From assembly GCA_024655945.1 (NCBI GenBank), contig JANLFK010000003.1:62001-126000 (forward strand): DNA of 64,000 bases, written 5' to 3'. This DNA comes from a candidate division KSB1 bacterium (GTDB lineage: Bacteria > Zhuqueibacterota > Zhuqueibacteria > JANLFK01 > Oleimicrobiaceae). Below are positions 1-64,000 of this stretch, piece by piece. The notes beneath the pieces were generated by a model. It ran no database searches. It saw only the letters and a program-made list of their open reading frames with translations, and was not told the origin of the DNA. Numbering within the stretch: the stretch's first letter is position 1; each line of letters begins with the position of its first letter. Position numbers and translations under genes: made by a program.

Positions 1-879
1 ATGAGCGGAGAGAGTTTGGACTTGCAACCTTCTGATGCGCCAGTCAGCAACGGTCCAGGCGCGCCGCTTTCCGCCAAGCAGGTGGCCGATTTTCGGCAAG
101 TCATCTTGGCCTACTATCGACGCCACGGGCGCGACTTGCCCTGGCGACGCACCACGGAGCCCTACCACATCCTCGTCTCTGAGGTGATGTTGCAGCAGAC
201 CCAGGTGGAGCGCGTGCTGCGCATCTATCCCGAGTTCATTTCTCGGTTCCCTTCTCTGCGCGCCCTGGCCGGCGCCACGGTGGCCGAGGTGGTAGCTGCC
301 TGGCAGGGCTTAGGGTACAACAGGCGAGCTCTCGCTCTCCAGCGAGCCGCCCACCTGCTCGTGAAAGAGCACGGGGGAACACTCCCCCGCGATGAGGCCC
401 TGTTGGCGACCTTGCCGGGCATAGGGCCGGCTACGGCTGCTTCCATCTGCGCCTTTGCCTTCAATATGCCGACGGTCTTTGTGGAGACCAACATTCGCAC
501 TGTGTTCATCCATTTCTTCTTCCCGCAGGAAGAGAAGGTGCCGGATGCGGAGATTCTCCCTCTGGTCGCCGCCACCCTGGAGCGGGGCAATCCCCGGCTC
601 TGGTACTCTGCGCTGATGGATTACGGGGTGATGCTCAAGAAGAGGGCGGGTAATCTGGCGCGGCGTAGTGCATCCTACCGGCCACAGAGTGGCTTTGCCG
701 GCTCCGACCGCCAGGTGCGGGGCCAAATGTTGCGGTTGCTTCTTGCCGGCGAGCAGTTGAGCATAGCAGGCCTCGCCGCCGCGTTGCAGCAACCGGAGGA
801 GCGCGTGGCACGCATCGCAGACGCCCTGGTGCGCGAGGGATTCGCCGCCCGGGAGGATGGCAGCCTCCGTCTGCGCTGA
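1..879 (+). CDS. MutY-like adenine DNA glycosylase lacking the Fe-S cluster
   Basis: HhH-GPD base-excision glycosylase of the MutY group, 292 aa, expected to remove adenine mispaired with 8-oxoguanine. Visible are the MutY-type segment SEVMLQQTQ with the catalytic Glu at residue 61, the helix-hairpin-helix LPGIGPATA at 138-146, and ETNIRTVF at 162-169, where E. coli MutY has its second catalytic residue (Asp138) and this protein has Glu. The four Cys of the usual C-terminal [4Fe-4S] loop are absent: the only Cys is residue 150. A small C-terminal winged-helix-like segment follows (about 235-292) in place of the long MutT-like domain. The ATG is the first base of the window, so a further upstream start cannot be excluded. 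Family call firm; exact substrate inferred. Confidence 0.85.
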   Translation: MSGESLDLQPSDAPVSNGPGAPLSAKQVADFRQVILAYYRRHGRDLPWRRTTEPYHILVSEVMLQQTQVERVLRIYPEFISRFPSLRALAGATVAEVVAAWQGLGYNRRALALQRAAHLLVKEHGGTLPRDEALLATLPGIGPATAASICAFAFNMPTVFVETNIRTVFIHFFFPQEEKVPDAEILPLVAATLERGNPRLWYSALMDYGVMLKKRAGNLARRSASYRPQSGFAGSDRQVRGQMLRLLLAGEQLSIAGLAAALQQPEERVARIADALVREGFAAREDGSLRLR

Positions 880-954
880 CTGCGGGGCCACAAGCGTGTC
901 GCTCACACAAAGGGGAGTTCACGACCGAGGACTTGCAAAAGGGAGGGTTTGGCC

Positions 955-1848
955 ATGTACAGGCACGTTATTGGTGGCCTCTGGAGCGAGCAGGCGCGGA
1001 GCCCTTGGGCAGCACGAGCGGGCATGGTGGCCTTGGTAGCCTCAGGCCTGCTGAGCGGCTGCGCCGCCCTCAAGACCATCGGCATGAAAGAGCCCACTGC
1101 GACGGTAAGAGGGGTGCGTCTGACCTCCCTTTCTTTCGAGCAACTGGGCCTGGCCGTGCAGGTCGCCGTGCACAATCCCAATGCGGTGGCTCTGACGCTG
1201 GCTGGCTACGACTACCAGCTCAAATTGGGGGGCACGCCCCTTTTCTCTGGCACCCAGGAACAGGCGCTGACCGTGCAGGGCCAGGCAGAGAGCGTGGTGG
1301 AGGTCCCCGTCGCCCTACGCTTCGCCGAGCTCTTCGATACGCTGCAGAACCTGCGCGCGCAGGACAGCACCGACTTGGGAGTAACCGCCAATTTGTGGTG
1401 TGACCTCCCGGTGCTGGGGCGCAAGAAACTTCCCATGAACGTGAGCCATCGCGTTCCGCTCCTCAAGCTGCCGGCGTTGACGGTCGAAGGGGTCAGCGCC
1501 AAAATGGTAGGGCTGACCAGTGCCGAGATAGGGCTCCGCGTGCGCGTGCGCAACCCCAACTCCTTGGGGTTCAACATCAACCAGCTCAGCTATGCGCTCA
1601 CCCTGCACGACGAGGTTCCGGCTAACGGCGTCCTCCAGAACCTGCAGCTCCCCGCGCACGGAACCGCCGACTTTACTGTGCCAGTGACCGTAGACCTTGT
1701 CAAAGTGGGGCAAGCGCTTTTCTCGGGGTTGACCTCAAAGCAGCCGGTCAAGTACGACCTTAAGGCGGATCTGGTGATGGGCTCCGGCCTCGACCTGTGG
1801 CGCGAGTCTGCATTGCACCTCAGCCACAGCGGCCAAATCACGCCCTGA
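955..1848 (+). CDS. LEA type 2 (WHy-domain) lipoprotein, tandem domains
   Basis: Predicted lipoprotein of 297 aa with two late-embryogenesis-abundant type 2 (WHy) domains. A hydrophobic segment ends in a lipobox (LLSGC, Cys near residue 36). The first domain, about 50-160, contains the characteristic VHNPNAVALTL turn. The second, about 175-290, contains VRNPNSLGFNI. ATG 955 is preferred over TTG 949 because GGGAGG at 941-946 lies 8 bases from it; an internal ATG at 1024 would give a more typical short signal peptide. Such proteins sit in the envelope and are linked to desiccation or stress; no specific role can be read here. Confidence 0.8.
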   Translation: MYRHVIGGLWSEQARSPWAARAGMVALVASGLLSGCAALKTIGMKEPTATVRGVRLTSLSFEQLGLAVQVAVHNPNAVALTLAGYDYQLKLGGTPLFSGTQEQALTVQGQAESVVEVPVALRFAELFDTLQNLRAQDSTDLGVTANLWCDLPVLGRKKLPMNVSHRVPLLKLPALTVEGVSAKMVGLTSAEIGLRVRVRNPNSLGFNINQLSYALTLHDEVPANGVLQNLQLPAHGTADFTVPVTVDLVKVGQALFSGLTSKQPVKYDLKADLVMGSGLDLWRESALHLSHSGQITP

Positions 1849-1865
1849 AGGCAGGCAGAAACAAG

Positions 1866-2642
1866 GTGCAGCACTTGCCCCGCGCATGCAAGCGATCGGG
1901 CACCAGGCAAGGGGTTACCCCACCTCCTGGGCTCTTTGGGCTCATCGCGCCCTGTTACGACCTGCTCAATCGCCTCATCTCGTTCGGGCAAGACAAAGGC
2001 TGGCGCCGCACGGCTGCCGCCTGGTGCGGCTCGCTGGCAAGACTTGGGGTGCTGGACGTCGCCACCGGAACAGGTGACCAGCTATTGGCCCTGTCCAGGC
2101 TGCCAAGCGCGCCCCACCATCTCGTGGGCATCGATGCGGCAGAAGAGATGCTGTGGCGCGGCAGACGGAAGGTCAAGGCCCTCAGGCGGCCTGTTTGCGT
2201 CCACTTCTGCCAGGCAATGGCTCACAGCCTACCGTTCAAGAACCGTTTCTTCGGCGCGGTCACCATGGCGTTTGCCATCCGCAACTTTGCCGATCGCCTC
2301 CAAGCCCTCGGCGAAGCGCGGCGCGTGCTGGTGCCGGGCGGCCGGCTGGTCATCCTGGAGGCTGGGGTACCTGACAAGCCGCCACTGCGCCTGCTCTTCC
2401 GGGTCTATTGCCGCTACGTCATGCCCACCCTCGCCGGGTTGCTTTCTGGCCAGCGGCGCGCCTATCGCTATCTATCTGACGCCATTTTCTCCTTCCCTGC
2501 ACCACAGGAGTTCAGCCGGCTCCTCGCGCAAGCAGGCTTCACGGTACTGCGTGTGGAGAGCCTGGCCTTTGGCGCCGCCAGAATCTTCGTCGCCTCTACT
2601 GGCAGTAGTGACGATGCCCCGGGAGACTCTTTTTCCGCTTGA
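1866..2642 (+). CDS. menG: demethylmenaquinone methyltransferase (MenG/UbiE family)
   Basis: SAM-dependent C-methyltransferase of the last step of menaquinone synthesis, 258 aa from GTG 1866. The N-terminal family signature is IAPCYDLLNRLISFG, SAM motif I is DVATGTGD (about 64-71), and NFADRLQALGEARRVLVPGG gives the post-I/motif III region typical of UbiE/MenG. The open frame runs back to GTG 1797, inside the preceding lipoprotein gene, but the family normally starts close to the IAP-YD motif, so 1866 is chosen; the ribosome binding site is weak (AAGGCAGG at 1849-1856). The bd oxidase in the window is a quinol oxidase, consistent with a menaquinone pool. Start uncertain, function firm. Confidence 0.85.
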   Translation: MQHLPRACKRSGTRQGVTPPPGLFGLIAPCYDLLNRLISFGQDKGWRRTAAAWCGSLARLGVLDVATGTGDQLLALSRLPSAPHHLVGIDAAEEMLWRGRRKVKALRRPVCVHFCQAMAHSLPFKNRFFGAVTMAFAIRNFADRLQALGEARRVLVPGGRLVILEAGVPDKPPLRLLFRVYCRYVMPTLAGLLSGQRRAYRYLSDAIFSFPAPQEFSRLLAQAGFTVLRVESLAFGAARIFVASTGSSDDAPGDSFSA

Positions 2643-2667
2643 TAATCAAGCAGGATTTTGCTAAAAT
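2639..2667 (+). promoter_or_regulatory. sigma70-type promoter overlapping the menG stop
   Basis: TTGATA at 2639-2644 and TAAAAT at 2662-2667 are separated by 17 bp. The -35 box overlaps the menG stop codon. The predicted start of transcription is near 2674, leaving a leader of about 245 nt before the asparaginase-domain gene. Confidence 0.65.
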
Positions 2668-2920
2668 CTAAGCCTCACGTGGACAGGCGGCTCCCCGGCG
2701 GTGCAGTTCCCTCCGGGTCTGAGGCAATGGTTGGAAAGTGCCCGGGCCTATAGAGGCACATGCTCGTCCCCGCCGCCGGGAGGGAGCAAGCCTGGGCCCA
2801 AGAGGAAGCCCTGCGGCGAAACAGCACCAATGCCAAGAGACGACGTCGAGACCTCTTTCCGGCACGGCCCAGGGCAAATAGGCCCGCTTCTTACGTGACG
2901 GTTGGCAGGTCAGCAAGAGA
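2668..2920 (+). other. long GC-rich leader, possible structured RNA
   Basis: There is no supported ORF between the promoter and the next gene. The stretch contains inverted repeats: TCACGT (2675-2680) with ACGTGA (2893-2898), which could close the whole domain, and CCCGGCGG (2694-2701) with CCGCCGGG (2773-2780). No known riboswitch or housekeeping RNA consensus is recognised. It could be a structured 5' UTR, an independent small RNA, or merely GC-rich spacer. Confidence 0.35.
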
Positions 2921-3451
2921 ATGAGCATGAAGATCAAGATTCTCACCACAGGTGGCACCATCGACAAGATTTACTTCGACCGGAAGAGCGAGTTCCAGGT
3001 GGGCGATCCACAGATCGCCGAGGTCCTCAAGGAGGCCAACGTAGTGCTCGACTATGAGATCGAGCAGCTCATGCGCAAGGACAGCCTGGACATGACCGAG
3101 GAGGACCGCCAGCTCATCCGGGAGGCGGTCGTGCGCGACAAGGTCCACCGCCACTTCGTCATTACCCACGGCACCGACACCATGATCGAAACGGCGCGCC
3201 TCTTGCAGGGAATCCCCGACAAAGTCATTGTTCTGAGCGGGGCCATGCAGCCCGCGCGCTTCCGCCTCACCGACGCCGTGTTCAATATCGGCTGCGCCAT
3301 CATGGCCGTGCAGACCCTCCCCGAGGGCGTCTACATCGCCATGAACGGACGAGTCTTTCGTCCCGAACAAACCGTCAAGAACGTTAAGCTGAACCGCTTT
3401 GAGGAATTGTCAGTCCCTCCCTCTCTCCAGTTCGAGGGAGGACAGCATTAG
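2921..3451 (+). CDS. asparaginase N-terminal-domain protein (single domain)
   Basis: A 176-aa protein matching only the N-terminal catalytic domain of type I/II asparaginases, which are normally about 330 aa. Both threonine motifs are present: TTGGTID near residues 9-15 and THGTDTM near residues 85-91. The catalytic Lys region and the C-terminal domain are missing. Stand-alone forms exist as a recognised group of unknown activity. It begins the nagB-DUF4954-flavin reductase-SDR run, 23 nt before nagB. The first ATG (2921) and a second at 2927 are both possible starts. An amidohydrolase-type role is plausible; the substrate is unknown. Confidence 0.75.
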
Positions 3452-3474
3452 CAACAACAAAGGAGGAACGGCTT

Positions 3475-4284
3475 ATGCGGCTTCTCATCTTCGACGACTA
3501 TGAGAGGCTGAGCAAGTGGGTAGCCTACTACGTGGCCAGCAAGATTAATCACGCCAGGCCGACAAAGAGAAAGCCGTTTGTCTTGGGTCTGCCCACCGGC
3601 TCGTCGCCCATCGGCACCTACCGGCACCTGGTGCAGCTCCACAAGGAGGGCAAGGTCTCGTTCAAGAACGTAATCACCTTCAACATGGATGAGTACGTGG
3701 GGCTCGCTGAGGACCACCCACAGAGCTACCACCGCTTCATGTACGAGCACCTTTTCGACCACATCGACATCCCCCGCGGCAACATCAACATCCTTAACGG
3801 CAACGCGCCCGACCTCCAGAAGGAGTGCGATGCGTACGAGGCTAAGATCCAGCGCGTCGGGGGCATCGACCTCTTCTTGGGGGGCATCGGACCGGACGGC
3901 CACATCGCTTTCAACGAGCCCGGCTCGTCGCTCGGCTCGCGCACCCGCATCAAGACCTTGACCCTGGACACGAGGAAGGCGAACGCCCGCTTCTTCGACA
4001 ATGACGTGAACAAGGTCCCCAAGACGGCGCTGACCGTTGGCGTAAAAACCGTGATGGACGCCCGCGAGGTATTGATCATCGTCAGCGGCTACTCAAAGGC
4101 GCGGGCCTTGCGCAGGGCAGTCGAAGAGGGCGTCAACCACATGTGGACCGTCTCCATGTTGCAATTGCACCCCCATGGCATCATCGCCTGCGACGAGGAG
4201 GCCACCATGGAGCTGCGCGTGGGCACCGTCAAGTACTTCCGCGACATCGAAGCACAGGCGCTGGCCACCCTGCCTGAGCTGTAG
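3475..4284 (+). CDS. nagB: glucosamine-6-phosphate deaminase
   Basis: Converts glucosamine-6-phosphate to fructose-6-phosphate and ammonia in amino-sugar catabolism. Length 269 aa is normal for the family. Motifs: LGLPTGSSP (37-45, phosphate loop), NMDEY (70-74, general base Asp) and [14 protein letters not shown] (137-150, active-site signature). A strong AAAGGAGG precedes the ATG. It stands between an asparaginase-like domain and a DUF4954 left-handed beta-helix protein, so the operon looks devoted to amino-sugar or amide metabolism. No NagA is seen in the window. Confidence 0.95.
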
Positions 4285-4298
4285 TAGAGGGTTCAGCC

Positions 4299-6296
4299 AT
4301 GCCTTATCGCAACCTTTCCGCCGCAGAGATCCGCCTCTTAGAGAAACAAGGCTGCCGCGCCGAGGACTGGAGGGCCGTGGAGGTGGCGCCGGATTTTGAC
4401 CCCCGCTGCGTGCAGCAGACGACCTTTGCAGGACGCGTGCGTCTGGGCACCTTCGACGACTGGGTGGACCTGCATGAAGGCATACGAAAGCCGTGCGGGG
4501 TCTATCGCTCCTCGCTGCAGGATTGCACCATCGGCGCCAACTGCTACATTGCCGATGTGCGGAGCTTGGCCCGCTACGACGTGGCCGACCGGGTGGCTAT
4601 CGAGAATGTGGGCTGCTTGACGGTCACGGGCGAGACAACCTTTGGCAACGGTGTGCGCATCCAGGTACTCAACGAGGCAGGCGGTCGGGAGAAACCGCTC
4701 TTCCGGGGAATTACGGCCCAGATCGCCTACCTCATCGTCACCTACCGCCACAACCACGAGCTCATTGCTAAGCTGTACGAGCTTGTCGACCAGGAGGTGT
4801 CAGCAACCAAGTCCGACCGGGGTGCCATCGGCGAAGGTGCGCGCATCACCGACTGCCTCACCATTCGCAACGTGGCCATCGGCCCGCACGCGACGATAAT
4901 GGGCGCCTTGCACCTCGAAGAGGGGACCATAGCGAGCAATGAGCACGACCCGGTCCTTATCGGCCAGGGGGTCATTGCTAAGAAGTTCATCGTGCTCTCC
5001 GGCGCCCACATCGACGGCGCGGCAATCGTGGACAAGTGCGTCGTGGGCCAGGGCGTGCGCATCGGCAAGCAGTTCTCGGCGGAGAACTCGGGCTTTTTCG
5101 CCAACTGTGAGTGCTTCCACGGCGAGGCGGTGAGCGTCTTCGCCGGCCCGTACACTGTCACCCATCACAAATCCACCCTGCTCATTGCCGGCATGTTCTC
5201 CTTCTACAACGCCGGCAGCGGCTCGAACCAGAGCAACCACATGTACAAGTTGGGCCCCGTGCATCAGGGCATTTTGGGACGGGGCGCAAAGACAGGTTCT
5301 TTTTCCTACATGATGTGGCCATGCCGCGTCGGGGCCTTTACCGGCGTCATCGGCAAACACTATGCGAACTTTGACACCTCCGAGTTCCCCTTTTCCTACA
5401 TGTTGGAGGCGGAGGGAAAGAGCCTGCTCATGCCGGCCATGAACCTGTGCACGGTGGGCACGCGTCGCGATAGTGCCAAGTGGCCGCGCCGCGACCGGCG
5501 CCGCGACCCGGACAAACGCGACCTGATCAACTTTGCCTTGTTCAGTCCGTACACAGTGGGCCGCATCCTTGTGGGCATGGAACGCCTGGGCGAACTGGAG
5601 GCGGCAACGCCTGCTGAGCAGCCGTTCGCGCAGTACGCCGGCGTGCACATCAAGCGCGCCAAGATACCACCTGCGATAGAACAGTACGAGATGGCCGTGC
5701 ACATCTACCTGGGTGAGGAGCTCGCCAAGCGCCTTGAGGCCCATCGCGATGCTCGCTCCTACCAGGAGCTGCTCGCCGCCCTGCACAAACCCCGTCCTGA
5801 GGCCATCGGCCGCTGGATCGACATGGCCGGCATGCTCGCCCCGCGACAGGCTGTGGAGAAGCTCATCGCCGCAGTCACTGCCGGCCAGGTGCGCAGCCTG
5901 GAAGAGTTGCGCACCCGCCTCAAGGCCCTGCACGAGGACTATGACGGTCTGGCCTGGGGTTGGTGCGTCGACCTCATCGAGAAGAGGTTGGGCACGGCCT
6001 TCCCCCGCCTCAGCAAGGCGCAGCTCGTGGACATGCTGCGCAAGTGGCAGGAGAGCGTGGCGCGCTTCAACGCCCTGGTGCTGGAGGATGCGCGCAAAGA
6101 GTTCTCCGAGCGCAGCCGCATCGGCTATGGCCTGGACGGCAGCGTGGACGAACGCGACCGAGACTTTGAGGCGGTGATAGGCAAATACGAGGAGAACAAG
6201 TTCGTCAAAGAAGTGGAGGCGGAAACGGCAACCGTGCAGCAACGCGCCGCCCAGCTCATTTCCTTTGTCGAAGCACTGCCGGAGGCAGATGCATGA
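4299..6296 (+). CDS. DUF4954 family left-handed beta-helix protein
   Basis: A 665-aa protein of the DUF4954 family. Residues about 65-360 carry irregular hexapeptide repeats (for example CTIGANCYIADV, VAIGPHATIMGA, VVGQGVRIGKQF) that build a left-handed beta-helix like those of sugar-nucleotide acyltransferases and pyrophosphorylases. The C-terminal 250 residues are helical. It starts 14 nt after nagB and ends overlapping the next gene by ATGA. The family has no established function; hexapeptide structure and position beside nagB suggest a sugar-phosphate or sugar-nucleotide substrate, which is inference. Confidence 0.85.
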   Translation: MPYRNLSAAEIRLLEKQGCRAEDWRAVEVAPDFDPRCVQQTTFAGRVRLGTFDDWVDLHEGIRKPCGVYRSSLQDCTIGANCYIADVRSLARYDVADRVAIENVGCLTVTGETTFGNGVRIQVLNEAGGREKPLFRGITAQIAYLIVTYRHNHELIAKLYELVDQEVSATKSDRGAIGEGARITDCLTIRNVAIGPHATIMGALHLEEGTIASNEHDPVLIGQGVIAKKFIVLSGAHIDGAAIVDKCVVGQGVRIGKQFSAENSGFFANCECFHGEAVSVFAGPYTVTHHKSTLLIAGMFSFYNAGSGSNQSNHMYKLGPVHQGILGRGAKTGSFSYMMWPCRVGAFTGVIGKHYANFDTSEFPFSYMLEAEGKSLLMPAMNLCTVGTRRDSAKWPRRDRRRDPDKRDLINFALFSPYTVGRILVGMERLGELEAATPAEQPFAQYAGVHIKRAKIPPAIEQYEMAVHIYLGEELAKRLEAHRDARSYQELLAALHKPRPEAIGRWIDMAGMLAPRQAVEKLIAAVTAGQVRSLEELRTRLKALHEDYDGLAWGWCVDLIEKRLGTAFPRLSKAQLVDMLRKWQESVARFNALVLEDARKEFSERSRIGYGLDGSVDERDRDFEAVIGKYEENKFVKEVEAETATVQQRAAQLISFVEALPEADA

Positions 6297-6835
6297 ACGC
6301 GCGTGTGCCCATCCCTCCAGACGACCTCTGCCTCAAGGCGATTGACCTGTGGACGAACAGGTGGCTCCTGCTCACCTCTGGGGATTTTCGGGCAGGCCAC
6401 TTCAACAGCATGACCGTAGCCTGGGGCAGCATCGGCCAGATGTGGGATAGGCCCTTTGCGCAGGTGGTGGTGAGGCCTTCTCGCTACACATATGGGTTCA
6501 TGGAGCGCTATCCCACCTTTACTTTGTGCGCCTTTCCCGAGGCCTACCGGGGAGCCCTCGAACTGCTCGGGAGCAAGTCCGGGCGCGATGGTGACAAAAT
6601 CGCCGAGGCAGGACTGACGCCGCAGGCCGCCAGCGTGGTGGCCGCGCCATGCTTCGCCGAGGCCGACTTGGTCATCGAATGCCGCAAAATGTACTGGGAC
6701 GACTTGGCGCCGGAACGTTTCGGCGACGCCGCCATCGCCTCGCTCTACCCTCGGGGCGACTATCACCGCGTCTATTTTGGTGAAATCCTCGCCGTGAGCG
6801 GCAGCCCCGACTATCGCGCCTGCAAGGCAAAATGA
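6293..6835 (+). CDS. flavin reductase-like FMN-binding protein
   Basis: A 180-aa protein of the flavin-reductase-like split-barrel family (FMN binding). The N-terminal part has HFNSMTVAWGSIGQMWDRP, the flavin-binding strand-loop seen in the family, followed by VVVRPSRYTYGFMERYPTFTL. The start codon overlaps the DUF4954 stop (ATGA), so the two are translationally coupled. Members reduce free or bound FMN with NAD(P)H, or serve as FMN-binding electron carriers; the partner is unknown. Confidence 0.85.
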   Translation: MNARVPIPPDDLCLKAIDLWTNRWLLLTSGDFRAGHFNSMTVAWGSIGQMWDRPFAQVVVRPSRYTYGFMERYPTFTLCAFPEAYRGALELLGSKSGRDGDKIAEAGLTPQAASVVAAPCFAEADLVIECRKMYWDDLAPERFGDAAIASLYPRGDYHRVYFGEILAVSGSPDYRACKAK

Positions 6836-6872
6836 GCGAAGTCCAGGTCGCAACACGCGGAGGAGTGCTCGC

Positions 6873-7583
6873 ATGGCTGACTTCAATGGCAAGGTGGCCA
6901 TTATCACCGGCGGAACTGGGGGATTGGGGCAGCACGTGACACGCATCTTTCTGGAGCAGGGGGCCACCGTCGTGGTGCCGTACAGGGAAGAAAAGACCTT
7001 TGCGGCGCTCCAGGAAGTTCTCGGCGAACTGAAGCAGGCTCTTCACGGTTTGCAGGCCGACCTGCTCGAGGAAGCAAGCGTGGCGCAGATGGTTGAGGAG
7101 GCCGTGCGCCGGTTCGGGCGCATCGACGTGCTCGTGCACCTGGTGGGCGGGTTCCTGGGCGGGGTGCCAGTTGCCGAGACCACCTTGGCCCAGTGGGAAC
7201 AGATGCTGCGGTTGAATGTCTTGTCCACTTTCCTCTGCTGCCGGCAGGTGGTGCCGGTGATGATCCGCCAGGGCTACGGCAAGGTGGTTGCCGTTGGCGC
7301 GCAAGCCGGCTTACAAGGTCGCGCCAAGGTCGCCGCTTACGCCGCGGCTAAGGCGGCAGTGCAAAATTTCACCCAGTCCCTGGCAGCGGAAGTGAAGAGG
7401 CACCATATCAACGTCAATGCCGTGGTGCCCAGCACCATCGACACGCCCGCCAACCGTGCCGCCATGCCCGATGCCGACTTCTCCCAGTGGGTGAGGCCGC
7501 AGTCCATAGCGGAGGTGATCCTTTTCTTGGCCTCCGACGCGGCACGGGATGTGCACGGGGCGATTGTGCCGGTGTTTGGGTAG
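6873..7583 (+). CDS. SDR family oxidoreductase lacking the catalytic serine
   Basis: Short-chain dehydrogenase/reductase, 236 aa. The cofactor motif TGGTGGLG is at residues 12-19 and YAAAK carries the catalytic Tyr and Lys. The residue 13 positions before the Tyr, normally Ser, is Ala (VGAQAGLQG). Dihydropteridine-reductase-like SDRs also have Ala there, so this may belong to that branch. A GGAGG ribosome binding site precedes the ATG, which lies 37 nt after the flavin reductase gene. Substrate unknown. Confidence 0.85.
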   Translation: MADFNGKVAIITGGTGGLGQHVTRIFLEQGATVVVPYREEKTFAALQEVLGELKQALHGLQADLLEEASVAQMVEEAVRRFGRIDVLVHLVGGFLGGVPVAETTLAQWEQMLRLNVLSTFLCCRQVVPVMIRQGYGKVVAVGAQAGLQGRAKVAAYAAAKAAVQNFTQSLAAEVKRHHINVNAVVPSTIDTPANRAAMPDADFSQWVRPQSIAEVILFLASDAARDVHGAIVPVFG

Positions 7584-7709
7584 AGAATGTGGCCCAGTGG
7601 CGGTCCCATATTTCGTTCCCGGAGGCAGAGGTATCCAACGGGGTTCGCCACCCTTGTAGTGGGTGATCGGGGAGGCAGGTGATCCCTGCACCACACGTTG
7701 TCTTTTCCC

Positions 7710-7738
7710 TTGACTTTCTTGCGCACGTTTGCTACAAT
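7710..7738 (+). promoter_or_regulatory. sigma70-type promoter of the cytochrome block
   Basis: TTGACT at 7710-7715 and TACAAT at 7733-7738 with a 17-bp spacer, close to the sigma70 consensus. Transcription would start near 7745, about 80 nt before the pentaheme cytochrome gene. The rest of the 7584-7824 interval shows nothing else convincing. Confidence 0.7.
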
Positions 7739-7824
7739 TCACAGGTCGAATGAGGTTCGACGGCAAGTCGGCGGCACCGAGCCACCGGACAGGGGGAAAG
7801 GAAGCAGATAGGGAGACACAAGCC

Positions 7825-9168
7825 ATGAGACTGCTCTGGGTGATCACGATCCTCTTGCTGCAGATTGGCAGCGTACTGGCCCAGACGCTCCCCTCCGGGG
7901 ACAAGGCCATGGGCACCAAGAAGTACGACCAGTTCGAGCGGCCGGAGGTGTGCAAGAGCTGCCACGGGGATTTCTACCAGCAGTGGCGCCAGGCCATGAT
8001 GTCACAGGCCTACACCCACCACTGGGACGAAATCGAGTACTTCGACCTGGCGGTCGCCCATGCGGCGAAGGTGCCAGAACTGAAGCCGGTGGTGGATGGC
8101 TGTAACGGCTGCCACGCCCCCTTGGCCTTTCTGGCCGGCGACGTCCCGCCGCCGCGGCCTGCAGCCAACTCCCGCGCCAACGAGAGCGTGAGCTGTGACC
8201 TCTGCCACTCCATCCGTGGCTACGAGGGCCAGATACCACACAACTTCAGCTACATCTCCTCGCCCGGTCGGGTCAAATATGGCCGCAAGCCGGGACGCAC
8301 CTCGCCCCACCACGAGACGCAGTATCTGCCTCTCTTTGCCCAGACAGAATTCTGCGCCAACTGCCACAACGAGCGCAATCCCTACGGCGTCTGGGTCAAG
8401 TCCACGCAAATGGAGTGGAAAGAAGGGCCTTACAGCAAGGAAGGCGTCACCTGCATGCGGTGCCACATGCCCAAGGCGCTGGGCCGCAACGCGACCATGG
8501 CAGAGGAAGACACCATTGCGCTGCACCTCTTCCACGGGGCACATGACCCAGGCAAGTTGGCGAGCTCCATCGAGTTGCGCATGCACCCAGAGGAGCGCGA
8601 GGTTGAGCGCGGTGGCACAGTGGTCATCCATGTGCAATTGTTCAGCGCCAAGCCCGGCCACAAGTTTCCCACCGGCTCGGTGGAGGACCGCATCGCCTGG
8701 TTGCACGTGACCGCCGTGGACGCCGCCGGCAAGGAATACCACTTGCCCGTTGACCGCAAGGGGTTCGCCGGCGAGGAGTACACCATCGCCTCCGATGAGC
8801 TCGCCTATCAGGACATGGGCCTGCCCAAAGGCGACCCCACTTTCCCGGGTGTGCCCCGCGACGGCGTGCCGCTCGGCGATCGCATCTTTCGCATGCCGTA
8901 CTTCGACCCTCAGGGGCGCATGACCATCATGCAATGGAACACCAAGTCGTTAGGGGTTGACTACCGCATCGGGCCGCGCGAGACCAAGACGGAGACCTTC
9001 ACCTGGCACCTCCCCGATGAAGTGGCCGTGGGCAAAGTGGTCTTCAAGGCACAGCTCAACTACCAGAAGCTGGTCAAGCCAGTGGCCGACTATTTGGGCG
9101 TGCCGCCTGAGGAGAGCGAGATCATCCCCATCAACTCGGCAACCACCTGGATCGAGGTCTACGAGTGA
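7825..9168 (+). CDS. exported pentaheme cytochrome c (cytochrome c-554-like)
   Basis: A 447-aa periplasmic or exported c-type cytochrome. A signal peptide (residues 1-19, ending SVLAQ) is followed by five CXXCH heme-binding motifs at 43-47, 93-97, 124-128, 177-181 and 210-214. The C-terminal half (about 230-447) lacks hemes and is beta-rich. The layout resembles cytochrome c-554/c3-like proteins used in multiheme electron transfer. ATG 7825 is chosen because it begins the signal peptide and follows GGGAGA; the open frame extends upstream to 7729 without support. Downstream genes encode a heme-bearing outer-membrane-like protein and the cytochrome c synthase. Electron partner unknown. Confidence 0.88.
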   Translation: MRLLWVITILLLQIGSVLAQTLPSGDKAMGTKKYDQFERPEVCKSCHGDFYQQWRQAMMSQAYTHHWDEIEYFDLAVAHAAKVPELKPVVDGCNGCHAPLAFLAGDVPPPRPAANSRANESVSCDLCHSIRGYEGQIPHNFSYISSPGRVKYGRKPGRTSPHHETQYLPLFAQTEFCANCHNERNPYGVWVKSTQMEWKEGPYSKEGVTCMRCHMPKALGRNATMAEEDTIALHLFHGAHDPGKLASSIELRMHPEEREVERGGTVVIHVQLFSAKPGHKFPTGSVEDRIAWLHVTAVDAAGKEYHLPVDRKGFAGEEYTIASDELAYQDMGLPKGDPTFPGVPRDGVPLGDRIFRMPYFDPQGRMTIMQWNTKSLGVDYRIGPRETKTETFTWHLPDEVAVGKVVFKAQLNYQKLVKPVADYLGVPPEESEIIPINSATTWIEVYE

Positions 9169-9218
9169 GGGCGACCGTGAAAGCCGCCAGTAGCTTTGTG
9201 CCTTTCCAAGGAGGTGAG

Positions 9219-10388
9219 ATGAAAACGGACCTTTTGGCCATTATGGTCGTGGCGCTGCTTGCCGGCACTGCGCTGCTGCCGCCCTCGGCGCAGGGCATTC
9301 CGGCATTTGCGCGGCGCTACAATCTCTCCTGCACCACCTGCCACTCGCCTTTCCCGCACACCAAGCCGTACGGCGACGACTTTGCCGGGCAAGGGTTCAT
9401 CATCAAGGAGAATGAGAAGGAACGGGACTATGTGACCGCAGGGGATCCGCTGCTCTGGGTGAACAAGACCTTCCCGGTGGCCGTCCGCTTTGACGCCTTC
9501 GCCGTAGCCGAGCAGGACTGGCCCGTGCGCAGTGACCTGCAGGTCCCTTATGGCCTCAAGCTGCTCTCCGGAGGCGCGCTGTACAAAAACATCGGCTACT
9601 ACTTCTACTTTTTCATGTCCGAGGCCGGAGAGATTGCCGGAATAGAGGACGCCTACCTCCACTTTGACAACGTGTTCGGCACAGGCCTCGATGTGTTAGT
9701 GGGGCAGTTCCAGAAATGCGACCCGCTCATGAAGCGCGAGTTGCGCCTGACCTACGAGGACTATCAGGTCTTCAAGTTCCGGCCGGGCGGTTCGGTCACC
9801 GATTTGACCTACGATCGAGGCATCATGCTCTCCTACGGCATAGAAGAAACCGGGACTGACCTGGTGGCAAGCATCACCAACGGCAATGGCATCGGCCCGG
9901 AGCAACGCCCGACTGGTTCGCTGGACGACGACAAGTACCGCCACTTCGGGCTCACGCTTCACCAGAGCATCGGCGAGCAACTCACCCTGGGCGGCTTTTT
10001 CTATCGCGCTAAGGAACAGTCAGGAACAAGCAGCACAAACACCATCACCTACTTCGGCCCGGACCTGAACCTGCAGGCGGGCCCGGTGGAGCTGCATGTG
10101 CAGTACCTTGAGCGCCGCGACACCAATCCGTTCTTCGCGCAACAGGAGGAACGGCGCACCATGCGCGGCGGCGTGGCACTGCTGACCTATTCCCCCAAGT
10201 TAGATCGCTCGCGATGGTACCTGACCGCGCTCTACAACCACGTCGACTCGCCCTTGGAACGATACCGCTCAGCCACGCTGAGCGGCACTTACCTGCTCGC
10301 CCGCAACCTGCGCTTGCTGGCAGAGTATGACCGCCTGTTGGAGGACAGGCGAAATCGCTTCGTGCTGGGCCTGGTCACGGCCTTCTGA
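9219..10388 (+). CDS. monoheme cytochrome fused to a predicted outer-membrane beta-barrel
   Basis: A 389-aa exported protein. A signal peptide ends near residue 25 and is followed at once by one heme motif (CTTCH), then about 330 residues of alternating amphipathic strands with conserved aromatic and charged turns, ending in LVTAF, a terminal aromatic residue typical of BamA-recognised barrels. The sequence looks porin-like. AAGGAGGTGA at 9208-9217 fixes ATG 9219; an open frame back to 9165 is ignored. It follows the pentaheme cytochrome by 50 nt. I infer that the heme plugs or approaches a barrel and that the pair moves electrons across or to the outer membrane. No named family is claimed. 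Confidence 0.75.
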   Translation: MKTDLLAIMVVALLAGTALLPPSAQGIPAFARRYNLSCTTCHSPFPHTKPYGDDFAGQGFIIKENEKERDYVTAGDPLLWVNKTFPVAVRFDAFAVAEQDWPVRSDLQVPYGLKLLSGGALYKNIGYYFYFFMSEAGEIAGIEDAYLHFDNVFGTGLDVLVGQFQKCDPLMKRELRLTYEDYQVFKFRPGGSVTDLTYDRGIMLSYGIEETGTDLVASITNGNGIGPEQRPTGSLDDDKYRHFGLTLHQSIGEQLTLGGFFYRAKEQSGTSSTNTITYFGPDLNLQAGPVELHVQYLERRDTNPFFAQQEERRTMRGGVALLTYSPKLDRSRWYLTALYNHVDSPLERYRSATLSGTYLLARNLRLLAEYDRLLEDRRNRFVLGLVTAF

Positions 10389-10474
10389 AGCATGAAGAGC
10401 CACATGCACGTCAGTCGTGTGCCGGGGCCAGGGCCCTCGCTGCGCGGTAATGACCTCAGGCCCGGCCACGAGCC

Positions 10475-13400
10475 ATGAGATCCGGTCTGCACAGACTCCT
10501 CCGTGTGGTGACCTCGGTGGTCGCCATGTCAGCCGTCGCCGTGGTAGTGGCCGTGGCGTGTGGCGTGGCGACCTTCATTGAGAACTCCTGGGGGCACCAG
10601 GCGGCCCGCGCAGAGGTCTACGAAACCTGGTGGTTCACCCTCCTGCTGGCCATCCTCGCGCTTTCTGCGCTAGCGAACTTTATGAAGCGCCATTGGTGGC
10701 GCCCGGACAAGGTTCCCGCAGGTCTCATTCACACGGGCGTGGTGGTGATTCTGGTTGGCGCGGCGCTCACCAGGCACTTTGGGCGCGAAGAGTTTGTCCA
10801 CATCCGCGAGGGGGAGAGCACCGCGCAGGTCATGTCGGACCGCGCCTACCTTACCGTGTCAGTGGCCGAGGGCGACCGCGCGGTAACCAGATCTGTCCCG
10901 GCCTTCTTCTCTCCGCGCAGAAAGCCACGCCTCTCCGTGCGGGTGAAGCTTGGGCACGCGGAGTTGACCGCCCGCGCACTTTGCTTCATGGCGGAGGCTG
11001 TGCCGAGCATCGAGGCCGACCCCACAGGAGGGCCGGCTGTGCTCTTGACTGCCGTCGACGGCGAACGCAGGCGCATCCTCGCCTTGCGACCTGGCGACGT
11101 CGTGCCACTGGAACACGCCATAGTGACGTGCGGCACTGTGGTGACAGACACCCTGCCGGTCTTCCGCCTCGCTGCCCACGGTGACTCGCTGACTTTTTGC
11201 GCCACCCAGCCGGTCACCAGGGCGGGCATGCGCCAGACCGAGGTGGTGGCACTGGCCGCCCACGCCGAGCACCCCGTGCACCCGTTGCACCTCTACACGG
11301 TGGGCCAGCTGAAGCTTGCCTTGCGCTCCTATCTGCCCCATGCGCGCCTGGCTGCTGTTCCGGCCAAAGAGGTAACACCGGCGGTGGATGAGCAGGATGT
11401 CACCCAGGCCCTGGAAGTGGAAGTGGCTGCCGCTGGCGAGCGCCGCGTGGTGACCCTGTTCGGGGGCGCCGGTACGGCCGCGGACACCCAAACGGTGCAC
11501 CTGGCCGGCCTGACGGTTGCTCTCTCTTTCGGCTCAGCCTCCTGGCCGATGCCTTTCGCGTTGCGCCTGACGGATTTTCTCATCGAGCGCTACCCCGGGT
11601 CTGATCGGCCTTCCATGTTCATCAGCAAAGTGGTGGTGGTGGACAACGAGCGGGGCACCGCAAGGCCGGCGGAAGTGTTCATGAACCACCCGCTGCGCTA
11701 TCGCGGCTACCGTTTCTACCAAGCCTCCTATGATGACGATGAGCGGGGCACCGTGCTCAATGCGACGGTTGATCCAGGCGTTCCAGTCGTGTACGCGGGC
11801 TTTGTGCTGCTCGGAGGTGGGCTTTTGGCATGGCTGCTGTGGCCTGTGGCGCGGCGTCGAAAAGCGGCTTTTCCGCCTCAGCTCGCCGGGAACAGCGGCG
11901 TGTCAATTGTCCTTCTGATCTGCCTGTGCATCTTGCTGCCCGCGAGGCGACCGCAAGCGCCAGAGGCTGGCAAAGCGGCACATCTGCGCGCTTTCGCTCG
12001 GCTGCCGGTGCTGGATGTGGACGGCCGTTGCAAGCCCATGGACACCTTTGCGCGCGAGATTGTGCGCAAGGTCAGCCTCGAAAGCAAGGCGCAGGGCCTG
12101 CCCGCCACGGAGGTCCTGTTGGGCATGATGGCCCGTCCTGAGCAGTGGCGCCATGTGCCGATGATTTATGTGGAGGATGAGGACGTTCGACGCACCCTCG
12201 GCCTGCCAGCCACCCAGCGGCACGCGCGCTTTGTGGACTTTTTCGACCGGGACGGGCGCTACCGCCTGACAAGCGAGCTGCAGGCAGTCCACCACAAGTC
12301 GCCGGCGGAGCATACCCGGCACGACCGCGAACTGCTGAAGGTAGACGAGCGGGCCAGCATCTGCTACATGGCCTTGCGGGGACTGCTGCCGCGGCTCTTT
12401 CCGCATGCAGATCAGCCGGCGCGCTGGCTCTCCTACGCTCAAGCGCAGCAAGAGCTCAGCGCAGAAAAGGCAGGCGAGGTGCGGACAATCTATCAGGCCT
12501 ATCTCCAAGCCGCGCGCCAGGCGGCGCAGGACGGTTCCTGGCCACAGGCAGACCAGGCCCTGCAGCGCATTGTGGACTACCAGCGACGCCATGCGCCCGG
12601 GCTCATCCCCGCAGCCGGACGCTTGGGGGCGGAGGTCTTGTTCAACCGTGTGCAACCGTTCCAGCGCCTGCTTTTCATCTACTTGGGGACGGGCTTGGTC
12701 CTGCTGCTTGTGACCACTGTGGCAACTGTGCGCCCAGGGCTATTCGGGCGCGGCTTCTTTGTCGGCGCGCGCCTGCTTCTGCTTGTGTTCTTTCTGGGCC
12801 ACAGCGCCGGACTGGCCTTGCGCTGGTACGTATCCGGCCACGCACCGTGGAGCAACGGCTACGAGACCACCGTCTACATCTCCTGGACTGCGGCCCTGGC
12901 AGGCTTGCTCCTGTCGCGGAGGAGTTTGTGGCTGCCTGCGGCCACCTCTCTGTTGGCGGCCGCTGCGCTGTTTGTGGCCCATCTCAGCGGCATGGACCCG
13001 CAGATTACGCCCCTGGTGCCGGTGCTCAAGTCCAGGTGGCTGGTGATCCACGTTTCCACAGTCACCGCCAGCTACGGGTTTCTCGGCCTCGCGGCGGCCC
13101 TCGCCCTGTTAGGGCTCGCCCTGCGCGCCTTTTCCCCGGGCAAGGCTGTGGCCCACTTTGGCAACGCCATTGCTGAGCTGAGCGTCGACACCATGCGCCT
13201 GCTCAAGGTGGGCTTTGTACTTCTTGTGTTAGGGACGATGTTTGGCTCTGTGTGGGCCAATGCCAGCTGGGGCCGCTACTGGGGGTGGGATCCCAAGGAG
13301 ACCTGGACTCTGATCACCATCCTCACCTACGCGGTAGTCATCCACTTGCGCCAAGGGCGGCGGCTTGCAGGGCGGGTGCTGTTTTCTGTCGCTGCGGTGC

Positions 13401-13582
13401 TGGCCTTCGGCTCAGTGCTGATGACCTATTTCGGCGTGAACTACTACTTGACCGGTCTGCACTCCTACGCGCAGGGCGAGCCCTCCTCCTGGCCACCGGC
13501 AGTCTACATCGTCCTTGGCGGGGTGGGGGCACTCATCGTCGCAGCCTCGCTGCGGGAGATGGTCTCGCGGGCGAAGAGCTGA
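10475..13582 (+). CDS. ccsBA: fused cytochrome c biogenesis protein ResB-CcsA (system II)
   Basis: A 1035-aa membrane protein joining ResB/CcsB (about residues 1-480) to CcsA (about 700-1030), the system II synthase that carries heme across the membrane and attaches it to CXXCH cysteines. ResB features are early transmembrane helices and a large periplasmic domain. CcsA is shown by the tryptophan-rich WGRYWGWDPKETW motif near residue 940 and flanking helices with His (HLSGMD, VIHVST). It follows two heme protein genes, consistent with their maturation. The fused form is known in epsilonproteobacteria and Bacteroidota. The start ATG lies 86 nt after the barrel gene. Confidence 0.92.
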   Translation: MRSGLHRLLRVVTSVVAMSAVAVVVAVACGVATFIENSWGHQAARAEVYETWWFTLLLAILALSALANFMKRHWWRPDKVPAGLIHTGVVVILVGAALTRHFGREEFVHIREGESTAQVMSDRAYLTVSVAEGDRAVTRSVPAFFSPRRKPRLSVRVKLGHAELTARALCFMAEAVPSIEADPTGGPAVLLTAVDGERRRILALRPGDVVPLEHAIVTCGTVVTDTLPVFRLAAHGDSLTFCATQPVTRAGMRQTEVVALAAHAEHPVHPLHLYTVGQLKLALRSYLPHARLAAVPAKEVTPAVDEQDVTQALEVEVAAAGERRVVTLFGGAGTAADTQTVHLAGLTVALSFGSASWPMPFALRLTDFLIERYPGSDRPSMFISKVVVVDNERGTARPAEVFMNHPLRYRGYRFYQASYDDDERGTVLNATVDPGVPVVYAGFVLLGGGLLAWLLWPVARRRKAAFPPQLAGNSGVSIVLLICLCILLPARRPQAPEAGKAAHLRAFARLPVLDVDGRCKPMDTFAREIVRKVSLESKAQGLPATEVLLGMMARPEQWRHVPMIYVEDEDVRRTLGLPATQRHARFVDFFDRDGRYRLTSELQAVHHKSPAEHTRHDRELLKVDERASICYMALRGLLPRLFPHADQPARWLSYAQAQQELSAEKAGEVRTIYQAYLQAARQAAQDGSWPQADQALQRIVDYQRRHAPGLIPAAGRLGAEVLFNRVQPFQRLLFIYLGTGLVLLLVTTVATVRPGLFGRGFFVGARLLLLVFFLGHSAGLALRWYVSGHAPWSNGYETTVYISWTAALAGLLLSRRSLWLPAATSLLAAAALFVAHLSGMDPQITPLVPVLKSRWLVIHVSTVTASYGFLGLAAALALLGLALRAFSPGKAVAHFGNAIAELSVDTMRLLKVGFVLLVLGTMFGSVWANASWGRYWGWDPKETWTLITILTYAVVIHLRQGRRLAGRVLFSVAAVLAFGSVLMTYFGVNYYLTGLHSYAQGEPSSWPPAVYIVLGGVGALIVAASLREMVSRAKS

Positions 13583-13856
13583 GTCCGCCTTGCCGAGCCG
13601 CACTTTGCCCCCTCTTTGCGCTACGTCACAACTCCGACCTTTGCCACTAGATGGGCTACGCTTGGGTGCAGCGACCCCGAGCCGACAGCCCCGTAGGCAC
13701 GCGCTGCTGTTCGCCAGCTCCTTTTTCAGAGTGCACTCGCAGCCCGCGGGAGCCCGCCCAGCCATGGGCACTTTGCCGCCAATGCACCTCCATTCCATCC
13801 TGGCCTGCATTGCGGCCCGCGCAACGACAAGCCTGTTACGGCAGCAGCCGGCAGCT

Positions 13857-14678
13857 CTACTCAAACAGTCCCTCGCGCAGATGAGGCGCGATGGCCTTGG
13901 CTAAGGTGTGCACCTCCCCTCTGGTCAAGTGGCGCCATTGGCCCGGCTTGAGCTCGCCGAGGCGGAGAGGCCCCAACGCCACGCGCACCAGGCGCTGCAC
14001 CTCCAGGCCCAGCGCACTGAGCAGACGGCGGATGTGGCGGTTCTTCCCCTCGTCCAAGACAACTTCCAACTCCGTGCTGCCCCCCTGCCGGCCGATTACG
14101 CGCACCCGCCTGACTGAGAGAACCTCTTCGTGCACGGCGCGTACCCCTGCGCGCATCAGGCGGAGCTGGCCCGCCTGTACCTCCCCCTTGACCTCGACGC
14201 GGTAGGTGCGCCAGACTGCAGAGGCTGGGTCCAAGAGACCAGCGGCCCAGGCATGGTCATTAGTGAAGAGCAAAAGCCCCTCGCTCTCCTTGTCCAGCCG
14301 GCCAACCGGCGAGACGAACGGTAGCTTCGCCCCGGCCAGGCAATCGTACACAGTGCCGCGTTGACGTTCGTCCGCAGCAGTGGTCACAAGGCCTCTGGGC
14401 TTGTTCAGCATCAGGTAAACGCGGGGCGCCGAGGTGACCAATTGGCCGTCCACTTCGATGAGGTTGCGCTGCAGGAGCACGGGCGCTTCCGGGTCGCGTT
14501 TGACCTTGCCATCCACCCGCACGCGACCTTCGGCTATCAAAGTCCGGGCGACGCTCCGCGAGCAGTAGCCAAGTTTGGACAGGGCGCGGGCCAGACCCAC
14601 GCGCGCCTGTTTCTTCCGCCCGTCGGATGCGGCCGCTCTGGCTGCTCTGGATTTCGTCCTGCCCATGTCGCGGTGCAT
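13857..14678 (-). CDS. RsuA/RluB-family rRNA pseudouridine synthase
   Basis: Pseudouridine synthase of 273 aa. After a basic N-terminus comes an S4 RNA-binding domain (about 27-85, with LSKLGYCSRSVARTLI and VRVDGKV) and the catalytic domain with the RsuA-type motif VGRLDKESEGLLLFTND carrying the catalytic Asp. RluB/RsuA homologues modify 23S or 16S rRNA; RluB-like is favoured by length. GAGGG lies 5 nt before ATG 14678; a second ATG at 14666 is also possible. The gene is convergent with ccsBA, leaving 274 bp (13583-13856) in which I see no clear terminator. Confidence 0.9.
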   Translation of the reverse strand: MHRDMGRTKSRAARAAASDGRKKQARVGLARALSKLGYCSRSVARTLIAEGRVRVDGKVKRDPEAPVLLQRNLIEVDGQLVTSAPRVYLMLNKPRGLVTTAADERQRGTVYDCLAGAKLPFVSPVGRLDKESEGLLLFTNDHAWAAGLLDPASAVWRTYRVEVKGEVQAGQLRLMRAGVRAVHEEVLSVRRVRVIGRQGGSTELEVVLDEGKNRHIRRLLSALGLEVQRLVRVALGPLRLGELKPGQWRHLTRGEVHTLAKAIAPHLREGLFE

Positions 14679-14699
14679 CGCGCCCTCGGCTAATCTGCT

Positions 14700-15314
14700 T
14701 CAGGCCGCCCCGTGGCGCTGTGCAGGCAAGAATGCAAAGTAGCCCTTGCGCAGGAGCTCGGGGAACATGACCTGGGCAATGCGGGCCACGTTGCGCGCAT
14801 CGTGCAGGCCGCGATGTGGTGTGCCGACGAACGACATTCCCAAGAGCGTGAGGGCCTTGTTCAACCCCACGCGCTTGTGCTGCCGCCACTCGGCAAAGGC
14901 CCTCTTCAGGTCAACATGCTGGGAAAGCGCTTCTGGAAAGGGGACGCCGTGCCGCCGACAATCGATGCGCAGCTGCGTACGATCGAAGGTGCCCCATGAG
15001 CAAAAGAGCACGGGATCCGGACCAAGCCATTCCACAAGTTGCGCCAGGGCCACCGTGAAGAGCGGGGCTTCATCCACCTGGCGCTGGTGGATGTGGGTCA
15101 GGCGCCGACAGAAGTCACTGAGCTCCGGGTTCTCCACCGGCCGCACGAAGGTGGCAAACTCATCGTAAGGCCGCAACGTCTCGCCGTCCATGCGCACCGC
15201 ACCGATCTCGATGGTCTCCTTGTGCTCGCGGGGGGTACGTTCCTGCCAGCAGGTGGCCTCCAGGTCGATGATCACATAGTCCGTCGCCCGATAGTCGACA
15301 CCAAACAGTCGCAT
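14700..15314 (-). CDS. DnaQ-like 3'-5' exonuclease
   Basis: A 204-aa DEDDh exonuclease of the ERI-1/KapD-like type. ExoI is YVIIDLEATCW (Asp and Glu metal ligands), ExoII is SWGTFDRTQL, and ExoIII is HRGLHDARNVARI with the His and final Asp. ATG 15314 is chosen because the protein then starts shortly before ExoI; the open frame continues upstream to 15371. It sits 22 nt upstream of the pseudouridine synthase gene, so a role in RNA processing or turnover is likely but unproven. Confidence 0.87.
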   Translation of the reverse strand: MRLFGVDYRATDYVIIDLEATCWQERTPREHKETIEIGAVRMDGETLRPYDEFATFVRPVENPELSDFCRRLTHIHQRQVDEAPLFTVALAQLVEWLGPDPVLFCSWGTFDRTQLRIDCRRHGVPFPEALSQHVDLKRAFAEWRQHKRVGLNKALTLLGMSFVGTPHRGLHDARNVARIAQVMFPELLRKGYFAFLPAQRHGAA

Positions 15315-15423
15315 CCTTGGACTTTCCTCACGTCCTGGCCAAATGCCGAGGCTGTGGGGCGCGCGTGACATACCTCGCTCGGCTGTGTCCTCGCGCCCAG
15401 GCCGAAGTGCCGGCCCTTGTGAC

Positions 15424-15936
15424 CTACCGCCTGCCTGAAGCCGCCTGCATGGCGCGCACGATCACTTCCGGCTGCTGTGAGCCGATGAGCAGCCGTTTGC
15501 CGCTCGTGAACTCCAGTTGCACGCCGCGATTGCCGCTCACATTGTAGGCCATCCCGTTCCGCCCATAGCGGATGCCCCAACCGCCGTAATCCAGAATAGG
15601 ACGATAGGTGCAAGCTGCCCAACGCGCCAGCTGGGAATATGGCAGGCGTTTGAACTTGAGATGAAAAGGTACAAAGCGAACGTACAGCCCATCGGCTCGG
15701 ACTTCGGTAATCAGCCTTGTCCACCAAAAGAACGCCACCAGCCCCACGCCGAAGACAAGCCAGAGGATGAGCACAACCACATCCGGCGCGGGGTGACCCC
15801 CCGCGCGGATGCCCATGACCACTTGGACCAGCAACACGTACCAGCGCCAGCCGGCCAGGAGCAGCACTATGGCCCAGAGCCAGGGCTGGCGGAAGTGCTG
15901 GACTTCTCTGACCAGTGGTGTCCCATGCGTCTCCAC
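15424..15936 (-). CDS. two-helix membrane protein with a bacterial PH-like domain
   Basis: A 170-aa protein with two transmembrane helices (about residues 17-36 and 51-70) followed by a cytoplasmic beta-rich segment resembling bacterial PH-type domains (EVRADGLYVRF, LEFTSGKRLLIG). GTG 15936 is chosen for its spacing from GGGAGG; a TTG at 15957 is the longer alternative. I recall similar proteins under DUF6141 but am not certain. Function unknown. Confidence 0.65.
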   Translation of the reverse strand: METHGTPLVREVQHFRQPWLWAIVLLLAGWRWYVLLVQVVMGIRAGGHPAPDVVVLILWLVFGVGLVAFFWWTRLITEVRADGLYVRFVPFHLKFKRLPYSQLARWAACTYRPILDYGGWGIRYGRNGMAYNVSGNRGVQLEFTSGKRLLIGSQQPEVIVRAMQAASGRR

Positions 15937-15960
15937 GTGGCTATTCCTCCCGTGCAAGGT

Positions 15961-16725
15961 CTATTCGTTTTCGGCGTAGCTGCTCAGCATTGCCTGGAAC
16001 TCGGCGATGCGCTTTGCCACCTCGAACACCGGCGCCGTCCACACTGCCTTGTCGCGACGGCGCAGGTAACCCAGCAACATGCGAAAGTTGTAGCTGCCGA
16101 CCGTGAGCCTCTCTCCGTCCATTTCATGAAAGACCAGGATGACCCACTGCCCGCGCGCGGTGAGTTCTTCCACCAAGCCAATCATCTCAAAGCCGCTCAT
16201 CCTCTCGACGCTCAATCCCCACGCGCACGCCAAGTCCACGAGGGCAGGCGAGTTGCCGAATCCGTACTGGCCCACCGTGCGTCCCGCCAGAAAGTGGCGC
16301 GCCACCACCGGCACATAGCTCTGACGCTTTTTGCCCCTTCCCACAAAGGTACAGGAACACGGATATGCAAAAGTCCAATACCTCTGATGCGGGGCAATCG
16401 TCTGCAGGCGGGCTTGTGCGGCTTTGATGTCTGTCTCAATTTCCTCAAGGCTCATGGACTCGAGCGCCCTGGGCAGGGAGCCCACGTTGCACGCACATGG
16501 GTGCGACAGCGTGTGGTTGCCAATCTCGTGACCTCTTCTTGCCACCTCCCGCCACGGCGCGCAGCGCGCTTCCCAGTCCTCCCCATGGGGGTTGAGGTAG
16601 AAGGTGCCACGCAAGGCGAATTGCTCCAGAATGGGCACCGCTTTCTCAAGTTGGTCAGCGGTGCCGTCGTCAAAGGTCAACGATACCGCGCCCTGGTACG
16701 GCGCCCAGAATTCCTCAATCTCCAT
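15961..16725 (-). CDS. polysaccharide deacetylase family protein (CE4)
   Basis: A 254-aa NodB-homology protein. Motif 1 is LTFDDGT (residues about 15-21) and motif 2 is HEIGNHTLSHP, which supplies the metal-binding His pair. There is no signal peptide, so the substrate is probably a cytoplasmic or lipid-linked sugar. GGAGG precedes ATG 16725, which overlaps the end of the upstream aminotransferase gene by 11 nt, so the two are probably co-translated. Together they suggest modification of an amino or N-acetylated sugar. Confidence 0.88.
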   Translation of the reverse strand: MEIEEFWAPYQGAVSLTFDDGTADQLEKAVPILEQFALRGTFYLNPHGEDWEARCAPWREVARRGHEIGNHTLSHPCACNVGSLPRALESMSLEEIETDIKAAQARLQTIAPHQRYWTFAYPCSCTFVGRGKKRQSYVPVVARHFLAGRTVGQYGFGNSPALVDLACAWGLSVERMSGFEMIGLVEELTARGQWVILVFHEMDGERLTVGSYNFRMLLGYLRRRDKAVWTAPVFEVAKRIAEFQAMLSSYAENE

Positions 16726-17986
16726 CTCGCCCCTCCTCACGCCTCTGCACGGCGAGCAGCTCATGGCGATGGCTGTGGATCTTGGCGATCGCCTCGGTCA
16801 ACAAATGCGCTCTCGAAGGCGGGCACGCCAGGATCCGCCACGGTGTGAGCACTGCACGATGGTGATAGAGTTCTTCGGCCACGGGAAGGTCCCATCGCGC
16901 CGGCGTGATGGCCCGCACGTAGCTACTATTCAACTGGTGTCGGCGCTTGGTGTGGGGGAAGTAGACCTCGCTTTGGTTCAAAGGGGCATAGGTGGTATCG
17001 AAGGGGAGACCCAACTCGGCAGACAGCGCTCGTCGGAACAGGGCTGCATCCAGACCGTCAAATGCCTCGGCGTCGTACAGGAAGGCGAAGGCATAGCTGC
17101 ACATGCGCGTAATGCGCGGATCGCGGCGCAGTGGTCTGACCCCGGGAGCCTCGGCCACCGCCTTGTCCAAAGCCAGCCCATGGTCATCGAGCACAGGCGC
17201 ATTGCGACGCAGGGCCGCCAGTTGCCCGCGCAGCACCGCTGCCTGCAACGACCTCATCCGGTAGTTGCCGCTGTGCACCCTTATGCCTGGTCGAGCCTCG
17301 CGGCCACACAACCTCTGGCTGACCGCCTTCCAGTACAGCGTCGCGTCCTGGGTGAGGAGCGCGCCCCCCTCGCCGGCGGTGATGAGTTTAGAGCTTTGGA
17401 AGCTGAACGAACCGAACACCCCCAGGGTACCCACACCGCGGCCCTCCCACTGCGATCCGTGCACGTGCGCGCAGTCTTCGATGAGATGGAGGCCGTGCTT
17501 CTTTGCTAAGTGCCCCAAGGCTCGCAAATCGGACAGGCGATGGTACAGGTGCACAGCGATGATGGCGCGCGTGCGGGGCGTAATCGCCCGCTCCGCAGCA
17601 GCGGGATCGCTGCACATGGTCTCCGGCTGGACGTCCACCAACACGGGCACGGCGTTGACGTCGCACACTGCAGCAGCGGTGGCCTGCCACGTCAAGCCAG
17701 GGACAATCACTTCGTCGCCGGCGCCGATGTCCAGCGCCTCCAGCGCCACCTGCAGGGCATGGGTGCCGTTGGTCACCAGCGCACAATAGGCGGAGCCGTG
17801 GAAGGCAGCCCACTCCTGTTGAAAGCGAGCCGCCATCGACTCCACTCCTGGCCAGTCGTCCCAGACGCCGCTGTCGTACGCCTGAAGAAGGTAGCGGCGC
17901 TCTAAGCCACGCCGCCTGTGGAGTCGACAGCCGGCGAGCAGGTCCCTCGTGACGGGTTTGCCCCCCATGCACGCTAAGGCACTCAT
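16715..17986 (-). CDS. DegT/DnrJ/EryC1/StrS-family PLP aminotransferase
   Basis: A 423-aa sugar aminotransferase-like protein of the DegT family. Seen are VTNGTHALQVAL (cofactor phosphate region), DVQPETMCSDP and the Schiff-base Lys in FQSSKLITAGEGG. The family makes amino sugars for surface glycans and natural products from keto-sugar nucleotides; several members instead act as dehydratases or on cyclitols. The second of two nearby ATGs (17986) has the better spacing from AGAGGAG. It overlaps the deacetylase gene downstream. Confidence 0.88.
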   Translation of the reverse strand: MSALACMGGKPVTRDLLAGCRLHRRRGLERRYLLQAYDSGVWDDWPGVESMAARFQQEWAAFHGSAYCALVTNGTHALQVALEALDIGAGDEVIVPGLTWQATAAAVCDVNAVPVLVDVQPETMCSDPAAAERAITPRTRAIIAVHLYHRLSDLRALGHLAKKHGLHLIEDCAHVHGSQWEGRGVGTLGVFGSFSFQSSKLITAGEGGALLTQDATLYWKAVSQRLCGREARPGIRVHSGNYRMRSLQAAVLRGQLAALRRNAPVLDDHGLALDKAVAEAPGVRPLRRDPRITRMCSYAFAFLYDAEAFDGLDAALFRRALSAELGLPFDTTYAPLNQSEVYFPHTKRRHQLNSSYVRAITPARWDLPVAEELYHHRAVLTPWRILACPPSRAHLLTEAIAKIHSHRHELLAVQRREEGRDGD

Positions 17987-18067
17987 GGCCATGCTCCTCT
18001 TCGCACTATGCTTGGCCGGGGCTGCACCAACTCTGTCCGCCACCTGCAGTGGTCAAAGCGCTGGCTT

Positions 18068-18095
18068 AATGTACAAATCCCTGGGAGAAAAGCAA
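18068..18095 (-). promoter_or_regulatory. candidate promoter for the degT-like operon
   Basis: On the minus strand TTGCTT (18095-18090) and TACATT (18073-18068) are spaced by 16 bp, giving a start near 18061 and a leader of about 75 nt before the aminotransferase gene. Confidence 0.4.
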
Positions 18096-18265
18096 GGCAA
18101 AAGGGAAAGCCCTGAACGCTCCGCCGCCAGCCCTCAGGACGACCTTCGGTTTGCGTCGCCCCAGCCACGCCGGGAGGCGCAATTGCCCACGGTACCTTTC
18201 TCACCCTGACGTTCGCCCGTGCCCGCCAAGACCCATGTGTAGATGCCGCTGGGCAAAAAAAGAGC

Positions 18266-18294
18266 TTGATGGTGACAAGGATTTTTGCCATATT
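18266..18294 (+). promoter_or_regulatory. candidate promoter upstream of the YbjN-like gene
   Basis: TTGATG (18266-18271), a 17-bp spacer, then CATATT (18289-18294). It would give a leader of about 285 nt. The -10 is imperfect, so confidence is low. Confidence 0.3.
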
Positions 18295-18585
18295 GGTCCA
18301 GCAAGCGGAGACCTTAGCACGCTGAAACACTGCTCCCGTCGGTTTGCGGCAGTTCATCCAGGCGGCGCGCCCGCGGCACGAAGGAGTGTCAGTGCCGCGT
18401 GCGATATCCCATTCCCCTGTCGCTCACAGTTCGGGCGCGAACAGATTCCAGCTCAATTCCTGCGTCTCCGCGACAGCAATCCCGATGCGTTGCTTTCCGC
18501 CTTGGCGTACAATAGGTGCCATCTGGGCACGCGCTCGGCGGGAAACGCGGGAAAATGCCGCAAGAACAACCGAAGGAGCAGAACC

Positions 18586-18978
18586 ATGGACAAAAAGAAG
18601 CGTGCAAAGATGTACGAAAGCTTCCTGCTTGGCGAAGGCTACACGCCCACCATCGACCAGGACGGGGACGTGATTTTCAAGGTGGAAGGGAGAACGTACG
18701 CCATCCTCATCGACGAGCGGGACGAGGAATTTTTCCGCCTGGTCTTCCCCAATTTCTGGCCCATCGAGAGCAAGGAGGAGCGCCTCAAGGTGGAACAGGC
18801 CGCCCTGCAGGCTAGCGCCGAGACGAAGGTGGCGAAGATCTTCCCGGTGCGCGACAACGTGTGGGCCAGCATCGAACTCTTCTGTTCGCCACCAGAAAGT
18901 TTCAAGACGGTGTTCACGCGCTCAATGTCGGCCCTGCGCGCCGCGGTCGGTTCCTTCGCGGAGAAAATGGCAGCATAA
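18586..18978 (+). CDS. YbjN-like domain protein
   Basis: A 130-aa soluble protein with a single alpha/beta domain like that of YbjN and type III secretion chaperones: DGDVIFKVEGRTYAILIDE is the beta-hairpin of the fold, followed by FPVRDNVWASIELF and a long C-terminal helix. GAAGGAG lies 8 nt before ATG 18586. It is monocistronic, flanked by a long leader and a convergent gene. The role of the family in bacteria outside secretion is unclear. Confidence 0.65.
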   Translation: MDKKKRAKMYESFLLGEGYTPTIDQDGDVIFKVEGRTYAILIDERDEEFFRLVFPNFWPIESKEERLKVEQAALQASAETKVAKIFPVRDNVWASIELFCSPPESFKTVFTRSMSALRAAVGSFAEKMAA

Positions 18979-19063
18979 GCTCGCCACACGCCGCCGCATG
19001 GGGACCAGAAAAGTGGCGGGCGAAGGCAGCTTGCGTCCCCGCAGCATGCAGACTCCAAGGAAG

Positions 19064-19097
19064 CGGAGCCCTCTCCGGCAGCAACCGTAGGGCTCCG
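19064..19097. terminator. candidate bidirectional terminator hairpin
   Basis: CGGAGCCCT (19064-19072) and AGGGCTCCG (19089-19097) form a perfect 9-bp stem between two convergent genes. The flanks are only mildly T-rich on each reading strand (TTCTGCTTT and CTTCCTT). Confidence 0.45.
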
Positions 19098-19113
19098 TTC
19101 TGCTTTGCGGCCC

Positions 19114-22100
19114 TCACCTGCCCACGACGAAATCCTCGTCGAGCACCCGGTCAAGAGTGGCCACAAGCCTGTCGGCATCGGCCTCAGAGAAGACCAGCGG
19201 CGGCTTGATTTTCAGCACATTTGCCGAGGGGCCATCCCGGCCGATGAGCACCCCCAGCTCCTTCATCCTCTCCACCACGTAGGCCGCCTGCTCCGTGGCG
19301 GGAGTGAGCCGCTCGCGGTCCAGCACCAGTTCCACCCCAAGGAAGAGGCCCATTCCGCGCACGTCACCGATGATGGTGTGGCGCGCCGTCAGTTCCGCCA
19401 GCCCGGCCTTGAGCCTCGTCCCCACGCGAAGGGCATTTTCCTGGAGATGCTCCTCGGCGATGACATCCAACACGGCAAGGCCCACGGCACAGGCGACTGG
19501 GTTTCCGCCATAGGTGCTGAAGTATTCCATGCCGCTGTGAAAAGCTGCCGCCACTTCGGGCGTGGTAATGACTGCCCCCAAGGGGAAGCCATTGCCGATG
19601 GGCTTACCCAGGGTCACGATGTCCGGCACCACATCCTGCGTCTGAAATCCCCAAAAGTGCGTACCGAGGCGAGCAAAGCCCACCTGCACTTCGTCTGCGA
19701 TGCAGATTCCTCCGGCCTCGCGCACCGCGCGGTAGGCCTCCGCAAGAAAACCCGGCGGCAGAACGATCTGTCCTGCGCATCCCATCAGCGACTCACAGAT
19801 AAAGATGGGAGAGATTCCCCGGGCGTGCAGCTCATCTACCACTTGCTGCACATGCAGGGCGTACCTCTTGCCTACCTCCGCCTGGCCTTGCCGATAGAGG
19901 CCTCGATAGGGATCTGGGGTTGGAACCACATGCACGTGCGGAGGTGCTCCCCGGCCGCCTGGGCCGTTGAACTTGTACGGGCTGATGTCGATCAAGGAGG
20001 TGGTATTGCCATGGTAGGCACCATCAAGGACGATAATCTCCCTACCGCCGGTGCAGGCCTCTGCCAGGCGCAGGGCCAATTCATTGGCCTCGCTGCCTGA
20101 GTTGACGAAGAAGCAGATGCGCAACGGCTCCGGCACCAGAGCGGTCAGGCGCTCGGCGTAGCTGACCAGCTCTTCGTACAGGTAGCGCGTGTTGGTGTTC
20201 AGGCGAGCCAGCTGCCGGCACGCGGCAGCCACCACCTTCGGATGGCTGTGCCCGACATGCGGCACGTTGTTGACCGCGTCCAAGTAGGGGATGCCGTCTT
20301 GGTCGTAGAGGAACTGCCGGTAACCGCGCACCAGGTGCAGAGGCCGGCGGTAGGCAACGCTGAGCACAGGCGAGAAGTGCCGGTGCCGCCTGGCGAGAAG
20401 CTCCGTCGTACCAGGCCCTTCCTTCGCCGCGACGTGCAAGGGGCCGCCAAGAAGGGGCGAAGGGTCCGGGCAGATGCTCAACCACACCGCACGCTGGCTC
20501 GGGGCAGCAACCCCGGGAAAGTCACCGTGATACCCTAACAAATCGGCGATCACTTGCACGTGCACGTGGGGCGGCCATCCGCCGTTTTCGCAGCTTTCTC
20601 CCACCCAGCCAAGGATGTCGCCACGTCTCAGTCGCCTGCCGGGCTTTGTGCTCGTTAAGGTCTTCCTGCTCAAATGTCCGTACAGGGTGTAAAACTTGGG
20701 CCGCTCTCCCTGTGCTTCGTGCTGGAGCATGACGGTGGGGCCATAGTTCAAGGGACCGGCGTTGTCCTGGACACTGAGCACGGTGCCTTCCAGCGGCGCC
20801 AGGACCGGCTGCCCTGCCGGGACGAACGCGTCCACGCCCAGATGCACGGTACGCGGTTCACTTCCGGCAAAGAGCGCACTGGTATAGAAGGGGCGGGCCT
20901 CGGCATAGCGTCCCAGTCCCACCTTGCCCTGGCGGGCGGCAATCTTGTCGAAGAGCGCCTTGGAGAAAGCGGCCACATCCTGCCACAGGTGCGGGGCACC
21001 AGCATTGCAGCCTCCGACACTAAAGTCAATCAGGACCGCATTGGCCATGAGCTCGGGCGCAACCACCGGTCCCACCAAGTGGCGGTTCTCTGCTAGCCAT
21101 TTCGCCACCGCATCCCCCTGCGGGCACGGCGCATATCCACAGGCGTGGCGCAGCCGATAGAGGGCAAGGCGCGGAGGCAGCTGCTTGAGGCGCTCCAGCA
21201 GCTCCCAGGCCGGCTCGGCGGAGACTGACAAGTACTCGTTCCCCGGCACGAGCCCACGCTGATGGGCCTCCAAGCAGACGCTGAGGCAGAGGCGCATGCA
21301 CATCAGCGGGAAAAGGAGTTCAACCTCCTCTTCCTGCAGCGGGAAGACGCTGTGGTAACCGGCGATGACCTCAGCTGCTGCGGCCAGCGGGTCCTCCTTG
21401 CCGAGCATCGCATAGGCAGCAGCCACAGCCGGCTCTGCCGCTGCGTAACTCACCACCATGTCCCCAAAGTCCACCACCCCCACAACTTCGCGCTCCCAGG
21501 CAGGAGGGCCGACAAGGACGTTGTAGTCGTTCCCGTCGTTGTGGACGAGCATCCTGCGCAACGCCGACAATTTGTCCGCCACCTGGTCAAAGAGCTCCAG
21601 GTAGCCATCGACGAGAGAACGCCTGCCCGCGTCGAGGATGGCGTCCTTGTACCTGCGAATGGTGGCCGGCGCACACTGCAGGTCCCAGGGCAGCTCCCGT
21701 GCTAACACCGGAAAATTCAGCGAAGCCAAGAGGCGGTCGATGGAGCCGAACAGGCTGCCAATTCTGCGCAGAAGGGCAGGGGTGTGCGGCTTGGCCTGCG
21801 CAAACGGTGTACCGGGGAGGAAGGTGACCAAGCGGACGAAATGTGGTTCACCTTCCTCGTCAGCAACCTCGCTCAGTAGCTCGCCGTGCAGGGTTGGTAA
21901 CGGCCGGGGACAAGGAATGCATTCCCGCGCGAGTCTGCTCATGACCTCGTTCTGACATGCTAACACCTGGCGCCACACTCCTGGGTTGGCAACTTTCAGA
22001 ACGAACCTTTCCCCGTTGCTGGCGGTGAGCAAAAAGTTCTGATCCCTCTCGCTGGGGAGCTCGCTGGCCGTCGCCTCGATGTCGTAGAGCTCCTTCGCCA

Positions 22101-22155
22101 GCTGCACCACTCTGCCGAGCGAAAAATGTGGCCGCAGACGGACGTCCTCGCCCAT
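19114..22155 (-). CDS. APH-like kinase / M23 peptidase / class III aminotransferase fusion
   Basis: A 1013-aa three-domain protein. Residues about 15-310 form an aminoglycoside-phosphotransferase/hydroxylysine-kinase-like domain with the catalytic loop HNDGNDYN and metal site DFGD. Residues about 420-570 form an M23 (LytM) domain with all metal ligands visible: HLGVD, YGHLS and HVHVQV. Residues about 600-1010 are a class III PLP aminotransferase-fold enzyme with its Lys in TLGKPIGNG. Mammalian AGXT2L1/2 (phosphoethanolamine and phosphohydroxylysine phospho-lyases) and their kinase are the nearest described relatives, so phosphorylation then PLP-dependent elimination of an amino alcohol is a reasonable hypothesis. 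ATG 22155 is used; TTG 22176 is an alternative. No signal peptide. Confidence 0.85.
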
Positions 22156-22190
22156 CGCCGCTACCTTGATGGTCAAAGTCGCCTCTTGCC

Positions 22191-22271
22191 CATCAAGAAC
22201 AAAGCGAGCAGCGCGAAGAAGGGCACAGGTGGCTCTCTTCGCCGCGGATGAACCTTCTCCCTGCTGCTCGC
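22191..22271 (-). terminator. candidate Rho-independent terminator after the peroxiredoxin gene
   Basis: On the minus strand GCGAGCAGC pairs with GCTGCTCGC (22263-22271 with 22204-22212), with an inner GCGAAGA/TCTTCGC stem, followed by TTTGTTCTT. The next gene starts within 50 nt, so termination may be partial. Confidence 0.45.
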
Positions 22272-22278
22272 GTTCAGC

Positions 22279-22737
22279 CTACAGCACTGCGCAGAACTCG
22301 CCAAAGTCGGGTTTCTCCTTGATGGGATACACTTTGGCAAAGCGGATGATTCCTTCCTTGTCCACCACAAAGACCGCACGCTCGCTGAACCCGTCTTCGC
22401 GGTAAATGCCATAGAGTGTGGCTACCGCGCCTTTGGGTTCAAAGTCTGCCAGCAACTCGACGTCTTTGACACCCAAGGCTTCGGCCCATGCCTTCTTCGA
22501 AGGAACGCTGTCGACGCTGATGCCCAGCGCCACCGTGTCCTTGTCCGTCAGCGCTTTGATGTTCTCCTGCAAGTCCTTCATCTGAGCCCCGCAGATCCCC
22601 GTCCAGGCTAAGGGGTGGAAGGAAAGTACGACGTTCTTCTTTCCTCGATAGTGGCTCAGCCTGACCTTCTTGTCGCCCACGGCCGGAAGCTCGAAATCGG
22701 GTGCTTTCTCACCGACCTTCGGAAAATGATGTGACAT
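22279..22737 (-). CDS. peroxiredoxin (AhpE/Bcp-like)
   Basis: Thiol peroxidase of 152 aa with the thioredoxin fold. The peroxidatic Cys is residue 49 in HPLAWTGICGAQM, matching the Pro...Thr...Cys active site. No second Cys follows in the rest of the chain, so it is a 1-Cys type needing an external reductant. ATG 22737 is fixed by GAGGAG 8 nt upstream; the frame stays open far upstream through the lactate dehydrogenase gene in another frame. It lies 31 nt after the dehydrogenase stop. Confidence 0.9.
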   Translation of the reverse strand: MSHHFPKVGEKAPDFELPAVGDKKVRLSHYRGKKNVVLSFHPLAWTGICGAQMKDLQENIKALTDKDTVALGISVDSVPSKKAWAEALGVKDVELLADFEPKGAVATLYGIYREDGFSERAVFVVDKEGIIRFAKVYPIKEKPDFGEFCAVL

Positions 22738-22768
22738 GGATGACTCCTCCATTCTGTCCCACAACGTC

Positions 22769-23707
22769 CTACTTCTGCCCAATATCTGGGAGATTTGCCC
22801 GGATAATCTCGGCGGAGCGGTGCAAGGCCATTCTCTCCGCTTCTGCCAGCTCTGTCTCAATGACCCGTACCAGGCCTCGCCTGCCCACCACGCACGGCAC
22901 GCTGAGGCAGATGTCGTGCAGCCCATACTCGCCGTTAAGGAGCGTGGAGACGGTGAGCAAGCTATGCTCATCGCGCAGGATGGCTCCCAAGATGCGCAAC
23001 ACCGCCTGACTCACGCCATAGTTGGTGTAGCCCTTGGCCCCGATGATGTGGTAGGCGGAATTGCGCACACTCTCCTCGATTTTCTCTCGGAAGCGCGGGC
23101 TACATTCGCGAGCACAACCCTTGCAGAACCTGGACAAGGGCACGCCGGCCATGTTCACCGAGCTCCACAGAAACACCTCGCTGTCGCCGTGCTCGCCGAT
23201 GACGTAGGCGGGCACGTTCCGCGGGTCGACCTGGCACGCCTGGCTGAGCGCGAATCGGAACCTGGTCGAATCCAACACGGTGCCCGAGCCCAGCACTTGC
23301 TGCGGCGGCATGCCAGCGGCCTGTTGCACCACGTAGGTCATCACGTCCACGGGATTGGTGGTCACCACGATGGCCGCCTGGGGGCAGACGGAACTTAGCT
23401 GGCGAGCTATGGCGGCGCATATTTCGGCGTTACGCTTGACCAGCTGTAGCCTGGTCTCGCCAGGCTTCTGCCGTGCGCCGGCAGCGATGACCACGGCCGA
23501 GGCATCCCGACAGTCGGCGATGTCGCCGGCGCGGATGGTCATCGGCCCTGTGAAGAACAGGCCGTGCCTCATGTCCAGCGCTTCGCCGCGGGCTTTGCCG
23601 GCGTTCAGGTCAACCAACACCAGTTCCGTGGCGAGCCCTGCCATCTGCACTGTGTAGGCGACCGTCGCCCCTACGTCCCCCCCACCGATGATGGCGATCT
23701 TGGACAT
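22769..23707 (-). CDS. ldh: L-lactate dehydrogenase (lactate/malate dehydrogenase family)
   Basis: NAD-dependent 2-hydroxyacid dehydrogenase of 312 aa. The Rossmann motif is IGGGDVGATVAYT (about 7-19). The specificity loop reads GARQKPGETRLQL: Gln at the discriminating position favours pyruvate/lactate over malate (Arg there would indicate malate). The catalytic His lies in GEHGDSEVFLWS. GGAGG precedes the ATG. It lies 12 nt after the copA stop. It would regenerate NAD+ from pyruvate, in keeping with a fermentative metabolism. Confidence 0.88.
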   Translation of the reverse strand: MSKIAIIGGGDVGATVAYTVQMAGLATELVLVDLNAGKARGEALDMRHGLFFTGPMTIRAGDIADCRDASAVVIAAGARQKPGETRLQLVKRNAEICAAIARQLSSVCPQAAIVVTTNPVDVMTYVVQQAAGMPPQQVLGSGTVLDSTRFRFALSQACQVDPRNVPAYVIGEHGDSEVFLWSSVNMAGVPLSRFCKGCARECSPRFREKIEESVRNSAYHIIGAKGYTNYGVSQAVLRILGAILRDEHSLLTVSTLLNGEYGLHDICLSVPCVVGRRGLVRVIETELAEAERMALHRSAEIIRANLPDIGQK

Positions 23708-23719
23708 TCCACCTCCGGG

Positions 23720-26149
23720 TTAAGGCTGCGGTGCGCCGGTGCGCTTCACCGGCGGCATGTAGCGCCTGAGCGTGAGCGACAAGGTGACCACCGCCACCGA
23801 GCTCAGCGCCATCGCCAGACCGGCCAGCTCTGGCCGCACGGTGAGGTGCAGCACCGGCCAGAGTGCCCCAGCCGCCACAGGGATGAGCACGGCGTTGTAG
23901 GCAAAAGCCCAAAAGAGGTTCTGCCGAATGCGCTGCATAACCTTCTTGCTCAGCTGCAAAGCGGCAACGGCATCCAAGAGGTCGTCCCTCATGAGGACGA
24001 TGTCGCCCGCCTCGACGGCGATGTCGGTGCCACCTCCGACGGCGATGCCCACGTCGGCCTGGGCCATAGCAGGGGCATCATTGATGCCGTCGCCGACAAA
24101 CGCGACAACCTCGCCCTGCTCCTGCAGTTCCCTCACCTTTGCCGCCTTCTCTTGGGGCAACACTTCCGCAGCCACCTCTTCGATATCGGCCTGGGTGGCG
24201 ACCTCGTGCGCCGCGCGGGCAGTGTCGCCGGTCAGCATCACCACCCGTAGCCCCATGCCCCGCAGCGCAGCCACGGCCTCTCTGCTGCTGGGCTTCAGCG
24301 GGTCGGCAATGGCCATGAGGCCCGCCACTCGCTCGTCGACTGCCACAAGCGTGGTCGTCTGGCCTTTGCTTTCCGCCAGCGCAAGCTCCTTGGCCGCCTG
24401 CTCCGGCACCGAGATGCCCAGCTCTGCCATCAAGGCGCGGTTGCCCACCGCCACCCTGGTGCCACGCCGCATTCCCGTCAACCCCTTGCCCCCGAGAGTG
24501 TTCAGCCCTTCGACCTCTTCGATGACCACCCCTTGCTCCTCCGCTTTGGCGAGTATTGCCTGGGCCAAGGGATGGCGGCTATTCTGCTCCACGGCCGCGG
24601 CAATGGCCACGACTTCCCTTTCCGGCAGGCCAAAGCCTTTCACCTCGGTGACGGCAGGTTGCCTACGCGTCAGAGTTCCGGTCTTGTCCAGGACAACGGC
24701 CGTCACCCGAGGCGCGACCTCGAGGACTTCGGCGCTCTTGATGAGCACACCGAGCTCAGCCCCTCGGCCCACGCCAGCGGTGACGGCAGTCGGCGTGGCC
24801 AAACCGAGCGCACAGGGACAGGCAATCACCAACACGGAAATGAGCACCGTCAGGGAGAAGAGCAGCGGCTGGCCCAGAAGGAGGTACCAGACCGCAAACG
24901 CCAGCACGGCCACCGTGAGCACCACGGGAATAAACACGCCCACGACGCGGTCTGCTAACCTTTGGACCGGCGGCTTGCTGGCCTGCGTCCTCTCCACCAG
25001 TTGCACGATCTGCGCCAGCAAGGTCGCGCGGCCCACCTTCTCGGCCTGGTAGCGAAGCACGCTGTTGGTGTTCAACGTGCCGGCCACCACCGTATCACCT
25101 GGCCCCTTGAAAACCGGTAACGGCTCGCCAGTAACCATCGACTCGTCGACGAAGCTACCGCCTTCCACCACCAACCCATCCACGGCCAGCCGCTCGCCGG
25201 GTTTAGCCACGAGGAGGTCTCCCACCTGTACTTCGTCGACCGGGATCTCCACTTGCGTTCCGTCCCTGAGCACGGTGGCGGTACGGGGACGGAGGGCCAT
25301 GAGCTTCTTTATGGCAGCGGAGGTCTTGCTCTTTGCCCGGGCCTCGAGGTAGCGACCCAAGGTGAGGAAAGAGGCCAGCATGAGGGCCGTTTCGTAGAAC
25401 AGGAATTCGTGCGACAAAACATGGAACGTTGCCAACAGGCTGGCCAGAAAAGCGATGCCCATGCCCATGGCATACATCACGTTCATATCCAGCAGGCGGT
25501 GGCGGACGGCTCGCGCAGCGGCGCGAAAGATGGGGGCGCTCACGTAGGTAAACGCTGGGGCTGCCACCAGCAGCAAGTACGGAAGGGGCAACGAATGAGG
25601 GAGCGGCAGGTACATGGCCGCCATGAGCACCACCGCCACGGCGAAGCCAGCCACAAAGCGGCGGCGCCTGCCAGCCAGCTCCCTGTCCACCAGCACTTCA
25701 TCAGGAGGAGCACCCGCCGCCTCCTCGAGACCTAAGTACTGATAGCCGGCGCCCTCGATGGCTTCCTGGACATCGCGCGCAGAGACTTGCCCGCGGACAA
25801 CAGTGACGTCTGCCGTCTCGGCACCGAGGTTCACCGTGGCGGCGAGCACGCCTGCCACGCGCCCAAGCGCATGCTCGATGCTGCGCGCGCACATGGCGCA
25901 GCTCATCCCCCCCACTCGCACCACCATCTCCTCGGTTTCAACGCCGTAGCCTGCCGACTCCACAGCATGCACCAAAGTGCCTGCCCGCACGTGGTCAGCC
26001 TCGTAGGTCACCCGGGCCTGTTCGCTGCCCAGGTTCACCACGGCCCGCTGCACGCCCTCAACCGCGCCCAAAGCCCTCTCGACCGCCTTCGCGCAGGCGG
26101 CACAGCTCATGCCAGTCACCCGCAGGGTTATTTCCCTCAACTCCGCCAC
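23720..26149 (-). CDS. copA: copper-exporting P1B-type ATPase with two HMA domains
   Basis: An 809-aa cation pump. Two N-terminal heavy-metal-associated domains carry MSCAAC (about 14-19) and MSCAMC (about 84-89). The transmembrane metal site is [11 protein letters not shown], the phosphorylation site DKTGTLT, the actuator loop TGEP, and the hinge GDGINDAPA. The CPC motif and paired CxxC domains mark Cu(I) export. The start is GTG 26149, overlapping the MscS stop by 13 nt. Copper export also limits Fenton-type damage, which fits the peroxiredoxin downstream. Confidence 0.93.
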
Positions 26150-26985
26150 CGTCGCCTGCCAGAGCGTTTTCCTTGTGCAACTGCCTTCTCCTGATCATCC
26201 GCAAACCACACCACACGTTGCGGAAACGGAATTTCGATCCCCTTCTCCTCCAATGCCTTCTTGATGGGCCAAAGCAACTCAGTGCGTGTCGCGTACCAGC
26301 TGGCAATCGGCGCCCAGAAGCGCACGACCAACTCCACTCCGTTGTCGCCGAGGCTATCCACGAACACTTGCGGCGCCGGCTCCACAAGAACGTACGGGTG
26401 CTGTGCCAGGACCTGCTTGATGATGGCCGTCGCTTCCTCGGCATCGTCCTGGTAACGGATAGACACGCGGTAGTCAATGCGACGACAGCCCAGAGCCACA
26501 AAGTTGGTGATGTTGGAAGTAAAAACCTTCTCGTTCGGCATGCGCACCATCAGGCCGTCGTAGGTGCGGATGGTGGTGGAGATCATGCGGATGTCTTCCA
26601 CAAAGCCAGAGATCCCCTCAATGTGCACCTGGTCACCAATTTTGATGGGGCGTTCCACCATGAGAAAAACGCCAGAAATGAGGTTGCCCACGATCTGCTG
26701 GCTGGCGAAGCCGAGGATGATTCCTGCCACCCCGCCGGCGACCATCAACCCGGAAAGCCGCACACCCAACAGGGAGAGGGCCCACATCACGCCGGCCGCC
26801 ACGATGAGGTAATAGACCACCTTGGCCAGCACGTCGAGGTGGTGACCTGCCACCTTCTCGCGGAGCGAGCGCCGTAGAGCTATGGCAGCCAGCTTGCCCC
26901 CAGCCAGCGCGCCCAGCAGCACGAGGAGCGCTCCCACTAAACCCAGCACCGTGATGTGCCCGATGAGCTTGATGTCGCTGATCAT
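26137..26985 (-). CDS. small-conductance mechanosensitive channel (MscS family)
   Basis: A 282-aa inner-membrane channel. N-terminal helices lead into the pore helix and the MscS signature [33 protein letters not shown], summarised here by its conserved core [14 protein letters not shown] and the beta-domain entry KIGDQV. The C-terminal alpha/beta cytoplasmic domain ends near 265. ATG 26985 overlaps the DUF432 stop (ATGA) and the gene end overlaps copA, so the three are tightly coupled. It releases osmolytes on hypo-osmotic shock; closeness to metal transporters suggests ion homeostasis. Confidence 0.92.
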
Positions 26986-27773
26986 AGGCCGTGCTCCATG
27001 ACAAACTTGGTGGCGGTCGGCGAAAGTCTTCGCGCCCTGTACACTTCCAGGGACTTTTTCATGCCCTCCACAAGTGGGCTGTCTAAGAACCGCGTCTCGG
27101 CTACGCCAAAAGCCGTAATCTTCATCTCGGCCCGCATGGCCACCATGGTCTCGTTGAAATAGATCTTCATGCCTTGAGCGCTGAACACAGCCCTGCTTAT
27201 CTCCGCCCACCTGGAAGTGGTGTTGTCAGCCGTAAGTTCGATGATCCCGTGGTGGAGAGGATTCGCTGGGGGTGGCGCAAAACCGATGTCACTTTGCCAA
27301 TACTTGCACACCATGCCTTTGCCAAGTGGGCCGTAGAGGGCAAACTTGCTGGGCAGCACCGAGAAGACATCCAGCATTTCCGTTTCCCGTTGGGCAGCCA
27401 CAAACACGCCCACCTCGATGGGAAACGTGATGAAAACTGTGACCCTCCCTTTTGGTTCGAGGTGTACTGGCCGCGTGAAATGAACCAACAGGGCGGTAGA
27501 AATGTTCTGCGGGAGATTCACCGGCTCCACGGGGTTGACGATGAGGCGATTGCTCCGGGTCACCACCACTTTCTCGGCGGCGCCACCGCTCCCCTTTCGC
27601 CAGTAGTGGAGTGCATCGCCCTCGCGTACGGCGCGGATGTACACCTCTGCGTTCCTCATCTCGAGAGGCGACGAATGCCGACCGAATCGAATGCACGTGG
27701 GCGGCTCGGGAGGACTCTGAACAGGTGTGCGCGCTGTTTGCCGACTCTTCACGTTTCTTCTCCGCTTCATCAC
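26982..27773 (-). CDS. DUF432 family protein
   Basis: A 263-aa soluble protein recognised as DUF432, a beta-rich family without assigned function, found mainly in archaea and some bacteria and often beside MscS channels. Typical segments are LIVNPVEPVNLPQNIST and VFITFPIEVGVFV. Its stop overlaps the MscS start by 4 nt, supporting a functional link such as an accessory or sensor of the channel. The N-terminal 25 residues are basic and low in conservation, so the exact start is unsure. Confidence 0.75.
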   Translation of the reverse strand: MMKRRRNVKSRQTARTPVQSPPEPPTCIRFGRHSSPLEMRNAEVYIRAVREGDALHYWRKGSGGAAEKVVVTRSNRLIVNPVEPVNLPQNISTALLVHFTRPVHLEPKGRVTVFITFPIEVGVFVAAQRETEMLDVFSVLPSKFALYGPLGKGMVCKYWQSDIGFAPPPANPLHHGIIELTADNTTSRWAEISRAVFSAQGMKIYFNETMVAMRAEMKITAFGVAETRFLDSPLVEGMKKSLEVYRARRLSPTATKFVMEHGL

Positions 27774-27783
27774 TGCCGCTTGC

Positions 27784-28845
27784 TCACAGCCAATGGCGAC
27801 GGCGGAAATGGAGCAGCATGATGCCGGCCACCAGTGCCATGACAGCCAGCACCGCCGGGTACCCCCATCGCCACTGCAGCTCGGGCATGTTGGGAAAATT
27901 CATCCCGTAGATTCCGACAATGAAGGACAACGGGATAAACACCGTGGCAATAATCGTGAGCATCTTCATCACTTCGTTCATACGGTTATTGAGCGAGGAG
28001 AGATAGATTTCCAGCAGACTGGTCGCCATCTCGCGGTAGCTCTCTATGCTGTCGGCAATTTGGATGGTGTGGTCGTACACGTCGCGGAAGTACACAGTAG
28101 TCGCCTCGGTCACCAAGGGCGTCTCGCCGCGGGCAAGCACGCCAATCAGTTCGCGCAAGGGCCACACTTCCTTGCGCAGGTTGAGCAGGTCCGTCTTCAG
28201 GCGATGTACCTCCTGGATGGGCGAAGGCCCCACCTCGTGCAGCACCTTTTCGGTGAGCGTCTCGATGTCATCAGCGACCTTCTCCAGGACGAGAAAATGC
28301 CGGTCCACCAGCACGTCCACCAAAGCGTAGAAGAGGTAGTCCGGCCCTGAGTTACGAAGCCTGCCATTGCTGTTTCCCAGGCGATCTATCACCGGGGCAA
28401 ATACGTCGGTGGGGCGTTCGAGAAAGGTGAGCACGCCCCGCTCACAGAGAATGAGGCTGACCTGGTCACTGCTCAGCCCGCCTCCGTCGCCGCCATGCTC
28501 CACAAGTCTCAGCACCAGGAACACGTACTTGTCAAAGAGGTCGACCTTTGGCCTCTGGCTTGTGTTAGCCACGTCTTCGAGCACCAACGGATGGATGCCC
28601 CACTGCCGACCGATGCCTTCCAGAAGCTCGAGCTCCTGCAGGCCGGTGACCGTCACCCAACGGCAAAGACCTGCCCGTGGCGGGCCAGCATCGGACAGCG
28701 CTACCGAGCGGTGCGCCACACAGGTCCGCCGGTTGTAGTCAACCACATCCAGCGTGCTCTGCTCCACCTTCTGCTCGCCGATGTGGACGAGCGTGCCAGG
28801 AGAAAGGCCTATCTTGCTCGAGCGTCTGACCGCGGGTCTTGTCAT
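27784..28845 (-). CDS. corA: CorA family Mg2+/Co2+ transporter
   Basis: A 353-aa divalent cation channel. The N-terminal cytoplasmic alpha/beta domain is followed by the long stalk helix and two C-terminal transmembrane helices; the signature YGMNFPNMPEL lies between them near residues 314-324. It precedes the DUF432 gene by 10 nt in the same direction, forming a corA-DUF432-mscS-copA ion-transport cluster. Confidence 0.93.
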   Translation of the reverse strand: MTRPAVRRSSKIGLSPGTLVHIGEQKVEQSTLDVVDYNRRTCVAHRSVALSDAGPPRAGLCRWVTVTGLQELELLEGIGRQWGIHPLVLEDVANTSQRPKVDLFDKYVFLVLRLVEHGGDGGGLSSDQVSLILCERGVLTFLERPTDVFAPVIDRLGNSNGRLRNSGPDYLFYALVDVLVDRHFLVLEKVADDIETLTEKVLHEVGPSPIQEVHRLKTDLLNLRKEVWPLRELIGVLARGETPLVTEATTVYFRDVYDHTIQIADSIESYREMATSLLEIYLSSLNNRMNEVMKMLTIIATVFIPLSFIVGIYGMNFPNMPELQWRWGYPAVLAVMALVAGIMLLHFRRRHWL

Positions 28846-28869
28846 GGCAGGAGGTCTCCCCTGTTCGTC

Positions 28870-30072
28870 TCATTCTGTGCGTTTGATGACCACCAGTGTG
28901 GCGTCGTCCTCCCACGGCGCCCTGGCACCGAACTCAAACACCCGCTCAAAGACCACCTTCAGGATCTGCTCCGCGCTCATGCTTCGTTGCTCGCGCACCA
29001 GCTGCTTCAGCCTGGCGATGCCGAACTGTTCTCCGTCGCCGCTCACCCGCTCGATGATGCCATCGCTGTACAGCACCAGCACCGAACCTTTTTCGAGATA
29101 CGCATAAGCCCGGTTGACGTGCAACTGCGGCACAAAGCCGAGGGGCACTCCGGTGGCAGGGAGGTCGCGGATCTCGCCGTCGCCGACGATGAAAGGCGCA
29201 GGGTGGCCCGCGTTGACGTAGAAGAAATGCCCCTCCCACTCCATTTCGCCGATAAACAGCGAGACAAAAGTGGTCGGGTAGGCGGCGGCCTGCATGACCT
29301 GATTGAGCTTCTCCACGGTATGGGCGATGCGCATCTCCTTGGCCGAGCCCATGCGCAAGCCGACGACCACGTCGCGGGTCAGAAGCGCGGCCACAAGCCC
29401 GTGGCCGCTCGCATCCCCCACAGCCACGCCAAAGCTATCCTCTTCGAATTGGAAAAAGTCGTAAAAGTCACCTCCCACCAACTCTGCCGGTCTGGAGCAG
29501 CCGGCGATCTCGTAGCCCGGCACGCGGGGGACGTCCTTCGGGAGAAGGGTTTGCTGAATCTGGGCCGCCCGCTGCAGTTCGGTGTTCAGGGCCTCGGCAA
29601 ACAAGCGATAGTTGAGGGCAGTGCGCACCGAATTGAGGAAAAGAAGCACTTCCTCACGCACCCAGCCGCTGCGCAGCTCAAAGACGAACAGCCATCGTCG
29701 CTCAGCGCTGTGCACGTAGATGCCCGCAGGGATGAGGTACTTTCCGCCGCCCGGCCCCAACTCGAAGTGCTGGGCCAGCGTCGGGTCATCAAAGATGAAG
29801 CTGCCGTTGGTCAGGATGCGGCGCACTGCCTCGTCGTCGGCCGGAAGGCGAGGAGCGATCTGTCGGCCAGGCGCGGCGCGATAGGACTTGACCAACACAA
29901 ACTCGTTGCCGCGCAGCTCGTACAGGTGGCTTGCAGAAAACTGCAACGCGTCGCCGAAACGTTCGGTGAGCTCCCCCAGAATCTGCGCAAGGAAGTTCTG
30001 TCCTCGCTTGCCAATGCGAATCCTGCCGAGGATGGCGTCCAACTCGCGGTAGAAAGTCTTCGGTTCAGCCAT
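28870..30072 (-). CDS. RsbU/SpoIIE-type PP2C serine phosphatase with GAF-like sensor
   Basis: A 400-aa protein phosphatase. Residues about 10-170 look GAF-like (small-molecule sensing). A linker with QQTLLPKDVP precedes the PPM domain, with VGGDFYDFF, GDASGHGLVAALL, YSDGIIER and DDATLVVI supplying the metal-binding Asp residues. RsbU-like enzymes dephosphorylate anti-sigma-factor antagonists in partner-switch pathways; no STAS or kinase partner is encoded in the window. It precedes corA by 24 nt. Confidence 0.9.
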   Translation of the reverse strand: MAEPKTFYRELDAILGRIRIGKRGQNFLAQILGELTERFGDALQFSASHLYELRGNEFVLVKSYRAAPGRQIAPRLPADDEAVRRILTNGSFIFDDPTLAQHFELGPGGGKYLIPAGIYVHSAERRWLFVFELRSGWVREEVLLFLNSVRTALNYRLFAEALNTELQRAAQIQQTLLPKDVPRVPGYEIAGCSRPAELVGGDFYDFFQFEEDSFGVAVGDASGHGLVAALLTRDVVVGLRMGSAKEMRIAHTVEKLNQVMQAAAYPTTFVSLFIGEMEWEGHFFYVNAGHPAPFIVGDGEIRDLPATGVPLGFVPQLHVNRAYAYLEKGSVLVLYSDGIIERVSGDGEQFGIARLKQLVREQRSMSAEQILKVVFERVFEFGARAPWEDDATLVVIKRTE

Positions 30073-30211
30073 TGCTCAATGCTCCGGTTTCGCGTTGCCC
30101 TGTGCACCACTTCCGACCATCGCGGCTGTTTGTGTCCTTCTACGACGCCGCCGGCCTGGCTGTTCCGCGCGCCGCCCGGCCTCGGCTACCCACCGCAGAC
30201 ACGCGCCGAAC

Positions 30212-31267
30212 CTATGGCAGTCCGGCTGCTCTGCTCTGGTCTTCGGCAATGAGGGCCTTCCACTCGGTTACTTCATAACCCAGACGACGGGCAAATTCCC
30301 GGCACACCCGCTCCTCGAGCCCTGCGATCTCGGCCGGTTCAGTCGAATCCAGCGCGATGATGCCGCCCGCGAAGGTGTCGTGCCCCCCTGCGTTGCGAGG
30401 ATCTGGCACCAGGGCCTTGATAACCCTGTCTGCGCGGGCGCGCGGCGAAGAGGCACGCACCGACAGCACGAGGTTCCCGCCGAACCGGCCGGTGCACAGG
30501 GCCCAGCTCACACGCGCGCAGCGGAGCAGCATATCCGCCATCTCCGCCACCACGTCTGGCCCTGGTACCTCCCCTATGTTGGCCGTGAGAACGTGGCGAA
30601 CGGTGCGAGCGCGCGCTAAGGTGCGGGCCAAGACGGCAAAGTAGACACGCGGCAACTTTGGGTGAATGATACGCGCCAACTTGCGAGCGCTGGAAAGCGG
30701 CAGGACGGCGTAGTAGGCGCGCACGTCGCGAGGCGAGGCCTGGCGGCCCAGGTCCTGCGTCTCCGAGCGAATGGCATAGCTCAATCCCGTGGCAAGGTCG
30801 GCAGTGAGCGGCAGACCGGCCGCCTGGACAAGCTCCAAAAGCAGCGTGGCGGTGGCCCCCACGTCGCGATCGATGAGGGCAAGCCGTGCACGCAACCCTC
30901 GCTGGCGGGCGTGGTGGTCGATGACCAGGTCACAGGTCATGTCCGGGGGCAGTTGCACATTGCCGGCCCCGGGCTGCGCGTCGACCACCGCCACCCGGTC
31001 AAAGCGGTGCGCCCGCCGTGCCCCGCCCTTCCTGAGGCGGATGTGCAGTTCCCGCACCAGCGCCTGGTTCTCGGCTCGCCAGACGAAGCCCTCGTAGGAA
31101 AGCGTGGCCCGCATGGCATAGCGCCGTTCGGCCAAGTAACGCAGCGCCATGCCGCTTGCCAGCGCGTCGGGGTCCGGGTTGTTGTGCGTCAGGATAAGGA
31201 GCCTCTTCTGGCCAGTGAAGAGCCCATCCAGCTCGCTCAGTGCTGCCTGTGCTGACCCGTGAGCCAT
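30212..31267 (-). CDS. DHH-family phosphoesterase (NrnA-like)
   Basis: A 351-aa DHH/DHHA1 phosphoesterase. Motifs: HNNPDPDALASG (I), VVDAQPG (II), VIDHHARQ (III, DHH) and the DHHA1 substrate loop GGHDTFAGG near the C-terminus. NrnA-like enzymes degrade nano-RNA and pAp; other members act on cyclic dinucleotides, which cannot be told apart here. No RecJ-like extra domains are present. Confidence 0.88.
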   Translation of the reverse strand: MAHGSAQAALSELDGLFTGQKRLLILTHNNPDPDALASGMALRYLAERRYAMRATLSYEGFVWRAENQALVRELHIRLRKGGARRAHRFDRVAVVDAQPGAGNVQLPPDMTCDLVIDHHARQRGLRARLALIDRDVGATATLLLELVQAAGLPLTADLATGLSYAIRSETQDLGRQASPRDVRAYYAVLPLSSARKLARIIHPKLPRVYFAVLARTLARARTVRHVLTANIGEVPGPDVVAEMADMLLRCARVSWALCTGRFGGNLVLSVRASSPRARADRVIKALVPDPRNAGGHDTFAGGIIALDSTEPAEIAGLEERVCREFARRLGYEVTEWKALIAEDQSRAAGLP

Positions 31268-31339
31268 ACACGCCCTCTGCTCCTCGGACCGATTCTCCGG
31301 AAAGAGCCCCCAAAAGCAGCTCGTCAGGCAACGACCCTT

Positions 31340-33031
31340 CTACAGAAAATATGCCTTTTGCACGTACTGCAGGACCATGCGCTGCGTGTTGAAAAATGAG
31401 CCGTTCAGGGCAATGGCGTGCGCCATGACCTCCTGAAAATCCTTGCGCTTCTTGTAAAAGAGTGGCATCACCACCTTTTCCAGCTTGTCATACAGGGCGG
31501 CAGCGTCGGCGTCTGGGTTATTCGGCAGGCTGGTATCCAAGACGGGGCAGCCGATGGCCCACCCGGTCTTTCCCTCGATGCACCCCTCAATCCACCAGCC
31601 GTCAAGAATGCTCAGCGACGGCACGCCGTTGACGGCAGCCTTCATGCCGCTGGTGCCAGAGGCCTCCAAGGGCGGAATAGGCGTGTTGAGCCACACATCC
31701 ACGCCTGCCACCATCAGTTTGGCAAGGTCGATCTCATAGTTGGGCAAGTAGGCGATGCGGATGGCGTCTTTGAGCTCTTCCTTTGCCCGGAAGATGCGCA
31801 TGATGAGCTGCTTACCCTCTTCGTCGCGCGGGTGGGCCTTGCCGGCGAAGATGATTTGCAGCGGGCCCACTTTCCCGGCGATCTGCCGCAGACGCGCCAT
31901 ATCGCGGAAGATGAGGTCGGCGCGCTTGTAGGCCGTCGCCCTGCGTGCGAACCCCAAGGTGAAGACATCGTAGGTCATGCCCGCGCCGGTCTCTTCGTTC
32001 ACCCGATCGATGAGGCGCTGCTTGATGGCCATATGCGCCTCCCAAATGCGCGCGCGCGGGATGCTCAGCGCGTAGCGAAGGCTGAAGCTGTCGTCGCGCC
32101 AGCCGGGGATGTAGGCGTCGAAGAGCTCCTGAAACGGCGCAGAGGCCCACATCGCCACATCCACCCCGTTGGTGATGGAGTCGATGCTGTATTGGGCGAA
32201 CATATGGCGCGAGACCTCCTGGTGCCGCTTGGCCACGCCGTTGATGTAGTGGCTGAGGTTCAACGCCAAGAAGGTCATGTTCAGCACGCCTTCATGCGAG
32301 TAGAGCTCTGGGAGGCCCATAGCCTCGTGCGCGCCCAGCACGCGCTGCACCAGGCCGAGGTCAAACTTGTCGTGGCCAGCCGGCACCGGCGTGTGCGTGG
32401 TAAAGACGCATAGGCGCCGCACCGCTTCGATATCTTCCTCATCGGGGCGATCTTTGCCCTGTTGGCGCATGCGGTCAGCCAGCAGTTCCAGGGTCAGAAG
32501 CGCTGCATGACCCTCGTTCATGTGGTAGCGGATCACGCGTTGGTGGCCCAAGGCGCGCAGAATGCGCACCCCAGCGATCCCCAGCACCGCCTCCTGGCAC
32601 AGCCGATAGTGCGCATCGCCGCCGTACAGATAGTGGGTCAGCGTCCGATCCCAGTCGCTGTTCTCTGGCAAGTCGGTATCCAAAAAGTACACCGGCACGC
32701 CAAAACCACTGGCGCCGCAGACCACATACTTCCAGGCGCGCACGTAGACGGTCCGCCCTTCGATGGTGAGGGGAACGCGAGCTTTAGTCTCCACCAAGTG
32801 GCTCTCCACGTCCCACGCCACAGGTCGTTCCACCTGTCGGCCTTGCTCGTCCAACTCCTGCCGGAAGTAGCCTTTGCGGTGCAGAAGAGTGACCGCCACC
32901 AGAGGCACGCGCATGGCTGCAGCCGAGCGAATAGTGTCTCCCGCCAACACGCCCAAACCGCCGCTATAGGTGGGGATCTCTTGCTGCAAACCGATTTCCA
33001 TAGAAAAGTATGCGACGACTTCCTTTGCCAT
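31340..33031 (-). CDS. glgP: alpha-glucan (glycogen) phosphorylase, short GT35 type
   Basis: A 563-aa phosphorylase of the short GT35 group found in archaea and many bacteria, releasing glucose-1-phosphate from glycogen or maltodextrin. The N-terminus has [20 protein letters not shown] and the PLP-Lys lies in [14 protein letters not shown] near residue 475. ATG 33031 follows GGGAGA. The longer open frame to 33127 runs into the terminator region and is not used. It indicates storage-glucan use. Confidence 0.92.
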
Positions 33032-33133
33032 GCTTCTCCCTGTGTAGATAGTCGCCATGAGCAGCGCACAATGTGCGCATTGACCCGACGCGGATTGGTG
33101 ACACCAAGAGCAACACCCCGCGTGCAAGCGCCC

Positions 33134-33188
33134 TCAAAATACAACAAACGGCGGAGCTTTGCAAGTAGAATTCTCCACGCTCCGCCGT
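33134..33188 (-). terminator. Rho-independent terminator after lpdA
   Basis: Reading leftward, ACGGCGGAGC (33188-33179) and GCTCCGCCGT (33157-33148) form a perfect 10-bp stem followed by TTGTTGTATTTT (33145-33134), beginning 27 bases after the lpdA stop. It separates lpdA from the glucan phosphorylase gene, which must have its own promoter. Confidence 0.8.
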
Positions 33189-33214
33189 CAGGCCTTGCCC
33201 CGGAGCCGCCTTGC

Positions 33215-34636
33215 CTATCTGCGTCGTGGGCGATAGATGTGCGTGCTCAGGCCACAGAACACCTCGGCCGCCTCCATAATCGTCTCAGAAAGCGTGGGAT
33301 GCGGATGGATGGACTTGGCAAGATCTGCGGCTGAAGCACCCATTTCCATGGCGACCACGCCCTCGGCAATGAGCTCGCCTGCCTCAGGGCCCACCAACCC
33401 CACGCCGAGCACCTTTTCTGTGGCCGGATCAATGAGCAGCTTGGTGAGGCCATCGCTCCTTCCCATGGTGAGCGCGCGCCCGGATGCGGCCCAGGGGAAC
33501 TTGGCCACCTGTACGGCGCGCTGTGCCGCAGCCGCCTGCGCCTCGGTGAGGCCACAGTAGGCGATCTCCGGGTCGATGTACACCACAGCCGGGATGGCGC
33601 GGGGCTCGAACTGGGCATCGCCGCCGGCGATGACTTCGGCGGCCACCCGCCCCTCGTGCGAGGCCTTGTGCGCCAACATCGGCCCGCCCACCAAGTCGCC
33701 TATGGCAAAGAGCGACGGCTCAGCCGTGCGGCGCTGCTCGTCCACCACCACGAACCCAGCCTTGTCCACCTCGACCCTCGTGTTCTCCAGGCCAAGCCCC
33801 TCGGAGTTAGGCTTTCTGCCGACGGCCACCAGCACCGCCTCGTAGGTGGCTTCCGCCTGCGGCAGGTTGCTCCCCTCGAAGGCCACCTCAATGCCCGCGT
33901 CCGTCTCGCGCAGGCGGGCCACGGTGGTCTGGAGCATGACCGCCTCGAAGAACTTCTCTGCACTCTTCCTGAAGGCGGCCACAAGGTCTTTGTCCGTGCC
34001 CGGCAGCAGCTCCGGCATCATCTCGACCACCGACACGCGGCTCCCCAAGGCAGCGTAGACACTTCCCAGCTCCAGCCCGATGTAGCCGCCTCCGATGACC
34101 AGGAGGGTCTTTGGCAGCCAGCGCAGCTCCAAGGCCGCGGTCGAATCCCATACGCGCGGCGAGTCCAGTCGCAGGGACGGCACTATTGCCGACCGGGAGC
34201 CGGTAGCCAGGATTGCGTGGTCGAACGTGAGCTCTTCGCTGCCGCCGCCTACGGTTTTCACCTGCAAACTGTGGGCACTTTTCAAGGTGGCCACACCTTG
34301 CAGGTAGCGAATCTTGCGCTGCCTGGTCAACATGCCCAGGCCGGCGGTCAGCTTTTCCACGACGGCGTCCTTCCAGGCGCGAATCTTGTCGATATCCACG
34401 GCAGGTGGTGCAAACTGCACCCCCCACTCTGCTGCCTCCTTGGCCAAACGAATAGTCTTGGCCACATGCAGCAGCGCCTTGGACGGGATGCAGCCGCGGT
34501 GCAGGCACACTCCGCCCGGATTGCGCTCAGGGTCGATGAGGGCCACCTGCAGCCCGAGGTCTGCAGCCAGAAAAGCTGCGGCGTAGCCCCCTGGTCCTGC
34601 GCCTATGACCGCCACCTGCGTGTGCGTCTCTTGCAT
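33215..34636 (-). CDS. lpdA: dihydrolipoyl dehydrogenase
   Basis: A 473-aa flavoprotein disulfide reductase, the E3 of 2-oxoacid dehydrogenase or glycine cleavage complexes. The FAD motif is VIGAGPGGYAAAF (about 10-22), the redox-active disulfide is CLHRGC (about 44-49), the NAD motif is VIGGGYIGLELG, and the C-terminal catalytic His lies in HPHPTLSE. No E1/E2 or glycine cleavage genes are in the window, so it probably serves complexes encoded elsewhere. The preceding 279 bp (34637-34915) shows a TTGACA on the minus strand at 34800-34795 but no matching -10. Confidence 0.94.
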   Translation of the reverse strand: MQETHTQVAVIGAGPGGYAAAFLAADLGLQVALIDPERNPGGVCLHRGCIPSKALLHVAKTIRLAKEAAEWGVQFAPPAVDIDKIRAWKDAVVEKLTAGLGMLTRQRKIRYLQGVATLKSAHSLQVKTVGGGSEELTFDHAILATGSRSAIVPSLRLDSPRVWDSTAALELRWLPKTLLVIGGGYIGLELGSVYAALGSRVSVVEMMPELLPGTDKDLVAAFRKSAEKFFEAVMLQTTVARLRETDAGIEVAFEGSNLPQAEATYEAVLVAVGRKPNSEGLGLENTRVEVDKAGFVVVDEQRRTAEPSLFAIGDLVGGPMLAHKASHEGRVAAEVIAGGDAQFEPRAIPAVVYIDPEIAYCGLTEAQAAAAQRAVQVAKFPWAASGRALTMGRSDGLTKLLIDPATEKVLGVGLVGPEAGELIAEGVVAMEMGASAADLAKSIHPHPTLSETIMEAAEVFCGLSTHIYRPRRR

Positions 34637-34915
34637 CAGATACCTCCCTCAGTGAACCCGCCACGCTACAAATGCACTCGCGCGACGTGTGGCGCTCCCA
34701 TGCTGCTGGGTGCTACACCTTTGCCCGCCAGCCTTAATTCTCCATGTGCTGCCGGGGACCGCGCCCGCCATCGAAGATGTTGCCCAGGGCTGATGTCAAA
34801 CTCACGCAGGCCCACAAGGCTCGGCGAGGAAATAACTCATCGCCTTGAAGACCCCTTGGGACAGACGTCTGCCTGAGATCGCTTGGGCTAAGCCTGCTCC
34901 CAGGGCCGGTGCCGT

Positions 34916-36478
34916 TTACGAGCGCACGACAGCCTTCAGGTCGAATCCCAAGTGGCGAAACTGCTCTGGCGTCACCGCTAGCCCCCTCCTGAGGATCGCC
35001 TCGGTGGCGGCGAATTCCTCGCCCATGCCCATGGTTGCCGTGGCCACCAAGCGCCCGCCGGAGAAATAGCCGGCCAGAAAGCGCCGCGCCTGCAGGTCCC
35101 CACGATACAGCACCTTGTCAAAGCCATGTCCATAACCGGCGTATTTGAGACCCACACCGTGCTGTCGTGTCCAAAAGAACGGAACCTCTTGGTAGGCCTC
35201 CGCCCGTCCCAGCATCGCGCGGGCTGCATGTTGTCCTTGGCGCAATGCCACTGCCCAATGCTCAACACGAATGCGCACGCCGCTGCGGGGATCGGGCACG
35301 GCGGCCACGTCCCCTGCGGCAAAGATGCCGGCGGCCTTCGTCTCCAGTCTCTGATCCACCGGAATGGCGCCCTGTTCCACCAGGCCGGTTTTTGCAAGGA
35401 AGTCAGTGGCTGGCACGATGCCAATGCCTACGAGGACCACGTCCACCCGCAGGCGTTGGCCGTCGGAGAGGACGGCCTCTTCTACCGCCCCATTGCCGCG
35501 CAGCTCCTGGACGGTGCGCCCCAAATGGAAGCGCACGCCGTAGTCCTCATGCAGGTCTTGCAAGCATTTACCCACCCCATCACCGAGCACGGGGGCCAGG
35601 GGGACGGGCTCAGGGGCCACCACGTCCACCTGCAGGCCACGGCTGCGCAACGCGGAAGCTGCCTCAAGGCCAATGAACCCTGCCCCGACTATGAGCACAC
35701 TGCTCGCCTTCTCCACGGCCACCGCCAAGGCGCGGGCATCGCTCAGGCTGCGCAAAGTAAGGACGCCCCTCAGCGCTGTCCCTGGCACGGGAAGCTGGCG
35801 AGGCATGCCTCCGGTGGCTATGAGACAGAAATCAAAGGATAGCTTGCCGCCCGGCTCAAGGTGCGCCACTCGCCCTTTCGGGTCGATGGCCGTCACGCGC
35901 GTCTTGGTTAGCACCTCGATCTGCTGCTCACGGTAGAACTCCTCGCTGCGCAACGGGAGCCATTCCGGCTTGGCCTTGCCGGCCAGGAATTCCTTGGACA
36001 GGTTCGGTCGGTCGTAGGGCAGGTCTTCCTCGGGAGTGACCATGAGCACCCGCCCGTCGAAACCCTCGCGCCTGAGCGTCTCGGCGGCTGCTTCGCCTGC
36101 CGCGCCCGCGCCGACAATGAGCGCCGTTTTCCCCTTGCCCACCCGCGGCGACGGCCTGCGAGGGGCGGCCCGCCGCACGTACACCCCCTCGCCGTCAATT
36201 TCGACCTGGTACGCAGGGAGGTCGTCCAAAGCCGGTGGGGCAACCAGTTGGCCATTTCTGAGGTCGAAGCGAGCGTTGTGCCATGGGCACACCACTTCGT
36301 GCCCTGCAACAAAGCCCTCCGCCAGCGGCGCTCCATAGTGGGGGCACTTGCCGCCGCAGGCGTGCACCGTTCCGGCCACGCGCACAAGCAGCACCTCATC
36401 GTCCCCCACCTTCGCTGCGGTCGGCACGCCTTCGGCCAGGTGGCTCAGGCGACCAGCCCGAAACTTCTGCTGCGTCAT
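34916..36478 (-). CDS. Rieske-domain NAD(P)/FAD-dependent oxidoreductase
   Basis: A 520-aa fusion resembling eukaryotic AIFM3. Residues about 1-105 are a Rieske ferredoxin with the cluster ligands CPH (in CGGKCPHYGAP) and CPWH. Residues about 125-510 are a pyridine-nucleotide:disulfide-type reductase with FAD motif IVGAGAAGEAAAE, NAD motif IVGAGFIGLEAA and GIFAAGDVA. GGAGG fixes ATG 36478. Related flavoproteins reduce rubredoxin or ferredoxin, and it lies at the distal end of the oxygen-defence block, so supplying electrons to rubredoxin is plausible but unproven. Confidence 0.88.
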   Translation of the reverse strand: MTQQKFRAGRLSHLAEGVPTAAKVGDDEVLLVRVAGTVHACGGKCPHYGAPLAEGFVAGHEVVCPWHNARFDLRNGQLVAPPALDDLPAYQVEIDGEGVYVRRAAPRRPSPRVGKGKTALIVGAGAAGEAAAETLRREGFDGRVLMVTPEEDLPYDRPNLSKEFLAGKAKPEWLPLRSEEFYREQQIEVLTKTRVTAIDPKGRVAHLEPGGKLSFDFCLIATGGMPRQLPVPGTALRGVLTLRSLSDARALAVAVEKASSVLIVGAGFIGLEAASALRSRGLQVDVVAPEPVPLAPVLGDGVGKCLQDLHEDYGVRFHLGRTVQELRGNGAVEEAVLSDGQRLRVDVVLVGIGIVPATDFLAKTGLVEQGAIPVDQRLETKAAGIFAAGDVAAVPDPRSGVRIRVEHWAVALRQGQHAARAMLGRAEAYQEVPFFWTRQHGVGLKYAGYGHGFDKVLYRGDLQARRFLAGYFSGGRLVATATMGMGEEFAATEAILRRGLAVTPEQFRHLGFDLKAVVRS

Positions 36479-36703
36479 CAATTCCTCCAAAAAGTCGCGC
36501 TCCGCAAGAGCTCTCGACGAGTCCCACAGGTCACCACGTACGGCGGGGTGGTTGCCAGGCACGGCTCCCCTATGGCGCTCTCAACAGGCCGGCCTCAGTG
36601 GCGCGCACGTGGAAACGGCATGGCCCTCGCTCTCGAGGGCCTTGTCCGCCGCACGCGCCACGCGGTTCTGCCCGGTTGCGCTCCCGCCTCTTGCTCGGCG
36701 AAG

Positions 36704-36889
36704 CTACTTGCCCGCCGGTGCGTAGAAGCAGGCCTTCGGGGAAGTGACCCTTCCCTCTTTCTTCAGCTCCTTGAGTAGCTTCCCCACTTCGTCCTTGGCC
36801 AGTCCTGTGGCAGCGACAATGTCCGCCGGCCGCAGCGGTTTGCCCGCTTTCTGCAGCGCCTCTATTACCTTCGCCTTGTTGTCCGGCAT
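36704..36889 (-). CDS. small winged-helix DNA-binding protein
   Basis: A 61-aa protein that is almost entirely one winged helix-turn-helix: VIEALQKAGKPLRPADIVAATGL forms helices 1-2 (quoted from residue 8), KDEVGKLLKELKKEG the recognition helix and RVTSPKACFYAP the wing. AGAGGAGGAG lies close before the ATG. It is 15 nt downstream of the dihydroorotate-dehydrogenase-like gene. Such minimal proteins may be regulators or architectural; target unknown. Confidence 0.7.
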   Translation of the reverse strand: MPDNKAKVIEALQKAGKPLRPADIVAATGLAKDEVGKLLKELKKEGRVTSPKACFYAPAGK

Positions 36890-36904
36890 GGCTCCTCCTC
36901 TTTG

Positions 36905-37888
36905 TTATTCGATGCCCGTCAACGCCTTGATGTACTGCAGCCGCTCGTAGACTTCCGGTCTTTCGCTCTTCTCCTGGCATAGTAGGCCGCGTATGTCTGC
37001 AGCCGTTTTGTGACCGCGCTCATCCAGCCATTTGGTCACCTGTTCGTCAATGCGCCGGATCTGAGCCAGCCCGTTCTTGTACAGGGTTGAACAGAGTTGC
37101 ACGGCGGTTGCCCCTGCTAAGATCGCCTTCACAGCCCCTTTCCCATCGTGTACCCCGGTGGCCGCAGCAAGATCGGCGTTCACTCTGCCGGCCAAGACCG
37201 CGATCCAGCGCAAGGGGAGGTGGAGCTCATCAGGCGAACTGAGGCGGTTGCCCGCCACCACCGTCAGCTTTTCCGCGTCAATGTCCATCTGGTAGAAGCG
37301 GTTGAAGAGCACCAGCGCTGCCGCCCCTCGTCTGGCCAATTCCTGTGCCACATGGGGAATCGAGGTGAAGTAGGGGCCGATCTTGACCGCCAGCGGCAGG
37401 CTGACGTGCTCGCGCACCTGTTCGACAATGGCGTAGACGTGCCGCTCGATATCGGCCGCTGTGCGCCGCACATCTGACGGCATCAGGGCAATGTTCAGCT
37501 CCAAGCCGTCGGCGCCCGCTAAGGCAATCTGCCGCGCCCACTCGCGCCACCAGCGTCCGTCCACGCAGTTCAGGCTGGCGATGATGGGGATGGTCACCTT
37601 CTTCTTCGCCTGCTCGATGAGCGCCACGTACTCCCGAGGGCCCATGGCCATGCCCATCGCGCGCACATACTCGAAGGCTTCGGCGTGACCGGTCAGCCAT
37701 GTCTGCACTTCCAATTCGCTCGTGTCCACATCGATCTGTTCCTCGAACAGGGACTTGAGCACCACGGCCCCTGCCCCGGCATCGGCGCACTTCTGGATGC
37801 CATCCAAGGTAGCGGTGAGCCGGCAACTGGCCACGATGAAAGGGTTTGCCAATTCCATCCCCATGTACTTTGTCGACAGATCGGCCAT
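36905..37888 (-). CDS. dihydroorotate dehydrogenase-like FMN protein
   Basis: A 327-aa TIM-barrel flavoprotein of the dihydroorotate-dehydrogenase superfamily. MGMELANPFIVASC at the N-terminus, IASLNCVDG, ELNIALMPSD and the phosphate-binding end ILAGATAVQLCSTLY are visible. In this subgroup the sequence diverges from true PyrD, so pyrimidine synthesis is not certain; amidase- or reductase-type partners are known for relatives. It lies between cydB and the winged-helix gene, in one direction. Confidence 0.8.
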   Translation of the reverse strand: MADLSTKYMGMELANPFIVASCRLTATLDGIQKCADAGAGAVVLKSLFEEQIDVDTSELEVQTWLTGHAEAFEYVRAMGMAMGPREYVALIEQAKKKVTIPIIASLNCVDGRWWREWARQIALAGADGLELNIALMPSDVRRTAADIERHVYAIVEQVREHVSLPLAVKIGPYFTSIPHVAQELARRGAAALVLFNRFYQMDIDAEKLTVVAGNRLSSPDELHLPLRWIAVLAGRVNADLAAATGVHDGKGAVKAILAGATAVQLCSTLYKNGLAQIRRIDEQVTKWLDERGHKTAADIRGLLCQEKSERPEVYERLQYIKALTGIE

Positions 37889-37944
37889 TGACTACCTCCT
37901 GAAGAATTCGGTCCAGACGACGCCGCTCGCGCAGGAGTGAGAGC

Positions 37945-38958
37945 TCAATAGGGCCCTTCTTCTGCCGAGACCTTCCCTCGAAACGCGCGATAGACGTAGA
38001 CGGTGTAGCCAACCACGATGGGCATTCCCAGCAAGGCGATAACCGTCATCACCTTGAGCGTCAGCAGGCCTGAGGATGAGTTGTAGATGGTAAGGCTGAG
38101 TTCCGCCGCTCCCGTAGCCCGCACCAGGTTGGGGAAGTGAATCGCCCCTACAATTGCCCAGAGCCCAAGAAATGCCGTTGACGAGAGCCAGAAAGCAGCG
38201 TGGTGGCGACCCCTGCGCAGTGCAGGGCCCAGCAAAGCCAGTGCCACCAGCACCGCTGCCGCAGCAACCCAGGCCAAGGGCCTCGCTGCTGCACCGGGGA
38301 TGGCGCGCAGGGTCATCCCTCCGCAAAGGACAAACAGCGCCACAAAGGCGATTCGCGCCAGCCGCACGGCCTTGACCGCCCTTCTGTGCAGTGCGCCCTC
38401 GGTCTTGAGCGCGGCGTAAGTGCCACCCTGCATCACGAAGGCAGCCAGACCAAGCAGACCTATCACCATCGGCAGAGGGCGCAGCAAGGTGAGGAAGCCG
38501 CCTGTGTACTCCCCCGAGCCATTCAGCGGCACGCCAGCCACCACGTTTCCCAACGCCACGCCGAACAGCACGGCGGGAAGCACGCTGCCAGCTACGAAGG
38601 CCCCTTCCCAGAACCTGGCGCGCCGTGCGTCATGGGCGCGAAACTCCGGTGCCACGGCGCGCAGAATCAGCGCCCACAGCACGAGCATCAGCGCCAGGTA
38701 AAAGCCGCTAAACACTGTGGCGTAGACCTGCGGGAACGCGGCAAAAAGCGCCCCGCCGCCGGTGAGCAGCCACACCTCGTTGCCGTCCCACACCGGAGCG
38801 ATGCTGCGCAGCAGGGTGCGCTTTTCCTCTTCCGTTCTCGCTATGAACGGAAAGAGCACCCCGATCCCCAGGTCGAAGCCATCAAGAATTGAGTAGCCGG
38901 CAAACAGCAGACCGATCAGCCCATACCAGGCCACGCGCAGCACATCAATGGGCGCCAT
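37945..38958 (-). CDS. cydB: cytochrome bd ubiquinol/menaquinol oxidase subunit II
   Basis: A 337-aa integral membrane protein with about eight helices. It starts MAPIDVLRVAWYGLIG, and the family signature GYSILDGFDLGIGVLFP (about 21-37) and APVWDGNEVWLL (about 53-64) are clear. ATG 38958 follows GAGGTGG and overlaps the cydA end by 14 nt. With CydA it reduces O2 to water at high affinity. No CydX-like small ORF is visible in the 56 bp that follow. Confidence 0.95.
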   Translation of the reverse strand: MAPIDVLRVAWYGLIGLLFAGYSILDGFDLGIGVLFPFIARTEEEKRTLLRSIAPVWDGNEVWLLTGGGALFAAFPQVYATVFSGFYLALMLVLWALILRAVAPEFRAHDARRARFWEGAFVAGSVLPAVLFGVALGNVVAGVPLNGSGEYTGGFLTLLRPLPMVIGLLGLAAFVMQGGTYAALKTEGALHRRAVKAVRLARIAFVALFVLCGGMTLRAIPGAAARPLAWVAAAAVLVALALLGPALRRGRHHAAFWLSSTAFLGLWAIVGAIHFPNLVRATGAAELSLTIYNSSSGLLTLKVMTVIALLGMPIVVGYTVYVYRAFRGKVSAEEGPY

Positions 38959-40309
38959 CAGCCACCTCGCCTCCTGACTGCGCCTCGGGTAGAGCCGGCA
39001 CCACGCCGCTGGGGCCCTTGCGAATGAGGGCAAGCAGCACGCGCAGAAACACTGCACCGAGAAGCGCATACAGCGCCGCAAACACCAGGAGCGTAAAGAC
39101 TATCTGGCCGCGCGACACCGTCACCGACGCTGCCTCCGCCGTTCTGAGCACGCGATAGACCACCCATGGCTGGCGACCCACTTCGGCGGCGATCCAGCCG
39201 AGCTGATTGGCCAGGTGCGGCAACGGTATCGCAAGCAGCAACGACCGGAGAAACCACCTTGTCTGGTGCACACGGCGGCCGGCCATCAGGACTAATGCAG
39301 CGATGGACAAGCCCACGAAAAGGAAGCCGAGGGCAATCATGATGTGATAGGAGATGAATGGGACGAACACAGGAGGGCGCTCGTCTGCGGGGAAGTCGGC
39401 CAAACCCGCGATGCGAGCATCCGCATCGCCATGCACCAGCCAGCTCAGCAAACCGGGTATGCCGACGTAGAGGAATGTCCTCTGCTCCGTCGCCAGGGGC
39501 GCCCCGAACAGGGCAAGCGGAGCCCGGGTCCTGCCTTCCCACAACGCCTCAAACGCAGCCAATTTTTCCGGCTGCGTGCGCGCCACCTGCACGGAGTGCT
39601 GGTGGCCCAGCAACACTTGCGCGAAGGACGCCACCACGAACACAGGAAGCGCCACGCGCAGCAGCAGCGCAGCCTCCCGCCTCTCTCGTCCCTTGAGCAA
39701 ATAGTAGGCGGCGACACCGGCGACGAACAAGCAGCCAGTCACCCACCCCGCAGCCACCGTATGCGCATAGCGAATCAACGTCGAGTGGTTGAGTGCGGCC
39801 GCCCAAAAATCCACCAGCACAGCCTTGCCGCCCTCGATAGCGAAACCAGCCGGCGTCTGCATCCACGAGTTGGCGATGATAATCCACAAGCCGGAAAGGT
39901 GCGCGCCAAAGAACACGAAAAACGCCGCCCACCAGTACATGCGCCGCGACACGCGGCCCCTGCCGAAGACCAGCACCCCGAGAAAAACTGACTCCAAGAA
40001 AAAGGCGAACACCCCTTCGGCAGCCAACGGCGCACCAAACACATCACCAACAAAACGCGCGTACTGAGACCAGTTGGTGCCGAAGGAGAATTCTAAGGTG
40101 ATCCCGGTAGCGGTGCCGAGCACGAAGACTAAACCAAGGATGCGCACTAAGAAGGCAGATGCCCTCCCTGCCACCTGCTCCCCACTGCGCGAATGCATAG
40201 TCTCCAGCACCAACATGGCGAGGGACAGGCCAAAAGTAAGGGGTGGAAAGAGGAAGTGGAACCCAACGGCCAAGGCAAACTGCACTCGTGCCAACAGGAC
40301 AGCAGTCAC
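38945..40309 (-). CDS. cydA: cytochrome bd oxidase subunit I
   Basis: A 454-aa quinol oxidase subunit that binds hemes b558, b595 and d. His18 in VGFHFLFPPLTFG corresponds to the d/b595-side ligand, RYAHTVAAGW holds a b558 ligand, and the quinol loop has QPEKLAAFEALWEG with the conserved Lys and Glu. GRQPWVVY follows. The loop is of the short type. The start is GTG 40309 after GGGAGG. High-affinity O2 reduction fits the surrounding oxygen-defence genes. Confidence 0.94.
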   Translation of the reverse strand: MTAVLLARVQFALAVGFHFLFPPLTFGLSLAMLVLETMHSRSGEQVAGRASAFLVRILGLVFVLGTATGITLEFSFGTNWSQYARFVGDVFGAPLAAEGVFAFFLESVFLGVLVFGRGRVSRRMYWWAAFFVFFGAHLSGLWIIIANSWMQTPAGFAIEGGKAVLVDFWAAALNHSTLIRYAHTVAAGWVTGCLFVAGVAAYYLLKGRERREAALLLRVALPVFVVASFAQVLLGHQHSVQVARTQPEKLAAFEALWEGRTRAPLALFGAPLATEQRTFLYVGIPGLLSWLVHGDADARIAGLADFPADERPPVFVPFISYHIMIALGFLFVGLSIAALVLMAGRRVHQTRWFLRSLLLAIPLPHLANQLGWIAAEVGRQPWVVYRVLRTAEAASVTVSRGQIVFTLLVFAALYALLGAVFLRVLLALIRKGPSGVVPALPEAQSGGEVADGAH

Positions 40310-40399
40310 GTGCGCGCCCTCCCATCTACTGGCGGCAGAGTGAGCACGCCAGGGCTCAACCCTGCCGCCGAGTCCGACATTGTGCCGGTACCACCGTGC

Positions 40400-40762
40400 C
40401 TATTCCACCTTCACCTGCACGGCGTTGTCCCACACGCCGTGGATGTTGCAGTACTCGAGGGCGATGAGCGTCGCGCTCTTTTCCAGCTTCATCGTGAAGG
40501 TCACCTTGGGCTCGCCAAAGGTCGGCCCTATGTCAAAGGTGGCGACGTGGACGATGTTGGGACGCCCCTCAATGGCTGCGTACACCTGAATCCACTTGAT
40601 GTGATGCTCCACCGTGTTGGGATGCGGCACCTCTTTGCCCACCGTGACGGTGACGGCAAAGGGTTCGCCGCTCTTCACCTTGGCCGGCACATCGATCACC
40701 GGCACATGCTTTTCCTTCCCCTCTTTTTCAGGTGGATTCACATAATCAGCAAAGCGTGCCAT
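40400..40762 (-). CDS. superoxide reductase (class II, neelaredoxin type)
   Basis: A 120-aa one-iron superoxide reductase that reduces superoxide to H2O2 without making O2. All ligands of the square-pyramidal iron are visible: His19 in EKHVP with the catalytic Lys18, His47, His53/54 in PHPNTVEHH, Cys105 and His108 in EYCNIHGVW. The N-terminal desulforedoxin domain is absent. Its electron donor is usually rubredoxin, encoded two genes away. The start is ATG 40762 rather than GTG 40765. Confidence 0.93.
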   Translation of the reverse strand: MARFADYVNPPEKEGKEKHVPVIDVPAKVKSGEPFAVTVTVGKEVPHPNTVEHHIKWIQVYAAIEGRPNIVHVATFDIGPTFGEPKVTFTMKLEKSATLIALEYCNIHGVWDNAVQVKVE

Positions 40763-40810
40763 CACTCACCTCATCTGCTTAGTGAATGCCCAAACCTCTT
40801 GCATTCCGCC

Positions 40811-41299
40811 TCACTGCCGGGAGGCCAGCTCGCGGTCGATCATGAACAGTCCATTCGGGTGATCGCCGACGAATTTCAGCTTGCCGACGATCTCCGCCGC
40901 GTGCGCTTCTTCCTCAACCTGCTCGGTGATAAACCACTGCAAGAACACCTGCGTGGCGTGGTCTTTCTCGGCCAGCGCCAGCTCGCAAAGGTCGGAAATC
41001 ATCTTGGTGACGGCCTTCTCGTGCTCCAAAGTCTTCTCGAACAGGGCTAACGGTGAGGCAAAGTCCGCAGGCGGCTTTTCGATGGCCTCCAGGGTCACCG
41101 TGGCGCCCTGGTCAAAGATGTAGCGGTAGAAGCGCATGGCGTGCCCCATCTCCTCGCGATACCGCTCCTCAAACCAGTGAGCGAAACCCTTTAGCCCTAT
41201 ATGCTCGCTGTAGGCTGCCATGGCCAGATACAGGTATGCAGAATACATCTCCCTGTTCACCTGTCGATTGAGAGCCTCTTGCATCTTTTTGCTGATCAT
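40811..41299 (-). CDS. ftn: ferritin
   Basis: A 162-aa non-heme ferritin. The four-helix diiron ligands are visible in NREMYSAYLYL, EERYREEMGHAMRF (Glu and His) and FITEQVEEEAHA. It stores iron as ferric oxide and consumes O2 or H2O2, limiting Fenton chemistry. ATG 41299 is chosen because AGGAGG lies 6 nt upstream; a TTG at 41305 is less likely. Confidence 0.93.
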   Translation of the reverse strand: MISKKMQEALNRQVNREMYSAYLYLAMAAYSEHIGLKGFAHWFEERYREEMGHAMRFYRYIFDQGATVTLEAIEKPPADFASPLALFEKTLEHEKAVTKMISDLCELALAEKDHATQVFLQWFITEQVEEEAHAAEIVGKLKFVGDHPNGLFMIDRELASRQ

Positions 41300-41355
41300 C
41301 CGCAACCTCCTCGTGCCGATTCGCTTGGTGCAAATGGGGCCGAGCCCCTTTGCCG

Positions 41356-41514
41356 TTATGCCTTCTCAAACATATCCTTGCCGACGCCGCACATCGGACA
41401 GACCCAGTCTTCGGGAAGATCTTCGAAGGGGGTTCCCGGCGCAATGCCACTGTCCGGGTCGCCCTTGGCCGGATCGTAGACGTATCCGCACACCTGGCAC
41501 ACGTACTTGTCCAT
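41356..41514 (-). CDS. rub: rubredoxin
   Basis: A 52-aa one-iron electron carrier: [19 protein letters not shown] opens it, with CxxC pairs at Cys6/Cys9 and Cys39/Cys42 and the standard [17 protein letters not shown] end. GAGGAG precedes the ATG. It sits between ferritin and a peroxiredoxin and is the obvious electron donor for superoxide reductase, the flavodiiron protein and the ferritin-like proteins of the block. Confidence 0.95.
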
Positions 41515-41552
41515 TGACTCCTCCTCGCTCTGGATGCGACTCCGTTGACGAC

Positions 41553-41582
41553 GAGGAGGCGACCCAGCTGAGTCGCCTCCTC
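41553..41582 (-). other. perfect 11-bp hairpin between peroxiredoxin and rubredoxin genes
   Basis: GAGGAGGCGAC (41553-41563) and GTCGCCTCCTC (41572-41582) form a stem with an 8-nt loop. No U-tract follows in the minus direction, so it looks like an RNA processing, stabilising or attenuating hairpin, not a terminator. Confidence 0.5.
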
Positions 41583-41595
41583 TGGCGAAAGTTCC

Positions 41596-42243
41596 TCAGG
41601 GCAGCGGCTTGTAGCAGAACCACCAGTCATAACATTCGTACATGCCCTTGCGCGCAGCGATCTCCTGCTCGCTGGTGGGCGGCGGAACGATGACCTTGTC
41701 GCCAATCAGCTCGTTGTTGGGCCAATCGGCAGGGGTCGCCACCTTGTGCTGATCGGTGGTCTGCAAGGCCTTGAGCAAACGCACGATCTCGTCCATGTTG
41801 CGACCATTGGAAAGTGGGTAGTAGAGCATGGCGCGGATGATCCCCTTCGGGTCGATGAAGAAGACCGCACGCACCGTCTGCGTTCCCCCACCCACCGTGT
41901 GGAGCATGCCGAGCTTCTGCGCGATGGCGCCGGTGTTGTCGGCGATGATCGGGAAGGGGATTTCGATGTTCAGCCGCTCCTTGATCCACTCCGTCCACTT
42001 GATGTGCGAGAAAATCTGGTCGATGGACAGGCCGAGGAGCTCAGCATTGAGCGCCTTGAAGGTCTCGTGGCGCTTGGCAAAGCCCACAAACTCGGTGGTG
42101 CACACCGGCGTGTAGTCGGCAGGGTGACTGAACAGAATCACCCACTTGCCGGCATAGTCCTTGGGGAAATGAATATACCCCTTGGTGGTCTGCGCCTCAA
42201 ACTCAGGCACAGGGTCTCCGATCAATGGCATGCGTCCTTCCAT
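41596..42243 (-). CDS. Prx6-type peroxiredoxin (thioredoxin peroxidase)
   Basis: A 215-aa peroxiredoxin of the long archaeal-like Prx6 group. The peroxidatic Cys48 is in [13 protein letters not shown], and two C-terminal cysteines (204 and 210 in [12 protein letters not shown]) match the resolving pair of Aeropyrum-type enzymes. It reduces H2O2 and organic peroxides. GGAGG lies 6 nt before ATG 42243. Confidence 0.93.
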
Positions 42244-42324
42244 AGTGTACCTCCGTTTCATAGGATCACAACTTCGACGTTTCACCCCTTAGATGCGCTT
42301 TCTGGACAATGGTTGCAGAGTCGC

Positions 42325-42762
42325 CTAACCGACCCTGCGCACTTGTACTGGCGACTGCTGGCGCGTCTCCAGAAAGCGATTGACGCGCCAGGCCACGACA
42401 AAGGCCAGGGCAAAGCCCAACATCGTAGCGAATACTGCAGGCCTCTCGGCGCGGTAGAGCCGCCAGGCAACCAGATAGCCCGCCATGCCCAGCAGGACAG
42501 GAAGCAAGAAAACCAATCCCACGCTCAGCAAGCTCACCCTTGGCCGCACAGTGAGCTCCACCGTATCGCCCACCTTCGCCCCGATCTGGTTGGGGAGGGT
42601 GACCTGACGCGACTGCTGGCTGGTAGGAGTGCAGGCAAAGCGCGCCCCGCACGCAGAGCACGCCGCACGCTCGTCCAGACGCACGACCATGCGTCCGCCT
42701 TTGACCTCCACCACGGTGCCGACCTCTGGCCCCCCTGTTCTTGCCTGCTGCCCTGCGCTCAT
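42325..42762 (-). CDS. RseC/MucC-family membrane protein
   Basis: A 145-aa protein of the SoxR-reducing/RseC family. The N-terminal cytoplasmic part carries the family cysteines (CSACGARFAC, about residues 36-45) and is followed by two transmembrane helices (about 80-120). RseC supports electron transfer by the Rnf/Rsx complex to redox regulators in proteobacteria. No rnf genes are in the window. The ATG at 42762 lies 1 nt after the rpe stop. Confidence 0.82.
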   Translation of the reverse strand: MSAGQQARTGGPEVGTVVEVKGGRMVVRLDERAACSACGARFACTPTSQQSRQVTLPNQIGAKVGDTVELTVRPRVSLLSVGLVFLLPVLLGMAGYLVAWRLYRAERPAVFATMLGFALAFVVAWRVNRFLETRQQSPVQVRRVG

Positions 42763-42763
42763 C

Positions 42764-43435
42764 CTACACGCTCCGCACGGGGATGCAGCTCCTCCGCAGT
42801 CGTGCCACGTTGTCCGCCACCGACGCGCGATGGTTGTACACGCTGGAGCCGGCAACCAGGATAGTGGCCCCCGCTTGTACGACCCGCGGCGCTGTGGTGC
42901 AGTCGATGCCCCCGTCCACGGCAATGGCCACATTTAGGCCACGGCGCTCCAGTTCACCGCGCAAGCGGCGGATCTTCTGGAGCTGGCTTGCCAAGAACTC
43001 CTGTCCCCCCCAGCCTGGGTTCACGGTCATCACCTGCACGACGTCCAGGCAATCGAGCACCTCTTCGATGGCAGCCAGCGGTGTGCCTGGGTTGAGCGCC
43101 ACGCCGGCCTGCACATGCAGCTCACGAATCAGGGCCAGGGTACGGTGCAGGTGCGGACAGGTCTCCTGGTGGACAATGATGCAATTGGCACCTGCCTCCG
43201 CAAAGGCAGCCAGATGCCGCTCCGGCTCTACAATCATGCCGTGTACCGTCAGGGGGCAGCGCACCAGGGGACGAATCGCTTTCACCACATTGGGACCAAA
43301 GGTGATGTTGGGCACGAAACAGCCGTCCATAATATCGATCTGAATGGCGTCTGCACCCCCCTCCTCTGCCTCCCGCACCTGTTCGCCCAGTCGAGTGAGG
43401 TCTGCAGATAGGATGGACGCCTCAATCTTTACCAT
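42764..43435 (-). CDS. rpe: ribulose-phosphate 3-epimerase
   Basis: Interconverts ribulose-5-phosphate and xylulose-5-phosphate; 223 aa TIM barrel. Motifs: ASILSADLTRLG, IDIMDGCFVPNITFG, MTVNPGWGGQEF and VDGGI followed by AGATILVAGSSVY, giving metal and phosphate sites. It overlaps rpiA by 7 nt, so both non-oxidative pentose phosphate isomerases are made together. Confidence 0.95.
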   Translation of the reverse strand: MVKIEASILSADLTRLGEQVREAEEGGADAIQIDIMDGCFVPNITFGPNVVKAIRPLVRCPLTVHGMIVEPERHLAAFAEAGANCIIVHQETCPHLHRTLALIRELHVQAGVALNPGTPLAAIEEVLDCLDVVQVMTVNPGWGGQEFLASQLQKIRRLRGELERRGLNVAIAVDGGIDCTTAPRVVQAGATILVAGSSVYNHRASVADNVARLRRSCIPVRSV

Positions 43436-44139
43436 GCCCTCCCTCCATCAACTCTCCCCGTGTAGTGCCTGATGCCAGTGTGCGTGGCCACCACCACGTC
43501 GGTGACCAGATTCAGGAACAGGCCGTGGCCGACAATGCCGGCGCGCGCATCCAAGGCCGCAGCCACCGAATGCGGCTCTCGAATTCCTCCTGCGAAAATG
43601 CAGTCCAGGATCAGGTTGCCCTGGTCGGTGACGGAGGGCACACCATCGGCAGCGAGGCGGAGCGTCGCTTGCGCTCCCAACTCCTGCAAGAATGGCAGGT
43701 GGGTTTTCCAGCCAAAGGGGATGACCTCCACGGGCAGGGGCCCTCGCCCCAACACCGGCGTGAGCTTTGACTCGTCCACCACGATTACTTCCCGTTTACT
43801 GGCCTGTGCCACGACCTTTTCCCTGAGCAGCGCCCCCCCTCCTCCTTTGATGACATCAAGAGAGGGCGACACCTCATCGGCGCCGTCGATGGTGAGGTCA
43901 ACCTCCAGACGCTCCTCCAGCGCAGTAAGCGGAATGCCCAATCGGGTGGCTTCCTCCTCGACCGCGCGAGAGCAGGGCACGCCCACAATGCCATGGAGCT
44001 CCCCCGTCTTCACCTTCGTGGCCAAGAGGCGCACCGCGTATATTGCGGTGCTGCCATGGCCGAGCCCCACCACCATGCCGGGCTCGACAAAGCGCACCGC
44101 AAATTCCCCTGCCTGGCGCTTCAGTTCCTCAGATCCCAT
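43429..44139 (-). CDS. rpiA: ribose-5-phosphate isomerase A
   Basis: A 236-aa isomerase converting ribose-5-phosphate to ribulose-5-phosphate. Seen are GLGHGSTA (about 27-34, phosphate loop), DLTIDGADEV (catalytic Asp region), KGGGGALLREK and ESKLTPVLG. ATG 44139 gives the usual length; longer starts at 44175 or 44220 would add an unconserved extension. Position inside the oxidative-defence block, next to rpe, suggests a link to NADPH or sugar-phosphate supply under stress. Confidence 0.92.
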   Translation of the reverse strand: MGSEELKRQAGEFAVRFVEPGMVVGLGHGSTAIYAVRLLATKVKTGELHGIVGVPCSRAVEEEATRLGIPLTALEERLEVDLTIDGADEVSPSLDVIKGGGGALLREKVVAQASKREVIVVDESKLTPVLGRGPLPVEVIPFGWKTHLPFLQELGAQATLRLAADGVPSVTDQGNLILDCIFAGGIREPHSVAAALDARAGIVGHGLFLNLVTDVVVATHTGIRHYTGRVDGGRAW

Positions 44140-44212
44140 CCCTGCTTTCGTCTCTGGACGCACAGCCTTTCCCATCCAGCTGGTCTCCGCGCACCAGGAT
44201 CCGTCGCGGAGC

Positions 44213-44929
44213 CTACTCACCCGGCTTGGCTTCCTGCCCCTCGTAGAAGCGCCTTCGCTCCAAAGGGACGTTGGCCTCGTCCGAGTAGCCCCGCTTTTCC
44301 CAGTAGCCCTTGGTGGGCTGGCGCAGGAGAATCACCTGATCGACCCACTTGGCCCACTTGTAACCGTACTTTCCAAAAGCCACCAACCGCAGGGGAAAGC
44401 CGATATCCGGGCGCAAGCGCTTGCCGTTGAGCTCAAAGGCGAGGAGCACATTCTGCTTTTCCACATAGTCCAAAGGGAGGCAGGTCGTGTAGCCGTCCAT
44501 GCAGTGAAACGCCACGTATTTTGCCCCAGCTCGTGGCCGGGCGCTGCGCAGGAGGTCTTTCACAAGAATCCCTTTCCAGTTGCCCCAGACCTCCCACCCT
44601 TCCACGCAGTAGAGCAAGATGGTGTCAGAGTAGACCGCCGGCAGCTGGAGGATCTGCTCCCAATCCAACGAAAGCGAAGAATCAACTCCGCCAGTGACCG
44701 TGAGGCGATAGGCAGAGAGGTCCACCTTCGGCACGCCCAGGGCGCTGCGCACCGGGCCCTTATCGGCAGGGCGCAGGCGGCTGCCACGAGGGGCGGCCAT
44801 GGTGGTGACGTCCCGCTTCCCTCCGCCGCTCTGGGCAATGGCACCGGCCAACAGACCAGCGAGTAGAATGGACAGCGTCAAGCACGCCGTTCGGCGGACG
44901 CTCAACACGCTTTCTCCCACCGTCGGCAT
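44213..44929 (-). CDS. exported sulfite-oxidase-fold molybdopterin oxidoreductase
   Basis: A 238-aa protein with a cleavable-type hydrophobic N-terminus (about 10-35) and the molybdopterin domain of the sulfite oxidase/MsrP fold. The Mo-coordinating Cys is in LLYCVEGWEVWGNWKGI, followed by FHCMDGYTTCLPL and FGKYGYKWAKWV. The C-terminal dimerisation domain of sulfite oxidase is missing. Small members reduce methionine sulfoxide or other S-/N-oxides in the envelope. It begins 11 nt after the SOD gene, so repair of oxidised envelope proteins is a reasonable inference. Confidence 0.82.
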   Translation of the reverse strand: MPTVGESVLSVRRTACLTLSILLAGLLAGAIAQSGGGKRDVTTMAAPRGSRLRPADKGPVRSALGVPKVDLSAYRLTVTGGVDSSLSLDWEQILQLPAVYSDTILLYCVEGWEVWGNWKGILVKDLLRSARPRAGAKYVAFHCMDGYTTCLPLDYVEKQNVLLAFELNGKRLRPDIGFPLRLVAFGKYGYKWAKWVDQVILLRQPTKGYWEKRGYSDEANVPLERRRFYEGQEAKPGE

Positions 44930-44939
44930 AAGAGGACCA

Positions 44940-45653
44940 TCACCGGAGCGCCTGCGCATACCGTTCCGCCACATCCTGCCAATTGATTATCTCGAAAATC
45001 TTGTCAACATATTCGCCGCGGCGGTTCTGGTACTTCAGGTAATAGGCGTGCTCCCAGACATCGATGACCAACAGCGGGACTGCACCCCATTGCGTGAGAT
45101 CCTGATGTTTCTCCGCCTGCAACACCTCGAGGTTGCCGAACGCGGGGACGTAGGCAAGCACTCCCCACCCGCTCCCCTCCACTGCCTTGGTGGCCGCGCT
45201 CAGCTGGGCCTTGCATGCGTCGAAACTGCCGAACCGAGAGATCATGGCCGACAGCAGCTTCCCCTTGGGCGCGCCGCCGCCCTGGGGCGAGAGATTGTGC
45301 CAGAAAATGGTGTGCAGGATGTGGCCGGACCCATGGAAAGCGATCTCGCGTTCCAGGTGCTTGATGTACTGGAAATTGCCGCTTTCCCTTGCCTGCACGA
45401 GCAGCCGCTCGGCCTCGTTGAGCCCTTTCACGTAGGCCGCGTGGTGGGCGTCATGGTGCAGCCTCATGGTTTGCTCGTCGATGATGGGCTCAAGCGCATT
45501 GTACGCGTAGGGGAGCGGCGGTAGCTGGTGGGTGCCAGGGGCAACCGCGCGTTTAGCCGGCGCTGCCTTCGCCCTGCTGCCACCCAGCATGGTGGCGGCG
45601 AGCACCCCACTTCCGGCAGCGGCGTGGAAAAACTCCCGTCTGGTCACAGCCAT
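44940..45653 (-). CDS. sodA: Tat-exported Fe/Mn superoxide dismutase
   Basis: A 237-aa Fe/Mn-type SOD preceded by a twin-arginine signal (TRREFF near residues 4-9, hydrophobic stretch to about 30). Metal ligands: His in MRLHHDAHH, His in HGSGHILHTIFW, and Asp/His in DVWEHAYY. Metal choice cannot be decided. Most bacterial Fe/Mn SODs are cytoplasmic; a Tat signal implies folding with metal before export. It works outside while superoxide reductase protects the cytoplasm. Confidence 0.92.
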   Translation of the reverse strand: MAVTRREFFHAAAGSGVLAATMLGGSRAKAAPAKRAVAPGTHQLPPLPYAYNALEPIIDEQTMRLHHDAHHAAYVKGLNEAERLLVQARESGNFQYIKHLEREIAFHGSGHILHTIFWHNLSPQGGGAPKGKLLSAMISRFGSFDACKAQLSAATKAVEGSGWGVLAYVPAFGNLEVLQAEKHQDLTQWGAVPLLVIDVWEHAYYLKYQNRRGEYVDKIFEIINWQDVAERYAQALR

Positions 45654-45677
45654 TTTTCCCTCCTCATCCTGCCCTGC

Positions 45678-46130
45678 TTAGTTTTCCTGCAGAATCTCGT
45701 CGTCGTAGATGGTTTCCAAACGCAGCTTGTGGCGTGCCTCCTCTTCTGCCAGCAGGCCGAAGAGCCTCTGCAATTGGGCATCGCCAGTGCGGCGCTGCAA
45801 ATCGCTGTACAGGCGCACCGATTGTTCCTCGCGCTTCATGGCCAAGATGAGCATGTCCTGATAGCTCATGTCCGGGCGAAATTCCACCTCCACCAAGTAG
45901 TCGCTGATCTTCAGATCGGGCACCTTGGCGGCAGCAGGCTTGCTCAGGCTCTCCGGTTTCAGCTCCAGGAGCATCGCCTTGTGTCTTCGCTCCTCTGCAG
46001 CGAATTCGGCAAAAGTCTTTTTCGCAAGGGGGGTAACGGCCACCTGCTGGGCTGTCTCATACAGGGCCGCAGCCTCTTCTTCCTTCTCCACGGCAAAGTG
46101 GATCGCCTGCCGGAACTGCTCCTCAGTCAT
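45678..46130 (-). CDS. ferritin-like diiron protein (rubrerythrin domain)
   Basis: A 150-aa four-helix protein with paired diiron motifs: EKEEEAAALYE, AEERRHKAM, KREEQSVRLY and AEEEARHKLRL (ExxH twice). It lacks the rubredoxin domain of classical rubrerythrin, so it would use the separate rubredoxin. A peroxidase role is inferred from the family and from its neighbours. Confidence 0.87.
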   Translation of the reverse strand: MTEEQFRQAIHFAVEKEEEAAALYETAQQVAVTPLAKKTFAEFAAEERRHKAMLLELKPESLSKPAAAKVPDLKISDYLVEVEFRPDMSYQDMLILAMKREEQSVRLYSDLQRRTGDAQLQRLFGLLAEEEARHKLRLETIYDDEILQEN

Positions 46131-46160
46131 GTTTCCTCCTACTGCTGGCGTTCGCCTGTC

Positions 46161-47111
46161 TCATTTCTCTTGACGTGTGCCGCCCCTGCCTTTCAGCAGC
46201 GACTTGCCAAATGCCCTGACGGTAAACACGGGGCAGGGCGCTGTGCGCACCACCTTTTCGGTGACGCTGCCCAACAACAGGTGCTCCAGACCGGTGAGCC
46301 CATGGGTAGCGATCACCATCAGGTCCACGCGGTGCGACTCTGCCCATTTCACAATCTCCTCGGCAGCTCTCCCCTCCACGACGTGGAAGGCGGTCTTCAC
46401 CTCAGGGACTTTGGCCTTGGCCACCAGTTCCTTCATCGCCTGCAGCGACTTGCGGCGGATGTCGGGCACAAAGTCGAAAATAGAGGTCTTGCCAGTGGCG
46501 TAGAAGGCCGGGTGGAGCGTCTCCTCTACCACGTGGAGCAGATGCACCTGCGCCTGCCACTGCGCTGCCATCTCCAACGCATAGCGCACCGCCCGCTGTG
46601 CGTGGCGCGAGTAGTCTACTGGCACGAGGATCTGCTTGAAGGGCCTTGGCCTTCGCCGACCCTTGGTCTCTCTCACGGTGAGCACCGGGCATGGCGCCTG
46701 ACGAACCACCTCTTCGGCAACGCTTCCCAGGAAGAGGCGGCCGATGCCGCGCCTGCCGTGCGTGCCCATCACGATGAGGTCGATGCGTTTGTCGGCGGCG
46801 TACTCGAGGATCGCAGGGGCGGCGGCCACACTGAAGCGCTGGGCCACCTTGACCTTCAGCTCATTGGCACCGTGGGCCGCGAGCGCCGCGAGCATGTCCG
46901 ACTTGGCCAGCTCCCTCAGGCGCGCCCGGAGAGCCGCCACATCCGGCAGGTGATGGGCAAGCTGGTGAGGATCGCCCTCGTGCAAGACCGTCGCATGCAG
47001 CACGTGGAGCTCGGCCTGATGTTGACGCGCAAAGGCCAGTGCATAGTCCAGCGCCTGCTCGGCGCAAGGAGAAAAGTCAGTGGGAAACAGAATGCGACGT
47101 ATGGCGATCAT
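46161..47111 (-). CDS. tandem universal stress protein (two UspA domains)
   Basis: A 316-aa protein with two UspA domains (about 1-150 and 155-305). Each has the nucleotide-binding signature: MGTHGRRGIGRLFLGSVAEEV in the first (GxxGx9GS) and ATHGLTGLEHLLLGSVTEKV in the second. It is probably an ATP-binding stress regulator. Located between the rubrerythrin-like and DsrE genes. Confidence 0.92.
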   Translation of the reverse strand: MIAIRRILFPTDFSPCAEQALDYALAFARQHQAELHVLHATVLHEGDPHQLAHHLPDVAALRARLRELAKSDMLAALAAHGANELKVKVAQRFSVAAAPAILEYAADKRIDLIVMGTHGRRGIGRLFLGSVAEEVVRQAPCPVLTVRETKGRRRPRPFKQILVPVDYSRHAQRAVRYALEMAAQWQAQVHLLHVVEETLHPAFYATGKTSIFDFVPDIRRKSLQAMKELVAKAKVPEVKTAFHVVEGRAAEEIVKWAESHRVDLMVIATHGLTGLEHLLLGSVTEKVVRTAPCPVFTVRAFGKSLLKGRGGTRQEK

Positions 47112-47192
47112 GGCATGTCCCTCCTCGACACAGTCTGCACAAGCCGCTGCTGCCAGCGGTGAACTCGTCGGATGCGCAACGTCGGCTCAAAG

Positions 47193-47540
47193 CTAAAAGA
47201 TCACCACTTCGAACCCGGCGTCCATGTAGCGGGCAATGCTGGGATGCCCGGACATCTCGTCGCAGGTGGCCAGCCCTTGCGCCAAGGCCGCCTCCAAGCT
47301 GCCAGAAACTGCGGCGCACGCCTGGCACACGCAGTCAATGAGGCCAGCTTCCTTTGCCCTGCGGTAGAGATTGGCAAAGGGCCGCCCTTCTTCGGCCAAC
47401 AGCTTTACCTGCTGGGTGGCGGTGCCCTCTACCACCACCTTCACCTCGTGGCCGCGCTCCTTCATGTCCAGGGCATTGAGGAGCACGTGCGCAAAACAGG
47501 CCGTCTCGCCGGTGAAAGCGAATAGCGCTATCTTTTTCAC
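47193..47540 (-). CDS. DsrE-family protein
   Basis: A 115-aa protein of the DsrE/DsrF-like fold. It begins with GTG (MKKIALFAFTGETAC), and has a Cys pair in CVCQACAAVSG and a further Cys in LATCDEMSG. DsrE-like proteins handle sulfur transfer; a role in sulfur or redox signalling is likely, but the exact one is unknown. Confidence 0.8.
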   Translation of the reverse strand: MKKIALFAFTGETACFAHVLLNALDMKERGHEVKVVVEGTATQQVKLLAEEGRPFANLYRRAKEAGLIDCVCQACAAVSGSLEAALAQGLATCDEMSGHPSIARYMDAGFEVVIF

Positions 47541-47581
47541 CGCTCAAATCCTCGTTCTCGAGTAGCCACAGCCAAAGCCGA

Positions 47582-48121
47582 CTAACCGCCGTCGAACATC
47601 CAATTCTCTTCTTCCGCGTGGTATTGAGCAGGGTTGTCCAGATAGCGGAGGGAATTCTCCAGAATCAGGTGATGCTCTCGCTCCTGCTCGGTCATGAAGG
47701 TGTAGAACTGCTTGGCGGTCTGGTCACTGGCGGCTGCCGCCCGCTCCTTGTAGAAAACGATCAGCTTGTCCTCGAAATCGCGCGCCAACCGATAGGCCTC
47801 GAGCACATCGGCCTGCGTGCTCACGGTCTCGTCAAGGCGCTCTCTGGCTGCGCGGAAAACACTGCGAAAAGTGGCGATGGCCTCCCCTCGCTTGCCCTGC
47901 AAGTGGGCCGCGCTCGTCCACTGGCCGCGCTCACGCAGCGACGCATAGAAGTGCTGAATAATGCTGATGTGCTCCAGCTCCCAGTCGGCTAAGTAGGCGA
48001 AGGTCTCCTTGGCAAGAGGATGCTCCGTCCTGTCGCGGGCGGCGAGGAAGAACTGCCGGCCCTCGCCTTCCAGCTTCAGGGCCAGGCTCAATGCCTGCAA
48101 ATCCTCGTGTGCACTCTCCAT
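47582..48121 (-). CDS. ferritin-like diiron protein
   Basis: A 179-aa four-helix protein with diiron-type residues in LALKLEGEGRQFFL, LADWELEHISI and RDFEDKLIVFY, EQEREHHLIL. It differs in sequence from the 45678-46130 protein but has the same fold. No rubredoxin domain. Function: probable peroxide or O2 scavenging, inferred. Confidence 0.85.
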   Translation of the reverse strand: MESAHEDLQALSLALKLEGEGRQFFLAARDRTEHPLAKETFAYLADWELEHISIIQHFYASLRERGQWTSAAHLQGKRGEAIATFRSVFRAARERLDETVSTQADVLEAYRLARDFEDKLIVFYKERAAAASDQTAKQFYTFMTEQEREHHLILENSLRYLDNPAQYHAEEENWMFDGG

Positions 48122-48192
48122 CTTGCGGCTCCTCCTTGCTCACCAGCATGAAAGATACCTGCCCAGCACCGGACGCCCAAGTTCCCCGTCTC

Positions 48193-48384
48193 TCAGATCG
48201 TATACCCCAGCTCTCTGATGACGCGCTCCACTGCGGCACGGTGCACCTCGCCTTTGACGTGCACCGTCTTCTTCTCCACGTTCACCGCGACAGCCTCGAC
48301 GCCGGGGAGGACGCCAACGGCCTTCTCAATGTGCACCTTGCAATGACCGCAGGTAATGTCGGGGACATGCAGCTCCAAAGTCAT
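48193..48384 (-). CDS. heavy-metal-associated (HMA) domain protein
   Basis: A 63-aa metallochaperone-like protein with the metal site ITCGHCKVH (CxxC at Cys12/Cys15) and the ferredoxin-like fold ending in VIRELGYTI. AAGGAG precedes ATG 48384; the longer frame is unsupported. Cu(I) is the usual ligand, and it could deliver metal to CopA encoded about 22 kb away. Confidence 0.88.
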   Translation of the reverse strand: MTLELHVPDITCGHCKVHIEKAVGVLPGVEAVAVNVEKKTVHVKGEVHRAAVERVIRELGYTI

Positions 48385-48435
48385 CGTTTCATCTCCTTGG
48401 GAGGTGGGCACTGCCGGAGGGCGGCGTGCCACTCC

Positions 48436-49617
48436 CTACTTCTGCGCCAAAGCCTTTGCCAAGGCGCGACCATCTTCCCCCAGGTGTCCGAGTTGCTCCT
48501 CGTCGGGCACCCACTGCACACGCCGGGCCGCTACAGGCTCCTGCCAGCCAAGGGCAGAAAAGACTTCTTCGATCTCCGCTACCGCCTGTCCTCCCCAGCC
48601 GTAGGAGCCAAAGGCAAAGCCCATCCTGTTGCGCGGCCGCAGGCCCTTCAGATAGGTCAAGAATTGGCCCACGCTCGGCAACAAACCGTTGTTCAGCGTG
48701 GGCGAGCCAACCAGAACCAGCCGCGACTGCAGCAGGTCGGTCATCACCTCGGAGATATGCGTGGTCTCGAGGTTGCGCACCGTGACCGGCACGCCCTCGG
48801 CCTCCAGGCCCGTGCACAACGCCTGCGCCATCTTAGCCGTGGAGCCCCACATGCTGTCGTAGACCACGACGGCCTGGTCGTCGGCTTCATGGTTGGCCCA
48901 CCTCTCATATGCCTCCAGGATGCGACCGATGTTCTGCCGCCAGATCACGCCGTGGCTGGGGCAGATCATGTCGATTTTCAGACCGCCCACGGCCTGCAGG
49001 GCGCGTTTCACTTGCTCCCCGTACGGGAGCACGATGTTGGCGTAGTACTTGGCCGCCTGCGCATAGACCAGGTCCCATCCCGCCTCGTCGTCAAAGCGAA
49101 CGGCAGTGGCCAAGTGCTGACCGAAAGCATCGTTGGAGAAGAGGATTGCCTCCTCCGGCAGGTAGGTCACCATGGAGTCGGGCCAGTGTACCATGGGCGT
49201 GTGAAAGCACTGCAGCGACCTGCGCCCCAAGCTGAGCACCTCACCGGAGCGCACGACCCGGTAGTTCAGGTCGCCGTGAAAATGCGCCCGCAGCCCCTTC
49301 TCGCCATTTGGCGAGGCGAGAACTTGCGCCTTGGGGGCACGCTCCACCAGAGCCGGGATACTCCCTGAATGGTCCATCTCCACGTGATTGCACACCACAA
49401 AGTCGATCCTGGCCGGGTCAATCACGCTCCGCACGCGGGCCAAAAGCTCGTCAAAAAAGGGTCGCTTCGCCGTGTCCACCAGGGCAACCTTCTCGTCCAC
49501 GACAAGATAGGCGTTGTAGGTGGAACCATATGGGGTGAGGTAGCCGTGGAAGTTGCGCAGGTCCCAGTCTATGCTTCCCACCCAGTAGATCCCCGGTTTC
49601 AATTCCAAAGCCTTCAT
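48436..49617 (-). CDS. fprA: A-type flavodiiron protein (rubredoxin:O2/NO oxidoreductase)
   Basis: A 393-aa flavodiiron protein. The metallo-beta-lactamase-like N-terminus holds the diiron site with HVEMDHSG near residues 78-85 and the later His and Asp residues; the C-terminal flavodoxin domain has YDSMWGSTAKMAQAL for FMN. It reduces O2 to water (and NO to N2O) using electrons from rubredoxin. It has no C-terminal rubredoxin, so the free rubredoxin or the regulator's rubredoxin domain would interact. It is the first enzyme gene after the regulator, 12 nt away. Confidence 0.93.
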   Translation of the reverse strand: MKALELKPGIYWVGSIDWDLRNFHGYLTPYGSTYNAYLVVDEKVALVDTAKRPFFDELLARVRSVIDPARIDFVVCNHVEMDHSGSIPALVERAPKAQVLASPNGEKGLRAHFHGDLNYRVVRSGEVLSLGRRSLQCFHTPMVHWPDSMVTYLPEEAILFSNDAFGQHLATAVRFDDEAGWDLVYAQAAKYYANIVLPYGEQVKRALQAVGGLKIDMICPSHGVIWRQNIGRILEAYERWANHEADDQAVVVYDSMWGSTAKMAQALCTGLEAEGVPVTVRNLETTHISEVMTDLLQSRLVLVGSPTLNNGLLPSVGQFLTYLKGLRPRNRMGFAFGSYGWGGQAVAEIEEVFSALGWQEPVAARRVQWVPDEEQLGHLGEDGRALAKALAQK

Positions 49618-49629
49618 ATGCGCTCATCC

Positions 49630-50265
49630 TCAGTTTGACGAATCGCCCTCGGAGGTTCGCCTCTTGAGAAGGGTAACCTCAACCGGAACAAACCTGTCGC
49701 GGGCGGCACCGCAGACCTTGCAGCACCAGTCCTCAGGCAGGCGACTGAAGGGAGTCCCCGGCGTGTCGTTCCCCCTTGCTGGATCGTAGACCCACCCGCA
49801 GACCGCACAGCGATAAGGGCGGCAGTCTTCTACCTGCTGGGCGCTCCTCACGCAGTCGGCGCAGACCCCGATGAACAGCGCCTGCACCGTCTCCACTGCG
49901 TGACCGTCGATTGTGCCTTGGGCGGCCACTGAGCACTGCACCGGCACGTCGTAGATGCGCCCGCACACCCGACAGTGGAAATGGTGGTGCGACTCCTCCG
50001 CCAGGTCGAAACGCTTCTCCTTGCCGACCACAAGCTCGCTCACAAGACCCGCTTGCTTGAGTGTTTCCAGAGTGTTGTAGACGGTGGCCAGGGAGAGGGT
50101 GGGGTAGTGGCTGCGCAGAGCGCGATGAATCTCCTCGGCAGTGGGGTGGGATCCCTGCTCCTGCAGGTAGTTGAGGACTGCCAGGCGCTGAATGGTCAGC
50201 ACCACACCCTTTTTTCTGAGGAGCTGGATCTTGTCCTTCATCATGCCGCCAGTATTGTAATTCAT
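49630..50265 (-). CDS. PerR/Fur-family repressor fused to a C-terminal rubredoxin domain
   Basis: A 211-aa regulator. Residues about 9-85 are the Fur winged helix ([19 protein letters not shown] is the recognition region). About 86-145 is the dimerisation domain: Asp87 in KRFDLAEES, then HHHFHC (93-98) and CRVC, and Asp106 in GRIYDV at the PerR Asp104-equivalent position, where true Fur proteins have Glu. Cys98/101 and Cys135/138 form the structural zinc site. Residues about 150-197 are a complete rubredoxin: CAVC (153-156), [11 protein letters not shown] and CKVC (182-185). I know of no described regulator of this type. It heads the oxygen-defence genes. ATG 50265, 50244 or 50241 could be the start. 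Confidence 0.9.
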
Positions 50266-50308
50266 CTTAGGTTGTAATGAATATAAGCGAATATTTCGTG
50301 AAAATCAA
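50255..50308 (-). promoter_or_regulatory. promoter with operator-like repeats ahead of the Fur-rubredoxin gene
   Basis: On the minus strand TTGATT (50308-50303), a 17-bp spacer, and TATATT (50285-50280) form a sigma70-type promoter. An imperfect operator candidate overlaps it: AATAT-6-ATATT inverted repeat (50280-50295). Direct repeats TTGTAAT occur at 50255-50261 and 50272-50278. Autoregulation by the Fur-type protein is inferred. Confidence 0.6.
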
Positions 50309-50688
50309 GCCTTTTTTCGTTGGCACTGTTCCTCGACCCATCCCCTGGGAGAGGCCACAACAAAACCGGCCCACCAGCGCTCGGGGTGCCCCCCTGCCGT
50401 TCGCGTCTTCGTCAGCTGACGAAAGGTCTGGCGGCGCCTGTCCATGGCTAAGCGCACTCCCCACCATGGCCTGCCGTGGTCCAACATGCGTCCCTCGCAG
50501 GGAAAGGTCCGCCACACCGGCGATGCTAAGCGATTTGTCCGGAGAAGAGAATCACCACAACCTCGCACCCCCGCCGCACTCACGACGGCTCCTCACGTTG
50601 CGCTCTCCAAGGACTCTTGTCGAGCAGCAAGGGCTGCCAAAAAACAAAAAGCGCCCCGCGGAGGGGCGCCATCGATGCGCGCAGAGAG
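50266..50688. other. 423-bp intergenic region
   Basis: It holds the minus-strand promoter for the Fur-rubredoxin operon near 50255-50308 and, at its right end, the terminator of the secreted-protein operon (50639-50669). The middle (50310-50635) has no supported ORF. Confidence 0.6.
50639..50669 (-). terminator. Rho-independent terminator of the cohesin operon
   Basis: GCGCCCC (50651-50657) and GGGGCGC (50663-50669) form a stem with a 5-nt loop, followed on the minus strand by TTTTTGTTTTTT. It lies 20 nt after the last gene. Confidence 0.85.
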
Positions 50689-51501
50689 CTATCGGACTAT
50701 GGCCAGCCGTTTGGTGGCTGATTGCGCACCCACTTGAAGTCGGTAGAGGTACACGCCCGCAGGCAGAGGTCGGCCTGCCGCGTCGGAGCCGTCCCAGGCC
50801 AGGGTGTGGTCGCCGGTGCCGAGTCGGCCACGGAACACGGTACACACCTCTCTGCCGAGCAGGTCATACACCACCAGCGACACCTCCTCCGGCTTGGGAA
50901 GCGAGAAGCCAATGGAGGTGGTGCCGTGCGCCGCAGCCCCGGAGCCAAAGGGGTTGGGGTAGTTCTGTGCCAGGGCGAAGCGCGTGGGCGTCACGGCCGC
51001 AGCTGCCACGCCGGAAGGGGAACCGACGACGAACACCCCGCCTTCCGCCGTGGCTTCAACCACTTCGTTTTCGCCGTTGATGAGTATCAGGCTGAGGACT
51101 TGCAGGGCGACCTCCGTGCCCAGCGGCGCATTGGCTGCCACCTGGTAGCTGACGTTCACCACCGCGCCGCTATCCGCCTCCAGTGTGTAGTTGAAGGAGA
51201 TGGCGATGAGGCGGAGCACGCCATCGACGTCGTTGAAGCGGGCAATAAAGCCGTACGCCCGCCCAGTCACCCACACCGAATCCGGGCGCAGATAGTCGGG
51301 GAGATCGGCAAGCTCCAGCTGCATCCCTCGCACTGGAGCTTCATTCCTCAGCGCAATAGTGATGACGTTGCCGGTGCTGCCGGGCAGGCCAGCCCCGGAG
51401 CCCACGCACAGGCGATTGGCAGAGGCCATCGCCTGTGGCGCTACCAGCAAGCAGAGGAGTGCGGCGAACCACCCACCGTTGCGAACATGTCTGAGCATCA
51501 T
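50689..51501 (-). CDS. secreted cohesin-like protein with FlgD-like C-terminal sorting segment
   Basis: A 270-aa exported protein. The signal peptide ends near APQAMASA. A cohesin-like beta-domain (about 28-160) contains GSTGNVITIALRNEAPVRGM. A linker precedes FALAQNYPNPF and a FlgD-like Ig domain with LVVYDLLGREV, GDHTLAWDGSDAAGR and LPAGVYLYRL (about 180-270). C-terminal segments of this type direct type IX secretion in Bacteroidota and are common on secreted proteins of related phyla. A double ATG (51501 and 51498) makes the exact start uncertain. Last gene of a three-gene operon. Confidence 0.82.
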   Translation of the reverse strand: MMLRHVRNGGWFAALLCLLVAPQAMASANRLCVGSGAGLPGSTGNVITIALRNEAPVRGMQLELADLPDYLRPDSVWVTGRAYGFIARFNDVDGVLRLIAISFNYTLEADSGAVVNVSYQVAANAPLGTEVALQVLSLILINGENEVVEATAEGGVFVVGSPSGVAAAAVTPTRFALAQNYPNPFGSGAAAHGTTSIGFSLPKPEEVSLVVYDLLGREVCTVFRGRLGTGDHTLAWDGSDAAGRPLPAGVYLYRLQVGAQSATKRLAIVR

Positions 51502-51536
51502 ATGTTATGCCATCCCAATCCGCCAGCCCACTTCGA

Positions 51537-53315
51537 TCACGGGAAGAGGTCAAAGACTGCCAACATATCGAAAAGGTCTATGTCGCCATCGTGGTCCACG
51601 TCACCGCTCAGCAGCTGTGCCGCAGTGGGCGCCGTCTTGCCCAGCACAATGTCGGCCATGACTGCTATGTCCGCCTTGGTCACGGCTCCGTTGCCATTTA
51701 GGTCGCCAACCTTGACGTAGCTGAACAACCCGTTGACAATGTCCGGCACCACCTGCTGGTTGTTGGCGTCGCTTATCGACACGTTGGTGAGCACCAAATT
51801 GGACGAACTCCCCAGCGGGGCAGCGGAGTTGATGTGGTACTTGATCTGGAGGATAGGACCGTTCCCTACCGGGATCACTGCGCCCGCCATCGAGGCCAAG
51901 AGGACCTGCACGGAGCCTTCCTTTTCTGTGCCTGCGACAGTGAAGCCGGTCGCGCGTCCCACGGGGGTTATCGAACTCGTCAAGGGGGTGGACACTTGCA
52001 AGTGGTCGGGGGCATCCGCCAAACGGAAGAGGATGCCGCGCACGTTGACCTGGTTGTTGAGCCAGATATTGACGGCACCGGTCTTGCCAGGTTCGCCACT
52101 CGAGCTCTGCACCCTGAGCACCACCAGGGAGGAAATGGTGAACACGCCGTCGCTCTGGTCGCTGGGGAGGCCGTCCAAGGCATCCTCCACCTTGATCATC
52201 GCTGCGGTAGAAGTCTGCGCGGGGAGCGTCCAGGTGTAGGAGCCTGTATTCGGCGCCACGGTGATCTCGGTCCAGTTCGCGCCGCCATTGAGGGAGTACC
52301 GTAGGCGCACGTTGGTGATAACGCTCGTGGCCCTCCAGGTGATCTGCCGTTGCGTGTTCACAATCCAGGTCTCGCCGCCGTTGGGGCTGATGAGTGTAAT
52401 CTGCTCAGTCTCCGGCTCAATGGTAAAGTCGGCATCGCTGATGTCAATGGGAATGCCACTGGCCGCCGACGAGATACGCACCCGACAGGTGTTGGAAGGC
52501 GTGTTGGGGATCTCCCAGGCGTACGAGCCTGTGTTGCTGGTGGAGGCGACGACCGTGCTCCACGAGGTGCCGGAATCGGTGGAGTATTCGATCTTGACAT
52601 TCCCCGAGTAGTCCGAGTACGTCCAGGTGACATTGTACGTGGAGTTAACCGTCCACTTCTCGCCGCCATTGGGGGCGGTAACGGTGATCACCGGGGCCCG
52701 CACGGTAAAGTCGTCAATGTCATTGGCCAAGTTGGCAAAAAGGCTGACACCTGCGTAGAGCACGCCGCTGGTCCCGTACGTCTTCTGCGGGTCGTTCACG
52801 CGCGTGTCGAACAGGCCATTGATGTAGAAGTCAAAGTGGTGGCCGGTGGCGTCGGTGGAGGCCACAACTTTGATGACATCGCCCGGCTTGTAGCTGGGAA
52901 GTGCCACCGCCTTGGTGTCAATGGGTTGCTCGCGTTTCACCTCGCCGTTGACCACCGGGCAGAGCAGGATGTAGCCGCCGCGGCGGATCACACAGTAGCC
53001 GCTGGCCGTTGAAGACGGGGCGTTGAGGAAGATGGCAATGCCGCCGGCGTTGATGCCTTCCACCGTGGCATTGGCGGCCCATTTGAACGACACCTCGGTG
53101 GGGTTGGTGACCGCGGTAAACACCGCTAAATAGTTCCACCCAGGCGTGGTGGAGGTATTGGACAAAGCATTGTTGACGATCTGATAGGCCGCGTGTGCTG
53201 CCCAATTGGGGCCCAGGCTGGCGCGGTTGAAGTTGTCCGTGACAACTGCTGCGTGGCCCGCCGCACACGTCAGGGAGATCGCCACGAGCACGAGTGCAAG
53301 GCTTCTTGTCTTCAT
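51537..53315 (-). CDS. secreted multidomain protein with cohesin-like and dockerin-like modules
   Basis: A 592-aa exported protein. Order: signal peptide (1-24); a LamG/concanavalin-like beta-sandwich (about 30-205) with ASGYCVIRRGGYILL and FDFYINGLFD; two related Ig-like repeats (about 210-300 and 305-400) opening ITVTAPNGGEKWTVNS and ITLISPNGGETWIVNT; a cohesin-like domain (about 405-520) with GKTGAVNIWLNNQVNVRG; and a C-terminal dockerin-like pair, GDLNGNGAVTKADI and GDVDHDGDIDLFDM, each with Ca2+-loop spacing. No catalytic site is seen. ATG 53315 is chosen by its spacing from GAGG. Adhesion or assembly role inferred. Confidence 0.85.
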   Translation of the reverse strand: MKTRSLALVLVAISLTCAAGHAAVVTDNFNRASLGPNWAAHAAYQIVNNALSNTSTTPGWNYLAVFTAVTNPTEVSFKWAANATVEGINAGGIAIFLNAPSSTASGYCVIRRGGYILLCPVVNGEVKREQPIDTKAVALPSYKPGDVIKVVASTDATGHHFDFYINGLFDTRVNDPQKTYGTSGVLYAGVSLFANLANDIDDFTVRAPVITVTAPNGGEKWTVNSTYNVTWTYSDYSGNVKIEYSTDSGTSWSTVVASTSNTGSYAWEIPNTPSNTCRVRISSAASGIPIDISDADFTIEPETEQITLISPNGGETWIVNTQRQITWRATSVITNVRLRYSLNGGANWTEITVAPNTGSYTWTLPAQTSTAAMIKVEDALDGLPSDQSDGVFTISSLVVLRVQSSSGEPGKTGAVNIWLNNQVNVRGILFRLADAPDHLQVSTPLTSSITPVGRATGFTVAGTEKEGSVQVLLASMAGAVIPVGNGPILQIKYHINSAAPLGSSSNLVLTNVSISDANNQQVVPDIVNGLFSYVKVGDLNGNGAVTKADIAVMADIVLGKTAPTAAQLLSGDVDHDGDIDLFDMLAVFDLFP

Positions 53316-53366
53316 CGCTGGCACCTCACCACTTGTTTTGTCCGACTGGCACGGGACGCGCCTGCC

Positions 53367-54779
53367 TTACCTCAGGACGGCGAGCTTCCGCACTAAGGTC
53401 AGGCTGCCCGCCATGAGCTTGTAGAAGTAGACGCCGGAGGAGACGGAGTTGCCGGTTTCATCGCGACCATCCCATTGCACCACGTAGCGTCCCGGCTCAC
53501 GCCTGCTGCGCTCGAGCACGCGCACCAACTGCCCGTGAATATTGTAGACGGCCACCTGCACATCGACAGCTCCGCTGCTCTGCGCGGGGATGTCGTAAGC
53601 GATCACCGTGGTTGCACCAAAGGGGTTGGGATGGCTCTGGTGCAGGGCAAAGGCAGCTGGAACCTGCCCCTGCCGCGGACTTTGCTGTTCCCAGACCAGG
53701 TCCACACGCTGGCCACTGACCGTGGCACCCACCGCATGCAGCACCTGCAGTGGAATGGTTCCGCCTTCATCCCTGCTGGTGACAAGAAGGCTCGCCACCG
53801 TCCCGCGGCCTGCGGGCATCACTATGCCGGCTGGACTGTAGAGGAGCAGGTGCAGGCGGTCGCCGGCCATCTTACTGGCCAGAGACATGCCGTTGGCAAT
53901 GCCGCACACCGAGGGCGTGCCCCCGGTCAAGTCCTTTGCCGCAAGCTGTAGATCGAGTTCCATTCCAGCCAATGGCACGGGGCTTTCCACGTCGATGGTG
54001 ACCTGGAACTGCTGGGCGTTCAGCTCAGGGCCTCTGCTCAAGGCGATGGCTCCGCGGAATGCACCAGGCGCTTCTTCGCCAAGGGCGGCAGCCTTGGGCA
54101 AGCCCGACACGGCGACGTCAATAGCCTTGCCGATGTCCGAGACGTCCACTGCGCCGTTGTTGTCAAAGTCGCCAGCCCAACGCTCGTACGCCGTTGGTGT
54201 CGGCGGACGCTGCAAGGCCATGTCGATCATACGCAGCACGTCAAACAGGTCCACCGCCTCGTTGTAAATGACGTCCCCTTTCCTGCCGAACCAAAAGACG
54301 CCGCTCTTTTGCACGAGGGTGAGCGGAGGGTTGCCTGTGGCATTTGCCGCCGCGCGCACGCTATCGAAGCCCACGCTGGCGTTCGTGCCACCTGTGGCGT
54401 TGGCAGCCACGCGCACATAGACCCACAAGATGTCGTCACTCCCTGCGGTGAGCCGCGAGCTGGTGCTGGTATCGGGGACCATCAGCACCCAGAATCCACC
54501 GGCCCTGCTGGTGGTGTCTACCCGGAACGAGGCGAGGCGCGACTTCTTTTCCATGCCGACAACCGTCAGCTTGTCCGGGCTGTCAACCAGCTTGAAGTGC
54601 ATCCCTTTGATCACTGTGGCGTTCTTGACACGAATGCTCAGCGTGTCCAAACCGCCAGGCAAGGCCCAGCCATTAGACACGAACAGCGTGTCGCCCGACT
54701 GTGCCTGTGCCGCCTCGGGCGCAGCAAGAACCCATACGACAAGCGCTGTGAGCGCGCAAGACAGACATGCTCTCCTCAT
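53367..54779 (-). CDS. secreted protein with two cohesin-like domains, dockerin-like repeat and FlgD-like tail
   Basis: A 470-aa exported protein: signal peptide (1-28); cohesin-like domain I (about 30-160) with GGLDTLSIRVKNATVIKGMHF; a dockerin-like pair (about 165-235), GDVIYNEAVDLFDVL and GDFDNNGAVDVSDI; a second cohesin-like domain (about 250-370) around QQFQVTIDVESPVPLAGM; then FALHQSHPNPFG and a FlgD-like Ig domain (about 375-470) ending with GVYFYKLMAGS. GGAGG precedes ATG 54779. First gene of the operon. Cohesin-dockerin pairing with its neighbours is possible but untested. Confidence 0.85.
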   Translation of the reverse strand: MRRACLSCALTALVVWVLAAPEAAQAQSGDTLFVSNGWALPGGLDTLSIRVKNATVIKGMHFKLVDSPDKLTVVGMEKKSRLASFRVDTTSRAGGFWVLMVPDTSTSSRLTAGSDDILWVYVRVAANATGGTNASVGFDSVRAAANATGNPPLTLVQKSGVFWFGRKGDVIYNEAVDLFDVLRMIDMALQRPPTPTAYERWAGDFDNNGAVDVSDIGKAIDVAVSGLPKAAALGEEAPGAFRGAIALSRGPELNAQQFQVTIDVESPVPLAGMELDLQLAAKDLTGGTPSVCGIANGMSLASKMAGDRLHLLLYSPAGIVMPAGRGTVASLLVTSRDEGGTIPLQVLHAVGATVSGQRVDLVWEQQSPRQGQVPAAFALHQSHPNPFGATTVIAYDIPAQSSGAVDVQVAVYNIHGQLVRVLERSRREPGRYVVQWDGRDETGNSVSSGVYFYKLMAGSLTLVRKLAVLR

Positions 54780-55220
54780 CGCACCCTCCGCTCGCAAAAG
54801 TCATCTCCTGCGTGCAGCAACCAAAGCCACATCCTGCCTGCTACCGCCTATCTAGTGCCACCCCGGCTACCACCTCGCACGCCTGCTCTGAGGCGTGCGC
54901 CCTGCTGTGCTTTCCGCTGTTCACAAATGATACGATGGTTCAGGCCGAGACAGCCACTCTCTTCGCCGGCCGGTACCACCTGGCGGGCACAGTGCCTTCG
55001 CCCTTGCCACGCGCTTGCACCCGGCGCTTTCTTTCGCAAAAACGAAGAGATAGGCAGCCCCTCTTTGTGCGCCATCGGGACGAGCTCCCGCCCTGCAGCG
55101 AGCAGATTGCCGAGCACGCTCCACTCGTCGCCGCTGCTCTGAAACGGCAAACGCTATGCCACCCGCGAGGACCGAGACGATGCGAAGGGGGAGCTCAGGA
55201 CGGCAGGACGCGGGGCGCTT
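54780..55220. other. 441-bp intergenic region
   Basis: It lies between two genes read leftward. CGCACGCC (54876-54883) and GGCGTGCG (54892-54899) form an 8-bp hairpin without a T-run. No convincing promoter, ORF or RNA is seen. Confidence 0.4.
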
Positions 55221-56612
55221 TCACTGGCCTGGCTTGAGCTCGGCCAAGCGTTTGGCCGCGCGCTGACCATAGCTGGTCTTCGGCCCGAGGCGCACGGCCG
55301 CCCGATAGTGCTTCGCGGCATCCACCACCTTCTTGCCGTTTTCGTAGACTTGCGCCACGAGGAAGCGCACTTTGGGCGCCAGCGAATCCAGCTCCACTGC
55401 TCGCTCAAGGCAGAGAGAGGCCGAATCCGCGTAGCTTAGATGCAAGAAGCTCTCGCCCAGGCCCAAGTAGGCCTCGGGGCTGGTGGGTTTGTCGTTGGCG
55501 AACTCGCGATACAGAGCGCGTGCCTGTTCCCATAAACCATGTTTGAGCAGCATGCGGCCGGCGCGCTCATAGGCGGCCGCAACACGACCTTCCCCTTTCA
55601 GGAAAGCTGCCAGCTCCGCGGTGGCTCTCATGGGCTGGTGCAACTGAAGATAGGCGACTGCCTTGTAAAGGTGCGCGTCGGCTTGCTCCGGGCTCTCCTC
55701 CAGCACCTGACTCATCACGCGGAGCACTTCGGCAGGCGCTCTGCGTCTGAATGCCTCCTCGGCCTTTTCGTACGGGTCCTCAACGCGCACCACCTCGGTA
55801 AGCACCTCCTGGCCGCGTACTGTGACCATGACGAAGTGAAAGTAGCCGCCGGAGTCAGGAGGCGCATAGAGCGGCGCGCCAGCCCCGCCGGTTATGACCT
55901 GGCGCAGACCGCCGTAAGTGGCATCATGGTACAGGTGCTCGTGACCCACGAAGAGAATGTCCACCCCATGCTGCAGAAAGAGCGCCGCCAGGCTGTCCCT
56001 GTGGGCGGGGTACTTGTCAAAGGAATCGCCGGCATGCGGGCCAACAGGGTAGAGGGGACGGTGCACGCAGACGAAAGTGTGCGTCGTCCCTCGATGTGCC
56101 TCAAGGTCACTCTTGAGCCAGAGGAGCTGCTCGCGGGAGAGGCGGGAGACATTCCCCTCCTCCTCCGAGCAGAGGATCACCAAGTGGCAGTTGCCATAGT
56201 CCACGGAGTAGTACGGCTTGCCAATCATCTCCGCAAAGAGCGCCCGACTCGGCCTGTTGAAATAGTCGTGATTGCCTGGCGCCACATGCAGAGGGACATC
56301 GAGGGGCGACGAAACCCTGATAAACTCCTCAAACATGCGGCACAAGGTCAGACTGTCATCAGTACCGCCCACGATGACGTCGCCAGTGTTGAAGACGGCG
56401 ACCGGCTTCCGGGCCTTCAGCTCTTTGAGGAGCAACCTGTGCACGTAGGGTTGCCGTGCGGTGCGAGTGCCCGGTCGGTTATCCCCGAGCACCGCGAAGC
56501 GCACCTCTTTGGTCCTGTGGTCAGCCGTGCTGGTCCATGGCTGGCTACTTGCGGCCAACGCAACCCCAATGGCCACTGCTGTCCCACAGAGCCATGGCCG
56601 TACCCGGTCCAT
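55221..56612 (-). CDS. exported metallophosphoesterase with TPR tail
   Basis: A 463-aa calcineurin-like phosphoesterase. A signal-anchor or signal peptide (about 5-23) precedes the catalytic domain, whose motifs are LGDNRPG (Asp44), NTGDVIVGG, GNHDYF, VCVHRPLY and GHEHLYH. Residues about 285-460 form TPR-like helical repeats (AYLQLHQPMRATAEL, YERAGRMLLKHGLWEQA and so on). GGAGG fixes ATG 56612. Substrate unknown; the TPR part suggests a partner protein. Divergent from the ptsN-like gene. Confidence 0.88.
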   Translation of the reverse strand: MDRVRPWLCGTAVAIGVALAASSQPWTSTADHRTKEVRFAVLGDNRPGTRTARQPYVHRLLLKELKARKPVAVFNTGDVIVGGTDDSLTLCRMFEEFIRVSSPLDVPLHVAPGNHDYFNRPSRALFAEMIGKPYYSVDYGNCHLVILCSEEEGNVSRLSREQLLWLKSDLEAHRGTTHTFVCVHRPLYPVGPHAGDSFDKYPAHRDSLAALFLQHGVDILFVGHEHLYHDATYGGLRQVITGGAGAPLYAPPDSGGYFHFVMVTVRGQEVLTEVVRVEDPYEKAEEAFRRRAPAEVLRVMSQVLEESPEQADAHLYKAVAYLQLHQPMRATAELAAFLKGEGRVAAAYERAGRMLLKHGLWEQARALYREFANDKPTSPEAYLGLGESFLHLSYADSASLCLERAVELDSLAPKVRFLVAQVYENGKKVVDAAKHYRAAVRLGPKTSYGQRAAKRLAELKPGQ

Positions 56613-56765
56613 TCTCTCCTCCTTCTCAAGCCTGAGCCGTTGATATGAGGCGCCCACAGCAAGACCGGACGCACCCTATCCTTACGGAAAATTTAAGACC
56701 ATGCGCACTCTTCAGTCCAGAGCATCTGCGGTAACCCGATTTTGCCAGGGCGAGAGAGAAAGAGT

Positions 56766-56791
56766 TTGCATTATTGAGATTTTGTTATAAA
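56766..56791 (+). promoter_or_regulatory. candidate extended -10 promoter for the ptsN-like gene
   Basis: TATAAA at 56786-56791 is preceded by TG-n (56783-56785), an extended -10. A TTGCAT lies at 56766-56771, but its 14-bp spacing is short. The 56680-56820 stretch is the AT-richest of the window. Confidence 0.45.
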
Positions 56792-56823
56792 TTTGGGGCG
56801 AATTTTGAGGGAGCAGTGGGAGC

Positions 56824-57294
56824 ATGAGACTGAAAGAAATACTGAGCAAGGACACAATCCGCATCCCTCTGTTGAGCACCGAAAAAGACAAGCTCATCGA
56901 GGAGATGGTGGATGCACTATATGCGGCCGGCAAGATTGAGGACCGCGAGAAAGTGTTAAAGGCGGTTCTGGATCGCGAGCGGGTGATGAGCACCGGCGTG
57001 GGCGATGGGGTGGCCATCCCTCACGGCAAAGCCGACGGCGTGAAGAACCTGGTGGCCTCCTTCGGGGTTACCAAGCACGAAGTAGAGTTTGGGTCCATCG
57101 ACGACAAGCCGGTGCGCCTGGTCTTTCTCTTGGTGGGGCCCTACGACCAGACGGGACCTCACTTGAAGGCGCTGAGTCACATCTCGCGCCTCATGCATCG
57201 CCCTGAGTGTCGCGCCCGCCTCACCAAGGCCAAGACTCCGGAAGAGGTGCTGGCAGCCATAGAGAAGGAAGAGGACGCCTGTTTCGGCACTTAG
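56824..57294 (+). CDS. PTS EIIA-domain protein (PtsN/fructose type)
   Basis: A 156-aa EIIA of the fructose/nitrogen family. The phosphoacceptor His67 lies in GVGDGVAIPHGKADG. It may be a regulatory IIA (PtsN-like) because no IIB/IIC membrane components are encoded nearby. The ATG is preceded by GAGGGAG. It opens the rightward run that leads to hisS. Confidence 0.88.
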   Translation: MRLKEILSKDTIRIPLLSTEKDKLIEEMVDALYAAGKIEDREKVLKAVLDRERVMSTGVGDGVAIPHGKADGVKNLVASFGVTKHEVEFGSIDDKPVRLVFLLVGPYDQTGPHLKALSHISRLMHRPECRARLTKAKTPEEVLAAIEKEEDACFGT

Positions 57295-57328
57295 TGCACT
57301 GCCCAGTCTGAGGAGCTCCGTCTGAGCC

Positions 57329-57664
57329 ATGCCGTTTTGTCCAGATTGCGGGTACGAATACGTGCAAGGAAGCACCGTCTGTTCTGACTGCAGACGGCCT
57401 CTGATTGAAGAACCGCAGGTCACCGAGGCTACCGAGGAAGAATGGGTCCAGTTGCACTCCCTGCCAGGGCCGGTTTACGCGGAGATGGTCAGGGAGGCGC
57501 TGGCGCGCGTCGGTATCCCTGCCGTGCTCCGGCAAGACGCTCTTTCGGGGGCCCTGGGGAGCAAGGGCGCAAGTGCCGTCGGCTCCGAGGCGGTGTTGCT
57601 TGTGCCCAAGCGGCACCGCAGGCGCGCCGCCAAAATCCTGCACGAGATGTTAGACCACATCTGA
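57329..57664 (+). CDS. zinc-ribbon / DUF2007 protein
   Basis: A 111-aa protein with an N-terminal zinc ribbon (CPDCGYEYVQGSTVCSDC, Cys4-Cys21) and a C-terminal DUF2007-type signal-transducing domain (about 40-108) with VYAEMVREALARVGIPAVLR. It is 34 nt after the PTS gene and ends 53 nt before the chosen hisS start. The family has no established biochemical function; PII-like folding has been proposed for DUF2007. Confidence 0.75.
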   Translation: MPFCPDCGYEYVQGSTVCSDCRRPLIEEPQVTEATEEEWVQLHSLPGPVYAEMVREALARVGIPAVLRQDALSGALGSKGASAVGSEAVLLVPKRHRRRAAKILHEMLDHI

Positions 57665-57717
57665 CCATGCCCCGCTGGCGCAAGGGGCCGAGCAATTCAC
57701 GAGGCGCAGAGACTGCT

Positions 57718-58995
57718 GTGAAGTACCAATCGGTCAAGGGCACCCGCGATGTGCTGCCCGAGGAGCAACCCTACTGGCGCCACATCGAGGCGCAGATCTA
57801 CCGCATTTGCACGCTGTATGGGTACGAGCGCATCGACACGCCGATATTCGAGCAGACGCAGCTCTTCGAACGCGGGGTCGGCACAAGCACGGATATCGTC
57901 GAAAAGGAGATGTACACCTTTTGGGATCGGGGACACGATTCCCTGACCTTGCGGCCGGAGTTCACCGCGGGGGTTATTCGCGCCTCCCTGCAGAACGGAC
58001 TGCACACGCGCCCCAAACCGGTGCGGCTCTTTTCCATCGGCCCAATCTTCCGCTATGAGCGCCCGCAGGCGGGCCGCTTCCGCCAGCACACACAATTCAA
58101 CGTGGAGGCCTTGGGCGAACAGGATCCCGCCATGGACGTGGAGGTGATGTCCATCGCTTGGCAGCTCTACGCTGACCTCGGCTTCCGAGGACTCTGCTTC
58201 CAGTTGAACAGCACAGGCTGTCCGCAATGTCGACCTGGCTATCTCAAGGTCCTCCGGGAGTACTACCAGACCCACTTTGCGGAGATCTGCCCGGACTGCC
58301 AGCGAAGGCTGGAGCGCAGTCCTCTGCGCGTGCTGGACTGCAAGGTCGACTCCTGCCAGCCGATCATCGCCAAGGCCCCGCCACTTTTGGAGCACCTTTG
58401 TGCCGACTGTGCGAGCCACTTTGCCAAACTGCGCCAGTACCTGGAGCTCCTCGGCCGGCCGTACACCCTCAACCATCGGCTGGTGCGTGGGCTGGACTAT
58501 TACACCAAGACGGTGTTTGAAGTCTGGGTACAAGGCATCGGCGCCCAGAACGCCATGTGTGGCGGTGGGCGCTACGACGGGCTGATCGAGCAACTTGGCG
58601 GCCCGCCCACGCCCGGCATAGGCTTTGGCTCAGGCATTGAGCGCATCATCTTGAGCATGAAGGAACAAGGCCTTTCGGTCCCGGCGCTGCCCAAGCCGCA
58701 GGTTTTTGTGGCATCGCAGGGCGAGAGCGCCCGTCTGGTGGCCCTGCGGGTCCTGTTCTCCCTGCGCGAAAGTGGGGTGGCAACCACCTTTGCCCCTGGT
58801 GATCGAAGCCTCAAGGCGCAGCTCCGCGAGGCAAACCGCGTGGGGGCACGCGTCGTGCTCATCGTCGGTGAGGAGGAGGTGGCTAACCAGACCGTCAGCG
58901 TCAAGGATATGGCCAGTGGCGCTCAGGAGATGGTGCGCTTGGAGCAGGTGGTGGAGAACGTGAGCAAGAGGCTGAACGCCCTGACAGACAAGTGA
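57718..58995 (+). CDS. hisS: histidyl-tRNA synthetase
   Basis: A 425-aa class II aminoacyl-tRNA synthetase that charges tRNA-His. Near the N-terminus is YQSVKGTRDVLPEE; motif 2 is FRYERPQAGRFRQHTQF; the histidine loops are GLDYYTKTVFE and GGGRYDGL; motif 3 is GIGFGSGIERI. Anticodon domain about 325-425. GTG 57718 matches the family N-terminus; ATG 57667 would add 17 polar residues. Extra Cys pairs (CPQC, CPDC, CADC) in the insertion domain resemble those of many bacterial HisRS. Confidence 0.95.
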   Translation: MKYQSVKGTRDVLPEEQPYWRHIEAQIYRICTLYGYERIDTPIFEQTQLFERGVGTSTDIVEKEMYTFWDRGHDSLTLRPEFTAGVIRASLQNGLHTRPKPVRLFSIGPIFRYERPQAGRFRQHTQFNVEALGEQDPAMDVEVMSIAWQLYADLGFRGLCFQLNSTGCPQCRPGYLKVLREYYQTHFAEICPDCQRRLERSPLRVLDCKVDSCQPIIAKAPPLLEHLCADCASHFAKLRQYLELLGRPYTLNHRLVRGLDYYTKTVFEVWVQGIGAQNAMCGGGRYDGLIEQLGGPPTPGIGFGSGIERIILSMKEQGLSVPALPKPQVFVASQGESARLVALRVLFSLRESGVATTFAPGDRSLKAQLREANRVGARVVLIVGEEEVANQTVSVKDMASGAQEMVRLEQVVENVSKRLNALTDK

Positions 58996-59011
58996 GCGAC
59001 GGAGAGGGAAG

Positions 59012-59869
59012 GTGGCACATCCCTACGCGCCACGGACAGTACCGATTTCCCAGAATCAGCTCAAGTACTACCGCTTGCTTCTCATCAAGAAGTACCGCAC
59101 GCGCGACCGCAAGTTTCTGGTGGAAGGGGTGCGGTGCATCGAGGAGGCCCTCGCGGCGGGAGCGGCTCTGGAGGCCGTGGTCATAGCGCCGCAGGCCATG
59201 TACGTGGAGCGTGCTCTCCGGCTCATGCAGGCGCTTGAGCAAGCTGGGGTGACCCTTTTGGCTGCTGACCGTCGCGCCTTCCGCACCATAGCTGACACCG
59301 CGCAGAGCCAGGGCCTGGTAGCCGTAGCTCGCTGGCCTTATGAGCCATTCGCGCCAGAACAATTTGCAGCCCGCGGCATACTCGTTGCGTTGAACGGGGT
59401 GGCTGACCCAGGAAACGCCGGCACCATCGTCAGAACCTGTGCGTGGTTCGGCGTGCAAGGGGTGCTCTGCGATCGCACGACTGTGGACACTACCAATCCC
59501 AAGACCGTGCGAAGTACCGCTGGCGCCATCTTCCACGTGCCGGTGTACGACGAGCTCGACATCTCCAGCGTTCTTCCCCAACTCAGGGAACGAGGATTTG
59601 CGCTCTACTACGCGGACGTGCGCGCCTCGACTGCGCTGGAGCAAATCGTCTCGGCACAGGCCTGTGTGGTAGTGCTGGGAAGCGAAGCCAGTGGCATTGA
59701 CCCCGCACTGGCGGCGCTCTGCGACCGCGGGGTGCGCATCGAGCGTTATGGTGCGGGAGACTCTTTGAACGTGGCCGTAGCTGCCGGCATCATCCTGGCC
59801 CATTTCGCCAAACTAACCAGGCGCCAGGAGCCCCATCCCCCGGACTTGCTGGGCGACCGTTACGCATGA
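59012..59869 (+). CDS. SpoU/TrmH-family RNA 2'-O-methyltransferase
   Basis: A 285-aa enzyme with an N-terminal substrate-binding domain (about 10-100, YRTRDRKFLVEGVRC) and the SpoU knot: LNGVADPGNAGTIVRTCAWFG (motif 1 core NGVADPGNAGTI), VVVLGSEASGID (motif 2) and AGDSLNVAVAAGIIL (motif 3). RlmB or TrmH-type rRNA/tRNA ribose methylation is likely; the target base cannot be read. The start is GTG 59012 after GAGGGAAG, 16 nt after hisS. Confidence 0.9.
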   Translation: MAHPYAPRTVPISQNQLKYYRLLLIKKYRTRDRKFLVEGVRCIEEALAAGAALEAVVIAPQAMYVERALRLMQALEQAGVTLLAADRRAFRTIADTAQSQGLVAVARWPYEPFAPEQFAARGILVALNGVADPGNAGTIVRTCAWFGVQGVLCDRTTVDTTNPKTVRSTAGAIFHVPVYDELDISSVLPQLRERGFALYYADVRASTALEQIVSAQACVVVLGSEASGIDPALAALCDRGVRIERYGAGDSLNVAVAAGIILAHFAKLTRRQEPHPPDLLGDRYA

Positions 59870-59992
59870 GGCCGGCGGCTTCGAGGGACGGCCGGCAGAG
59901 CGCCGCACATTTGCGCAGCGACGAGACGCGTAGAACGAGGTATCTGGTTCAGGCTGTTCAGTGATGAGCACCCACCACGAAAGGAATTGGCA

Positions 59993-60802
59993 TTGGAGCA
60001 GACACCCGAGCAAACACCTCTCCCCCCTCACCCACATCCGAGCATAGGTCTGAGCGTGGGGGTGATGGTCATCACCATGATTTTTATGATGCTGGTCGCC
60101 GTGGGGGCGGCCTTTTTCTTTCAGAAAAGCTTGCTCCTGGCTGCCGAGGTTTCCATAGTCGTTCCCGCGCTGATCGTGACCGTGGCTGGGCGCTATCCTT
60201 TTGCTGCGGTCTTTCGCTTACGACAGACGGCCGTCTCTCACTTGGTGCTTGGCCTAGTGATCGGGGTGGCTGCCGCAGTTGTCATGGATGAGCTCGATCG
60301 CATCGTAAACCTCTTCTTCCCACTGCCGGAAAGCCTCCTCGGCCAGGTGAAGCAACTACTCACCATCCGCTCGCTTCCAGAAGGTGTGTCCGTGGTTCTG
60401 TTTGCGGTGTTGGGCGCGGGTCTTTTGGAGGAAATGCTCTTCCGAGGTTTTCTGCAACAGTCCTTCGAGCGCACGCTCGATGCGAGCCGGGGGATCGTGT
60501 TCTGTTCATTAGCCTTCGCCTTGCTGCACGTGAACCCCTGGACCAGCATCCAGATTCTCATCTTCGGCGTCCTTCTTGGCCTCCTGGCCTGGAGGAGCAA
60601 CAGCGTCCTTCCGGCGGCCATCGTCCATGCGACCAACAATGGCCTCTCTGTGCTGGCGATTAACATGGGATTCGACCAGGCGCCATGGTACCTGTGGCAT
60701 GGCCATGTGCGCCCGCGCATCCTGATTCCAGCGATCATCGTTCTGGTGTGGGGCGTGCGCATGTTCTTCGCCGCAGCACCCCGACAGAAACCGACAAGAT
60801 AG
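59993..60802 (+). CDS. CPBP-family intramembrane metalloprotease
   Basis: A 269-aa membrane protein with about six to eight helices. The CPBP (CAAX-protease-like) motifs are EEMLFRGFLQQ (EExxxR), FALLHVNPWTSIQ (FxxxH) and IVHATNNGLS (HxxxN), which supply the catalytic Glu and metal His residues. The TTG at 59993 is 7 nt from AAGGA; TTG 59987 is too close. Substrate unknown; members process prenylated or other small membrane peptides. Confidence 0.85.
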   Translation: MEQTPEQTPLPPHPHPSIGLSVGVMVITMIFMMLVAVGAAFFFQKSLLLAAEVSIVVPALIVTVAGRYPFAAVFRLRQTAVSHLVLGLVIGVAAAVVMDELDRIVNLFFPLPESLLGQVKQLLTIRSLPEGVSVVLFAVLGAGLLEEMLFRGFLQQSFERTLDASRGIVFCSLAFALLHVNPWTSIQILIFGVLLGLLAWRSNSVLPAAIVHATNNGLSVLAINMGFDQAPWYLWHGHVRPRILIPAIIVLVWGVRMFFAAAPRQKPTR

Positions 60803-60820
60803 CATACGGGAGATTGCGTA

Positions 60821-62365
60821 GTGAAAGCGACTGCAACTGGTCGAGAGCCGATCGTCCACATCGGCATGATCCGCGGCACTGACAAGGTCACCTTTCGCTG
60901 CAGCGAGCCATGTGCCGTGTGCGACCGCGAGGGAAAAGTGCACGGCGAGATAGTTGCCGACCGGTCGTACGAGGTGACGGTCTCTGAATCGGTCCCTGCG
61001 CGCGTTGACTACTTTGTGCGCCTTGCCATCACCGAAGACGAGGCGACTGCTCAACAGGCGGCGGCAAGAGAGGCCAAGAGGGGCTGGCCGCTCACCCACC
61101 GCCACCTCGGGCTGGTGGTGGATGTGGGAGCCTCCACGGTCGACAACAGGGAGTACTGGGTGCTCGCCGGGCCCTTTCCCACGGAAAAGGATGCGGTGGA
61201 ATTCCGCCGCGAGCATGGCATCCCGGCCGTCTACCTGGTGGTGGAGCAGGCGGTGCACCCTCCCCGCGCGATTTTGGAGTGCGCCGGACACCGCTTTCAG
61301 GACGTCGTCCGCATTGTGCCGCGCTCAGGCAGAAAAGGGGTCATCACTCTGGCTGACGTGTTGGTGGGAGTGGAGTTCCACTGGCAGCACTTGGAGGACC
61401 AGCTCCTCTTCGGCACTTTGGAAGTGGCTGTGAACAACCAAGGGCGATTGGTCGCCATTGACGAGCTGCTGATGGAAGACTATCTTGCCAGCGTCAACTC
61501 CTCGGAGATGACCACCGATTGTCCAGAAGATCTACTCCGCGCGCAAACGGTGGCAGCCCGCGCCACCGTGCTGGCCACCATGGGCAAGCACCACGCTGCC
61601 GAGCCCTTTCACCTCTGTGCTGACGACCACTGCCAGCGCTACTGGGGAGCAGGGTACGTCATGGAGCGGTCAATCCAGGCAGCTTCCGACACCCGCGGCG
61701 AGGTTCTCCTCTTCCAGGGCAAGGTGTGCGACGCCCGGTATTCGAAGATCTGTGGCGGGGTAGCCGAAGACTATGCCAATGTGTGGGATGAGCGCCACGT
61801 GCCCTACTTAGTTCCCTTTGTGGACGGCAAGGAGCCCGTGTCCTTCCCCATCGACGACGAAGCAAAGGCGCGGGCTTTCATCGAGAGCAGGCCGGATGTC
61901 TTTTGCAACACCGAGCGCTACCCGGTGCCCGCCACCCTTGGCGACTCCAACCGTCTGTTCCGGTGGGAGGTGAGCTACCCTCGCGAGCAGTTACAAGAGC
62001 TCGTCGCCCGCAAGAGTGGCCTTGACTTTGGCGAACTCATCGACCTGGTCCCTGGAAAGCGAGGTGCGTCTGGCCGCTTGATGAGCCTGCAGGTAATAGG
62101 TACTAAGCGCTCATTCACGGTGGGCAAGGAACTGGAAATCCGCCGCATCCTTTCTGAGACGCACCTGTACAGCGCCTGTTTCTACGTCAAACGCCAAGTG
62201 GACGCGCAGGGCAAAGTACAGCGGTTCGTGCTGCGCGGCGCGGGCTGGGGGCACGGCGTTGGCCTGTGCCAGGTGGGGGCCACGACCATGGCCGCGCAGG
62301 GCTACGACTATCGACAAATCCTCAGCCACTACTACCCGGGCACGGAATTGGCAAAGCTCTATTGA
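60821..62365 (+). CDS. SpoIID/LytB-domain protein with SPOR-like N-terminal part
   Basis: A 514-aa peptidoglycan-related protein. The N-terminal half (about 65-145) has SPOR-like spacing (FVRLAITED and YWVLAGPFPTEKDAVEF). The SpoIID domain (about 205-505) has the catalytic Glu in NSSEMTTDCPEDLLRAQ, then CARYSK-like DARYSKICGG and the C-terminal motif GAGWGHGVGLCQVGA. SpoIID is a lytic transglycosylase or amidase enhancer. No signal peptide or transmembrane segment is visible from GTG 60821, so its route to the wall is unexplained. CPBP gene 18 nt upstream. Confidence 0.85.
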   Translation: MKATATGREPIVHIGMIRGTDKVTFRCSEPCAVCDREGKVHGEIVADRSYEVTVSESVPARVDYFVRLAITEDEATAQQAAAREAKRGWPLTHRHLGLVVDVGASTVDNREYWVLAGPFPTEKDAVEFRREHGIPAVYLVVEQAVHPPRAILECAGHRFQDVVRIVPRSGRKGVITLADVLVGVEFHWQHLEDQLLFGTLEVAVNNQGRLVAIDELLMEDYLASVNSSEMTTDCPEDLLRAQTVAARATVLATMGKHHAAEPFHLCADDHCQRYWGAGYVMERSIQAASDTRGEVLLFQGKVCDARYSKICGGVAEDYANVWDERHVPYLVPFVDGKEPVSFPIDDEAKARAFIESRPDVFCNTERYPVPATLGDSNRLFRWEVSYPREQLQELVARKSGLDFGELIDLVPGKRGASGRLMSLQVIGTKRSFTVGKELEIRRILSETHLYSACFYVKRQVDAQGKVQRFVLRGAGWGHGVGLCQVGATTMAAQGYDYRQILSHYYPGTELAKLY

Positions 62366-62722
62366 GGCTGGGCCCACAGTGCCGAGAGTCTCACCCGGGG
62401 AACGGCCCGAGGGCCGCGCATGAGCCCGGGCCGGCACCGTTGGTTTTTGCTCCGGAGCCGGCAAAGGGTTAATGCTTCCCGTACTTTGGGCGTGAATGCG
62501 CCTGGTCGCGGCGCGCCCAGGCGCGGAGGGCAGCACCTTTCTGCAGAGCTGCTTGGGAGGACGAAGCGCCTCGGGCTGCCCTTCGCCATTTCTCTCGTGA
62601 ACCCCCCTTCGCGATGGAAGTTCAGGATCTGTGCGCTAACGCCGTCCCCTCTCCGCAAATTGGAGTTGATGCCCCTATGCATAGAGGCGGTTAAGGAACT
62701 GTCATAAGCTGCGGAAAGGGCA
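62366..62722. other. 357-bp intergenic region
   Basis: It lies between SpoIID-like and receiver genes. GCGCCTGG (62498-62505) and CCAGGCGC (62517-62524) form an 8-bp hairpin. CCCCTATGCATAGAGG (62672-62687) is a near-perfect palindrome 36 nt before the receiver gene, possibly an operator. No ORF or clear promoter. Confidence 0.45.
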
Positions 62723-63106
62723 ATGAGGATCATCATCGCGGACGACGTCCTGAAGTCGCAGATGCAGGGCTATCTGGCACTGCACCGTCGGCACGAGTGC
62801 GAAATTGCTGAGGATCGCCAGAGGGTGGTGACCTTGGCCCGGGAGTTCAACCCCGACGTCATCCTGCTGGCCGCCGGCTTTGACTCGCACACCGAAAACG
62901 GCGACTGGGCGGACCTGGTGCAGGAATTGAAGCAGATCGCGCCCAAGTGTCGGGTCATCGCCATAACCGACGTCGACTGGGATGGCGGGGACAACGCGGC
63001 CCGCGCTATGGGTGTATCTGGTGTCCTCAGGCGCCCTCTGCGCCAGCAGAAGCTGCTCGACCTGATCGCCAGAGGCGAGCAGGACGTACGGCTGGCTGGT
63101 GCCTAA
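62723..63106 (+). CDS. degenerate response-regulator receiver domain
   Basis: A 127-aa stand-alone receiver-like domain. The N-terminal acidic pair (IIIADDVLKS) is kept, but the phosphoacceptor position reads VILLAAGFDS (Ala in place of Asp) and the switch Lys is Arg (GVSGVLRRPL). No output domain. It probably acts as a pseudo-receiver binding a protein or ligand instead of being phosphorylated. GAAAGGGC lies before the ATG. It is separated from nadB by 277 bp with a promoter. Confidence 0.75.
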   Translation: MRIIIADDVLKSQMQGYLALHRRHECEIAEDRQRVVTLAREFNPDVILLAAGFDSHTENGDWADLVQELKQIAPKCRVIAITDVDWDGGDNAARAMGVSGVLRRPLRQQKLLDLIARGEQDVRLAGA

Positions 63107-63323
63107 CCTGCCGGCGCCGCCGACCCGAGAGCACAGACCGCTGGGGGCTCCCCTGTCTCAATGCCGCGCCGGCAGAGGTCTGCTCTTGCAGCACGACCGC
63201 TCGCTCCAAGGAGGGCCAGCCAGGCTTCCGTATGTGCCCACCTACTTCGCTCTCTACGTTCCCAACGACTGTCCTTCGCGTTGTCATTCCTCAGGCGGTG
63301 TCAGCACCGGCTGCGAAAACCAC

Positions 63324-63352
63324 TTGATTTTTACCGCGAATTGTGCTATGTT
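63324..63352 (+). promoter_or_regulatory. sigma70-type promoter ahead of nadB
   Basis: TTGATT (63324-63329), a 17-bp spacer and TATGTT (63347-63352), with the start of transcription near 63359 and a leader of about 25 nt. The rest of 63107-63323 shows nothing convincing. Confidence 0.65.
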
Positions 63353-63383
63353 GCTGGCGACGACCGAGTAGAGGGAGAGCCGG

Positions 63384-64000
63384 ATGGCAAGCAAGCATGG
63401 GAATGACGTGCGCTGCGATTTTCTGGTCATCGGCACCGGTATCGCCGGCCTGTCGTTTGCGCTCAAGGCCGCCGAGCATGGTGACGTGGTGGTGGTCACC
63501 AAGAAGGAGCGGGCGGAGTCCAACACCAACTATGCGCAAGGGGGGATTGCCTCGGTATTCGCGCCAGACGACTCCTTCGACATCCATCTGGAGGACACGC
63601 TGCGGGGAGGGGCGGGTCTCTGCCACGAGGACGTGGTACGCATGGTGGTCTCCGAAGGGCCGCACCGGGTGCGCGAGCTCGTGGAGTGGGGCGCGCAGTT
63701 CACCGTGCGGCAGGAGGGCGGCAAAACGGTTTTCGACCTGGCCCGCGAAGGTGGCCACAGCCGCCACCGCATCGTGCACGCCCGCGACCACACCGGCGCC
63801 GAGGTGGAAAGGGCACTCATCGCCGCAGTAAAGGACCACCCAGGCATCCGGGTCCTGGAGAATCACGTAGCCGTTGACTTGCTCACCGAACACCACCTCG
63901 GCCGCGAGGCGGAGGCCAGGGCAAAACGCCTGCACTGCTGGGGCGCCTACGTCTTAGATGTGGCCGGGAAGCGGGTGATGCCGTTCATGGCGCGGGCGAC
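63384..64000 (+). CDS. nadB: L-aspartate oxidase, 5' part (cut by window edge)
   Basis: The first 205 residues of the FAD enzyme that oxidises L-aspartate to iminoaspartate at the start of NAD biosynthesis. The FAD motif is VIGTGIAGLSFAL (about 15-27), then SNTNYAQGGIASV (NadB signature), and LAREGGHSRHRIVHA (about 116-130). GAGGG precedes ATG 63384. The coding frame runs off the right edge at base 64000. Confidence 0.93.
   Translation, partial: MASKHGNDVRCDFLVIGTGIAGLSFALKAAEHGDVVVVTKKERAESNTNYAQGGIASVFAPDDSFDIHLEDTLRGGAGLCHEDVVRMVVSEGPHRVRELVEWGAQFTVRQEGGKTVFDLAREGGHSRHRIVHARDHTGAEVERALIAAVKDHPGIRVLENHVAVDLLTEHHLGREAEARAKRLHCWGAYVLDVAGKRVMPFMARA

Follow-up and report, generated by a model that had tools for sequence, protein, structure and literature searches.

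A PerR-type Fur domain joined in one chain to a rubredoxin domain, encoded first in an oxygen-defence gene run of a candidate division KSB1 bacterium

The fusion gene, its operator and its neighbours

The window analysed here is a stretch of 64,000 nucleotides from contig JANLFK010000003.1 of a candidate division KSB1 bacterium. On its minus strand, positions 49630-50265 hold one stop-free frame of 211 codons, in which a Fur domain is followed by a rubredoxin (Rd) domain. Both families were recognised above cut-off in the same chain, FUR (PF01475) at residues 19-107 (E 3.4e-26, 92.2 bits for a cut-off of 23.1) and Rubredoxin (PF00301) at residues 151-192 (E 6e-15, 55.5 bits for a cut-off of 23), as had been claimed in the first-pass annotation of this DNA. 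The features of the locus are the following.

50280..50308, minus strand: sigma-70-like promoter, TTGATT-17-TATATT (1 found, for a shuffle mean of 0.1)
50272..50286, minus strand: putative PerR box, TTATATTCATTACAA (2 mismatches to the consensus TTATAATNATTATAA)
49630..50241, minus strand: PerR-rubredoxin fusion coding sequence from its likely true start, 203 aa (single frame; M9 conserved)
49846..50241, minus strand: PerR-type Fur domain, comprising winged helix, dimerisation part, regulatory metal site and Zn(Cys)4 (PF01475)
49822..49845, minus strand: inter-domain linker, unconstrained, helical in the model (dN/dS at least 0.48 in every pair, over only 8 codons)
49678..49821, minus strand: rubredoxin domain, net charge +1 (PF00301, E 6e-15; four cysteines invariant in the genus)
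48436..49617, minus strand: flavodiiron protein (FDP; ODP lactamase and flavodoxin domains), 12 bp downstream of the fusion
48193..48432, minus strand: heavy-metal-associated (CopZ-like) protein (PF00403)
47582..48121, minus strand: rubrerythrin/ferritin-like protein A (PF02915)
45678..46130, minus strand: rubrerythrin/ferritin-like protein B (PF02915)
44940..45653, minus strand: Fe/Mn superoxide dismutase, SOD (PF00081 and PF02777)
41596..42285, minus strand: peroxiredoxin, 1-Cys type (PF00578, PF10417)
41356..41514, minus strand: standalone canonical rubredoxin, 52 aa, core charge -6 (PF00301, E 5.1e-27)
40811..41305, minus strand: ferritin (PF00210)
40400..40765, minus strand: superoxide reductase, SOR (PF01880)

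In the sister genomes G001 and G002, which represent two further species of the genus, the fusion likewise lies in one frame, at 90% and 68% identity respectively. Since this is so, a frameshift or an assembly join of two separate genes is ruled out; omega (dN/dS) is also well below 1 in both domains. The annotated first methionine, M1, is absent from both relatives, and M9, not M1, is common to the three species, as ATG, ATG and GTG. For this reason the coding sequence is best taken as 49630-50241, probably 203 aa long with its start ATG at 50241. Residue numbers given below (C153 for example) follow the 211-residue frame. In each of the three genomes of the genus, which are 95-98% complete, the fusion was the only PF01475 protein found by family search.

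The fusion heads a same-strand run in which every gap is at most 90 bp. It is followed, in order, by the FDP, the CopZ-like protein, a rubrerythrin-like protein, DsrE, Usp, a second rubrerythrin-like protein, SOD and a molybdopterin protein, and then by rpiA, rpe, RseC, peroxiredoxin, free rubredoxin, ferritin, SOR, cydA and cydB, where rpiA, rpe, cydA and cydB are presumed identities, taken from a reading of their translations. The run forms an oxygen-defence island (FDP, two rubrerythrin-like proteins, SOD, peroxiredoxin, standalone Rd, ferritin, SOR and cydAB), in line with the defence enzymes that had been noted next to the fusion. Gene order is maintained in both sister genomes, to the extent of their loci, and the FDP, in which domain search found no Rd domain of its own, adjoins the fusion in all three species. 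Between 37945 and 42933 (minus strand), peroxiredoxin, free rubredoxin, ferritin, SOR and cydAB are consecutive; a Chloroflexi locus (L033) groups a similar set, split perR-rd, a Prx-like gene, SOR, cydA and cydB, in some 6.5 kb. On the other side of the fusion, upstream, three consecutive secreted proteins are encoded at 50689-54797 (minus strand). A cohesin domain and a type I dockerin domain share the chain of the middle one, and each of the outer two has a FlgD-Ig/type IX-like sorting domain at its end. Their homologues are clustered in G001 and G002 too.

An operator had been predicted at 50255-50308. The place proved right, and the extent was narrowed to the putative PerR box at 50272-50286, in the promoter at 50280-50308, the -10 of which sits within the box. 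TTATATTCATTACAA is the only match in the window to TTATAATNATTATAA with 3 mismatches or fewer (0.02 expected by chance). The box aligns in G001 and G002 as a conserved block inside an otherwise diverged upstream region, with 4 mismatches each to the B. subtilis consensus in these two genomes, for 2 in the window species, and a pattern built from the boxes of the three species occurs exactly once per genome. When a wider PerR regulon was sought genome-wide with the B. subtilis consensus and 3 mismatches, the sites found were not above the level of a control pattern, and the regulon claim is therefore limited to the promoter of the fusion itself. We infer from this arrangement that the fusion is very probably a local autorepressor, and that it also represses at least the first genes downstream.

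Properties of the two domains

The best PDB sequence match of the Fur domain is B. subtilis PerR (2fe3, E 8.5e-24), and the best fold match of its AlphaFold2 (AF2) model is the metal-bound form PerR-Zn-Mn (3f8n). By alignment, H40, D87, H93, H95 and D106 correspond to H37, D85, H91, H93 and D104 of B. subtilis PerR, and these five regulatory ligands are invariant in the three species. D106 had been assigned to the position of the peroxide-sensing Asp; it does align with D104, and is an Asp, not a Glu; the residue at position 104 separates PerR from Fur (PMC4866751). The two zinc CxxC pairs that had been claimed were located at C98/C101 and C135/C138, the cysteines of the structural Zn(Cys)4 site. 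Compared with the NCBIfam PerR equivalogs, which describe PerR of other groups, the domain scored at best 110 bits for a cut-off of 180. In the PerR family, Fe-catalysed oxidation of His, which yields covalent 2-oxo-histidine, inactivates PerR and frees the DNA (PMC4866751).

The C-terminal part was said to be a complete rubredoxin, and it is a genuine Rd domain, above the PF00301 cut-off and with its two CxxC(G) pairs (C153, C156, C182 and C185). Most of the iron-site neighbours typical of Rd are kept, and the closest solved rubredoxin is 9zdi (E 3e-14). Mean pLDDT of the AF2 model of the whole fusion is 86.4, with block means of 80-95 over the Rd domain, and pTM is 0.66; both domains are confident, and their relative placement is uncertain. 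In this model the linker from the Zn(Cys)4 end to Rd is short, and a helix is seen in the linker region, at residues 128-139. In the part encoded at 49700-49800 (minus strand), an Rd loop of the window species is four residues shorter than in its sister G001, the four cysteines being kept in both.

Pairwise NG86 estimates of omega for the Rd part were 0.03 (G000-G001) and 0.12 (G000-G002), and 0.14 for the PerR part; they rest on three sequences, with dS near saturation for G002. Both parts fall within the range of the neighbouring enzymes. On these values the Rd domain is clearly under purifying selection. Both domains are very probably functional, because the fusion is in frame in three species and omega is low in both, the linker being free to vary.

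The fused Rd core has a net charge of +1 in all three species. Twenty-five other Rds, from the phylum and beyond, have a mean charge of -6.7 (sd 2.0, highest -2), among them one (-7) that forms a single protein with a flavoprotein, encoded beside an FDP. The C-terminus of the fusion is a K/R-rich tail. The fused Rd is therefore no small free acidic carrier: it is fused, and the acidic surface of ordinary Rds is gone. The residue that follows its last CxxCG is Ala. The V44A change in C. pasteurianum Rd raises the potential (PMC10130062), but the Ala of the fused Rd says little about its potential, since the free Rds of the phylum also show it.

Distribution and origin of the fusion

The fusion was searched for, by profile or protein and with strict E-value limits, in a sample of about 1,600 genomes from six phyla. 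These were 82 genomes of the phylum of the window, and 350, 395, 300, 199 and 248 genomes of the phyla to which the Chloroflexi, Desulfovibrio, Clostridia, Phycisphaerales and Porphyromonadaceae MAGs respectively belong. No single-frame PerR-Rd fusion was found outside the genus in this sample, which rare or very divergent ones may escape, and viral contigs gave no relative. Several candidates were discarded. Chloroflexi and Desulfovibrio loci that looked fused in tblastn (spans 14-195 and 23-192) contain stops or frame changes between perR and rd. A plasmid match (H6, Cupriavidus, 84% coverage) is an ordinary Fur, which terminates before the second part of the match, and long open frames in G748 and G784 consist of perR and then a separate SOR, not Rd. 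In two genomes of the Desulfovibrio-phylum sample (L095 and L098), a superoxide reductase gene comes directly after perR, with one TAA between them.

A perR gene followed directly by a separate rd gene was found in two Chloroflexi genomes, four Desulfovibrio genomes and locus L093. At L075 (positions 1-1935, minus strand; Chloroflexi sample), three genes follow one another, for PerR, for a flavin-reductase-like protein with a fused rubredoxin, and for an FDP, and perR and FDP are linked in G075, from the same phylum as the window. The three fusions group as a single clade (100/99) of the PerR tree, and this clade is sister neither to the Chloroflexi split pairs (L033/L039) nor to those of Desulfovibrio; as judged from this topology, PerR and Rd seem to have been linked more than once in evolution.

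Possible roles of the rubredoxin domain and known systems

The reading that we put forward, and to which we give about an even chance, is that the fusion represses its own oxygen-defence operon as an autoregulated protein of PerR type, with Rd supplying a redox or accessory input in cis. In this scheme a dimer stabilised by Zn, its regulatory site occupied by Fe(II), would bind the PerR box over the -10 of its own promoter. H2O2 would oxidise a ligand histidine, the dimer would release the DNA, and the fusion gene and at least the FDP gene 12 bp downstream would then be made. The C-terminal Rd would be a working FeS4 domain (its metal could be Zn), kept by selection and specialised away from the free carrier. 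Close to the Zn/dimerisation end, it would most likely tune repression by its own oxidation or metal state. This in-cis role is suggested by charge, by selection and by analogy with the regulatory Rd domains of PknG and LapB (see below), and the lost acidic surface favours it over a generic electron carrier. Because the acidic face is lost and the island also encodes a canonical free Rd, we argue that the fused Rd may no longer be a general carrier; a dedicated partner, for instance in a dual use with the FDP, is possible. The first-pass annotation had suggested that Rd may sense the electron state of the pool that feeds the defence enzymes; the lost acidic surface and the free Rd of the island speak against a carrier simply coupled to that pool. 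It had also been proposed that Rd re-reduces the regulatory iron. This is unlikely, since the inactivation of PerR is a covalent change, to 2-oxo-histidine (PMC4866751), and an electron donor cannot undo such an oxidation.

Alternatively, the Rd end may be the electron donor of the adjacent FDP, and perhaps of rubrerythrin, in a bifunctional protein derived from fused neighbouring perR and rd genes: peroxide would inactivate the repressor, autoregulation would yield much fusion protein, and Rd would act as carrier. The adjacent FDP without Rd suits this scheme, and so do the split perR-rd neighbours of Chloroflexi, Desulfovibrio and L093, the row of perR, flavoprotein-Rd and FDP in L075, and the perR-FDP linkage in G075. 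However, none of the three species retains the acidic surface with which free Rds dock, the island encodes a canonical acidic Rd, a repressor with a single operator is normally scarce, and in the PerR tree the fusion is not sister to the split pairs, be it those of L033/L039 or of Desulfovibrio, so that we consider a donor role unlikely. The basic charge of Rd, its K/R-rich tail and the short distance in sequence to the Zn(Cys)4 end would fit a structural fold without redox chemistry, a Zn- or Fe-bound knob used for dimer stability, for DNA phosphate binding by its basic face or for protein docking; the retention of most Rd-typical iron-site neighbours and a neighbourhood rich in redox enzymes make this quite improbable. 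That the fusion is confined to one genus might evoke a neutral passenger born of a chance fusion, or a sequencing or assembly artefact, which is hardly credible with three species in frame at 68-90% identity and with purifying selection on Rd, none being visible on the linker.

The autoregulated repressor may also be a two-input one, a tentative and rather doubtful extension, in which a PerR peroxide sensor (Fenton-type) and a reversible Rd centre would share one chain, and derepression of the island would depend both on H2O2 and on Rd/FDP electron supply. If the two-input scheme is true, this only Fur-family protein of the genus would stand by itself where Fur, Zur and PerR are distinct regulators in other bacteria. 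The fusion would be the first repressor of the Fur family known to contain a rubredoxin centre, and would offer a direct test of whether a bacterium reads at the DNA, beside peroxide, how oxidised or reduced its oxygen-scavenging electron chain is. With its 203 aa and one operator the whole construct is small, and reconstitution in vitro is feasible.

The PerR-Rd architecture is apparently new, built of known parts. In agreement with the first-pass annotation, searches of the open-access literature, without subscription papers or InterPro architecture tables, gave no description of it. With B. subtilis-type PerR the fusion shares the winged helix, the five ligands with Asp104, the Zn(Cys)4 site, the PerR box and peroxide-defence neighbours, but canonical PerR stops a few residues past the last Zn cysteine, whereas the fusion runs on into rubredoxin. 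In perR-rbr-rdl of Desulfovibrio vulgaris and perR-rbr-roo of Geobacter (PMC545781), perR shares an operon with rubredoxin-like, rubrerythrin and FDP genes, behind an upstream palindrome; there, unlike in the fusion, PerR and rubredoxin are separate proteins. HTH-Dx-SOR (PMC3116461), likewise a protein of oxygen defence, couples a helix-turn-helix with desulforedoxin, a rubredoxin-like centre. It differs in that it is not reported as Fur type, has Dx for Rd and includes a superoxide reductase enzyme, a domain of which the fusion chain gave no PF01880 match. In the kinase PknG, a rubredoxin-like domain limits access to the active site (PMC8546545), and a tuning role has been proposed for that of the proteolysis adaptor LapB (PMC13333357). 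Both resemble the fusion in carrying a rubredoxin-like domain on a signalling or regulatory protein, where redox input is proposed or catalysis is tuned, but neither is a DNA-binding repressor. Rd domains in regulators are thus not unprecedented, as PknG and LapB illustrate, and HTH-Dx-SOR joins a helix-turn-helix to desulforedoxin.
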